From assembly GCA_905160935.1 (NCBI GenBank), contig CAJHZI010000573.1:141501-205500 (forward strand): 64,000 nt of DNA, read 5' to 3'. Positions 1 to 64,000 of the stretch are shown here, one piece after another (the first letter of the stretch is position 1; the number at the start of each line of letters is the position of its first letter). Made by a program: the position numbers and the translations under genes. This stretch comes from Enchytraeus crypticus. Taxonomy: Eukaryota; Annelida; Clitellata; Enchytraeida; Enchytraeidae. The notes beneath the pieces were generated by a model. It searched no databases and was not told the DNA's origin. It saw only the letters and a list, made by a program, of their open reading frames with translations.

Positions 1-135
1 CCTAGGCGCTAGCAAACCGAATGCCCTTTCTGACGTTGCTGTTGGATCTAAGTGCCCTGTCGCCTTTAACGACACGTGCAGTCGCAGTCCATGGTGGGTC
101 TATTATTCAGCAACCCGGACGAAATAACATAGTAC
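1..135 (-). mobile_element. Repeat family A, partial copy (head half)
   Basis: Matches the half of a dispersed repeat that contains the block CCGAATGCCCTTTCTGACGT followed by a CGACACGTGCAGTC block. Fuller copies lie near 20.1, 34.7, 36.3, 44.7 and 48.9 kb. Orientation is set by the GAT-type tail of the full copies. This copy is cut by the window edge. Confidence 0.75.
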
Positions 136-892
136 ATAAACATATATTTAAGGACTGGTGGATTATTTGACAAAAAGCCTGCCAGTCGTTACGTCACGGG
201 TTCCACATCCAGCTGAGCAGTCACTGTTCACACTGCGTACAATTGTGGTATGGACACAGACGTTAAATCTGCTTTAGAGGTTTATTCTTATAGCAGTAGG
301 AAATACAGCGTCACTCAATAGAAGCACCCCTTAATCAAATTAGGCTTTTCATCTTCCTCGTAGCGTATTACAATTGTCTTTTACAAATTAAGCTAATCCT
401 AGTTCAGAATTAAAATTTTCAGTAAATCTATAATGTAGGAAAGAAACTTGCTGGTATCGTCGTCAAATTATATCTCACTGTTGAGAAAAGCAGTATGTTA
501 AAATTATTACAATTTTCTTTTACAAATTAGGCTTTTCATCTTCCTCGTAGCGTATGTCGCGCTCCTTGAATAAACGTTTAGACGTCACTTGACTGTCCAC
601 AGAGTTCTCAGTTGCTGTAGAAATGAGTATGATCAAAAACTACCATTGAAATTCGGCCTCCTGGTAAGCTCTATTCTGCCGATAATATTCATATTTGTGA
701 CGTGAAATATTTCGGCTGAGCAAAATTTAAATAAAAAAGCAGATAAGTGAAAGTTATTTTTCAAAATTTCTTCACCTAATTAGCTGACGCGGAGACTCTA
801 AAGGGCAAACTTGAGTCCTTGATAATTTTATTTTTAAACATCTCAACAGCTCCTTACACACATGAAGGTCGCTTTGTACAAGATTTACCTAC

Positions 893-1222
893 TACGCAGT
901 CTATCAGACTACCAGTGTGATAGACTGCAGTCTGGTAGACTGCAGTCCATCAGACTACCAGACTGCAGTCTATCAGACTACCAGACTGCAGTCTATCACA
1001 CTACCAGACTGCAGTCTATCACACTACCAGACTGCAGTCCATCACACTACCAGACTGCAGTCTATCACACTACCAAACTGCAGCCTATCAGACCACCAGA
1101 CTGCAGTCCATCACACTACTAGACTGCAGTCTATCAGACTACCAGACTGCAGTCCATCACACTACCAGGCTGCAGTCTACCAGACTGCAGTCTATCAGAC
1201 TACCAGACTGCAGTCTGTCAGA
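893..1222. repeat. 23-bp minisatellite, about 14 units
   Basis: Tandem units of about 23 bp, each with the self-complementary core AGACTGCAGTCT followed by ATCAGACTACC or ATCACACTACC. The open frames crossing it are repeat artefacts. The flanking 136-890 and 1223-1632 hold nothing I recognise as a gene, and the missing 3' exons of PCYT1 were not found there. Confidence 0.9.
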
Positions 1223-1632
1223 CAACTAGAATTAGTTTTTACAAATATTTTCTCAAACTTGTTTTACTTTTTACCTTTGTTTACCTTATTCTACATATTA
1301 ACTCGAAAGGAAATCTATACATCCGTTAAACAGCCCAAGGCGTATATTCCCCTACAATGACATATTATCTTACTCAATCGATCAAGAAACTTGAGCTAAA
1401 AAGGTCAACCATAACCTTACCAGACCATCAACTATTATGTCCTTTCATACCTCGCATAGGAAAGTATCTGCTCCTGAATTGGTTTTACATTATATCTGTC
1501 AGTGAAGCTTTAATTATCTTCGAACGGCATATGAGTATCCTTATTTCTAAGATTTCCCAACAAGCTTCACGACAGTAAACGATGCAACACAGCTATAGAC
1601 AAGATACAAAACGAAACATCATCGACACTAAC

Positions 1633-7552
<5,920 letters not shown>

Positions 7553-8984
7553 TCAATTCTGTGATGTTTGTTTTTAATTTACTTTGTGCTTGGTTGATAA
7601 TTATATTTTATGATTTACACTGTTTTACTGTTTATACTATATTTTCATATTAATAATAACCTTTTTCGTTCAAGGTTTATTCAAACATTTTAGTCGTATG
7701 TTTGACTCCTAAGTTTAATTTTCTTCCATATGAATTTACAGCGTAATTTTGCTGATAGTAAGCTAGATAGAGTACAATTATGTTTTCTTTCTGACGGTTG
7801 TTTTATTTGTTTTTCTGTAAATCAATACAGTCTTTTGACAGTGGTCAGCTAGATAGATCATCTTCCCTGACGGCTGTTGTTCATGTTTATACGCACTCTC
7901 TGATGCTTTGTTTTATTTTTATCTTATTTTTCTTATGTTTCTCTATTTTTGGTTGTTTCAGTGCATTTGGTATTTTAGAGTTTGAACTGTAATAATAGAC
8001 ATTCAAGCATATATGCATGCAAACAACCTTCAATCTACCAAATAATTTTAAACAATTAATTAAAAAATAGACCAATCAAATGACTAATTATCTGAATATT
8101 TGATTAGTTAATCAATCCACCAATCATTAAATCAGTCAGTGGATAGTCAATCATCCATAAATATATATTTAGAACACTATATTGCACCGCCCCATGGCAT
8201 AAAGAATCAATAAATGTTGCCGACAGAATTATTAAAGTCGGAAATGATTTGTTGAATGCGTTTAAAATTTTTGACAAAAAATGTCAAAAAGTTAAGTTAA
8301 AAAGGAAAATTAATCAAGTTAAGCTATAAAAGGAAATATGCTTAACTTCAACTTTATTAACTTTACTTTAATGAACATTATTTCATCATTATTTATATTT
8401 CAAACATGAAATTTCTTTTAGCAGCAAGTACGTTACTGAGCTACATCACCACAATGCAAACTCTGTTCTAAATGTTCTGCATATCACGCACCGGTTAATG
8501 AATACACAATAGTTAATCAAGCCTACAAGTAATTTTAAAATTCGAATGAGTTTTCCGCTCAGTCGAATTTTAAGTCATGAGCAGGAATATAGCAATTGTA
8601 ATTAGCTTTCTCGTTCCGGTTTAAGACATAATAAAAAATCAAACAAATATCCACTAGCAATTTCACAATTTTCCCTTCTGCTCATATCCATTATAATTTA
8701 TGGATATGAGATTAAAAACTTTCTATGAATTTTGATTGTTTCTCATTTTTAACTAATTTTCTTTATTTTCTAGTTATTTTGTGAAAATACTTTCAGAAAA
8801 TTAATCAGATTTAATTTAATAGCAAATGAAAACTTGTTTCCATTACTTTTAGAAATATTCATTATAGTATAAACAACGCATAACCGGGATTTAATTACAA
8901 AACAATGATAAAAACAAACATTTCAACTATCATATTCGCAAAAATACTAATATCAAAGCAGAAAAACTCTCGTTACACCTTGGG

Positions 8985-9055
8985 ATGTCAGCCCCGAGTC
9001 TCGCGCTGATATACCTCGAGGAGCTCCTTCCCGCGTTCATTCCAGTTATCCATGA
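8985..9055 (-). other. GC-rich patch, possible missing PCYT1 exon
   Basis: A short CpG-rich patch in AT-rich DNA lies 1.5 kb upstream of the first core PCYT1 exon. On the minus strand it contains CTCCTCGAG followed by GTATAT, a plausible splice donor. Ending there, one frame (REGAPR plus one base) has the phase needed to join the exon at 7402-7518. That frame has a stop a few codons upstream and no convincing acceptor, so the call is weak. The patch directly abuts the 32-bp minisatellite. Confidence 0.2.
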
Positions 9056-9455
9056 AAACTTACAGAGTTTATTCCAGTTATCCTAGAACAATTCCCGAGT
9101 TTATTCCAGTTATCCCAGAACAATTCCCGAGTTTATTCCAGTTATCCCAGAACACTTCCAGAGTTTATTCCAGTTATCCCAGAACACTTCCCGAGTTTAT
9201 TCCAGTTATCCCAGAACACTTCCCGAGTTTATACCAGTTATCCCAGAACACTTCCCGAGTTTATTCCAGTTATTCCAGAGTACTTCCCGAGTTTATTCCA
9301 GTTATCCCAGAACACTTCCGAAGTTTATTCTAGTTATACTAGAACACTTCCAGAATTTATTCTAGTTATCCCAGAACACTTCCCGAGTTTATTCCAGTTA
9401 TCCCAGAACACTTCCAGGGTTTATTCCGGTTATCCCAGAACACTTCCCGACCTAT
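9040..9455. repeat. 32-bp minisatellite, about 13 units
   Basis: Tandem units of about 32 bp built on TTTATTCCAGTTATCCCAGA followed by ACACTTCCCGAG. The plus-strand frame across it encodes only repeat peptide and is not a gene. The 7519-8984 stretch before it is AT-rich intron-like DNA in which I see no gene. Confidence 0.92.
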
Positions 9456-9589
9456 GGTACTAGAAGTTTTAGTTGCAATGTAACGCGCAGAACTCGGTTA
9501 TTTGACAATAAATAAAGCTACAAACCTTTCCCAGACAGAGCCACTTCTTTAGTGATCTGTACAGAGAAGTCGATGCACTCTCTCTGCTT

Positions 9590-9800
9590 AACACAAATCT
9601 CATCATCACTGATTGGCGCAGGTTTAGAACAAGACTGTAACAAATATTACACAAATCTCATCATCATTGATTGGCGCAGGTTTAGAACACGACTGTAATA
9701 AACATTACACAAATCTCATCATCATTGATTGGTACAGGTTTAAACATTACACACATCTCATCATCACTGATTGGCGCAGGTTTAGAACATGACTGTAATA
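9590..9800. repeat. Tandem repeat of about 60 bp, 4 units
   Basis: Four unequal units share CACAAATCTCATCATCATTG, ATTGGCGCAGGTTTAGAACA and GACTGTAATAA. A lone related fragment appears at 11,410-11,450. Confidence 0.85.
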
Positions 9801-9814
9801 ATAATAAATAATAA

Positions 9815-9954
9815 CGCACATTATAGTGAAATGATCAACTATGTTGATATCTATCACTTTTAATACCACATGTTATATCCGTTAGGCAATTTATACCATT
9901 TTCCGTGTAGCCAGTCCAGTGAATGTCCGAGATTTTACTCTCAGATAAGCACGG

Positions 9955-9955
<1 letters not shown>
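9815..9955 (-). mobile_element. SINE family B fragment
   Basis: Matches the body of the family B copy at 3080-3320 in reverse (TATAGTGAAATGATCAACTA and ATGTCCGAGATTTTACTCTC). The tRNA-like head is missing and a TA microsatellite begins at the point where it should start. Confidence 0.75.

Positions 9956-10031
<76 letters not shown>
9956..10031. repeat. (TA)n microsatellite
   Basis: Uninterrupted TA dinucleotides of about 75 bp, joined to the truncated SINE on its left. Confidence 0.97.
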
Positions 10032-10034
<3 letters not shown>

Positions 10035-10828
10035 TGGACCTTTAACAGATTAAACATCTTAATATCTTAATAGGATCGATTAAATCCAATCGACCTAATA
10101 GGTTCGTTTTGAGTCAAAGATTTATATTAAATTATTAGTATAATTTATTTTCATGCATAATATTAAATACATACACAGCATACAGTTGTATACAGTGGAC
10201 CCTTCACAGATCCTATGTTACATCAACAGAACGACGCAACGATAATTAAGTATCTATTACTATATCCAATGTAATACGCACATCTTCAGCTGGCAGTCCA
10301 TAGTAACTACACAATCATGTAACATCTTTTCTATACCTAAAGACAGTGGCACCAAACATACATGTAGCCACGTACACACGCTCACTCTCTCACTACCACT
10401 ACACTACCACTCTCTCTCTCTATCTCTCTCTCATACACACAAGCACACCATAACCTCACAAGCAAAAGAATCATATCGGAACAAATACATCGACACATAT
10501 AAACAGAGATTAACCTTCATATGCACTCGTCTACTAAATAACAGTGTGAGCAGCACAGCTGTGCACTTGCAATGCTTGAGGAATGTGACACACAAGAGTT
10601 CTCTGCTATATACTCAATCCGCATACTTAGAATTGTCATGCTAATCAATTAGACTCTCACACAACAGTTGTTGTTGTTGTTGACTCGTAATAGACTGTTG
10701 TGTATCAGACAACGTCCTGTAGGACAACAGCAACCGCATTTTAGTAACAGCAACTAGAAACAGCAACTAACAACAGCAACTAGCAACAGCGACCGCTCCC
10801 AGAAGAGATTGAGTGCGAAGTCAGAAGA
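10032..10828. other. Non-coding stretch with CA/CT-rich tract
   Basis: No gene seen. 10,380-10,450 is a mixed CACA/CTCT simple tract. 10,740-10,800 repeats AACAGCAACTA. It presumably lies in a PCYT1 intron. Confidence 0.6.
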
Positions 10829-11287
10829 TTAGAATTTATCTCCCATATGCACCTTCGTCGCCTGTAGGATTGACACGATGACTCCGAACAAGCCGATAGC
10901 ACTGCCGAAGATTTCAACGATGAGGATTTTAACAAAGAGTGACGAGTTCTGAGCGTCAGCCAGAGCAGCTCCAGAGCCAACGATACCCACGCACACCCCG
11001 CAGAACAAATTAGATTCTTGGTGCGAATACGCGGGGCCTTCACACCCCCACCAATAATACTAGACCCAGTCACCAGTATACCCTAGGCAGCCCCTACTAC
11101 AGAAAGAGAGATGCCGAGGCCTATGCCCAGGTTGGCCCACATGTACGGAGAGGTCTCGTTCAGCTGCCATCCTATGCTGTACCTGTAGTCCTGACCAGAC
11201 AGAGTGAAGTAGTAGAAACCAGTAATTAAAAGCCGATAGAGCTAACGCCGATACAATATAGGTGGGTGCAGCTAAACCATACGACAT
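10829..11287 (-). pseudogene. ATP6V0B: Retrocopy of V-ATPase c'' proteolipid subunit
   Basis: The parent protein is the c'' membrane rotor subunit of the V-type proton ATPase. On the minus strand, pieces in family order are [58 protein letters not shown], then [20 protein letters not shown] and [18 protein letters not shown], ending MGDKF and a stop at 10,829-10,831. No intron interrupts these, unlike the neighbouring genes. Lesions: a frame change near 11,230; a TAG at 11,083-11,085 where relatives have a Trp codon; and loss of about 55 codons, with a frame change, between RTKNL and NLFCG at 11,008-11,018. The gap may be a deletion or reflect an exon-skipped parent transcript. No poly-A remnant is visible. 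It lies in the presumed PCYT1 intron, same strand. Confidence 0.9.
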
Positions 11288-11289
11288 CT

Positions 11290-12760
11290 TGCTTCGCTAT
11301 ATTCTTTCAGACAGGAAATAGATTAGGAATTAGGCAGAAATCTGACTAAAATAATGAATTCAACCAACACAAACTACTGATCATATCCAAATGACAGTAG
11401 TAAGATGTGTGTAATAAACATTACACACATCTCATCAACACTGATTTGGGCAATTAATACAGTCCGCCAATACATAAACGTAGTCAAAACAAGTTAATAT
11501 GGGTTTAGCTAACTGGCAATAATTAAAATTCTATACTGCATAGATGCGATAAATCGTGCAAAAGGCGATAAATCATTCAAAAGGGTATAAGATCAACTTG
11601 TAAAGGAGAATCGAAAACAGGTTATCTGTATCATTGATACCGACAGAATAGAAATGGTCATCCATATACAGAAACCCTGATTCCAGTAGAGAAAAAAGTT
11701 GATTAAAAGCTAAGTATAGATTGATTTCTTATTAGATTCGTCCGATTGCTAAAATACGCTCAGCTCATTAAATGATAATGACCACGGCTACGCTGAAAAA
11801 ATACATAGCGATCAATACAATGTAGACTGTAGATCGATACATCAATACATAACGATCAATACAATGTAGACTGTAGATCAATACATAGCGATCAATACCA
11901 AATAGACTGCAGATCAGTACAGAGTGATAATAATTAAAAATAATAATAATAATAATAATAGTAAGTATATTTATAAAGCGTCGCTCTTTCATAAATGACT
12001 ACAGCAGCTATGAATGGACAGTGAAGGTCGAGTAGACTGGCGCTATAAATGGCACAATCGGTGTAGCGACTAGAACTCAGCAAATCTGCAATAGGAGGCA
12101 CCAAATGGTCAAACACACAGAAATCATCACCACGCGGTTACAAGAAACAATGCAACCACATCGACAACAGCAGCAGATATACGTGAGCGCCTTCGAATGT
12201 ATCGCAAAAGTAAGTACGATTTCCAAATTTAATGAAATCGTGTCCCTCACAAATTTTGGCATCTTCCTTTACACAGTGAATTAAAAATCCCAGTTTTGAA
12301 CCGATATCTTATCAGTTTGTGGTTGAACTGTGGAGCTACAGGTACAGGGTTCAAATGCAGTGCCCACTCATACATTGACGGGCTTTCAAGACAGCAAACT
12401 GACATTAAACTTGACTTCAGACTTTTCAGCAGTATCAATACTCAACCGTTCAACCACGCAATTCATCCAGTGGCAACGAGAGAGATCTAAATTACTTCAC
12501 AGCACGCAATCATACAATGCTCACCGATCAATACGCTTACTTTGTAATCATTGACAACATCATCTAATCTTAGAAATCAATGAACCCACCATTGATAAAA
12601 CACACAGCTGCTGCCTGTGGTTATAATGAGCAACTTGAGCCCTAATTACGTCAATATCTAATGCAAACGTACCGCATTACACACCATCAACTATATGGCC
12701 ATACAACCACACCTTTCTGACACAAATCTGCATTGCAGCAGTGTCTTAAGTTATTATAAT
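11290..12760. other. Gene-free stretch
   Basis: AT-rich. It contains a three-fold repeat of ATCGATACATCAATACATA-type units (11,800-11,900), an AAT run near 11,936-11,960, and a fragment of the 9.6-kb tandem repeat at 11,410-11,450. Open frames here show no family I recognise. Confidence 0.6.
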
Positions 12761-12764
12761 AATC

Positions 12765-14720
12765 TCTCTCTCTTAGTGCACTGCCTACTGGCAGGTCCAT
12801 GGTACATAACGCCTTAACTCTTCTCTGTCTTCCGCCTTCCTCTTCATTTCCACATATGAGTGAGTCTTTAAATCATCTAATCTCGGCCTGTCCCTGCCTC
12901 TTTTTCCTTCCATTCTACCTTCTATGACCTCCTTTAATAGACCTTCCCCCCTTAGAATGTGTCCTATCCATCTCTTCTTCCTATTTCTTAATACATTTAT
13001 CAACTGCCAACTCTCTCCAGGACTTCCTCATTTGTAACCTTTGGGTCCAGCTAATCCTCTCCATTCTTCTCCAAATCCACATCTCCAATCCCTCCAGTTC
13101 CCTAACATCTTCCTTCCTTAAGGTCCATGTTTCACATCCATACAAAAGCGTGGTCCAAATCTAAGTTTTCACTATATTTATCTTTGTGTCTTTCTTTAGA
13201 CTTTTTGTTCATAGTTCTTTTCTACTACCAAAGGCCGCTTTTGCTTGTGCAATCCTACTGCATATTTCAGTCTCACATTTCCTGTCATAGGTTATAGTCT
13301 CTCTCTCTCTCTCTTAGTGCACTGCCTACTGGCAGGTCCATGATACATAATGCCTCCACTCTTCTCTGTCTTCCGCCTTCCTCTTCATTTCCACATATGA
13401 GTGGAACTTTAATTATCTATCTCATTACCTTGGTTTTTTTTATATTAATCTCATGCTATATCTCAAAGCCGTATCATTCAGCCTATCCATTATCTTCTGC
13501 AATCCATTCTCGCTGCCCGCTACCATTCCTTGGTCATCTGCAAATAGTACATCTTGCAACAAATTCCCTCCTACTTTTATTCCTTCTTCCAAGTCTTCCA
13601 TGGCTTCATCCACCATTGCCTCAGCGTAAATGTTAAACAGCAGCGTCGAAATGCTACAACCTTGTCTTACTCCACGTCCTATTTCACCTTCTTCTGAGTA
13701 TTCTTGTTGGATTTTGATTACTGCTTTTTGATTCATGTACAAGTTCAAAATTAGTCTTCTATCTATCCAGTCAATTCCTATTCTTTTTAAGATATTCATC
13801 ATCGTTATCCAATCAATCCTGTCAAAGGCCTTCTCGAAGTCTACAAAGCATACAAAAACGTCATTTCCATATTCTAAGCTTCTTTCGCAAAGAACCCACA
13901 TTACTCCTATTGCTTCTCTTGTGCCGCATCCTTTCCGAAAACCAAATTGTGTCTTGCTCAGTATCATCTCTGCTTTCGACTGAATGCGATTATTTACTAT
14001 CTTTAATAAGATCTTTGATGCATGAGGTATTAAGCTGATTGTCCTGTAATTCGAACACTGCACAGCATTGGCTTTTTTGGAAATTGGAATCATCACTGAC
14101 TTGGTAAAGTCGTCTGGCCAAATACCTGTACTGTACACTTTCATACATACCTCCATTAACTTTTTGAGTGTTTCTCCTTCCAACATTTTTAAGAATTCTG
14201 TTGGGATTTCATCTATTCCGGCTGCCTTCCCCTTCCTCATACTGTTAATTGCAGAATAAATTTCCTTCTTCATTAAATCGGGGCCCCTTTTATCGACTTC
14301 TATGATATTTTCTTCTTCTATTTTAAATCCTCTTGAACTGGTTTCCCAGCCTTATCATACAATTCCTCTACATATTCTCTCCATCTTTCTTTTACTTCAT
14401 CCAGCTCTGTCTTCAATTCCCCATCTTTACGCATTATACTAATGTTCTTTGCATCTCCTTTCTCCGTTCTTGTTAATATCCTGACTTTCTGGTATAATAG
14501 ATCCGACCTCCCTCTTCTATCATATTCTGCTAAAATTATCACACTTTTCACTCCACCAATGATCTTTTGCTTTGTCTGTAATTCTTCTAAGTTCACTGTT
14601 TAAGCTTCTACATTTCCTTCGGCCATGACTGGTATCTATACTTTTCCATTTCCTCCTATGATCCATTTTGTCTAGCATCTCGCATGTGATCCAAGGTTTT
14701 TTTTAGCTGTATTTACTTTG
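12765..14720 (-). mobile_element. Non-LTR retrotransposon, family 2, rearranged copy
   Basis: On the minus strand it encodes reverse transcriptase and the C-terminal motifs KRWIGHILRG and EGRMEGKRGRDRPRLD. The 3' end (TTAGTGCACTGCCTACTGGC on the plus strand) appears twice, at 12,775 and at 13,315. A second 3' end has therefore been inserted or duplicated inside, and the segment between it and the RT core (present at 54,980-55,080 in the other copy) is lost. Upstream of the RT core, 14,318-14,596 holds more of the same polyprotein in another frame. Clade not assigned. Confidence 0.9.
13440..14273 (-). CDS. Reverse transcriptase core of LINE family 2
   Basis: A 277-codon frame without stops covers the whole catalytic palm of a non-LTR reverse transcriptase, which would copy element RNA at the target site. 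Motifs in order: KGKAAGIDEIPTEFLK near residue 14; SNYRTISLIPHASKILLK near 78; FVDFEKAFDRIDW (motif A, first catalytic Asp) near 148; GRGVRQGCSISTLLFN (motif B); and LFADDQGMVAGS (motif C, catalytic Asp pair). The ATG is arbitrary, since the true polyprotein would begin upstream with an endonuclease that is not intact here. The frame ends just after ALRYSMRLI, where the rearranged 3' part begins. A functional full-length element is unlikely. Confidence 0.85.
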   Translation of the reverse strand: MKKEIYSAINSMRKGKAAGIDEIPTEFLKMLEGETLKKLMEVCMKVYSTGIWPDDFTKSVMIPISKKANAVQCSNYRTISLIPHASKILLKIVNNRIQSKAEMILSKTQFGFRKGCGTREAIGVMWVLCERSLEYGNDVFVCFVDFEKAFDRIDWITMMNILKRIGIDWIDRRLILNLYMNQKAVIKIQQEYSEEGEIGRGVRQGCSISTLLFNIYAEAMVDEAMEDLEEGIKVGGNLLQDVLFADDQGMVAGSENGLQKIMDRLNDTALRYSMRLI

Positions 14721-14749
14721 AGAAAGCCATACACTTTTAAGAAAGCCAT

Positions 14750-14779
14750 AAACCTTTATTAAAATAATAATAAAGGTTT
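14750..14779. repeat. Inverted repeat, 12-bp arms, 6-nt loop
   Basis: AAACCTTTATTA and its exact reverse complement flank AAATAA. It sits where the LINE remnant meets a family D tail, so an inverted copy of the tail was added at the junction. Confidence 0.85.
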
Positions 14780-14832
14780 AACGCCTGTTTCCTCATCCTA
14801 GGATGACGTTAGGGACGTCCCCACATGTTACA
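14768..14832 (-). mobile_element. Repeat family D tail
   Basis: AAAGGTTTAACGCCTGTTTC, CTCATCCTAGGATGACGT and AGGGACGTCC recur at 18.55, 43.7, 45.9, 46.8 and 50.6 kb. Several copies have an AAT run on the left, so on the minus strand the element ends in a TTA-repeat tail, typical of some LINEs and SINEs. Confidence 0.7.
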
Positions 14833-17800
14833 CTATAGTTACATGTATTCAAGATGTCAGTCACTCGGAGTTTATGCTCCGGTTTCTAGGTAGACATCTT
14901 TTCTACATTCACAGCTTCAACAGTTTGGAAAGTTTTGTCTCCTGATCTTCACAGCTGATCGTTCTCCTCTCGTAAAACTCTTCCTTTTCCGTCAAAAATG
15001 CGTGATCTCACAGGGTTTGATCGCCGAAACAGTGCGCTTAAGCTCATTTAGTGCATGATCTCGCAGTGTTTGATCGCTGAAACAGCGCGGTTAAAGCTCT
15101 CATTTCTCTAAGTTTATGCTACAATCAGACAACTTTCTTTGAAATTCCTATAAAATTCCTATTTAATTCCTATTTTCCCTGCATCGTTGCACGGTGTCAG
15201 AAGAGAAATCAATTCTACATGAGCTGTCGATATCTAATCATTCAAACCATAGCTGCATTAGCAAGTCCTGTAAATAGGAGCTAAACAAGCCAGAATCAGG
15301 CTGCATATGAGACATAGCAACTATCAATCGAGCGAAACGAGGTTATAGCGGCCTAGGTGCTCAACGTAATTAAAATATTTACCAAAACACAAAATGTATT
15401 CAAGACATTAAACACCTACCCCAAAAGTATACATGCAGCGATGCTTAACGTTCCATAATTACTTTGAGATAGAGTAAAGCTACTGTAAAATATAATTACG
15501 TTCATGAAAGCAAGTCGTGATATACAAGTATTTTAAATAAATGAAAAATGGCCATCACTGGGATCTCAGTAAATCTTGCAACCTCAAATACAGCTTGTGA
15601 ATGTAAATAGAACGGCGCTTCGTTGTTCGAGCAATAGCTCTTCGGTTGTCTAATGGTAATGATTAGCTACCTGCGGCTATTACCGTCGTCTTAACGATTG
15701 CTTAAAATAGAATTAGAATAGAATAGAATAAAACATAATAGAATAGAGATTGCTTAATTAAAGTTCAGGACACTTCAGAAACAAAAATCTAAAATTCTGA
15801 ACACTATTAATTATTAACTGAGCGAAATTTAATTGAAAATCAAATTCTCAGTACTTAGACGCAGTTGTCTGAAATTATCTTCAGGACTTAAATGAAGTTC
15901 TGTAGAGCAACAATTCAGCGTCTCGCAATTATCTACTCTCCTCCCGTCGCTGATGGGACGAAAGTACAAATAATACGCTGGAGAGTGTAGAGAAAAGAAA
16001 CAAACGTTAAACACGGCTTCAGGTGTAGGTGGGTCAGTAGGTGCGCACTCTGTGCAGTTCTGATGATATCGGATCCAGTTATATATTTCTATAACGCTCT
16101 ATAGAGAGAAAACCCGTGAAACAACAAACTCTGCAAACCCTATTGAATCAACATCCCGTCACAAACCCTATAGGTCTATGTAATTACTAAAACCATGTAT
16201 ATAGAGATTAATTTTATTACAAACCCTATGGGTCTTTGTAATTACTAAAACAATGAATAAAAAGATTAATTTTATCACAAACCCTATGGGTCTATGTAAT
16301 TAATAAAAAAATGAATAAACAGGTTAATCCTATCGCAAACCCTGCGTAGTAAACTCATGAATCAATATGTTGATCCAGTCACAATTCCTACGTAATTACT
16401 AAACCGTAACGTTGCTTTTGTTGAGGACAAAACATCATAATCAACGACTATCTACACTCACCCAGTTCATAACTCTGGTTTTATCATGTTCATATCCACT
16501 CCACCTAGTAGCCTTTCAACAGCGAACATCGGGTCTATTCTACTATAGGCGGACACAACGTAGGTAATACAACTAAGATGTGCAATATGTGCAATTCAAT
16601 TAGAATATGTATAGTAGCTTATACAGATAAACATCACGAAAGTTGAATGAGTTGTACTCGTGAGTTAAGAGTTCAACATTTATCTTGAAGAGATACTCCC
16701 ACGTCTACTAGTGCTGGTACGTGCAACGTAAACTACTCTGAAATGTCTTGCATACGCGGCTGTACAATTTTATAAATTTTGTATTAATACAGTTTTTGAT
16801 TAAATTAGTTTTGCTTAACGTCGTAACTCCTCATGAAGAGAAAAATTTCGGAACAGTATACTGAAGACTTGACATTAACATCGATAGTTAATTTTTGGAA
16901 TGCATTCTTTATTAGCAACAATTGTCTATAAAAATTAATTGATATTTTACAGAATGTTTTACAGAATATGCTGTCTTTCTCAACACAGGAGTGAATTGGT
17001 GCAAGCTCAAACGACTGTTTAGCATCGCTTATTTGATAATCACAGCAATGATTATAGAAACAATAGGATCGCCGTTCATCTAACTCTCCATGTATCCAAC
17101 GCTGTACACATGTAATATAACTTTTCTTAACTGTATACTTCTGTAGATCAATAAATATTTTGCAATTTAACGAAGACTTCTTACAGTAGGCTGTTAATTG
17201 TCAGTTCCTCTATAGTTTCTCATATATCCAACAAAAGTCTATTGATCCTACAGAGGTTTTACATCGAGTCTACTCGTTTGACATTAATTTTTGCTTTAAA
17301 GTTTAAGCTTTTAATTGCTAATTAATTAATAAAATGTTAATGTACGTTATTTTCTTAGTTTGGCGCGACCTACCAGTGTACCATATAGTCTCATAGCCAC
17401 GTAATCTCAGCCAGACGACGTTTGACGCTATACAGAGACGTTACACATGCATTAGAAACCATACGTTAAAGCCATCTCGATTATGTGTTGGGCAGAAGAC
17501 AGAGAAAATTTGCAAGAAACATCCCCATCACACCGTTAAAACTCAATCTGTCTTTGACCTTTCACGCTCTGTGTGCTTCGAACACGTCAGGCTCAGAGTT
17601 CATAACGTTATAAACAGGAAGAACACGCATAGGCTACCCCTACACGTCATCTAGTGCACCCGCAGTGGTGCCACATTAAACCATATCAAGAACTCTGCTG
17701 TAATCTACAAGTTCAAGGTCGAAGTACGAGTTCATATATGCGAGACATCGAACTCTTTTGTGAAATTCTACACTAGTATACTAGCGTATATCATATAGAG

Positions 17801-18300
17801 CTACAAGTGCCATTAAGAGAGTAAAAAACGTAGTGCGACGTTTATCAAACAACTGCAATGATCTAAAATATGATTCAACAGTCAAAACTTTGACCTTATA
17901 AATACCAAACCAAGATATATCCTCGAAGTAAAGGAAAGATATGGTACCGGATGAGGTTCTCGTTCCCTTTTAGTTTCTGGTTTAACGACAAGCAGTCTAC
18001 GTTTGGTATAAACTTAAACTTTGGTTTAAACGTTTAGTATTCACTGCATAAATATTCCTTACTACATGTAGACCATTAACTCGATCACTAGATAGGATAC
18101 TGTTATACAGGGAAATGGTTCACAAGTAAAATATACGGAGTGGGATTGAGAAATCATGCCAAATGAATCAATAATTTCAGCCTCATTTATGTTAATATTT
18201 ATAAGCAAATAATTCAAAGATTTGTTTGCCATTAGTTGAGAAAATTATAAACAACTATAACTATTTAAATCAAAATCAATTCGTTAAAAAAATGAGCTAC
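14833..18300. other. Gene-free AT-rich stretch
   Basis: Probably a PCYT1 intron. It contains a tandem array at 16,126-16,407 and no protein family I recognise. An open frame at 15,829-16,070 (minus) is judged spurious. Confidence 0.55.
16126..16407. repeat. Tandem repeat of about 58 bp, 4-5 units
   Basis: Units carry CACAAACCCTATGGGTCTAT, GTAATTACTAAAAC and ATGAATA with GATTAATTTTAT. The outer units are diverged. Confidence 0.85.
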
Positions 18301-18396
18301 TTACAAATAATAAAATAGAATAGAAACTTTATTTAACGAAAGTCGAATAAAGCCATCCAAAAGGCATAGAGAAGCACAAAAACGGGCATTACGGGC

Positions 18397-18435
18397 GTTA
18401 GTACCTTCGGGCATTAAATGCCCGAAGGTACTAAC
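18397..18435. repeat. Perfect palindrome, 19-bp arms, 1-nt loop
   Basis: The arm GTTAGTACCTTCGGGCATT is followed by one A and its exact reverse complement. It is embedded in a GGGCATTACGGGCGTTA context. Confidence 0.93.
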
Positions 18436-18529
18436 ATTTACCTAGTTACACTACAATAGCAAATTGTTTTACACGTAGAAGTATATCAGTATTATAGACA
18501 TTACCATATGTATAGAATATGATACATTT

Positions 18530-18607
18530 AATAATAATAATAATAATAATAATAAAGGTTTAACGTCCATTTCCTCATCCAGGGATGATGTCAGGGACGT
18601 CCCCAAC
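18530..18607 (-). mobile_element. AAT run plus repeat family D tail
   Basis: An AAT microsatellite is fused to AAAGGTTTAACGTCCATTTC, CTCATCCAGGGATGATG and CAGGGACGTCC. Confidence 0.75.
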
Positions 18608-18719
18608 AGCACACATCACTACAGATCAGTTCACCAGATCAGAGAAGTAAGGTCCTAAACGAAAGCCAGTCCTAGATATACGTACAAATACTTACTAGCA
18701 AACAAAGCGATCGCACACT

Positions 18720-19120
18720 ATTCACATTCAGTATTCATACACAGTACACTATTCACATAGACTATTCACATAGACTATTCACATATACTATTCACATGTA
18801 TACACTTTCACATACACTATTCACATAGACTATTCACATATACTATTCACATGTACTATTCACATGTATACACTATTCACATACACTATTCACATACACT
18901 ATTCACATATACTATTCACATGTATACACTATTCACATACACTATTCATATACACTATTCACATACACTATTCACATACACTATTCACATACACTGTTCA
19001 CATACACTGTTCACATACACTATTCACATACACTGTTCACATACACTGTTCACATACACTATTCACATACACTATTCACATATATTATTCACATACACTA
19101 TTCACATACACCGTTCACAC
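18720..19120. repeat. 13-bp minisatellite, about 30 units
   Basis: Units of TACACTATTCACA with single-base variants. Because 13 is not a multiple of 3, every frame is open and encodes the same 13-residue repeat. These frames are not genes. Confidence 0.93.
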
Positions 19121-20102
19121 AGTTCATGTAGCTTCTGCAGAGATTCTAGTTTAGTTCAGTCGGTATGATATTGTCTATTCTACAATTGCATGGTCACAAT
19201 GCAAATATATCTATAAACTCGGAAAACTAAATTTTTGTGAAACTTTGCAAAGCAAACAACACCCAGGACTCCATCCACATTATTAAACAAATGAATGTTC
19301 TAAAACAACAGAATTTGCTAGTAAATTGGATTACTACATAACGTTGAAATCAAACCAGTCGTAGCCAGTTTAAGGCGGATAAGAATATGTTAGAAGCGGG
19401 CAGCATGTTAAAATCTGGCTTTGTAGTAGACCCCCACTGCATTTTTATTAGCATTGAAAAGAATTTTCACAGGTCAGAGGTAATGTTACTAAAAGCCTAA
19501 AAAATCAGACATTCCTGAGTAAAGTGCGTCATAAAATTTCAAACATCTAATGTTCAACAAATAACATTGATGCAAGACAAACATTGCCCAATATAGTTCT
19601 AAGTTGATAAACAAGACTAATTTAAAAAAAGAAACACCACCCGGCCGATTTTAGACTAAAACATAGAATAAAGATCTTCGGACTACATAATCATAGTGCA
19701 AATATGCTGTGAAAACCTTAAATATGTAATAGGGCCTACTTTGGAACATATGTCTGAATAACCGTAATTCTGCCTAAAGTGAAGCTGCTGAAAAATTGCT
19801 TCAACAAATGTCAACATTATAATGTTAATTAGACATGTATACAATAAACTATAATTTAATTGTACATAAGCTTAGATTTCCTCAATTAGATAAATATTAA
19901 GACTGAACTTACAATGTTAAGAGTTACCAGATTATCATTATTTATCATTTTATCACAAAGATCTAGTTATAGGATGAAAAATAGAATTTATAAATTGATT
20001 TAGGCAAAGCTTGACATGTTGCCTATGCACAACAGCATTAGTATAGGCCTACTCGTCGTAATTCACTCTTTCATAGTCATTCAGCATTACTATTTTATTT
20101 AT

Positions 20103-20340
20103 TCACTCATCATCATCTTCCCTTAAATCTCAGTTTAACTAGCCTCGGGATACGAATAGACTTTCTTTATCCATTCGTTTAAGTTTTTGTACAGCAATTT
20201 CTGGAGCCTAGGCGCTCCCCAACCGAATGCCCTTTCTGCCGTTGGTTTTGGATTTAGTTTTTATGTCGTCTTCTACGACAAGTGCATATTCACACGGATG
20301 GTCTCTTCTTCAAACAACCCGGACACAACATGGGGAAAAA
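20103..20340 (-). mobile_element. Repeat family A copy
   Basis: An ATC-type tail at the left, then TCAGTTTAACTAG, GGAGCCTAGGCGCT, CCGAATGCCCTTTCTG and a CAACCCGGACACAACA end. The middle is shortened relative to the 48.9-kb copy. The 19,200-20,100 stretch before it shows nothing recognisable. Confidence 0.85.
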
Positions 20341-21313
20341 ATTTTTATTCACTGATATTACACTTAATTAATACTAAATATAAAAAGTGCATATACTATA
20401 TATCTAAGGTCATTTGCTAGCACTGTAAGTTAATCAGTATCGATCTAATAAGATATATTTAGAATTATACGCCCAGAAAGTAGCAGTGCCATTGAAATGT
20501 CAATTTATATAACACAATATATCACAGTCAGGGTGATTAAAGATGTGAACCAATATACTAAACTCTACCAGCAGTGGGAATAATCGTAAATATACTGTTA
20601 GCAAAATCAATTCACTTAAAACTAATTTGTTCCTTCAGAGCAGTATGCTGAAGTAAATTAAAGAACACATTACCATTAAAAATAAATGAGAAGGAATGAA
20701 AAAGATAACCGAGAAATGAACAAAAGTATTTTATTTTAGCCACCGATCTTCTCCTTAAAACTAGTGGAATTTGCATAAAAGTGTACATTAAGGGTATCAG
20801 AGGATTTCACTATGACAGGATTGATTACAACTCACATGCTGTTGAATGTTCAAACCTTTACAGCAATAAGCTTATTAGCGCATGCTCTAAAACCCTATTA
20901 AAAATATTAAATAATCGAATTCAAACCAACTCAGATGTGGTACAGAGTAAATAACAGTTTTATTCTGAAAAGAATGCAATAAAAGAGAAGCAATTATAGG
21001 AGTAATACGAGGTATATGTGTATATATCTTGGAACATGAAACTGATGTCTTCAAAATACTTTGTTGACTTTCAAAAGCATTCATGATCTAAATATACAAT
21101 TTTGTGCTTATCACAACGTTACAATATTAAAAAATACATAACCCATGCAAAATCATGACATTGGCCTATTCGCTAAAATATCTTATATAAGATGTATAGA
21201 TCAAATGCCTTAACTACAGTTCTAAAGTTTTATGGACTTGAGGATTTAAGGTAAATAGAAGATGGACAGATAGGCCTATATCGTAATTAAACACTTCACA
21301 ATTAATATCTTAC

Positions 21314-21346
21314 CTCCCTAACCAGTGGTGACGAATTCTGCCGCAT
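21314..21346 (-). CDS. PCYT1: Probable PCYT1 micro-exon
   Basis: A 33-nt segment on the minus strand encodes MRQNSSPLVRE in phase 0. It lies between a good acceptor (TTCAAATTCACAG) and a good donor (GAG followed by GTAAGA). PCYT1 relatives have an LRxxAPxSDE-type stretch between the nuclear-localisation N terminus and the catalytic domain, and this exon would supply it. It joins the 23,833-23,940 exon in phase. It ends in phase 0, while the core starts in phase 1, so at least one further exon is required. The call rests on splice signals and weak similarity. Confidence 0.45.
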
Positions 21347-21349
21347 CTG

Positions 21350-23830
21350 TGAATTTGAAACCATAAATAAAACAAAACACCACAATGAGAGTCGTGTTAG
21401 TTAAACGGAAAGTTCAGTGCAAATATAGTATTAGTGGAAATAAGTTTTATATTAGAGACCGCAAAAAGAACCAAAAGTACAGAGTTGATGTAAGACACAT
21501 TTTTATACTATATATATTTTGTATGACATCTGATGAAAGAATTATCATTTATTTATGATAATTGATACTGTTACTTCAATACTTAAGTGATAGTTCAAGT
21601 ATGGTTTTATACAGATAAAAAATTATTTATTTATTTTATGCTAATATAACTAAATGAAATATTATTACTTTTTATTATATATCTCTTACTTCATTAGATT
21701 GTCACATTACTAATTTATGCATGATTGTGTATTGCTATTTAAGCAGTTTAAGCAGTTTAAGCATCTTCATGCTGCTTGAATAGCCTGTTTCTTTAAATAG
21801 CCTGCCCTTTTGAAAGAAGCAATATTTTTTATGTTTAACTATAATAAAAAATGCTGGGTGAAAAAGACTGCTGAGCCAGTTTGCTGGAATATCATAAGAC
21901 CTGCTGCACGGATCAACAAATAACTATAGATATTATTAATCCTTTAAATATACGTGATTTATAGAAAGGTCTAATGATCTCCTATCAGGACTCCTTCATG
22001 TCGACCTCACAAAAAGGATATAGGCTAAGGGCACTTCAAAAGACAGTTTTTTTAAATAAAGGACGACGAGGTTTCATTCAAAAAATATTAATACTCAAAC
22101 AACACTGATAGTATTCATTTTGACTAAAAATTGATTTAAAGTTACAATTTTATATTTTTTGATAATTTCAGAAAAATTTCTAATTAAAAAGCAACCCTGC
22201 AGCTGCAGTGTTTGCTATAAACTGAGGGCTTCTGAAATGTATGAAAGCACATCTTTATCACTGTGCTAGACCATCTCACAAGCTCATGCAAATTTTGAGA
22301 ATTTTTACAGTACAAAGCAGAATGAGATTGCGACAGGCATAAGCAATGTATATGGATCATCATGTAGACCTGTCTAGAATTATAGTAAAATAGTGAATAT
22401 TTACATTAATAGTGATAATATAATATATATATAGAGAGACAGTTTAAGTTTATTTCAGAATAATATAGTAAAATAGTTAATTAAGCAAGAACGACCAGCA
22501 GCTGTTTCCCTAAGCCTACTTGAAAACACCATATGTAGGCTTTATGGTGCTTTCATCTAGGCATGTGTATAGTAAATTAATACTTAGTTAAACAAGAGTT
22601 ACACCAGCTGTTTCCCTTGTAGACATGACACACCAACAATATTATCTGCTACAGCTTACTACTGGTACATATCAATGCATACAGGCACCTGAATATAAAT
22701 AATGAATACTAGACAACATTTATGAGAGTAATTTAACTGAACCTACAAAGTTCTAGTACAGCAAGGAACAGAACTAAATGTTAACATTTATCACTACAAA
22801 TACCGATTGTAAGCCTATTGTAAAACTGCAACAATGGTAACTGAACAGCAGATTCATTAATAAAGTCATATGATCAAGGTTTGAGTTAGGGTTCAAACAA
22901 TACTGTCTGGTACAGAACAGCTTTGTCTACAATTTGTAATTTTATATAGTCCTGGCTTATTTTATCCCATTATTCCACAGATTTATTTTATTGACAAAAA
23001 AATATTACTCTAGAACAAAATTCTAATCTGGCTCCCAGTTAAAGATGTGATCTAAAGATCGCTTTAAGATTTAAAGCTCTTTGATAATGTTTACAAGTTT
23101 GTAAATTTTTAAAGACAAAATGAGTTAAACCAATCCGATGACCCAAATTGATTCCCCATTCTCTTGCATGGAAAGCTTTTCTCAATACAAAATAAATCAC
23201 TGTAGAAAACGGAAAAGCGACAAGATACATCCTTGTCGGACTCCTGTTACAATATTGAAAGAGTCGGTGGTACCTAACACATTAGGTATTAGTGATGTCT
23301 ATTAACTACTATGAACAACAATTAACTAAAATTAATATTAAACTTACACAACTCCTAATGGAGTTAGCAACGAAATGTATCAATACTAATGTTCCTCATC
23401 ACCACTAACAACTATCAACTGTAATTACAAAGTCCAACATAAACAAATAACTCATAATCACTTAAACTACTTAACCCCTAATGCTTCAACTACTCATTAC
23501 ATTAACAATATGTATGCAACATTAACTAAGTTTACTAATATCATTACTACCTTATATCACATTATTTAATTGCATTAATTTAATTTAACATTTCTAGATA
23601 CCCAATGCTAGAAAAAGTTAGACCATAAATGTAGGACATCAAGCTTGAATTTAATATCTGAAAAATTTCTGAATTTCAGTCAGAATGAAGCCCATGAACA
23701 ATGAAACAAAATTATCTGTTTACAGACAATAAGCGTGCTATTGTCAATCGATTTTATATCATATCCTTCACAGCTAGAAAGGTGTCAGTAGAAAGATATC
23801 AAGGCGAGAAAAAACAAGAAGAAATTACTT
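21350..23830. other. Gene-free AT-rich stretch
   Basis: Probably a PCYT1 intron. I see no exon, RNA gene or clear mobile element, only AT-rich low-information sequence. Confidence 0.5.
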
Positions 23831-23832
23831 AC

Positions 23833-23940
23833 AGATTGTGATTTTAGTTCAGGAAGATTTGAAGCGGGTCTAAAGGAATCATCATGGTGATGACCCGTCG
23901 TCGTAGAAACAGTTTCTAAAGAACGTTTCCTTGATGCCAT
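23833..23940 (-). CDS. PCYT1: Probable first coding exon of PCYT1
   Basis: On the minus strand an ATG at 23,940 opens 36 codons, beginning MASRKRSLETVSTTTGHHH and ending NLPELKSQS. A strong donor (GTAAGT) follows in phase 0. A basic RKR motif right after the start fits the nuclear-localisation N terminus of animal PCYT1. Strand, position upstream of the core and phase agreement with the 33-nt exon support the link, but similarity in this part of the family is low. It could instead belong to another minus-strand gene. No TATA box or clear promoter is visible upstream. Confidence 0.5.
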
Positions 23941-24673
23941 CTCAGAACTACTCCACACTTACTCCTTATCCAAAGCTCTATCTATATAAGATGGCAAACT
24001 GTCAATACCTATATAATATACTATTATATTATACTGTTAATACTGTTCAATTTTAGCGCTACAGATAAAATATCCGCAAGGTACTTAGTTTGTTTTAAAT
24101 TATGATTTAAATTATCAGTATTTTTAAAGCTCTGTCATAGAAATAATGATCTCTCAATATCCTAAAAATAACAATAAGGTGAGAAAAATTAAAGTATGAC
24201 ATTCATAAATTACATAAATTTGAATCTCAAAACGGCTCAATAAATAAACGAACGACTTTACATTTATTCTATATGTTGAGATTTTGAACAATTATATTAC
24301 TAAATTTTATATGTATTTATTTCTTAGAATTTATTTAAGAATTCAATTAAAATACCATACTATAGCCAATGCAGAGGAAATGGACCCAGACCTTATTGTT
24401 ACAACCCCACCATTATATAAGTTTCTTAATTCTTCAATTAAGTCTTGGACATTTCACAAAACCAGGGGCTTAGGACAACAGGGGTTGTGGACGCGTTAAC
24501 ACTATAGATGTTATAGTCAGATGCTAATGTCAGTGACTCAATATATCTACATAATACTCAACTACATACCAGCTTTCCAAATCTCACATGATTCAAGCAT
24601 AAGGTTTCTGAATCTATTCAATATACACACATTATACAGACTTTGCTATATTAGTGTATTGAAGCTATAATTA

Positions 24674-24711
24674 TAGTGTATTGAAGCTATAATTATAGCT
24701 TCAATACACTA
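24674..24711. repeat. Perfect 38-bp palindrome with upstream direct copy of one arm
   Basis: The arm TAGTGTATTGAAGCTATAA is followed directly by its exact reverse complement, with no loop. The same arm sequence also lies immediately upstream (24,652-24,671) as a direct repeat, giving an X-X-X' order. Confidence 0.93.
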
Positions 24712-25029
24712 CACTCATACTATACACTATACTCTTCTTCAGCCTTCTTTCTAATACAGCCTACCAATCTTTACCTGCTTTAACTCATGATAATGTCATT
24801 AATATTCCTTTGATTTACCAAAAGACAACAAAAATGAGATTTCTATAACCATCTTAGCGGGTTGAACCTCAACCCAACTCTTGTTACAGTTTTAGTCACA
24901 GGCAATAACAATTTTTTAAATATCCCAGTAGGTTAGTGTATGACACTTTAGATCAAAGAATCTGAGATGAATTGGACTACATCGAGTTGGATTTCCGGGA
25001 AAGCTTAAAAGCTGATCAGAAGTAAGACA

Positions 25030-25150
25030 GTAAATCTCGAACATTCACTGATCCGATTACATGGATAAAGAACTGTCCGATGGCTTAAGTATTCCATAAA
25101 AAGTGACAGTTGTCATAATGAATTTTACTCTAATGTCTAAAATAATAAAG
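25030..25150 (+). mobile_element. Decayed SINE family B fragment
   Basis: Segments CTCGAACATTCACTGATCC, GTAT...AAAAAGTGACAGTTGTCA and TTTTACTCTAATG follow the order of the family B body at 3180-3310, with many substitutions. Confidence 0.5.
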
Positions 25151-25974
25151 TGGTAGTACCTTATCCTTCGCTCAATAATATTCCGGTGTTCATTGTAACC
25201 TTATCGTGATAAAGATAAGATTAACCCTTAGATTTGGTTAAGATTGCGGTATATTGGGCGTAATATGATTAGCTAACTATCATATCATTTAAAATTTAAA
25301 ATTAGGTTTACATTTAAAATAATTCTTAGTTTAAAAACCGTTATTAAAATTTATAAATCATAACATATTACGTTGACTACCTCTCGTTCGTGCGTGTTTA
25401 CATAATAATAATAATTTTGCCAGAAATTAAATGATGACATCTAATTGAAAATGCAAGAAACTAAAACTAAAATAACAGTCACACAAATAACTTCAATCAC
25501 ATTGCTGGACCTTTGCTCAAGCTCTGGAATATTGCTATTATTCCAATGGATTACTATATTTAAGCGGTTCAAATAATTTTACAAAATAAAATGCCATTTA
25601 ACTCAATTATAACGTTGTTTAATGGTCAAATACAGATGTTTAGGTGTTGCCAGGCAGCATAAAATTATATACCCCAAAATGATCCCAAAAACTAGCTAAC
25701 AGACTTTTTATCTTAGAGTAGTCAATCATAACTCTAAGCTTTTTATAAAACTTGTTTGCTTAGAAAACATCACCTTGCATATTTTTCATTCGTTCGAGGC
25801 GCCACTGTGCAATCATTGCATAAGTGTTTTACGGAAGGCATATATTATGTAAGATATCCCATAAATATAAGATATCCTCTCTAGTGAAATTTTATACAGA
25901 CATATGTAAAATGTAAATTTCGTTATTATTCTATTATCAGTTGATATATAAGTTAGAGATGGTAATTTTATGAA

Positions 25975-26165
25975 TATCCAGAGTTCGGTTCGGTTTGTTT
26001 AAAATGAAAGTTCGATTCGGTTCGGGTTCGGTTAGCAGTCGACAAATTTAGAGTTCGGTTCGGTTCGAATCGGTTCATTCTAATAAGGGACGGGTCGGGT
26101 TCGGTTTGCTTTCCATCTCACAATAGTTTGATTCGAGTTCGATATTGTTTGGTTCGGGTAATGCT
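25975..26165. repeat. TTCGG pentamer-rich patch
   Basis: Dense TTCGG and TTCGGG motifs in both spaced and tandem form, CpG-rich amid AT-rich DNA. It resembles subterminal repeats of some DNA transposons, but I see no terminal inverted repeats or transposase. Confidence 0.6.
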
Positions 26166-27109
26166 GCAATTGTGTAATATTACTTAAAAATAACGTTCTC
26201 TTTGATTATAAAAAGCAAATGGAATGACTCATCAATTTCAAAATAAATTTTGTCATTAGGCTTATATATTAGAAACTTCTATAATTAAGTGGAATTGTCT
26301 TGGATAAAATTTCATCCAGTAGTTAAAAGACAAAATGCAATTTATCAGCATAAAAGCGTCATATAAGGACGATTAGTTAAACTCATGTGTACTTTCATAG
26401 AAATGTATTCATAATATATACCATTTTCATAAAAGTGTTAGATCATAAAAATTATTTGAGTGCTATTGTCATCACCGAAAACTTCGACTACTACTGATAT
26501 AAATATATGCTGGCATTCTACGTTATTGGGGCATTTTTATATTTTAGTTTATTACCGTGCTATAGAGGGACGTCAAACCATCAGCGACAGTGGAACTCAT
26601 CCCATGAACTATGTATTTGTGTTAGATATGTATTTGAATTTGTCTTAAACAAGTACGTAATTGCATTAGGACCTGGTAATGTTGTGTCTTGGAAAAGGAA
26701 TTATTCTATCTTGATTTGTGATGTGTGTGTTTTGTTATTAAATTAATCTTGTAAATTTCGTTGTTAAATTAATCTTCTAAACCAATGAATTCTTCTTCTA
26801 AAATTGTAATGGGGAAGCACTGGTGGGTGAAATTACAAGTACTTCAGCTTTCACATGTGTTTTGTTATTTTTTTCACTGTATCCCTGGTTCTATTTATTG
26901 TAAAAATATTTTGATAAATTTGTACTTGTATTGGATATTAAGGAATTGTAATGGATATAAAGTTAAGCAAATATTATAAGTAAAAAGTGGACTGATGAAT
27001 CTGCTGCAAGATCATTAACAGCGCAGAATTATCGATATTAGATATAAGCTTAGATTAAGTTGATATTTGTTATTTTCTGGATTTTTGGAATAACAGCAAT
27101 AATAATAAC

Positions 27110-27190
27110 AACAATTAGAGTGCTACAGTAATCAATGACAACATTGAGCACTATTGAGACAAAAACAAGCCGGCGAGCTAAAAAAATTTA
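27110..27190 (-). mobile_element. 3' tail fragment of the CR1/L2-like LINE family
   Basis: AGTGCTACAGTAATCAATGA, CAACATTGAGCACTATTGAG and AGCCGGCGAG match the 3' UTR of the LINE copies at 42,360-42,440 and 57,790-57,850. Confidence 0.75.
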
Positions 27191-27204
27191 AATGGAATTT
27201 AAAT

Positions 27205-27335
27205 ACACACGCATTGTAGTTAAATGATCAACTATGTTGATGTCCATTACTTTTAATACCACATGTTTAAACCATTAGGTAATTTAGTTCATTTACGGTA
27301 TAACCAGTCCTGTGAATATCCGTTTTATATTTTAA
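27205..27335 (-). mobile_element. SINE family B fragment
   Basis: AAATGATCAACTATGTTGAT, TACCACATGTTTAAACC and CCAGTCCTGTGAATATCCG match the family B body. The tRNA-like head is absent. Confidence 0.75.
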
Positions 27336-27543
27336 ATGTAATTTAACTTGTCAATTTTACCTATAAGTTGGTTTAAATTTAGTAAACAATTATAGCATTT
27401 GTATTTTAGGTTACTGTTCTTAGTATTATTTTATATTTATTACATTGTTTCGCTTTTTATTTTTTCTGCGCATGGTGTATTAATTGTTTTGGGTAATTAT
27501 TAATTACAGATTTTATATTAGACGAATTTACAGCTGATTCAGT

Positions 27544-27814
27544 ATGGTTAAGAAGCTAACATTTGCTCAGAAGAAGATTCTGAAGAAAACGAATCTTCTC
27601 GCATGGCCTGAGGTTGATAACAACCTACACGAGGTTAAGGTCATGAGGAAATTTCTTCTCCAAAGACGAGAAGATTATACGAAGTAAGTTTAAGCCTTCT
27701 TTTGTGTAGTATCGTTGACAATAAATCAAAATTAATTCAGTATTTATTAATTAGAAGAGAGCGAGAGAGAAAGTTATGTTTACTAATTGCAACCGAATCA
27801 ACATGAATTACTGA

Positions 27815-27913
<99 letters not shown>

Positions 27914-30900
27914 AAATATTGAAATTAAAGACTTTTGGTAAGCTGGCTACTGCTTTGTTCATTTTCATTTAGATGCTGGCTTATATGAGTAAATAAGGTA
28001 ATTGTTCATTAAGTAAATAAGTTTATCTTTAGGCAAAAATACTGGCAATCATCATACAGATATGGACTTTCTGAAACCGTAAGGCAATGTCAGGGACGTC
28101 AGAATTGCAGCATTGCTCTATCTATTGGAAAGATATTTTTTGGTCATAGGGCAATTTTCTGTTTGCTTAATAGTTGAACTGCTTTCCATTCAGCTCTATT
28201 AGATCGGGCAAGATTAGATTGTATTATGGTATAAGAAGCTGTATTGGATATGTATAAAGATACAATAAGCCCTAAAATATATTGAATTTATTTAAAGATT
28301 AAAATAGGCTTTATATTGATTATGTTTAAAGGAACTGGTTCTTTTTGATATGGTTTTGGGGATGAGTTTGTTTACAGATATAAGTTCTGTTATGATTATT
28401 ATTAAAGGTACAATAAGTTATCGAGAGAAATCAGGACCATAGCAGATAAAATAAAGGAGTTGGATCCAAAGAGTCCCTTCAGGATTGAGGCTACTGCAAG
28501 GCTTCTAGAGAAACTGTAAGTCATTCCAGTTATCTGTCATATCTAAAATGTTAGGACAGTTATTGTTGAGCATTTAAATATGTTAATTAATAGAAATTAT
28601 GAATTAAATATCTACATGGTTAGTTCAATTATTGCTGCGCACTTACATATGTAAATTTTAAATTACAATGAATTATAAATTATATATCTAATTTACAATA
28701 ATTATAAGTTATTTATCATATCTAAATTGTTAGTTCATACCGAGTTGAAATCCTGGGCTCGCCCGTCACTGACATCACATTCGAGTGAGGAAACTGAAGT
28801 TATCATCAGCTTTACCAGCTTTTATAAGTGTTAGTTCAGTTTTTGTTGCTTAAACTTATTTCATCATTCTGCCTGAGCTATAGCGCTGTCACAGTTTCAG
28901 ATTGTGCCTTATTCAGTTTTTCATTGAAACTGACAAGTGTGATAAGATAGAACCGCATTGACATTGACCTTTTCATGACTTTCTTGATCTGATGTTATTT
29001 TAAGTATGAAAGTGGAAAATGAAAGGCCAGTGTATACAAGATGGCAAGTCTTCATTGGATTCAGAGCACATCTTCATTTGTTGTGAATATGAGACTTTAG
29101 GAAGAAATAATAATCAATGTAGTGTACGAATAAAAGCGCAACAGTATATACTAAAAACATAACAGCACATCCCTAAAAATGGACTATCATAGTTAAAGAT
29201 GTTACTCAATATTTCATTTTTTGTTTGTATGTGTTTGGAGGATGTAGTGAAGAGAGTTTGAAGGGATGAGATGAAGTTAGAGGGAGGTAGACCATAACTG
29301 ACTTGAGATGCAGTGATTAAGAGAGATATGACAACTAGGTAATATAGTATGGGACGGAAAGGTAGTGGACAAGGTTTATTTCTATCCCAACCCTAGTCAA
29401 ACTGGGATTCTAGGGAAGATAATGATGACAATGTTCGTATGTTTATGTTTCTACTATTTATTGTGAAATTAAAAGTTTTAATTACCCTGTGATGTATTCA
29501 GACATAACGCAGGACTGATCCCTACGAAGCAGAGCCTGGAGTTATGTCAGAAGGTGACAGCCTCTTCTTTCTGCAGGTTTCTAAAGTGTTTCCATTTTCC
29601 GTTTTTCCATTTATTTGTTCATTATAGGAAGTTTTAACAAATAGGATAACAAATAACAAAACAATATGTTTCATTGAATTAACATTTATCATTGCCTCTG
29701 TTAAGTACATTAGAAATATTTACATTTAGTGTTTAACAAGATAAAAAAGTGAAAAATTGTATTAGTAAAATATAAAGGCAATATGATGGGTTCATAAAAT
29801 TTGAACAAGTTAGATCCTTGCGGGGTTGAAGCATAATTCAAACTTCGCCTGTTTCGATTCATGGTCATGGTACATAGATCTATTATAAAAAACGTCCTTT
29901 GGTGTGCCATTAATCCTTATTCGGGATCGACACGGAGGGTGCTAGATAGGAAATAACATAACGGCACACTGGGTCAGGAAGCACAGATGCTTGTTTAAGA
30001 CCCATTTCCTCCTTCCTCCCCATGGTTATTAGTAATCATTGCCTTTTGATGGCGCATCAATTGCAGCCGGTGCGGATTTAAGAATAACCTTCCATCACCC
30101 TGAGATTTTTCCTTCCAAAGCTTTTACCAACACTCTGTCTTCCAAGATGGTCACCCACAAAGTACTAACCGAATTCGATGCAGCTGAACTTCAATAATTG
30201 ACACCCAACTAAACCAAGTGCGCTAATCCCGCCGTCAAAATGGAACATTAAGGTTGGCTATCTATCAGCCTGACAACACCAAGTCTACACGACTAGGTTT
30301 GTATTCTCCTCTCGGAAGAGAAAAACACACGTTGCTACGAAGTCTCGAACATGCGACCTCTCATTTGAGAGGCGAGCTCTCTACTCTACCACTGCGCCAC
30401 GATGTTTTCTTGTTATATAGATCTTGTACTTTATATTTATAATTTCTCATTTTTAGTACAAGGTTGCTGGAATTGTTTGTAATTTAATAACTGGTAAAAT
30501 GTGACAAAGTTGTGGAAGACTGGTAAAATCTTCATTCAATTCTAATTTTATAACAACTTTGGGACTAATACTTAGTATTAGTCCCAAAGTTGTTATAAAA
30601 TTAAATTTGAAAATAAAACATTAGTTATGTATAGTCATTTTCTTAAATTACATGTAGCTTGGATTCTTCCGTTCTTGCTTCACCATACTTCTGTACTTAT
30701 GCTATATTGATGCTACACGTCTAAAATTATGTATCTTATAGCGTTAGGATATATTGTTAGAATACATCATAGTTAACTAATCGCTGACAGTCATTGGTTT
30801 GCCCACGTTGTCGGCCTTGAGCCCACCGTGATATTGTATATTAAATCCTTATGACTGTTTAGGGTATGTTTGATTTTATTCTGATCTTGTTGTGAGGTGT

Positions 30901-33900
30901 TTATTATTTGAGCTGGTCTTAGCAGTATGGAGTATTGCACACTGCAGAACACTGTTACGTCAAGGTCGTCTATATCTGCGATCTCAATTTTCAGAATAAC
31001 ATTTACTAATCTCCTTAACTAAAGTTATATACAGATTTCTGGCTTTTCTCTTTACGGCATTGCGATAAATGGTTAGACCCGATTCCAGGGCTACATAATC
31101 AAAATGCTGTTAGCGAGATACAGAACAAATGTGTGTTATAAATTGACTACAATAAAATAAAGTTATTTGATTGCATGTATTTTATATTAACAGACGTCGA
31201 CTACCCACTGTGATGGTGAGAAGTCACATGGCAGAGAATATCAAGGCTGCAGTGACCTTTATTGAGCAGGGTCGTATCCTTTCAGAAATAGTTCTGATTA
31301 TTAATTGCCATGTACTGTTTGGACTGATAGTTGATGGATTTATGACCCACTTGTACGATATGCTGAAAAGTTAGGATTCAAGCATAACTTTTCTTACAGT
31401 AACTTTATTGGTACAGAAACGTTAATGCTTTTATAGTTACCGTTGCCTCAAATTCTGTGGTAGAAAAAGATTTTCTGCTAGATTATTGTCGGTCATGACA
31501 CTGTTGTTGAAATTTCACTCAGTGAATGATGAACAAAGTTAAGTTAATCTAAAATGATTAACTTTAAACTTTTTGCATTGAAAGACATTAGTGCTGTTGA
31601 GGTTTTTATATAATAGCTTCATTGTATTAGCGGATCTGAATTTGTCAAATAGATGCAGAATGAAATTTAAATAGTTGCGAAAGACTTCATAAAATTTACT
31701 ACGATTTCTATGATGTGTGCTTAACTGCTATAATCAGATGTAAGAGTGGGTCCAGAGCTTGTGACTGATCCAGCATTTCTGGTCACAAGGTAAGTAGTCT
31801 ATTTGTTTATTTTGAAGAATATTACAGAGTTTTACGTCCATTTTGTGACTTCAAAGGACACCATCGTTCTAAATCTGGATTGTACTCCTGCAGGTTGCTC
31901 TATTCCACCTGATTCCACTTCCATTTTACTGGAAAGGAAATCATTTTAGGGAAATTTTCTCTCTAGATTTATGAAGTTCATTGCCAATTTGAGAACCTTC
32001 TAATGTAGCGAGGTCAGCTTTCTGATTATATAATTCATAGAATACATGATATATAATTATATAATATATAATTATATAATTATTATCTCTCTTAGTGCAC
32101 TGCCTACTGGCAGGTCCATGGTATATAACGCCTCCACTCTTCTCTATCTTCCACCTTCCTCTTCATTTCCACATATGAGTGGGTCTTTAAATCATCTAAC
32201 ATACCTAATCTCGGCCTGCCCCTGCTTCTTTTTCCTTCCATTCTACCTTCTATGACCTCTTTTAATAGACCTTCCCCCTTAGAATGTGTCCTATCCAACT
32301 CTTCTTCCTATTTCTTAATACATTTATCAACTGTCTATCTGTGCCAACTCTCTCTAAAACTTCCTCATTTGTAGCCTTTTGAGTCCAATTAATCCTCTTC
32401 ATTCTTCTCCAAATCCACATTTCCAATGCCTCCAGTTTCCTAATATCTTCCTTCCTTAAAAGTAAAAGTAAACACGCATTATAGTGAATAATCAACTATG
32501 TTGATATCTATCACTTTTAAAACCACATGTTTAAATCGTTAGGCAATTTAGACCATTTTCCGTATAACCAGTCCAGTGAATGTCCGAGATTTTACTCTCA
32601 GATCAGCGCGGCTGGGATTCGAACCCGAGAGGGTTCAATTCGCCTCAGGATTTGTCATTCAAAACTTCATGACGTTACCCCTACGCTATTTAGACATTCT
32701 AAAATCATCCTTAAGGTTCATGTTTCACAACCATACAATAGCATGGTCCAAACCAAAGTTTTCACTATCTTTATCTCTATATCTTTCTTCAGACTTTTTG
32801 TTAATAGTTCTTTTCTACTACCAAAGGCCGCTTTTGCTTGTGCAATCCTACTGCATATTTCAGTGTCACATTTCCCGTCATCGGTTATAGTATGACTATG
32901 TATGTATAATTATTATATATAATATATAATATATTGCCTTCATCATCATCATGTTCCCTTGAATCCCTGTTTAACTAGGAACAGAGTGCGAATAGGCCTT
33001 CTTCACTACTCGGTTCCACACCATATTATCAGTCAATCTCCTATTTCGTCGGGTAATGTTCTGAACTTTTAAATGATTGTTCCTGATCAGGAGGTCCTGA
33101 TATCAATTCTCGTTGAGCTGATTATATTATACACTATTATCTTGAACATTGACAGGAAGATGAACTTTACTGTTGACTGCTTGTTTGGGATATGAAATGG
33201 TTACTGAACATTTTTTGATCATCAGACCGGTACCATATGGGATCTCTTTTATTTCTCTTCAGCACATGCTTTTTCAAATCGTTTGAATGAATCGATTTGT
33301 AGCGTTGTGTGTTGGGGGGACGTCCCTGATTTTATCCTTATGTGTGAAAATGGATGTGAAACTTTATAATTATTAAAAAATGATAGCTAGTATCATGTAT
33401 GCCTGTTTGCTACACTGTGTCTTTTGATTGTACAGGAGAATGGAAGACTTTGTTACGTGGTCACATTCGTCTAAGATCAGAAAACATGTTATGGAATATA
33501 ATGAAATGGTGCGTAGCGCTTTCTAAACTACCAATTGTTACCAGTGTTTCGTTTGTTATGGCGCCAGTTGCCAGTCTATATTCAAAGTCTACATTCAGAA
33601 TGGATCGCATATAGTGTATCAACATTAGGGGAAAAGGTTGAACCAGTAGCATGTAGGTAAATTGTCTGACTGTGGATCGGTAGTTCTCAGGGCTCAGATC
33701 CAGTGCTCTCCCTGTCACTGACATGCCTGATAGCAAATTGCGGCGAGATATGAACAAATCTTGTTTTATCGGTATCCAGCTGTCCTAAGGTGCCATCAGC
33801 ACGAGTCTGCATTTAGAATGGACATTAAATATATAGATGGAATCTAAAAGAATCCACACAATGAGTCATTTCTTATCAATCGTTTATCATTAAGTAGACC

Positions 33901-34248
33901 TATTATTTAAAAGCTGCTCTCTTTGTTGCATTTGACAGCATTCTGTTACGAGTATATTTAGCTGCTAAATACATATACAATAATATTAAAGTGTACTTTA
34001 ACATTATTGTATATGTATTTAACAGCTAAATATACTCGTACACAGTATATTAACTTATATTTGTGTCTAACTATATATGTATTACAGTAAAAATGTACTG
34101 TGGGGTAACTTTACATGACTTCACTGTAGAGTGATTCATTTTTGAGTATCAAGTGATGCAGGGCTTAATGAAACTATTATATTGCGAGTAATTAAAATAA
34201 ATGGGTGTTTTGTGCTTGTTTCAGAGAGACGACTATGATATGGCGTAG
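27544..34248 (+). CDS. IMP3: U3 snoRNP protein IMP3, complete, seven exons
   Basis: IMP3 is the S4-domain protein of the U3 snoRNP (Mpp10-Imp3-Imp4 module) in the nucleolus. It helps base-pair U3 with pre-rRNA for 18S processing. Exons: 27,544-27,683; 28,408-28,515; 29,502-29,576; 31,194-31,270; 31,738-31,789; 33,436-33,508; 34,225-34,248. All borders are GT-AG and phases join to 182 codons plus TAG, close to the usual length of about 184. The N terminus is MVKKLTFAQKK, then HEVKVMRKFLLQRREDYTK (exon 1). GLIPTKQSLELCQKVTASSF and RRLPTVMVRSHMAENIKAAV start the S4 RNA-binding part (exons 3-4). DVRVGPELVTDPAFLVTR is exon 5, and MEDFVTWSHSSKIRKH leads to the end RDDYDMA. The start is fixed by homology. 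Introns carry SINEs, a 5S-SINE and LINE pieces. No lesion seen. Confidence 0.96.
27822..27910. repeat. (AT)n microsatellite
   Basis: About 90 bp of AT dinucleotides with one phase break, in IMP3 intron 1. Confidence 0.96.
28745..28830 (+). mobile_element. SINE family C, 3' part
   Basis: GAAATCCTGGGCTCGCCCGT, CACTGACATCAC and GAGTGAGGAAACTGAAG match the family C copies at 45.4 and 62.7 kb. The 5' A-box half is absent. IMP3 intron 2. Confidence 0.75.
29375..29432 (+). mobile_element. Repeat family A tail fragment
   Basis: ATCCCAACCCTAGTCAAACT, GGGATTCTAGGGAAGATAAT and GATGAC match the family A 3' end, in IMP3 intron 2. Confidence 0.7.
29945..30240 (-). mobile_element. 5S rRNA-headed SINE
   Basis: On the minus strand 30,165-30,230 reads GAAGTTCAGCTGCATCGAAT, TCGGTTAGTACTTTGTGGGT and GACC. 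This aligns with the 3' half of 5S rRNA (GAAGTTAAGCAACGTCGGG, CGGTTAGTACTTGGATGGGT). It is followed by a body shared with 4105-4245. A 5S part joined to a dispersed body is the mark of SINE3-type elements. It is not a functional 5S gene. It lies in IMP3 intron 3. Confidence 0.8.
30250..30420 (-). mobile_element. tRNA-like segment upstream of the 5S-SINE
   Basis: On the minus strand it reads GTGGCGCAGTGGTAGAGTAG (A box), an anticodon-arm-like CGCCTCTCAAATGAGAGG, and CATGTTCGAGACTTCG (B box). It precedes the 5S-like head by about 100 nt, so the two may be one composite element or two adjacent insertions. The imperfect stem and missing pairing argue against a working tRNA gene. Confidence 0.65.
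30543..30603. repeat. Perfect palindrome, 30-bp arms, 1-nt loop
   Basis: The left arm begins TAATTTTATAACAACTTTGG and ends ACTAATACT. One T separates it from an exact reverse complement. It lies in IMP3 intron 3. Confidence 0.95.
32085..32890 (-). mobile_element. LINE family 2, 3' fragment split by a SINE
   Basis: The minus strand encodes the C-terminal motifs KLEALEMWIWRRMKRINW, KSWIGHILRG and EGRMEGKRSRGRPRLGMLDD. The remainder (32,715-32,890) continues the same element upstream in its own orientation. The two halves are separated by the SINE at 32,460-32,707. It lies in IMP3 intron 5. Confidence 0.88.
32460..32707 (-). mobile_element. SINE family B copy nested in a LINE
   Basis: A complete-looking family B element on the minus strand has an A-box-like TAGCGTAGGGGTAACG, a B box GGGTTCGAATCCCAG and the body to CACTATAATGCGTG. 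It is flanked by TCCTTAA at 32,453-32,459 and 32,708-32,714, a likely target-site duplication, and uninterrupted LINE sequence resumes on both sides. Confidence 0.85.
32938..33060 (-). mobile_element. Repeat family A tail half
   Basis: ATC repeats, TCCCTTGAATCCCTGTTTAA, CTAGG, then GAATAGGCCTTCTTCACTAC and ACACCATATTATCAGTCAAT match family A. The CCGAATGCCC half is missing. IMP3 intron 5. Confidence 0.75.
33947..34040. repeat. 94-bp near-perfect inverted repeat, 46-bp arms, 2-nt loop
   Basis: The arms start TACGAGTATATTTAGCTG and pair at 44 of 46 positions (mismatches at 33,965/34,022 and 33,985/34,002). It lies in IMP3 intron 6. Confidence 0.93.
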
Positions 34249-34649
34249 GTGCTGGGAAGAGAGTCTATTATGGAAATGAACTGTTGCTGTAGCTTATGAT
34301 TAATTTTGGCTATCGTTAATATAACTGGTCGATGTCTTAATATTTTTATTTTATATCCTATTGAAAGTGTAATAAGTTTCCACTAAACTATAATTGTAAA
34401 TAAAAATAATTATAGGGATATTACATGCAGTAAATGTCTTAAATGAATATAGATATCTTCATATATTATAATAATATTGAACTATAGCTCTATATAGCTA
34501 CTGAAAAGTGAATATCTTTAAATTTATATACACTATTTTACGTTTGTTAGTGTTTATAGATACATAGATAGATTATATAGAAAGAGGAAACTTTTTTGTT
34601 ACGTTTAAAAGTACTTTGAAGCTTTATTAATAGTATAATTTTTGTCATT

Positions 34650-34950
34650 ATCATCATCTTCCCTTGAATCCCCGTTTAACTAGGGATGTGATATGAATAG
34701 AATAGGGACGGGAATCCACAGGATTGAATAGAATCTTCTCCATTTCTCTCTGTGCTACATCATATAATCTGGCAATCCCATTAACTTTTCAATTAGTTTT
34801 AGAAAATTCAGAAACATTTTCTAGCGCGTCGGCGCTCATCAACCAAGTGCCCTTTCAGACGTTTGTTTGGATAGTAGTACTTTGTCTCCTTCCACGACGT
34901 GTGCGGTCCACAGGTGGTCTATTCTTTAGCAACTTGAATACAACACAGGT
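34650..34950 (-). mobile_element. Repeat family A copy
   Basis: ATCATCATCTTCCCTTGAAT, CCGTTTAACTAGGGATG, a diverged middle, then GCGTCGGCGCTCATCAACCA, TGCCCTTTCAGACGTT and CGACGTGTGCGGTC follow the family order, just past the IMP3 stop. Confidence 0.8.
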
Positions 34951-35831
34951 AAAAATAAATATTTTATTTATTGCAAATAACATATATAAAGCGTTGTAAT
35001 AGATGTTGAATGGAAACTATAACATTCAACTGATCAACACAGCCTGTTACAAAGTTACAATGCAGGACATGTGTAACACTGTACTGTGTGTAGCTAACTG
35101 GTAGAGGATCAGTATCTTAACAGTGCAGCAAATAAGTAATTACTAATTAATTGTCAATGGCTAGCTGATACAGAAACTACGTTCTTATCAGTTCAGGAAA
35201 TCGGTAATATTCTACTATGTGTAGCTAACTGGAACAGCGTCAGTATCTTAACACTGAGTAACAAGTATTACCTATAGGCCTATATCTACCTAACTAATAC
35301 GCTGCTTAAATGTGTTAGTTTCCAACTTTCTGGGAAAAGGTTTTTGTAGTTCAATCAACTGAACTAAATCTTTTCCATAGTACGTCAGGTCTCTATCACA
35401 TTTCAGGAGCAATAAGGGAGCTAACTTTTTGACTTCCGTGTATCCTAAATACTGTCATCGGTTTGGAGGAACATACTATTATTTAGCACATTGGGTTCTA
35501 CAATTGAAAATCCACAGCTATTGTTAGTTTTCCCTGTTTGCAATATGAAAACATTACGATTATATCCTTAATATACTCAATTAGTATTCATAAACATCGA
35601 TTTTTAGATTATCTGATGCAGTAGTTGAAAGGATTAGATACAATACAAGATGTTTTAAGTGTGGTTAAAATTGTTTTCACGGACAGAAGGCATTATCAGC
35701 AAATCAAAAATCTCTTGGTTGAAGTAGAGAAGAAAATGATTAGAAATTCACAATTACTCAATTACTATAGTGTCCTGATCAAAACCTCGTACTCAAACAG
35801 CGTCGCTTTCTCTACACCCGCAGTTAGATTT
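34951..35831. other. Intergenic stretch between IMP3 and GNL1 (convergent 3' ends)
   Basis: IMP3 and GNL1 converge here with about 1.6 kb between their stops. A direct repeat GTGTAGCTAACTGG occurs at 35,098 and 35,219. A short plus-strand frame at 35,625-35,852 has no recognised relative. No polyadenylation signal could be assigned with confidence. Confidence 0.5.
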
Positions 35832-38547
35832 TTAATCATCTTCAGTCGTTAACAAAGCAAATTTATTAGCAATTTGAGGACGATCTTTATCATCATCATC
35901 TTCGTCATCTTCTTTATCATCATCATCTTCGTCTTTAGCATGTTCAGCCTCATCATCATCATCACTGCTGGGGATTTCATCATCAGAGAGATGATGGGTG
36001 TCCCTGTGCAGAGCTTGTAGACTTCTAATCTCGTCTGTAGCGTCACTTCTCTCCCACTCTTCTATTGCCAATCAATCAATAAACTAGTTAGTGAATCATA
36101 AAATCTTAATTCAGTCAATCACCCGTTCAATCAATATATAACTAAAACAATCCATTAATTAATTAGTCTATGAAGCTATCCAATTTATTCAAGTTCTCCA
36201 TACAGATTGCGTTTTTGTAACATTTTCTGCAGACTTAAATTATTCCAACACATTTACGTGTAGTGTAACCCCCGTGTTGTGTCCGGGTTGTTTGAAGAAT
36301 TGACCAACCGGTGACTGCGCGTGTCGTAGAAGGCGACTAAAGCACTAAGATCCTTACCAACGTCAGAAAGGGCATTCGGTTGAGAGCGCCTAGGCTCCAG
36401 AAATTGCTACAAAAATTTAAACTAATGGAAGTCTCAAATAGGGGATGGGCTGGTGGTGTGGTGCAGGACAGAGAGGATTTGAGACAGTCTATTTGTATCC
36501 CGACCCTAGTTAAACTGGCATTTAAGGGAGGATGATGATGATTTACGAGTAGTGTACTGTGGAGGTGTGAGACAAGAGACTTACCTCTACGTGTAGTGTA
36601 CTGTGGAGGTGTGAGACAGAGGCAGATTCGACCCTGAGTGGCCAGTCTGAGCAGATGATTGGCCGCTCTGTACACGTCGTTTCTCGCAGCCCTAGCCGTC
36701 ACGTATCCCCGCTTCTCTGCCCAGGCTGCAGGGGCAAGGGTTTAAAACCTTACTTGAATTTAGAGTATAAATGAAATGATATATTTTATACATTTAATAC
36801 AATGTTCAATTAATTGTACTTATTTTAATATGTTAATTTTATTATCAATACAAATCATCATCACCATCATCATCTTCCATTGAATCTCAGTATAACTATG
36901 GTCGGGATTAGAACCTTTTGTAGCAATTTCTGGAGCCTAAGAGCTCACAACCGAATGTTGGTTTAGATCTTATGTCGTCTTTTACGACACGTGCAGTCGC
37001 GGATACAACACGGGTAAATTATCAATACAAAAGAAATTGAAATATTTCATTTGTTAGTGTAAATAAAATTTGTATAAAATGCAATTAATTTAGAATTTTT
37101 TTTATATCAATACAATAATAAATGTGATTTTATGATGGCCTTGATTTACCAATAGCTACGTTAAGTATATGGTTCTACTACAAATATAATCGACAATTTA
37201 CACAAAACATGCAATCAGCATACCAATATATACCAGCATAACAATATTAAATCGTAACGATTTTAAATTTTTGTTGTTGAGTATGCTACTTTTAGCAAAC
37301 TTTGTTAAAGGATAGTATATAGAGCTAGGTTGATCAACAGAACAGTGTACTGACAGTACTGTTAAAGGTAGTTTATTTCCGTTAATTAATAGCAGTTTAT
37401 TGCAGTTAATCTGCCATATTAACCGCTTCTGATATCACGAGGTTAGCAAATATCAAGAGCGACGCTACTCGCGATAATTGAAAATGAAAACTGCACAGGT
37501 TTAGAATGAGATTGTAAATATAATTTTAATACCGTCACAAATATAGAAAGCAGACCACCGCAAATCATCAGCAGCTGCAGCTGAGGCAGCAGCTGAGGCA
37601 GCAGCTGAGGCAGCAGTTCTGTTCTTGCCCAGATCTTCAACGCACGGATGTTTTAGACGGAGCAGCCGAGGTAGGTCAACTCTCTCAGCTAGATATCTAA
37701 CAGAACCATAGGGATCTCGAACCTGAGCCACTGGGTACATCCCGCATAAGATCTGCCACATCATATAGACTGAAATAAGTTCAATAAAAAATTTATTTAC
37801 TCGACAGATGGCTGGTCTGTTATGTAAATCTCCCAACAAATTATAATTAATACCAATATTATAGAGAACGATATCCGTTACTCCGCACGATATCGTCGCA
37901 GAAAGTCACTGTTGCATTTATGAACGAATTTTCGCCAGATATCTCAGCTGATTTCAGCTATTATAACGAGGAAGATACCTTCTCAAATTCGGACGGTTAT
38001 CTGCGCGCGTAAAATAAAACAAATTTATCGCTCAGCTTCGGCGATTTATACGGCCCAGATGGCTTTAGCCAATAGAGAGAGCAAAACGCCCGAAAATGTT
38101 TAGAATTCTTGGAAATATGACGTTACACACCCAAGTTAAAGTTGAGAATATAAAAGCGTCATAAAATGCAAAAAAACAGATCTTAAGTTATCTCGCTGAT
38201 AAAGTCAAGTTCTATCAATTGATATCATAGAGAATATATTTTCGTTTATAAGTTCGGGCATTACTCCAAAAAAGTAACAAACTTTAGGATATTCTACTGT
38301 AAAATTAATTAACAATATGCTTCAGCTGTTAAGCTAAAGCATGTTGGTAGTTAACTTGTCGATTGAATTGCTCAACAGTGAGTGTGACAGTAGATTGTTG
38401 AGATGAGAAGTTTCACCTAGACAACCAATAAAACATGAAAAAAAGAAAAAATATATAAATATGCATAATAAAGAAATAGGTAGTGTAATAAAGCTAGCTA
38501 CAGATCTAAAATAGATCTATAAAATAAATCTAAATATATATATAATT

Positions 38548-38597
<50 letters not shown>

Positions 38598-38643
38598 ATA
38601 TATATATAATATATATAGAATATATATATATATAATATATATA

Positions 38644-38690
<47 letters not shown>

Positions 38691-41600
38691 CATATATATA
38701 ATAATATAGATCTAAAATAGATCTATAAAATAAATGGAGTAGTTGCGTGAAGTCATGTGTTGACAGGACTGTTTATTTATTTATAATAAATAAATAGATT
38801 TTTGATGAAATTTAGCGTCTTGAGGGAATAGTTTTAGACTTGCTTAAGTACATTGGTGTACTATTAACTTACTTCATAGTTCTATGTTATATTGTTAATC
38901 TATTATACAGTTATTTTGTTGAAAAATCAATTTACAGTTTTGCCCGTTATTTTACCGTTATAGTTTATTCCGTTGCAGTTACTTTATATTGCTTTTACTG
39001 TTTAAATTGTTAAAGTTATAGTATTTATATTTTGATTGTTAGTTAATTATTGCGAATTTGTATCATTTTATGTAATTTGTGTAATACTATATTGTAATTT
39101 ATATTATACTTTCTGTGTTGTTTACAACTACTGATTAGTCAGTTTTGTAAGCATGTTTCGATCGAGAATTCTTGTTCATTCTCTTCGAAGCAATATTTCT
39201 CTTTGCTCTCTTAGCATTCGATCCCTCTCCAACTCAGACCATATCATTGCTTTGCATGATTTGGCTGAGACTCACAAGTTTGACTGTTTTGCCATCAGTG
39301 AAACTTGGCTATCCTCTACAACCACTCCTTCTGAACTGATGTGTATTCTTCCTCCCGGTTATGATATGTTTATTGCAAATCGTGACTCCAGGATATCTGG
39401 TGCTAAGGGTGGTGGAGTTGCTCTCCTACTAAGGAAGCCCTTTACCCTTCTTAGCAATGACTGTCATAAATTTTCTTCATTTGAGGCAATTTCAGTCACT
39501 GGTAAATTTGGCACATGTACTATGCATGTTGTTGCAGTGTATCGACCACCATCTTCCTCCACCTATGCCAAGCCTTTCTCTGTATTTTTATCGGAGTTTT
39601 CTGCCCTACTCTCCTTCCTTACTACTTCTAAATCAGACTTTGTGATTACAGGTGACCTCAATATTCACCTTGATAATCCTCTTGATCCCTTAACTTAGCA
39701 GTTTAATACTTTGCTGTCCTCTTGTAATGCTGTTCAACATGTGAATGTTGCACTCATATTGACCATCATACACTTGATGTTGTTATTGCACCAAGTCTCT
39801 CTGCTATTGATCCTTTAAGTGTTAATATTTTATCTCACTCGCCGTCTGACCACTTTCCTGTTGTATTCACTTGTAATCATATTAAGCCAGTACTATTCAA
39901 AATTCAGCTACTGTTTCATTTAGGTGTATTAATAATATTGATCTTGAGCTCTTTTGTTCTGATCTTGAAAACTCGACTTTGACTAAGTCTCCTTCTAATG
40001 ATCTTGATGAATTAGTAAAACAGTATAACACTACTCTTTCATCTCTACTTGAAAAGCATGCACCTCTAACTACCAAAAAGCTTAAGTAATCTAACCCTTG
40101 GTACACCTCTGATTTGAGAAAGCTAAAGGCTGCATGCTGTAGAGTTGAAAGAAAGTGGCGTCATACCCCTTCCGATTTTTGGAAAACTGTTTCTAATTTG
40201 CAAAACAAGATTTATCGTACTGCTATTGTTAATGCTAAGAAAGAGTACTACTCCTCTTTGGTCAGTAAGGCTGTGAATGTTAAGAGATTATGGAAAACTG
40301 TTAATGATCTTTTACATAGATCTATTTCTCCTTCTCTTCCTTCTACTCCTGTTGAGTCACTTCCTGAACAATTTTCCAGTTACTTTAGTGATAAGATAAG
40401 CAATCTTAGAGCATCTATCTCTCCAGCTCCTAACTCTACTCCTCATACTCCAGTAGAGACTCATTCCAAGGATGAGCTTTCTATTTTCACTCCAGTTACA
40501 ATTGAAGAGATTACTAAATTAGTTTTAGACTCTCCAGCCAAACATTGTGACTTGGACCCTATCCTAACCTCTAAGACTCATTCCAAGGATGAGCTTTCTA
40601 ATTTCACTCCAGTTACAATTGAAGAGATTACTAAATTAGTTTTAGACTCTCCAGCCAAACATTGTGACTTGGACCCTATCCTAACCTCTCTTTTAAAGAA
40701 GTGTATTCACATACTTGCTCCTGTATTAACATTGATTGTTAATCTCTCTCTCTCTCTCTCTCTCTACTGGCATATTTCCTTGCGCTTTTAAGCATGCAGT
40801 TATTACTCCATTGCTTAAAAAGCCCACACTGGATAAGGAATCATTGTCGAATTACAGGCGTATATCTAATCTGTCATACATATCTAAACTCACTGAAAGA
40901 ATTGTTCTCCAAAGGCTTTTTACTCATCTCTCTTACAATGATCTATTTAATAAGCATCAAGCTGCTTATACTAAGCATCGTTCAACTGACACGGTGCTTC
41001 TATCTGTGTGCAATTCTATTGTTAATGCCATGTGCACACAACACTTAACTGGATTATGTATGCTTGCTCTTTCGGCCGCTTTTGATACCATTGATCACAA
41101 TATTCCTCTGGAACGTCTTTCTTCCTGGTTCGGTATTCGTGGAATTGTTCTTGATTGGTTTTCCTCCTATCTGACGGATCGTTCTTTTAGTGTGAAAGTG
41201 ATGGAGAGTTATAATTGTTATAATTGGAAAGTGATCTCTTCACCTTCCCACTTAAAGTATGGTGTGCCTCAAGGCTCCGTTCTTGGTCCCATCCTCTTCA
41301 ACCTATATACAACACCCTTGAGCTCACTGATCTCTTCTCATTCTATTAATCATGAACTATATGCTGTTGACACTCAACTGTACACTTGTTTCACCCCTAA
41401 CTCCTACTCTGATGCTGAAACCCTCCTGCAACAAAGTTTTCAGTCTATATCCTCTTGGATGTCTGCTAATTTTTTGGCACTTAATCCATCTAAGACTGAA
41501 TTCTTGTTGGTTGGGACACCTCAACAGCTTCTGAAGCTGAACGGGAAAACTCTTTCGTTATCGTCGGATATTACAATAACACCTGCTTCTTCTGTGAGAA

Positions 41601-44600
41601 ATCTCGGTGTTATCCTTGATAAACACCTAACCTTCCACGAACACATAACTAAAACTTCACAAGCATGTTTATTTCATATCCGAGATCTTCGTCGAATACG
41701 TCCATATTTGTCACGTGAGACAGCTGCTACAACTGGTGCTGCCATTGTGCAATCGAAATTGGACTACTGCAATTCCCTGTTTTTAAATCTCCCTGGCAGT
41801 GAGATTGATCGATTGCAGTTTGTTCAGAATTCTCTTGCGTGAGCAATTTTTTGTAGTTCCAAGTACTCACATGTTACGCCTATTTTAAAGTCTTTGCACT
41901 GGCTAAAGATTAAAGAGCGAATCATTTACAAAACAGCTTCGTTGACCTATAAGTCCATCACCATCCCTGGACAAACTTGTATGTCTCACTTGATTAAAGT
42001 GATGCAGCCTGCTGTTACTCGGTCTTCTAAATTAATTACTCTTGTGAGACCTAGCTTTCCGCTCGAACGATTAGATAGCTTAGACCTTCGCGCTCTAAGC
42101 TATCTAATCGTTCTTTCCATCATGCTGCACGGCAGATCTGGAATTCTCTTCCATCTAATCTACGGAAATCTTCATTTGAAGCACATCGGCCTGTGCTTTC
42201 CTATGATCAGTTCCACAGGCAGTTGAAGACCTATCTTTTCCATCTCTCTTTTCCATCCAGTGTCCATGAGCAGCGACCTGCGCCTAAACCTCCTTTTCTT
42301 TAATTCCCTTCACTATGGACTGATTATCTGGATACTGAAATTTGCACCGTTTTAAACCTTCTTTTTGCTCGCCGGCTTGATTTTGTCTCAATAATGCTTG
42401 ATGTTGTCATTGATGACAGTAGCACTCTAATTGTTGTTATGTTATTATATTACAGAGATACTAGGAAATATTAACCTGTAGAGGGCGACAAATGTAAGAA
42501 GGAAAGACGAGACCAGGAGAGTCGCAGAGTTTAACGTTGCTCGTTAGGAATATCGTCTGAAAGTGTTTCGTGTGACCAGGCGTACGACTCACGCTCACTA
42601 CCTACACAATCAAATCTGCCAACATCAACCAGTTCTACTGCAATAAAGTTTAAAAATATCTGCATATTATCTTTTTATACAATTCTAGTTTTAATTAATA
42701 ATTCCAATTCTGACAATATATCATCATGAAAATCTGGAAGTATAGAAGGACGGACCAGTCTCCAGACTGAATGAAGTGTCTAGTGAATGAAGTGTCTAGT
42801 GAATGAAGTGCCTAGTGAATGAAGTGTCTCGGGAATGAAGTATCTAGTGATTGAAGTGACTAGTGAATGAAGTGTCTAATGAATGAAGTGTCTAGTGAAT
42901 GAATTGTCTAGTGAATGATGTGTCTAGTGAATGAAGTGTCTAGTGAAGGAAGTGTCTAATGAATAAAGTGTCTAATGAATGATGTGTCTAGTGAATGAAG
43001 TGTCTATGAATGAAGTGGTAAGTGAATGAAGTGTCTAGTGAATAAAGTGTCTAATGAAGGAAGTGTCTAGTAAATGAAGTGTCTAATGAATGACGTGTCT
43101 AGTGAATGAAGTGTCTAGTGAATGAAGTGTCTAATGAATGAAGTGTCTAGTGAATGAAGTGTCTAGTGAATGAAGTGTCTAGTGAATGAAGTGTCTAATG
43201 AATGAAGTGTCTAGTGAATGATGTGTCTAGTGAATGAAGTGTCTAACGAATGAAGTGTCTAATGAATGAAGTGTCTAGGGAATGAAGTATCTAGTGATTG
43301 AAGTGTCTAATGAATGAAGTGTTTACCGAATGAAGTGTCTAATGAATGAAGTGTCTAATGAATGAAGTGTCTACTGAATGAAGTGTCTAGTGAATGGAGT
43401 GTCTTGTGAATGAAGTGTCTAGTGAAAGAAGTGTCTAGTGAAAGAAGTGTCTAGTGAATGAAGTGTCAAGTGAATGAAGTGTCTAGTGAATGAAGTAATA
43501 CATAATGTATTCAGCTTACATGCGCTAGTTGAGCTTCGGTAGAGATATAATTAAATGATTTATTAAAACAAACCTTTTTTCCCATCAAGCCATTGATCAG
43601 TGAAGATTTACCAACATTTGGATAACCTGAAATACAGAAAAACTGCTCAAATGATGATATTATTTTTGAACTACAATACAACACAATACAATACAATGCA
43701 ATACTGTAAATATTTAACGTCTGGTTCCTCACCCGATGGCGATGTCAGCGACATTATAATTATATGATTTAATATGGCGAGCACCTCTTCAGATGTCGCA
43801 TAATTCAAACATAGTACTTATGAATCAGACACCACCTATGCCATAGGATCAACTCTTCCAATCAATGCAGTGCTCTTTATTGAGCGTGGTAGACGACTGT
43901 AGGAACAAGTCCCCTTGGGTCCGTGGAACGTTAATCTTGTATCGGAGCTTGCTGACGATTGGCGCTATCAATAGCAAAGATATGATTAACCATGGAAAGG
44001 ATTACTATAACCTGCCAGGAACCTGCAAGCGGTCTAGAAGATCGGACACCGGCCATGACGCCGCAATAGAAATTGTTGGAGGTTACTATTATTATTATTG
44101 TTATTATTATTATTATTATTGTTATTAATATTATTATTAAGTACCTTGGAATAAATTCACAGAATAAAAAGTGAGTTCAAGTTGAATCAGTCTACATTCA
44201 ACGAAGTCCAGTAGAGCTTAGTATCTTAATTCTATAATATAACGCATTTTCACTTCTTCTATAATATTTAATATTTTAGATAAGACAAACATTTACACGT
44301 CAGTCCATTTGTAGTAGTGTTTAGCAAATGGACACTCTTGTGAAAAAAAGGGTTGAAATAGCACTAACATTGTGATAGAATTAAATAATAAATAAATTGT
44401 GCCAAATAACATTAACATGGATATTATACGAAATCCATACATAACGCAGACATAAATTTATCGTGGACTGACAATTAACAATAATATAAATAAAATATAC
44501 ACAATTAATGAGAACAGTAACTAACGCTTAAGAGCAACAGGAAATTTATACAATGTGACAGAATGAAGCAATTGCTGCAGCAAATTACGAATATTAAACA

Positions 44601-47600
44601 TAGCTCTGATATAGGATTTCAGAGGCTGAAGTCTAGAGGAACTGCAAACAACACATCACTCATCATCATCTTCCCTTGAATCCCAGTTTAACTGGGTTCG
44701 GGATACCAATAGACTGTCTCAAATCCTCTCTCTGCTACATCGTATCATCAGTCAATCTCCTATTTAAGACTTTTCCATTAGCTTAAATTTTTGTAGTAAT
44801 TTCTGGAGTCTAGGCGCTCACCAACCGAATGCCCTTTCTGACGTTGGATGATTGGTATGTGCGCTTTAGTCGCCTTCTACGACACATGCAGTCACCGGTT
44901 GGTCAATTCTTCAAACAATCTGGACACAACGGGAAATTGCAAACAACATTTGAAAGAGAATTTTGAATTGACTGCAAACGGTTGAGAGAAGATGACAATC
45001 AATATAATATGTACACACCTACGACAATTCATAGTCATAGTCATTTGAGATATTACATCATTACATCATCATCTTAAAGACATAATGTTATCAACGAAAA
45101 ACTACATAACGCTACTTACTGTGGTCATCAAGATATTGTAAGAGTGACAGACTCACCACAACAGCCGATGGTTAGAATCCCATCTTTATACATCTCGTGC
45201 TGTTCATAGTCTGTGCTCATCACTTCCTCCTTTATCTCTCCCACTCTCTCCTCATCACTGTCTGCCCCACCCGTGTCCCTGCTGTCCTCCTCTATCTTAT
45301 CCTTCCATCCACTCAGGTTCACTTCACGATAACAATTCAAGATAAAGTCTTTCGTATTATGCTGCATAAGCGCTGACACTGGCTAGAGCCAGTGGCGAAA
45401 TCGGTAAGATACTCGACCGCGGATCAGTATGAGCAGGTTTCAAATCCTGGGCTCCCCCGTCACTGACATCGCTTTCAAATGAGGAAACTGACGTTAACCT
45501 TAGCTTTACCAGCCTTTTAACCTTTCAAACGAAAATCAGTGAATAATGAATTATATTTATTTTACTTCAGTATGCAACAATCATAAAATACAGTAACATG
45601 ATAAGTAGATAAAGCAATGGATTGTCATGGAAAATGGCAACACAGCCAGCAATCCAAAATAAAGATATTGATATTAAAAATAATAATAGTAGTAGTATTA
45701 TAAATACAGCAATAATAATTTTAAAAGGATCTTAATGCTTTGGTTGCTTTCTACGACACGTGCAGTCACCGGTTGATCAAATCTTCAAACAGGCTGGACA
45801 TAACAAGGAGAAAGAATAATAATAAAAAATAAATAAAAAATAATAATGAATATATAACAAATATAGTACTACAAATAATTTCAGAAAATAGGTAAAAGTT
45901 TAAAGTCTTTTCCACTCATTCAAGGATGATGTAAGGACATGGCAGTTTTATGAAGAATACGAAAAAACAAGAATAGTACAAATACAATTATAACTCTCCT
46001 AACACTAATATCTATAAGTTATAGATTCTGCAATGACACACAGAAGGCGCAATTATACATGAAAAGTGTAAGTCATAATGGAAAAAGACAAGAGTTTGTT
46101 GGAACGATAAATTCCGGTTATATTAAGAGAAATTAGTAAATAAAAAGTGTACTATTTTTTATACAAAAGCTAATAAAAATAGCACCAACTAATATTTTCG
46201 AAACCAATGATATAACTTTGCCATCTGAGTATTTTTATCACAGTATCTCCTGGCCACCTGAAAACATCTAGTAGGCTAAAACCGATCAGACACACATGTT
46301 GATAGCCTAAAAACAAATAAACGGTATTAAATATAAATGTCGCAGCCTACCTCTACTTCCAACAAGTTCTTGGCAGACTTTTAGAAGCTGCTTAGGTCCA
46401 ACAGCTGGTGTAAATTTTCTGCGCTTCTTTCTCTCTTTTTGCAGGACTAAGCATATTTACAATCGATAAAATATACATTTACAATTGACAGAATATAAAT
46501 TGAACACATACAAATTTATAGAATCTAAATTTAATTACTCAACGTCAAGACATCAAGAAAGATCATAATTATACATAAAACATTGATTGAATTTAAGAAG
46601 TGTACAATTTCAGTTTTTATTGATTATACTTAATTATAACGCCAAGAACTGAGCAATCATTAGTTATCAGCCACATCGGTCAGGATAGGGGCCGGCCGCG
46701 TGACTGAGTCCTGTTAACACAATAGCAGCTCATCTTTGCCTCTACGTAGTTAATAATAATAATAATAATAATAGTAAAGATTTACGTCCATTTCCTCATT
46801 CAAGGATGATGTCAGTGACGTAAGTTATTTCATTAGCGTGAATTATTCAATAGCATACAGCAATGGAACATTGGCAACTAGTTTTAAAACTTTTAAAATA
46901 ATTTGAATTCTACTGAAAGCGTAGTTAGCTTAATTTAAAACGTTAGGTTAACATTGTTAATATACTTCGTAACTGCTCAATACTGCACCACAACATGGCG
47001 CGTTGCTAAAGAAGCCGAGATATGTTGAAAACAGGCATCATACTATCAAAAATAGTATTCCACTGAACAAGAACTGAGGAAAGCAACGAGAAACCTCATC
47101 AAACGCCAAGTTATTCCCAAGCTACAGGGTACATTAACGTGCGAATAAGGTCTAACCTTTTATGTAGGGATTAATTCGTTGATCGATAGAGTGCTCTTTA
47201 TGGAGCATGAAAAGCAGCATGTGAGTAGGAAAATGTACCTTGGACCTGCCACTTGGTAGAATACAAGAGAGATTCCACAATAGAGCGCTAAGATGCACAG
47301 TACAGTAGTAGGATATATTGCTAACAAAATCAACTATTTCACAGCAATACTTCACAATGTTAGATATTTTATTGTATTTTATTTCAATACATCAACATAT
47401 CCCCCCGATGACTTATCATACTACTATACTCTAGAGCCACAAAATGTTTAACAAAGTTTACAGTTTTGTCAAGTAATATGCAATCGCTACCTGCATCATT
47501 GCCCCTGATATCTCGCTCTTCTAGAGGGAATGAAGTGAAGCAGACTACACGCAGCTGAGGGAACTTCTGCTGGAAGTAGTTGATCCAGGCAGCGACAAGA

Positions 47601-50600
47601 GGGGCAGGTGCCAGGTCTATCTTGTTGAGAATCAGTATCATGTTCTTATGTAGCTCTGAGGTCACGTGGTGGTACAGCGAGGGAGAGAAACTGAGAGCCT
47701 TGATACATACCAGAATACAAAACAATAAGAAACATAAAATACACTATAAAAAGCTGGTAAAGCTAATTAACATTAGCTATATCGGTGACGGGTGAGCCCA
47801 GGATTTGAATCACGCACATACTGATCCACGGTCGAATATCTTATCGAAATAGCCACCAGCTCTAGCCCCTAGTATAATAAGGTAATTAACAACACATAAT
47901 ACAACACAATAAGATACATGATAAGATATATAATAATATAACACAACACAATAAGATACATAACAATAAAATATAAAATGATAGGATACATAACAATATA
48001 ATAATAAAAGTAATTATTGTAATTACTTTAATTATCGCAAAAGTGAGAGTAGAATGACTCCTCCAGGTGAAGAAGCGTCATGTCCAAGCTGAGTGGCAAT
48101 ACAGATTCAGAGAAGGAAGAGATTTAGTAAGTGATACTAAAGAAACTACAAAAATCTATAAACGAAGACAACAAGAGACTCAGTATAGAATGCAAATACA
48201 GGAAAAGATCCAGCAAAAGATACAAGAAGAAATAAAGATAGAGATAAAGGAAGAATGACAGCACGACAGAGAAAAAGAGATATAAAAACAGATGCAGAAA
48301 GGAATGCAAAACCAGATACAGAAAGAGCTATAAGAAGAGATACAGGAGCAGAGACAACAAGAAAGAGCGGAAGATCTTTCTTGTTAATTAATGATTTTTT
48401 GTTAATGATTTTTCTTGTTTGTTTCTTGTTTGTTTCTTGCTTGTTTCTAAGATATATTTTAGAAGAACAAAAGGCAACGATTACTAATAACCATGGAGGG
48501 GAATGGAGGAAATAAGGAAAACTACAAAACAGAAACTAAGAAAGGAAACTATGTAACACTTGCGGTATGTCATGTGTGTACCTACGCGAACAAAAAGAAA
48601 AAGAAAAAAGAGATGCACAGAGAGATGCAGAGGCAGAATAGATATGCAGGAAAGAAACATCAAAAGATAGACAAAGAGAGATAGAAAGAAGTAACGCACA
48701 GGAAAGCGAATGTCGGCAATGAGCAGAATGAGATCAGACATTTCAATAACTCTCCACAGTTGTCTCCAGGTCTCCAGGTTTAACTCAAAGTAACTCAACT
48801 CTCGTCCAGTCTCCTGCGCTAAACTCATTACCCTCTCCACATAATCCTGCCACATCAATCAATCACGAACAGTTTAAATCCATAAATATCCTGTCGCATC
48901 ACTAGTACATGATTCAGTCAACATCATCATCATCATCCTCATCATCATAATCATCATTATCTTCCCAGTTTAACTAGGGTCGGGATACGAATAGACCTTC
49001 TCCACTCCTCTCTGTCCCATACCACATCATCAATCAATCCTCCATTTTTTTTTATTCGTTTTGGAAAATTTCGTAGCAATTTCTGGAGCAAAGCACTCAC
49101 CAACCAAATGCCCTTTCTTACGTTGGTTTGGATCTTAGTGTTTTAGTCGCCTTCTACGACACGTGCAGTCACCGTTTCGTCTATTCTTCAAACAACCTGG
49201 ACAAAACACGGGGAACTAGTACAAGATTCAGTAACATGAATAAATTAAAACCCTGATCGTGATTAGTTTTATTAATCTTCAAAAGAAATTAACAACGCTG
49301 TCATTTTACACAGACTCTATAAAAAAAAAGTAATACAATAGGACAAAATGTATTAAATACTAAACAAACTGCATTGAAACGATAACATCATTTAAAGATA
49401 AAAACAGTGGCAGCTAAGATTAATATTAGTTTTCATACTGAATTGAATTGCATATATTAAATTTTCACGAAAAACACAAATGCCATTATATACATCATAC
49501 AAGAAACAACATGAAAATTGCACATACAGGTGCGAAGGCTCTGACGCAAGCCCATCAAGTTTACAAATTTGGTATTAAAAGTTCTGGGCAGGCAATTGTA
49601 AATGTTTGCATACAAAATACTTATACACACAAAATTACATGAGATAGCTTGTAAAAATTACATAAAAACAAAAATGTATATGCAAGTAGAGACATATACA
49701 GTACACATATTCTTTGAACATTCAAGAGTAGCTAACAACAAGAATATCTTGAAGGGACACTGCCTGTGAGTCCACCTGGAAATAGAAACAAAGGCTTAAT
49801 ACTTAATAAGTAATTGAGCTTAGCTATATTGAAGCCACCAGGTCTAAGTATCTCTCCGTCATTCAAAAGAATAACAGAATAAATAATTCTGTAAATATTT
49901 TATGTAAACGGCAATGAAGCTGACATAAGTTCTATTCAATCATCACCTGTTGGGAAAATACAAATGTTGCCATAGTAACTAAGATCAACCTTAAAATATT
50001 TCTGCTCTCTTTCGTTCAGTTGCTGAGCGGACATGCAGTAGTCCCATGGAGGTCTCTTTGGCATATCAAGTCTGACAGATTTCTTAGGAGGTTTAGCAAG
50101 TTGGGCACCAGCTCCCAAGCTATTGATAATTGTCTGACTAGTAGACTGAGACACACAGCTTTCATCTGGATCGTAGCACGCCTCTACATCTATTTCTAGA
50201 GCTTCCTGAAACATTATCGAAAAATATACCATAAATACCGCAGTCAAAGAAAATAAAATATCGGAAGAAAAAATACAGAAATCAGTTTTCAGTTAATATT
50301 AGATTTCAGCCGTGTAAAGTTTCCATAGACAACTGTGAACAATGATACATACAGACAGAAGAGTGATAGAGTTTGGTAGCCTATATATTCAGTTCACAAC
50401 TTAAATTGATAGGTGAAACAAACTTCAGGTTTTTACATGTATCGCACTAAAGTACCGTACTAGATTAATATCATAATTATGAGCCTTCTGACTTACAAAG
50501 TATTATACATACATATTACACTGACTTGATAACTAGGTGATAACTAGGAAAGGCATTGTGAAACAACCTCAAAAGGCGTGTATATTCCAATCGAATAATA

Positions 50601-53600
50601 AAAATATTAATAATAATAACTAGTAACAATAACAGTTAAGATTTAACATCGGTTTCCTCATACAAGGAGGATGTCAGAGACGTCCTCTAATCACGTCACT
50701 ACAAATCGATTCACCGAAACGATTTGAACAATCATATGCTGCAGAGAAAGAAAGGAAGCAATAGAACTAGAGATACCTTAACATTAGCTGGAGAGACACA
50801 ATGTTTCAAACAGGATCAATTTATTGGTCAACAACTTTATACTCTTTAGAATTTTTTAAAGCAGATAGTGAGAAGCAATGTGTGCCTTGAATCTTCTAAT
50901 TTATGTAGCACAAGAGAATGAGATACTGACAGATTGAATGAGAATGAGGCAGCATAATTATACATCTCATTTGAGGCGGTATATTTATGCATCTCATCTG
51001 AAGCAGCAAAATAATACATCTAACCTGAGGCAGTGTAATTGCTTATAAATCTCACCTGAGGCAGCATAACTAATTAGTAATCTCACATGAGGCAGCATAA
51101 TTAATTAAAAATCTCACCTGAGGCAGCATAATTAATTAAAAATCTCACCTGAGGCAGTATAATTAATTCTAAATCTCACCTGAGGCAGCATAATTAATTA
51201 TAAATCTCATCTGAGGCAGCATAATTAAATAGAAATCTAACCTGAGGCAGCACAATTACTTATAAATCTCACCTGAGGCAGCATAATCAATTATAAATCT
51301 AACCTGAGGCAGCATAATTACTTATAAATCTCACCTGAGGCAGCATAATTAATTATACATCTCACCTGAGGCAGCATAATTAATTACAAATCTCACCTGA
51401 GGCAGCATAATTAATTATAAATCTCATCTGAGGCAGCATAATTAGTTATAAATCTACCCAAGGCAGCATAATTACTTATAAATCTCACCTGAGGCAGCAT
51501 AATTAATTATACATCTCATCTGAGCAGCATAATTAATTACAAATCTCACCTGAGGCAGCAAGTTGATTGGCTGTCGTGCAAGAGCGCCACGCTGCTTAGC
51601 CGTTTTCTTGCTATCAGTCTGAAACTGTAACTTGTATCTAATAACACAAATAACTGGAACAAGTAAATAAATTCTATTATATTCTACACAAATTAAATAT
51701 TACTTCGAAGAGAGATCTTCGAAGTAATATCAATCTTTACATTTAGTTTAACTTCCCTATGAAAAATAAAGATATAATAAGTTAGCAATATTGATTTAAG
51801 AAAGTTACTCTTCTAGGCATGTTCTGAGTCACACAATATATTGTAGAGGAGAAGCAGACAATAAAGCTAATGTACTACAAGTCTTAATACAATCATATTT
51901 GGCAGAAATGGAAAAATCCCAAAGTCTAGTCCAACATCAGCAAACCAATAGTGATTTCCAATGGTGCAGCAATTGACATAAAATCTACCTTCATATTACA
52001 GTAGTCACAGGACAAAATGCACAATAGGCTACATAAATGTGTACTGATACTACACAAAAAGTTTTCTTTGAACACTTTTGTAAAATAGTCGTTTAAACAG
52101 ACTTGAAAATATATTTTGTGACATTTTCATGCATCAATATACAAAAAGCTAAAAGCTGTGAAACTAATTGTAATGACTGTTTATGTATCACATGGAGTAC
52201 TGCCAGAAATGGTCCAGCTGGAACTCAAACTGATGGCCTCTTGCTTATCAGGCAAGCATGCTATCCATTCACATTCCATTTGCTTTCCATTCATGCTATT
52301 CATTTGTGTTTCCATAAACACATCTCTCTCTCTCTCTCTTCAGCCATTCAACTGGTACTAATAATTACTATGTATATTTACTATGTATCTTCTATGTATC
52401 CTGACACTAGTTAAACTGGGATTCAGGGGAAGATGATGATGATGCTGATTTGCTATGTATTCAATTTAATAAATTTTATTAGCTCAGCATAGAGGGTGAG
52501 ATAACACCATGGAATCCTAAATGATTTGAGCCACAGCAAATTCCTGACAGTGAGAATCCTAGAGTGCCGACCACATAGTCATGTCCTTTACGATGCATCT
52601 ATTTTATTATCTGTATATAATATATATGCACAATTTGGACATAATCATTTATTGATTATGCGTAAATGCATGTATACAGGGCCGGTATTCGGATAACTGA
52701 CTAAACTAAACAGTCTAATAATTTCAACATGTTTTAAAGGGTATCATCACCAATATCACTTTGATATATAATGTGTATAAAGTTCTTGCACCTATTGATT
52801 AATGATAGATTATAAATTTACTACCTATTGGGATCATGTCTAGTGAAGGCGGAGTCAACAGCTATTGATTGATAAGAGATTATAATATTACCTATTGGGG
52901 TCATGTCTAGTGGAGGCGGAGTCAACAGGTTGCTTGTTTAATTTCTTAACTTGCACATCCTGCTTCCTGTCAGATCTTGTTCCATCTCTTGATCTTGCCG
53001 CACTATGAGAACGTCTTTCATCATCGTCGTCGTCATCATCACTATCATCATCTGTTGCAAAAATTAACATTGTAGGTACCTGATAAAAATTTCCATTAAA
53101 TTTTAATTAGTACCTGAAAGTAAAATTCAATAAATTTTAAATAATACCTAACTGAATATCCATGTGACTATAAATTTAATTAGATAATTTCCTAATGCCT
53201 TTTATTATTTAACCATTTAAGCTCAAGATATTAATTCATTTTGCTAAAGTATTATACATTATCCATTTTTCCTTCTGCTATTATCAAGCATTTCACTAAA
53301 AAGGAAGGTACCCGATATTTTTGAAAATCATTATCAAATTGAAGTTAAATCCATCCCTAAAGACATCTTTATTACATTTCATGTAACAACAATGGGAATG
53401 CTACTGTCATCTATGACAACATTGAGCACTATTAAGTCCAAACCGGGGATCAAATGGAAGGCCCAAAATCCAAAAATAATACACAGTAAAATATCAAAAC
53501 AAAGAATTATTATTATTTGCAATTAAAAATATAAGTAAAATTTATCATAACAGATTTCAGTACAAAAATGTAAAAAATATTGATATTATAGAATTAAAAG

Positions 53601-54303
53601 GCTTGTTTACTAGATTTATATATATTGACTAGGTATATATAAAAAATGAAATCTAGTCTATATATTGCAGACAAGATTTCACCTTTCAAAAGAAGAGTTA
53701 TACTATGCCTATTAAACGTAGTCATGCTGCTACTATTGGGGATTTTATTGCACTCGAAAATATTAAAGTAAAAATGCTGATCAGTTAAAGTTGCGAGCTT
53801 AGGAGTTATGGGTAATTCTAGACTGAAGTGTTGGCACATATATCTAATATGGTGGCTCTGGCTAAACAACGACACTCACTTTTGTTTCATTCTTTCAAGA
53901 GCATAGACCCTAAATTGTTACTAATTGCATATAAACCTTATATTTTTCCTATTCTTGATGACTATTCCCCGGGCCTATGTTAGTGTCTTTTGACCTTTGC
54001 GTCCTTTCTTTGCACAGGAACTGTATGTAATAAATAGGTCACTAGTTGTATTTTATTCGACATTGTGCAAATTGAAAAATGAATTAAATTAAACTAAATT
54101 AAATTAGATATAAGATTAAAGTTATAAGAAACAAAATGGCAATCAAAATAATTGAGGAACTCTGATCCATACAATTTTTTAAAATTGAATGATGACAAGT
54201 TTGGAGGTCACATACTTGTTTTATTTTTCTTACGCTGCTTCTTTGCCTTTAGCTGCTCCTTTTTCTGCTTGTTGCTGAAAGGAACTTTCTTGTGGGGAGG
54301 CAT
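35832..54303 (-). CDS. GNL1: Guanine nucleotide-binding protein-like 1, complete, thirteen exons
   Basis: GNL1 is a circularly permuted GTPase of the YlqF/YawG group. Exons in order: 54,216-54,303; 52,892-53,051; 51,550-51,637; 49,990-50,205; 48,700-48,846; 47,491-47,698; 46,351-46,446; 45,157-45,321; 43,574-43,626; 42,476-42,601; 37,533-37,752; 36,585-36,725; 35,832-36,061. Phases join throughout, giving 645 codons (human about 607). Landmarks: MPPHKKVPFSNKQKKEQLKA at the N terminus; an acidic run in exon 2; NLETWRQLWRVIEMSD then ADIRFP (G5) in exon 5; LNKIDLAP (G4) in exon 6; GYPNVGKSSLINGLMGKK (G1) in exon 9; SRTPGHTKHFQT (G2) and DSPGLVFPS (G3) in exon 10. The permuted order G5-G4-G1-G2-G3 is as expected. 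The C terminus is Asp-rich and ends NKFALLTTEDD. G3 has Ser where human has Cys. All borders are GT-AG. No disabling lesion seen. Confidence 0.96.
36262..36545 (+). mobile_element. Repeat family A, near full-length copy
   Basis: The only long copy reading on the plus strand: CCCCGTGTTGTGTCCGGGTT at the left, CGTGTCGTAGAAGGCGACTA, CAGAAAGGGCATTCGGTTG, CTAGGCTCCAGAAATTGCTA, and a right end with CCCGACCCTAGTTAAACTGG and GGAGGATGATGATGAT. It lies in the last GNL1 intron. Confidence 0.88.
36855..37020 (-). mobile_element. Repeat family A, internally deleted copy
   Basis: An ATC-type tail, TCCATTGAATCTCAGTATAA, then AGCAATTTCTGGAGCCTAAG and CGACACGTGCAGTC follow the family order but lack the middle segment. 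Intron between the exons at 36,585-36,725 and 37,533-37,752. Confidence 0.8.
37563..37618 (-). repeat. Coding 12-bp repeat (Ala-Ala-Ser-Ala) in GNL1
   Basis: Three to four units of GCTGCCTCAGCT-type sequence encode AASAAASAAASAAAA in exon 11, between the LLRLKHPCVED segment and LRWSAFYICD. The human protein has no Ala-Ser tract at this place, so this looks like a lineage-specific expansion. Confidence 0.85.
37800..39130. other. GNL1 intron sequence before the LINE
   Basis: AT-rich. 38,530-38,710 is a degenerate (AT)n tract with two copies of CTAAAATAGATCTATAAAAT around it (near 38,505 and 38,710). Nothing coding seen. Confidence 0.6.
40450..40690 (+). repeat. 117-bp in-frame tandem duplication in the LINE
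   Basis: The coding block THSKDELSIFTPVTIEEITK through LDPILTSK (39 codons) occurs twice in direct succession with very few differences. The family copy at 57.9-60.5 kb has one unit only. Confidence 0.93.
40736..41842 (+). CDS. Reverse transcriptase reading frame of the 39-42 kb LINE
   Basis: A 368-codon frame covers the fingers and palm of the reverse transcriptase plus the conserved C-terminal stretch SVRNLGVILDKHLTFHEHI and QSKLDYCNSLFLNLP. It starts in the (CT)n tract, so the first residues are artefactual. The catalytic FADD-type box reads YAVD, which should abolish polymerisation. The frame ends at TGA 41,840-41,842, while homologous sequence continues to about 42,300 in the same element, so the end is a premature stop relative to the other copy. 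Confidence 0.8.
   Translation: MLISLSLSLSTGIFPCAFKHAVITPLLKKPTLDKESLSNYRRISNLSYISKLTERIVLQRLFTHLSYNDLFNKHQAAYTKHRSTDTVLLSVCNSIVNAMCTQHLTGLCMLALSAAFDTIDHNIPLERLSSWFGIRGIVLDWFSSYLTDRSFSVKVMESYNCYNWKVISSPSHLKYGVPQGSVLGPILFNLYTTPLSSLISSHSINHELYAVDTQLYTCFTPNSYSDAETLLQQSFQSISSWMSANFLALNPSKTEFLLVGTPQQLLKLNGKTLSLSSDITITPASSVRNLGVILDKHLTFHEHITKTSQACLFHIRDLRRIRPYLSRETAATTGAAIVQSKLDYCNSLFLNLPGSEIDRLQFVQNSLA
42066..42112. repeat. Inverted repeat in LINE, 19-bp arms, 9-nt loop
   Basis: AACGATTAGATAGCTTAGA and its exact reverse complement flank CCTTCGCGC. The right arm is the ancestral coding strand (reads KLSNRSFHHAA in the element frame), so the left arm is an added inverted copy. Confidence 0.93.
42765..43497. 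repeat. 16-bp minisatellite, about 45 units
   Basis: Units of GAATGAAGTGTCTAGT with variants such as CTAATG and CTCGGG. It fills most of GNL1 intron 9, between the exons for G1 and G2/G3, and ends 76 bp from the G1 exon. Confidence 0.95.
43705..43757 (-). mobile_element. Repeat family D fragment
   Basis: TAAATATTTAACGTCTGGTT, CCTCACCCGATGGCGATG and TCAGCGACATTATAAT follow the family D order with substitutions. GNL1 intron 8. Confidence 0.5.
43915..44130 (+). mobile_element. Repeat family E copy with TTA tail
   Basis: Reverse-oriented sister of 7100-7270: ATCGGAGCTTGCTGACGATT, GGCGCTATCAATAGCAAAGA, CCATGGAAAGGATTACTATA and GATCGGACACCGGCCATGAC, ending in a TTA/TTG microsatellite. It preserves the state before the palindrome arose in the other copy. 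A related repeat may begin near 43,840. Confidence 0.75.
44650..44940 (-). mobile_element. Repeat family A, near full-length copy
   Basis: ATCATCATCTTCCCTTGAAT, CCCAGTTTAACTGGGTTCGG, CTGGAGTCTAGGCGCTCACC, CGAATGCCCTTTCTGACGTT, CGACACATGCAGTCACCGGT and a TCTGGACACAACGGG end. GNL1 intron 8. Confidence 0.88.
45385..45530 (+). mobile_element. tRNA-derived SINE, family C
   Basis: CAGTGGCGAAATCGGTAAGA (A box) and GCAGGTTTCAAATCCTGG (B box) are followed by CGTCACTGACATCGCTTTCA, GAGGAAACTGACGTTAACCT and an AGCTTTACCAGC end. Adjacent to GNL1 exon 8. Further copies at 47.8, 54.6 and 62.7 kb, partial at 28.7 kb. Confidence 0.82.
45748..45945 (-). mobile_element. Family A head fragment and family D tail
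   Basis: 45,748-45,810 carries TTTCTACGACACGTGCAGTC and ACCGGTTGATCAAATCTTCA (family A). 45,893-45,945 carries AAAAGTTTAAAGTCTTTTCC and TCAAGGATGATGTAAGGAC (decayed family D). AT-rich spacer between. GNL1 intron 7. Confidence 0.6.
46750..46825 (-). mobile_element. AAT run plus repeat family D tail
   Basis: An AAT microsatellite is fused to AAAGATTTACGTCCATTTCC, TCATTCAAGGATGATGTCAG and TGACGT. GNL1 intron 6. Confidence 0.7.
47755..47872 (-). mobile_element. tRNA-derived SINE, family C
   Basis: Reverse complement of family C: GGTAAAGCTAATTAACATTA, CGGGTGAGCCCAGGATTTGA, and ATATCTTATCGAAATAGCCA at the A-box end. GNL1 intron 5, close to exon 6. Confidence 0.78.
48060..48690. repeat. Purine-rich low-complexity intron segment
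   Basis: A long run rich in AGA, GAA and ACAGA on the plus strand, with open frames in several registers. Composition explains the frames. GNL1 intron 5. Confidence 0.65.
48925..49222 (-). mobile_element. Repeat family A, reference full-length copy
   Basis: From the ATC-type tail through TTTAACTAGGGTCGGGATAC, GAATAGACCTTCTCCACTCC, CACCAACCAAATGCCCTTTC, CGACACGTGCAGTCACCGTT to CAACCTGGACAAAACACGGG. It defines the roughly 280-300 bp consensus. GNL1 intron 4. Confidence 0.88.
50607..50692 (-). mobile_element. AAT run plus repeat family D tail
   Basis: An AAT-rich stretch is followed by AAGATTTAACATCGGTTTCC, TCATACAAGGAGGATGTCAG and AGACGTCC. GNL1 intron 3. Confidence 0.68.
50945..51549 (-). 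repeat. 31-bp minisatellite made of a GNL1 exon-intron junction
   Basis: About 20 units of about 31 bp, read on the minus strand as TGCTGCCTCAG followed by GTGAGATTTATAATTAATTA. The first part is the last bases of GNL1 exon 3 and the second is the start of intron 3, so each unit repeats the 5' splice site. The true junction is at 51,549/51,550, at the right end of the array. About nine units keep CTCAGGTGAGAT exactly, about three read CAGGTTAG, and the rest carry CAGATGAG or other changes that remove GT. Confidence 0.93.
51697..51730. repeat. Perfect inverted repeat, 15-bp arms, 4-nt loop
   Basis: ATATTACTTCGAAGA and its exact reverse complement flank GAGA. It lies 60 bp upstream of GNL1 exon 3, in intron 2. 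Confidence 0.9.
52200..52320 (-). mobile_element. tRNA-like SINE fragment
   Basis: On the minus strand: GATAGCATGCTTGCCTGATA, AGCAAGAGGCCATCAG, then GTTTGAGTTCCAGCTGGACC, which resembles A-box and B-box arms of a tRNA. No acceptor stem pairing is evident. GNL1 intron 2. Confidence 0.5.
52395..52450 (+). mobile_element. Repeat family A tail fragment
   Basis: ATCCTGACACTAGTTAAACT, GGGATTCAGGGGAAGATGAT and GATGATG match the family A 3' end. GNL1 intron 2. Confidence 0.7.
53395..53460 (-). mobile_element. 3' tail fragment of the CR1/L2-like LINE family
   Basis: GCTACTGTCATCTATGACAA, CATTGAGCACTATTAAGTCC and AAACCGGGGATCAAATGG match the LINE 3' UTR. GNL1 intron 1. Confidence 0.7.
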
Positions 54304-54574
54304 TACAACAATTACCTGTTATTGGCGATACGCACTTGAATAATATTTACTATATTTAAACTACCTCAATGAAATCTGAATTCTATATTCTGTCCAGCAT
54401 ATATATTTATACTACAAGAGTACAGAGAATTATAAAAGCTCACAAATGTTCAATTATGATGACAGATATTTTATAAACCTATTTCAGACCTTACAAGTAT
54501 ATTTGTAACATAGTACACATACAAAAAGGTACATAGCGTTAACTGGCACTTAATAATGCCAGTTAAAAGCTAAA

Positions 54575-54703
54575 AAGCTAAAAGCTAAGGCTAACGTCAG
54601 CGTCCTCACTCGAAAGCGATGTCAGTGATGGGCAAGCCCAGGATTTGAACCCGCACCTACTGATCCGCGGTTGAATATCTTACCGACTTCGCAACTGGCT
54701 CCA
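54575..54703 (-). mobile_element. tRNA-derived SINE, family C
   Basis: Reverse complement of family C, with GGCTAACGTCAGCGTCCTCA, GGATTTGAACCCGCACCTAC and ATCTTACCGACTTCGCAACT. It abuts the 3' end of the neighbouring LINE with no spacer and replaces that LINE's last few hundred bases. Confidence 0.82.
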
Positions 54704-56530
54704 GGACTTCCTCATTTGTAACCTTTTGAGTCCAGCTAATCCTCTCCTTTCTTCTCCAAATCCACATTTCCAATGCCTCCAGTTTCCTAATATCTTCCAT
54801 CCTTAAGGTCCATGTTTCACATCCATACAATAGCGTGGTCCAAACCACAGCTTTCACTATCTTTATCTTTGTGTCTTTCTTTAGAATTTTTGTTAATAGT
54901 TCTTTTTTACTACCAAAGGCCGCTTTTGCTCGTGCAATCCTACTGCATATTTCTGTCTCACATTTCTCATCATCGGTTATAGTATGACCCAAATATTTGA
55001 AACTCCTTATCTGTTCCAATTTCGTACCATTTATTGTGATATTAACTTCACCTTTATTATTGGACACTCTCATAACCTTGGTCTTTTTTATATTAATCTT
55101 CATACCATATCTTAGGGCCGTATCATTCAGCGTATCCATTATCTTCTGCAATTCAATCTCGCTGCCCACTACCATTCCTTGGTCATCTGCAAATTGTACA
55201 TCTTGTAACAAATCCCTCCTACTTTTATTCCTTCTTCCAAGACTTCCATGGCTTCCTCCATAATTGCTTCAGCATAAATGATCAACAGCAGCGGCGAAAT
55301 GCTACAACCTTGTCTTACTCCACGTCCTATTTCACCTTCTTCTAAGTATTCTTGTTAGATTTTGATTACTGCTCTTTGATTCATGTACAAGTTCAAAATT
55401 AGTCTTCTATCTCTCCAGTCAATTCCTATTCTTTTTAAGATATTCATCATTGTTATCCAATCACTCCTGCCAAAGGCCTTCTCGAAGTCTACAAAGCATA
55501 CAAAAACGTCATTTCCATATTCTAAGCTTCTTTCGCAAAAAACCCGCACTACTCCTATTGCTTCTCTTGTGCTGCATCCTTTCCTAAAATCAAATTGTGT
55601 CTTGCTCAGTATCATCTCTGCTTTCGACTGAATGCGATTATTTACTATCTTTAATAAGATCTTCGATGCATGAGGTATTAAGCTGATTGTTCTGCAATCC
55701 GAACACTCCACAGCATTGGCTTTTTTGGGAATTGGAATCATCACAGACTTGGTAGTCGTCTGGCCAAATACCTGTACTGTACACTTTCATACATACCTCC
55801 ATTAACTTTATGAGTGTTTCTCCTTCCAACATTTTTAAGAATTCTGCTGGGATTTCATCTATTCCGGCTGCCTTTCCCTTCTACATACTGTTAATTGCAG
55901 AATAAATTTCCTCCTTCATTAAATCGGGGCCCCTTTTATCGTCTTCTATGATATTCTCTTCTTCTATTTTAAAATCATCTTGAACTGGTTTCCCAGCTTA
56001 TCATACAATTCCTCTACATATTCTCTCCATCTTTCTTTTACTTCTTCCAGCTCTGTCTTCAATTTCCCATCTTTACCCATTATAGTAATGTTCTTTGTAT
56101 CTCCTTTCTTTTTCATATCGGTTCTTGTTAATATCCTGACTTCCTGGTATAATAGATCTGACCTCCCTCTTCTATCATATTCTGCTAAAATTATCACACT
56201 TTTCACTCCACCAATGATCTTTTGCTTTGTCTGTAATTCTTCTAAGTTCACTGTTTAAGCTTCTATATTTCCTTTGGCCATGACTGGTGTCAATACTTTT
56301 CCATTTCCTCCTTTCATCCATTTTGTCTAGCATCTCGCTTGTGATCCAAGGTATTTTAGCTGTATTAGCTTTAAGAAAGCCATAAACTTCTTTTGCACCT
56401 ATTTTAATAGCTTCCTTTAGCTGACACCATCTTTCATTTACCCCTGTTCTTTCATAGTCCTTCATTTCCTTAATTTTTCTTTCCACTGCTTCCTGAAACT
56501 GACTTCTTTTCTCGTTCAATCCATTCAAAT
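54700..56530 (-). mobile_element. Non-LTR retrotransposon, family 2, decayed long copy
   Basis: Reading on the minus strand: NERWCQLKEAIKIGAKEVYG (56,175-56,528); QTKQKIIGGVKSVIILAEYD (55,964-56,251); LMEVCMKVYSTGIWPDD (55,638-55,832); FVDFEKAFGRSDW (motif A, 55,355-55,744); and QFADDQGMVVGS (motif C) with FKYLGHTITDDEKCETEI and LLYGCETWTLRMEDIRK (54,657-55,211). Each block is in a separate frame, so the copy has several frameshifts and stops. It is the best guide to the intact order of the family. Confidence 0.9.
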
Positions 56531-56782
56531 TCCATATCTGCTTTTCTTCTTAAGTATTTCTTATATTTATTCTTAAGTATTTTTTACTTTTCTTCTTAAG
56601 CTTTCTTATATATCCAATGAGTATTTATTATATAGTCAATTAATTTAATTTATTCTTACATTACTCATTATCACCATACCCTTCAATGAGCTTCTCCCTC
56701 ATCAATATTCAAAAATCATTCACGATATTTAAAAATGTGTTTTTTGACTAAGCAATGATGTCAGTGCATAGCTACATTATAA

Positions 56783-56839
<57 letters not shown>

Positions 56840-57620
56840 AATTCTTTATTCATCATCATCACACAGACGGAAAAAAATCAATGCCAACATTGCACCAATT
56901 TTAAAAAATCAATGCCAACATTGCACACAGGAGTAAGCAAATCAATATAACCGCCACCAGTTAGAAAGATAAACGAAAAGAGCAATAAATCAAATTAAGC
57001 ATTCACTACAATGACATGCAGCAGTCTCTAGGAGATAAACACTATGGTTACGCTACCAGACTTTTAGCACGGAATGGTATAGTAGCATTCACACGTAGTG
57101 GCTGAAGATACAAGATCTTCAAATGCAAGATCGAGATGGAGGTTTGTATTTTTTTCCTTTAGAGTTTTTTATGTTGAGATATGAAGTTAATTATAACATG
57201 TCTTCAAGACTTCCAAAACCAGTATAATTAAGTTAAGTTAAGTTCAGCCACAGCGTGTAAAATTCAACCAACACTTGATATTAGATCAGCATCAATAAAT
57301 GATGATGATGATCGAAAATCATAGAAAGTTCGTAGTACCCAATACATGTTTCTCGATTGCTTAATGATATTATAATGAGAAGCAACTGACTAGCAACAAG
57401 AGATTGAGCTGTAAAGTAGCTGTGCATTTAATCAAAACAGATTTAAATGATAATTATTATTGACACCAGCAATTTATATGAAATAAATGTACATTCAATT
57501 TAAATTTACAAAGTTATACTCGATGTCAAATGTTGATCAACACAGAAGAGTTAACATGTAAGGATTTCTTACCGGTTCCTAAAATGACGGTTTACTTTAA
57601 AATAGCAACAACACAATATT
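56531..57620. other. Gene-free stretch
   Basis: AT-rich upstream flank of GNL1 and LINE debris. (AT)n at 56,790-56,836; direct repeat of AAAATCAATGCCAACATTGC at 56,875 and 56,907. No promoter motif for GNL1 could be assigned. Confidence 0.55.
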
Positions 57621-57622
57621 AA

Positions 57623-57633
57623 ATAATAATAAT

Positions 57634-57680
<47 letters not shown>

Positions 57681-57775
57681 TAAGGAAAACCAGTGTCATT
57701 ACTGGTAATCAACGCGAAAAAGCTTTCCTTTGGCAGCGACTGTCTATTGCTCTCCAGCGATTCAATGCAACAACA
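57623..57775 (+). mobile_element. AAT run plus fragment of a retroelement C-terminal domain
   Basis: After an AAT microsatellite the plus strand encodes TGNQREKAFLWQRLSIALQ followed by RFNA, the same ending as the frame at 60,804-61,115. It lies directly before the LINE 3' end at 57,790. Confidence 0.65.
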
Positions 57776-58207
57776 ACAACAATACGATTAAAGTGCTACT
57801 GTTGTCCATGACAACATTGAGCACTGTGATACCAAATCAAAGCCGATGAGCAGAGTGAGGGGTCCATAAACGGTGCGAGACAAAATCCGGGTGGTCAGTC
57901 CAAGGAAGGGTGCTAGCGGAATGGAGGTTTACGTGTTGGTCTCAGTTCGTGGACGTTTGGTGGATACGAAAAGTCGAAGAGAAAAGATTTCAATCGCCTA
58001 TGAAACTGTTCGTGGAGTAGGAAAGGCTGATCAGGAATAGATGAGGGGGTGCGCAGAGTGGATGGAAGAGAATTCCAGATCTGCGGGGCAGCATGCTGGA
58101 AGGAGCGCCTAGACAGCTTGCTACGTGAAGGAAGGCTCGGTCTCTCTAGAGTAACTAACTTAGAGGACCTGGTAGACGACTGCCTGGAGGTAGGTTGCCC
58201 CACTTAC

Positions 58208-58246
58208 AGTTACATGCCCCACTTGTAGTAAGTGGGGCATGTAACT
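58208..58246. repeat. Inverted repeat in LINE copy 2, 17-bp arms, 5-nt loop
   Basis: AGTTACATGCCCCACTT and its exact reverse complement flank GTAGT. A further GCCCCACTTAC copy lies directly left. Copy 1 (41,970-42,020) has only one arm. Confidence 0.92.
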
Positions 58247-58808
58247 ATTACCAGGAGTGGTAATAGACTTATAAGTTAGAGAATCTGTCTTGTATAAAAT
58301 GCGTTCTCTAACTTTGAGCCAGTGTAAGGACTTGAGGATTGGATTAACATGAGAATATTTGGAGCTTCGAAAGACTGCACGTGCAAGGGAATTCTGAATG
58401 AACTGCAACCTATCAATCTCGCAACTGGGAAGATTTAGAAATAGGGAATTGCAGTAATCCAGTTTGGATTGCACGAGAGCAGCGCCAATTGTAGTGGCAG
58501 TTTCGAGAGAAAGAAATGGTCTTATTCGACGAAGATCGCGAATATGAAAGAAACATGCCTGCGACGTTTTAGAAATATGTTCGTGGAATAAGACGTGGCG
58601 GTCAAGGACAACACCAAGATTCTTCACAGAAGAAACCGATGTTACTGAAACATCAGAAGAGAGAGCCAGGGACACCTCGTTCAGTTTTGAAAGTTGCTAA
58701 GGTATTCCAAATAGCACGAACTCAGTCTTGGATGGATTGAGTGCCAAGAAATTGGCAGACATCCATGAAGATGTCTCTTGAAAGGATTGCTGTAGACAAG
58801 CCTTAGCA

Positions 58809-60509
58809 TCAGGATAGGAGGGGGGGGGTGAAGCATGTGTACAAGTGAGTGTCATCAGCGAAAAGTTGAAGGTTTAATGAATGTGAAGAGATCAAGGAGC
58901 TTAGTGGAGTAGTGTATAAATTAAAGAAGATAGGACCAAGTACAGAGCCCTGAGGCACACCGTACTTGAGGATGGAAGGCGGAGAGGAATACTCTTGAAC
59001 TTTGACGCTAAGATTACGGTCGGTGAGATATGAAGTAAACCAAGCAAGTGCATTGCCGTGGATACCAAACCATAAGGAAAGATCGAGAGTACAAAGTCCA
59101 GTGACACGTTGAGTGCACATGGCGTTAGTAGTGGTGTTAAAGACAGAAAGAAGAACAGTTTCAGTAGAGCGATGTTGGATGTAAGCAGATTGGTGATTGT
59201 TGAAGAGGTCGTTGGACTTAAGATAGGTGGAGAGTCTTTGAAAGACTAGTCTCTCTGTGAGTTTAGAAATGAATGGTAAATTGGATATGGACCTGTAGTT
59301 GGAGAGTGATTCCTTGTCCAGCGAGGGTTTCTTTAGGAGTGGAGTGACAATAGCATTTTTAAATGACTGTGGAAAAGTGCCAGAGGACAAGGATAAATTA
59401 ACAATTGTGGAAATTGAAGGTGCCAGAACATGGATACACTTCTTCAACAGAGAAGTAGGGCTAGGGTCGAGATCACAGTGCTTGGGAGGAGAAGTCAAGA
59501 CTTGTTGCGTGATCTCCTCAATGGAGACAGGTGTGAAGCTATGGAGCTGCTCATCGGTTGATTTGGTTGGTTGAGGATAGTGAGGTGTGGAGCTAGAGAT
59601 GAGAGGAATGATGGGGGACCGGAGTTGGTTGATTTTGTCAGAGAAGTGAAGAGAAAACCGTTTAGGAAGTGACTCAGCAGGAAGTGAAGGAAGAGACGGA
59701 GAGGGTGACCTATGCAATAAAGTGTTGACTGCTTTCCATAGGTTCTTGGAGTTTACTGCATTGCTGATGACAGTGGAGTAGTATCGTTGCTTAGCAGATG
59801 CAATGGCAGCACGATACTTTTTATACTGTAGATTGGAAATAGTTTTCCAAACTACAGCATGGGTTTGGCGCCACTTCCTGTCGGCTCTACGATACGCAGC
59901 CTTCAACTTAGCTAGTTCGGGAGTGAACCATGGGTTAGACTCCCTTATAGTCTTACGAGTTAAAGGTGCGTGCTTGTCAAGCAGGGCAGAAAGGGTGGAG
60001 TTGTACTGGTGCACAAGTTCATCAAGGTCAAGAGAAGGCGACTTGATTAGAGTCGAATTCTCGAGGTCCGAGCAAAATTGGTCGATATTGATGCTATTGA
60101 TTTGCCGGTAAGATATAGTAGTGGTGTTAGGTACAGTTTGGGATTTCATGTGGTTGAATGAGCAAGTGACGGGGAAATGGTCAGATGGAGAATGTGATAA
60201 AATGTCAATGCTCGTAGGATCTAGTGCTGACTGGGAAGGAGTAATGACAAGATCTAAGGTGTGGTTGTCCAAGTGTGTGGCAATGCTAACGTGCTGTACA
60301 GCATTACAGGATTTGAGTAGGCTATTGAATTGCTGGGTTGAGTGATCAAGTGGTTGATCAACATGAATATTTAGATCAACGGTGATGACAAAATCAGATT
60401 TGGATGCAGTGAGAGAGGAAAGCAATGCAGCAAACTCCGACAGAAACATAGAGAAAGGTTTGGCATATGGAGATGACGAAGGGAGACGGTACACTGAAAC
60501 AACGTACAA
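58809..60509 (-). CDS. Endonuclease end and reverse transcriptase of LINE copy 2
   Basis: A 566-codon frame, the longest in the window. It begins in the C-terminal part of the APE-type endonuclease (VYRLPSSSPYAKPF; FVITVDLNIHVD, where relatives have GDLN; SDHFPVTCSF). It continues through KRFSLHFSDKINQL and LSNYRSISNLPFISKLTE, then motif B YGVPQGSVLGPIFFNLYTTP and an intact motif C LFADDTHLY. Between LCTLDLS and LWFGIHGN the segment carrying the first catalytic Asp (AAFDTIDH in copy 1) is missing, an in-frame deletion of about 17 codons. The enzyme should therefore be dead despite the long frame. Confidence 0.88.
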   Translation of the reverse strand: MYVVSVYRLPSSSPYAKPFSMFLSEFAALLSSLTASKSDFVITVDLNIHVDQPLDHSTQQFNSLLKSCNAVQHVSIATHLDNHTLDLVITPSQSALDPTSIDILSHSPSDHFPVTCSFNHMKSQTVPNTTTISYRQINSINIDQFCSDLENSTLIKSPSLDLDELVHQYNSTLSALLDKHAPLTRKTIRESNPWFTPELAKLKAAYRRADRKWRQTHAVVWKTISNLQYKKYRAAIASAKQRYYSTVISNAVNSKNLWKAVNTLLHRSPSPSLPSLPAESLPKRFSLHFSDKINQLRSPIIPLISSSTPHYPQPTKSTDEQLHSFTPVSIEEITQQVLTSPPKHCDLDPSPTSLLKKCIHVLAPSISTIVNLSLSSGTFPQSFKNAIVTPLLKKPSLDKESLSNYRSISNLPFISKLTERLVFQRLSTYLKSNDLFNNHQSAYIQHRSTETVLLSVFNTTTNAMCTQRVTGLCTLDLSLWFGIHGNALAWFTSYLTDRNLSVKVQEYSSPPSILKYGVPQGSVLGPIFFNLYTTPLSSLISSHSLNLQLFADDTHLYTCFTPPLLS

Positions 60510-60530
60510 GAGTTAAATTTAGCAGTGGCT

Positions 60531-60720
60531 GAAATAGCTAATTGCAGTCTGCTTCAGTATCACTTTATCTAATGTGGCTTACCAGACTGTAGAGGAATTA
60601 TTTTAATCGCTTCTTTTTCTAAACTTTTAATTAAATAAAGTTTCTTTTATCTTATTTTTTAGTTCAGGGCCCTTTACAGCCCAGGGCATTAAAAAATATG
60701 TAAAATAGTAATAATAGACC

Positions 60721-60722
<2 letters not shown>
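60531..60722 (+). mobile_element. 3' end remnant of the 60.8-kb retroelement family
   Basis: AATTGCAGTCTGCTTCAGTA, ATTTTTTAGTTCAGGGCCCT and TTTACAGCCCAGGGCATTAA parallel the 3' end at 61,060-61,200 and lead into an AAT run at 60,723. Confidence 0.55.
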
Positions 60723-60754
<32 letters not shown>

Positions 60755-61200
60755 CTGGTGCAACGGTAAATGTGCCGTATGGGACGTCACGGTCATTGAC
60801 ACTATGGCAAACTTCTACCTGAATACGACTTCCGTCACAGCCGGTGGAGCTGCTGTTCATGCCGCCTCTAGGAAGTTGGATAAATACCGTGATCTGTCCT
60901 TAGGATATGAAGTTATTCCAGTGGCCATTGAAACCATGGGCCCGATGAAGCCCGAAGGAGTTGACTTTATTAATGTCGTAGGCAGACTTATTGCAGAGCA
61001 AACCGGCAATAAGCGAGAGATATTTTTTCTTTGGCAAAGGCTTTCCATGACTTTGCAAAGATTTAATGCAGTCTGCTTCAACAATTCTTTTAAGCCGATT
61101 GATGACCTCAAGTAGCCGAGCGGCGATTCAGCACGTATTGCTTGAATAGTTTTTTTAAATCAAACCCCAGGTTCTTTACAGCGGGCTAATAAAATAATAA
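60723..61200 (+). mobile_element. Retroelement 3' end with conserved C-terminal domain
   Basis: The frame enters before 60,760 (CNGKCAVWDVTVIDTMAN) and runs to TAG at 61,113-61,115, through TSVTAGGAAVHAASRKLDKY, VIPVAIETMGPM, VDFINVVGRLIAEQTGNKRE and FFLWQRLSMTLQRFNA. This matches a C-terminal domain common in multi-copy invertebrate reverse-transcriptase genes, as I remember them. AAT runs flank it on both sides (60,723-60,755 and 61,195-61,212), fitting an element with an AAT-type tail. No polymerase domain remains. Confidence 0.7.
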
Positions 61201-61432
61201 TAATAATAATAGACTAACATGAGAAAACTTCTTGTAATCTATTATTATAATTATAGTATTATTAATTAAACTAATAGTAATAGTAGTAATTGTTCTTCTT
61301 CTGTTGGAATCTGTCACAGGCGTGTGTCAGATTCTGGAATCTGTCACAAGCTTCAGCGTATTCAACCCCGAAGGATCGAATGTGAGGGAAGGACCCCTCT
61401 CCAGGCAATTCTAGGCCGGATCCGGCCAGGAA

Positions 61433-62287
61433 TTAAGTTGCTGGGATGGCAGGGGGAGACTGATCGGCGCAGAACGCGGTGTACAACATGTCCTCAAAGT
61501 CGAGGCTCACTGAGAGGAAGTCTGATCCATTGGACAGGTCAAGGTCAGCGGTCATGCCTAAACGATCGAAGATGTGATGGTCCCCTGACTCGATCTGCAT
61601 TTGAGAAATAACTACCGCCAAATCTTTCGATATGGTTGTAGAGCTGCTCTTGCGCATCTCGTGACCAAATTCGGGGGTGGGGTCTTAGAACGATGCTCGA
61701 TCCCTCACACTGAAAGACAAAGTGACTCTCAAGGGTGGAAGAAAGACCAGTGGTGACGTCATTGAGGGTGCCTGAGCGGATTTAGCTGGTTCACTACTGA
61801 CGACTATAAGCGGTGTGCTGATCACGTGATTGTTGTCTCGCTTAGTCATGGGATGATCATCATTGAGAACAGAGGCCCCGCCCTCTTGTGACGAAAATCT
61901 GAGGCAGAAAATCCTACAAGATCTTGAATAGCGTGGCTGTACATCTGCAGACCATCTCGGACTGAGAGGACGTACCCTGTAGGGCGTGGACATCCGGATG
62001 TGTTCCGGATCTATATTAGATAGACAGGATGCAGAGCGAAGGAGTGGAGTGGTGGTGTAGGGATGTCTTCCTTCAACCGGTGCGCCATTATTATTCGCCG
62101 GAAGTGTCTTCTCCAGACGTTTCGTACTGGCGATAAACGTTTTGCAGCCCGGATGCTTGGCAGCTGTGGTACGCGTCATGCGCGCAGTCGTCGCTTTACT
62201 GGTCGCCAGCTGACTTTCCTTTTCTGTGAGAGGATCAGAAGGTGACCAAGATGAACTCGATGACATCTTGGACAAAGCCTGCTCCAT
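61433..62287 (-). pseudogene. Unidentified Ser/Thr-rich reading frame with one internal stop
   Basis: An ATG at 62,287 opens 200 codons (MEQALSKMSSSSSW, HPGCKTFIASTKRLEKTLPA, MSTPYRVRPLSPRWS) to a TAA at 61,685-61,687. The same frame continues without another stop for 84 codons (DPTPEFGHEMRKSSSTTI, ISQMQIESGDHHIFDRLG, DFLSVSLDFEDMLYTAF) to a TAA at 61,433-61,435. CpG-rich compared with its surroundings, no intron needed. The acidic-hydrophobic end resembles an activation domain, but I recognise no family. It could be a decaying gene, a processed copy, a gene with an unseen splice, or a sequencing error at the stop. Confidence 0.45.
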
Positions 62288-62684
62288 GTCAAGGGATAGT
62301 AGGCCTATACTAACCGTAGTTCTTGAGCGGATTGGAAAATCTCTCTTTGGCTTTGGGTTTTATGGTAAATAAAGTGATCTAATAAGTATTGCGAGATCAA
62401 TCTCATTCATGCAATAATGCCTACCATATTTTACTATTGCCATATTTTTATTCAATATTTTTCTCAAGCTCTTTTAGTCTGCGGGAAAAGTAGCCTGATT
62501 TTTGGCAATAACTCGATTACAGGTTTACTGCCAGCGCGACTTCAAAAGTGGCTTTGACTTCAACAGTGGCTTACAGAAACGTTTTTCACACAATTCGTTA
62601 AATAATATGAATTATATCACCCAACCTCTCAAAATGAATCCTACTTGTGAGGGTTACAATACAATGTAATGAAGCTAATAAAGT

Positions 62685-62818
62685 CCAGCCAGTGACGATG
62701 TCTGTAAAATATTAGAGCGCGAATCAGTATGTGTGGAGTTCAAATCCTGGGCTCGCCCGTCACTTACATAGTGAGGAAACTGACGATAACATTAGCTTTA
62801 CCAGCTTTTATGATGCAT
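62685..62818 (+). mobile_element. tRNA-derived SINE, family C
   Basis: CCAGTGACGATGTCTGTAAA (decayed A box), GTTCAAATCCTGGGCTCGCC (B box), CGTCACTTACATAGTGAGGA and ATTAGCTTTACCAGCTTTTA match the family order. Confidence 0.8.
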
Positions 62819-63449
62819 CGCCCAAATTTTATGTCAGAAACGTAGTAAACAATGAACAAATGCAAGCAGTTCTCCATAAATAGAATCAAATTATAATTGC
62901 ATGTACAAGAACTAAATTATAAATAATACATAGGCTTACAGGTCTAAAACTAAAAACCAATGAATTTCGATTTAGTAACATTTTGATTTTATAATGTAAG
63001 AATTTACTTACACCGGCGATCGAACACACTTATTAGCCTAGAATATAATTATTTCAATATATTAAATTACTTTTGATTTATTTAAAAAAATAATTTAATA
63101 ATGTATTATAATTTCTCAATACGTTCCTGATACAGAAGTTCTATTGGTCTATTTACGAATGCGCTACCTACGAGATACCGACAGCGATTCAGATGTTCTA
63201 AAAGCAGACGAGTGATGCGAGAAAAGAAGCGATTACTTAGATTTCATAAGCGGAAATGTCTTAATTCTAACAATTATTCCGTACCGATAACAGTTCTAAT
63301 TCTACGCTAATTTAACACAAGTAATATAGAATATTATCGTACTCATGTCATTGTCATAGTTGCAATGTTCAACAACACGATCATCAAGTTATTGGATTCT
63401 GTGTTTAAATTCTGTTAAATTCGTGACATGAAATTTACACTTCGGCCGG

Positions 63450-63483
63450 AATTTCTTTCTTTGTCTCTCTCTTTCTCTCTCTT

Positions 63484-63516
<33 letters not shown>

Positions 63517-63520
63517 AAAG
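63450..63520. repeat. (CT)n/(CTTT)n microsatellite
   Basis: A pure pyrimidine tract of mixed CTTT and CT units. Confidence 0.93.
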
Positions 63521-63689
63521 TTCTGCATATTGGCAAGCCCACTATTAATATTTCGATTCATAGCCAATTGTAAGGCTTCATATTGAGCACTCCATCGATC
63601 AAAAAGTTATCTCTTCACAAGAGGCTATGCCTTATCCAAAGTTAATATGGGCATATGGCTTGAAAATACTAGATTATGAGGCGGTCTCT

Positions 63690-63780
63690 CGTAGCCTCCC
63701 GCAGTTCCTACGCAGTCGTCTCTTACGACACTTGCAGTTTACGATTGGTCTATTCTTCAATAAAAACACAACAAGGGTTT
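63690..63780 (-). mobile_element. Repeat family A head fragment
   Basis: CAGTCGTCTCTTACGACACT, TGCAGTTTACGATTGGTCTA and TTCTTCAATAAAAACACAAC correspond, with substitutions, to the CGACACGTGCAGTC end of family A. Confidence 0.6.
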
Positions 63781-64000
63781 CTACAACTAAAAAAATGTGT
63801 TATTGAAAATAAAATCTAAATAGTCTTACAATTAAATTAAGCAAATAAAGTAAATAATCAGATATAAAAATAAAAATAAAATAAAATAGATAATAGCCTA
63901 CAGTAAGTAGCTAAAGTAAATGATGTAATGTGATACTGTAGAATAAAGAATATATGATTAAATAGAAAATACGATAAATTTCGTACTTTCGCAATTGCCG

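Follow-up and report, generated by a model that had tools for sequence, protein, structure and literature searches.

A minisatellite built on an exon-intron junction of GNL1 in Enchytraeus crypticus, resembling the mirages of amphioxus

Minisatellites whose unit spans an exon-intron boundary have been described in amphioxus under the name "mirages", in Adh3, the globin genes BflGb6 and BflGb9, TnC and PGBD5 (PMC3087553, PMC3902484). According to these papers, the unit measures 10–72 bp in Adh3 and 150–160 bp in the globins, splicing in lancelets is not disturbed, and junction arrays were proposed as a source of new introns. In human, a VNTR in intron 18 of ABCA7 (25 bp x 23.7 in the reference) begins at the GT of the exon 18 donor; the decoy 25 nt on is reported to be used in some transcripts regardless of array length, adding 25 nt and shifting the frame, and longer alleles show more skipping of exon 19 (PMC5954066). 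New introns are known to arise when a tandem duplication of AGGT, or of a stretch that crosses an exon-intron boundary, supplies new splice sites (potato RdRp, PMC4974935; review, PMC3443670), and minisatellites of about 30 bp have been reported at exon-intron boundaries of human segmental duplications, in recent paralogs with altered introns (PMC2812944). An earthworm metallothionein gene carries minisatellites in intron 1, with no junction copies described in the accessible part of that paper (PMC12783039). In the papers that we consulted, mostly those available without subscription, we found no case of mirages outside lancelets.

The array that we describe here lies in GNL1 of the annelid E. 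crypticus, in a 64,000-nt stretch of assembly GCA_905160935.1 (contig CAJHZI010000573.1, positions 141,501 to 205,500) that we call the window. The main features are collected in Table 1.

Table 1. Features of the GNL1 locus, with positions counted from the first base of the window.
Feature	Position	Strand	Basis
GNL1, eight exons	54303 to 45157	minus	single open frame, GT/AG junctions
Exon 2 donor duplication, 67 bp x 2 (37 nt of exon 2 and 30 nt of intron 2)	52792..52928	minus	TRF, gene model
GNL1 exon 3, 88 nt, terminating in TTGCTGCCTCAG	51550..51637	minus	eight-exon open frame and homolog alignment
GNL1 intron 3, 1344 nt	50206..51549	minus	gene model
GNL1 exon 4, acceptor TTTCAG/GAAGCT	49990..50205	minus	gene model
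Junction minisatellite, 20 units and a broken tail, extending into intron 3	50945..51560	minus	TRF and anchoring
Unit 1, the true exon 3 junction, CAG/GTGAGAT, first intron base 51549	51530..51560	minus	donor score 10.35
Distal units u18–u20, shorter and most diverged	50955..51035	minus	pairwise differences
Nine intact decoy donors	51055..51488	minus	score equal to the true donor

The gene model has eight exons and covers only a part of the gene. A protein search with its product returned 700 proteins; among the 120 listed, the named ones are mostly animal GNL1 and the top identity is 47%. The last codons of exon 3 are CTG CCT CAG, followed by GTGAGAT, and exon 4 begins GAA GCT CTA. Aligned to homologs (the first 60 of the 120 listed), the eight columns around the exon 3/4 joint are free of gaps in 60/60, and the proline of the LPQ that ends exon 3 is present in 41/60, with a leucine before it in 33/60. 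A first-pass annotation of the sequence had named the gene GNL1 and ended exon 3 at this CAG/GTGAGAT junction, and both assignments hold with the open-frame model and the gap-free homologs. The exon 3 donor is the highest-scoring of the eight in the model. The model is weaker away from exon 3, as the donors of exons 1, 2 and 5 (3/8) and the acceptors of exons 6–8 (3/7) score within the lowest 3% of training sites.

TRF reported the array as 31 bp x 17.8 with 88% matches and a score of 850 at 51010–51560, along with a second, weaker and longer frame at 50945–51560. We counted units by anchoring on TGCTGCCTCAGGTGAGAT, which gave 20 units and a broken tail. Units are 31 bp long except for u2 and u4 (30 bp) and u18–u20 (27 bp), and each repeats the final 11 bases of exon 3 and the initial 20 of intron 3, with the consensus TGCTGCCTCAG/GTGAGATTTATAATTAATTA. 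This agrees with the earlier description of about 20 units of 31 bp that copy the junction, with the true donor in the terminal unit. The span first given for the array, 50945..51640, needs a small correction: the array begins at 51560, 11 bases into exon 3, and 51640 lies approximately at the start of exon 3 (51637).

Several pairs of units are identical (u1 = u6, u3 = u8, u5 = u12), and u2 differs from u7 at two positions. Since u1 matches u6, u3 matches u8 and u2 nearly matches u7, the real junction appears to take part in block exchange, and the exon-side end has probably swapped blocks with the array interior recently. Units u18–u20 differ from u1–u17 at 8–13 positions and among themselves at 6–9, gap columns counted, and may be the oldest or an unhomogenised edge of the array.

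The likeness to mirages is close on several points: the unit spans the exon-intron boundary, it is of minisatellite size (31 bp), and many units keep the AG or GT, including nine of the 19 GNL1 decoys with a full donor. The differences are that GNL1 has 20 units of 31 bp at a single donor, and that its exon-side unit joins the block exchange, unlike BflGb6, where the accessible text reports boundary units as excluded from homogenisation. Normal splicing despite the repeats is what was reported for the lancelet mirages. Judged by its sequence the host is not an amphioxus: its GNL1 is 40–41% identical to the Branchiostoma sequences among the 120 of 700 proteins listed, and in a GNL1 tree of 52 rows it forms a branch of its own with weak placement, whereas two Branchiostoma rows group with the vertebrates (100/98). 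As in ABCA7, the array sits on the exon's own donor and its units offer potential decoys; the ABCA7 repeat differs in that it starts at the GT, is C-rich, and is described, in the accessible text, for one locus and with no mention of copied exon bases. The human segmental-duplication repeats share the boundary position and a unit near 30 bp, but the GNL1 model keeps a conserved frame, and unlike the potato RdRp case GNL1 shows no evidence of a new intron. The first-pass annotation knew of no described exon-junction amplification of this sort in GNL1. We also found no description of a junction array in this gene, in literature searches that were not aimed at GNL1; as a kind, however, such amplification is not undescribed, given the amphioxus mirages and ABCA7 intron 18. 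The novelty lies in the host lineage, in how long the donor ladder is and in how densely such arrays occur.

We then considered where the array came from. It is extremely improbable that the array is a mobile element or dispersed repeat with no relation to the junction and an accidental likeness to it. The genome is rich in minisatellites, and 7.2% of the window is taken up by arrays with a period of at least 10, which is the one point in favor of such a chance resemblance. Against it, an exact search of the 524-Mb genome for the 18-base core gave nine matches, far above chance, and every one of them is inside the GNL1 array. A DNA search of the same genome, in which only the best candidates were scored, found no related array elsewhere. 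Neither the core count nor this search turned up the unrelated look-alike repeat that had been named at the outset as one way to refute the junction origin. The second match of the DNA search was considered as a relative and rejected, as it is an array of an unrelated AT-rich 29-mer that lacks the core.

Because homologs are gap-free at the joint in 60/60 and no related array lies elsewhere in the 524 Mb within reach of the search, we infer that the array grew from the junction; this is well supported, and it upholds the direction from exon to intron that was first proposed. The same alignment disfavours an array that invaded the exon. As the exonic part of a unit is just 11 bases long, the array could have converted the end of the exon, and one observation counts against simple growth from the junction: the final codon of exon 3 (51550–51552) is CAG for Q, where 54/60 homologs have E. 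A CAG at the end of the exon moves the exonic side of the donor nearer to the usual consensus.

Nine of the 19 decoys share the score of 10.35 with the true site, under a donor matrix whose training set was 32 donors from the same genome, themselves chosen with a generic matrix. These intact decoys lie at +61 (first intron base 51488), +153 (51396), +184 (51365), +215 (51334), +277 (51272), +370 (51179), +401 (51148), +432 (51117) and +494 (51055), and they form the ladder of equivalent donors that was first reported. The ten others comprise five with ATGAG, three with GTTAG, one CAT/GTGAG that has lost the G at -1, and one TTGG/GTAGAT. Use of the +61 decoy is predicted to add 61 nt and shift the frame, as originally read, with a stop 41 nt into exon 4. 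All units from +92 onward keep an in-frame TAA, and the frame that is open from the true donor meets a TAA at codon 26, again as first reported. The sole decoy that would stay in frame without a stop is the dead unit 2 at +30. Every full-consensus decoy predicts a premature stop, and transcripts spliced there would presumably undergo nonsense-mediated decay.

If the ladder were used, a donor at +61 or beyond would be chosen, or exon 4 left out, in some of the transcripts, and the length of the array would tune GNL1 dosage through decay, somewhat as in human ABCA7. Nine decoys that equal the true donor in score fit with this, as does the accessible account of ABCA7, in which some transcripts use the first decoy and the next exon is skipped more often with longer alleles. 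However, decoy usage in ABCA7 is reported to be independent of length, undisturbed splicing is reported for the lancelet mirages, and in GNL1 each full-consensus decoy would lead to a premature stop. We consider it unlikely that the ladder is used in this way; splicing most likely uses the exon-side unit.

The units also invite a second reading, in which CAG/GTGAG serves as an acceptor and then as a regenerated donor, so that the intron is removed stepwise and the mRNA is unchanged. Recursive splice sites, or ratchet points, combine a strong acceptor with a donor directly after it. AG/GT is present in 13/20 units (10 GTGAG, 3 GTTAG), and the acceptor score of the commonest unit, 5.65, exceeds that of 91% of the AGs in a 13-kb stretch of GNL1. 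Among 64 sampled acceptors the same score ranks only at the 16th percentile, so these sites have a strong donor and a weak acceptor. An intron of 1344 nt would hardly need stepwise removal, and in many of the acceptor arrays that we sampled (see below) no GT follows the AG. For that last reason we dropped the idea that AG/GT in each junction unit is a general rule. We think recursive splicing very improbable here.

The CAG/ATGAG units raised the question of whether selection removes decoy donors. In the 18-base core, with gaps taken as changes, positions +1 and +3 are changed in 9/40 cells vs 11/320 for the other 16 positions (Fisher P = 7e-5, which assumes independent units although the units are related), and the lone in-frame, stop-free decoy at +30 is dead. 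But the units share ancestry (u5 = u12; u19 and u20 are adjacent), so the +1 changes may represent three or fewer events, and other positions change up to 5–6 times in 20. In the other 18 arrays that we checked by hand (see below), GT or AG is kept in 50/51 detected decoys, under an identity threshold that favours intact copies. Dead decoys are no proof of selection; we regard selection as rather doubtful and lean towards drift and turnover.

We believe that the array is probably of the mirage kind, with a tandem duplication of the exon 3 donor junction as its seed. Slippage or unequal exchange would have placed copies of the 11 exon bases and 20 intron bases in intron 3, and subsequent block exchanges would have spread and homogenised the copies. 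The spliceosome would define exon 3 by its acceptor and the exon body and then take the donor on the exon side. The decoys would be largely silent, with a rare slip leading to a premature stop and decay, and a function of the array would not be required.

Such an array is not peculiar to the exon 3 junction. Exon 2 of GNL1 has its own donor duplication, which spans the boundary as well, with the first base of the true donor at 52891 and that of the decoy at 52824; use of the decoy is predicted to give a stop directly past the junction. In total 2/8 donors and 0/8 exon starts of the GNL1 model fall in arrays, to be set beside the 7.2% of the window that arrays occupy. A further 17 junctions, checked by hand, have arrays of the same sort.

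These further junctions came from a sample of three families, for which the genome holds at least 137 protein kinase, at least 81 myosin head and at least 82 dynein DHC_N2 exon matches. We examined the DNA of 30 kinase and 30 myosin loci chosen by score, and of four myosin and four dynein blocks chosen by exon density. The myosin blocks L072 and L075 hold exons with arrays that had been seen before (L062; L045 and L049) and replace those loci, so that each is counted once. The overlapping single loci L044/L046 and L058/L065 were kept, as were L038/L039, which are paralogs. We left out the truncated L031 and the nine myosin loci that blocks already covered; ten loci that were truncated or had a long frame were left out of one earlier count only. 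After merging there were 59 loci with 103 exons and 194 called junctions, a total that includes GNL1.

A junction was called crossed when a TRF array of period 15 or more and score 50 or more covered at least 8 bases on each side. By this rule arrays cross 19/194 junctions (9.8%), comprising 12/97 acceptors and 7/97 donors, and 17/179 when GNL1 is removed. Positions at least 150 nt from matched exons are spanned at 7.5% under the same rule (about 14 of 194 expected), so the crossing rate is not clearly above background. A rate this near to background suggests that splice junctions are roughly as open to arrays as introns are. Array coverage within exons is 1.2%.

When we checked the crossings by hand, 19 arrays were found to copy the junction, at 12 acceptors and 7 donors, so that both the 5' and the 3' boundaries of exons are affected, as in mirages. 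The L077 donor (3074) was rejected as a simple repeat and the L018 donor was added. Junctions were moved by hand in L019, L074, L075 and the L076 donor; after the move L074 has 6 exon bases in its array, which is below the 8-base rule. The exact edge is uncertain in L073 and the L076 donor. In L078 (2848) the best-scoring array ends 4 bases short, and another TRF row (2502–2925) crosses. Units of the 18 arrays other than GNL1 exon 3 are 36–151 bp, and examples include the L074 acceptor in what we take to be a myosin P-loop exon, dynein exons in L076–L078 and the L018 donor. At a threshold of 17/24 matching bases we detected 67 decoys in the 19 arrays, 63 of which keep the GT or AG; this threshold favours intact copies, and the most diverged GNL1 units were missed. 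In all 19 cases the exon-side copy is the one contiguous with a conserved coding frame, although in L060 and L074 the frames stay open upstream too. The 19 cases support growth from the junction.

The pair L018 and L023, paralogs that we assume to be PAK-like kinases, differ at the same donor: L018 has the donor array, and L023 has no junction copy and a different array about 40 bases on, a contrast that also favours growth from the junction. In the kinase paralogs L038 and L039 (85% alike over 677 bases) one and the same junction has an acceptor array, in which we detected 4 decoys for L038 and 1 for L039; this points either to an older shared array or to a repeated origin. Short repeats of the TGAT/TTGAT type lie directly upstream of acceptors as part of junction units in L064, L073, L077, L078 and GNL1 exon 5 (48847–48866).

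Studies of splice-site choice usually work with a small number of engineered competitors. At GNL1 exon 3, ten donors of equal score occur naturally within a single intron, and the genome has further donor and acceptor ladders. Such ladders would permit a direct test of position relative to the exon against site strength, and many junction arrays in one genome make the intron-source idea testable across relatives and alleles.

Arrays are denser just outside exons than deeper in introns. They cover 21.1% of the intron at 20–100 nt from the junction vs 7.5% at more than 300 nt from matched exons, and 20.9% vs 7.2% without GNL1 (bootstrap interval of the difference over loci 6.4–20.9 points). In a binned profile of the same set, coverage is 21.8% at 51–100 nt vs 11.2–11.4% at 401–1500 nt, with the intervals touching. 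The enrichment is two- to threefold, and its size is rough because the junction score is simple, the deep part includes unmatched exons and only three families were sampled. It goes beyond random duplication alone and in this respect counts against our account of the GNL1 array. One possible reading, which we put forward tentatively and think somewhat improbable, is that a process at exon edges preferentially seeds tandem duplication at or beside splice junctions. About one in ten splice sites would then be surrounded by near-identical competitors in an array, turnover of splice sites and the birth of new introns would have a standing nursery in these arrays, and the spliceosome would have only position by which to rank identical sites.

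The surroundings of GNL1 contain other repeats. Just upstream of the gene, at 54660–55998 on the minus strand, there are broken frames, which presumably resemble the reverse transcriptase of a non-LTR element, and part of this region is found again in L075 (94% alike) and in L019 (92%). A dispersed repeat of about 300 bp lies at about 44654–44938 and again at 48929–49221 and is 77–89% alike at several other loci. A separate minisatellite, 16 bp x 45.6 with the unit TGAATGAAGTGTCTAG, occupies 42768–43496.
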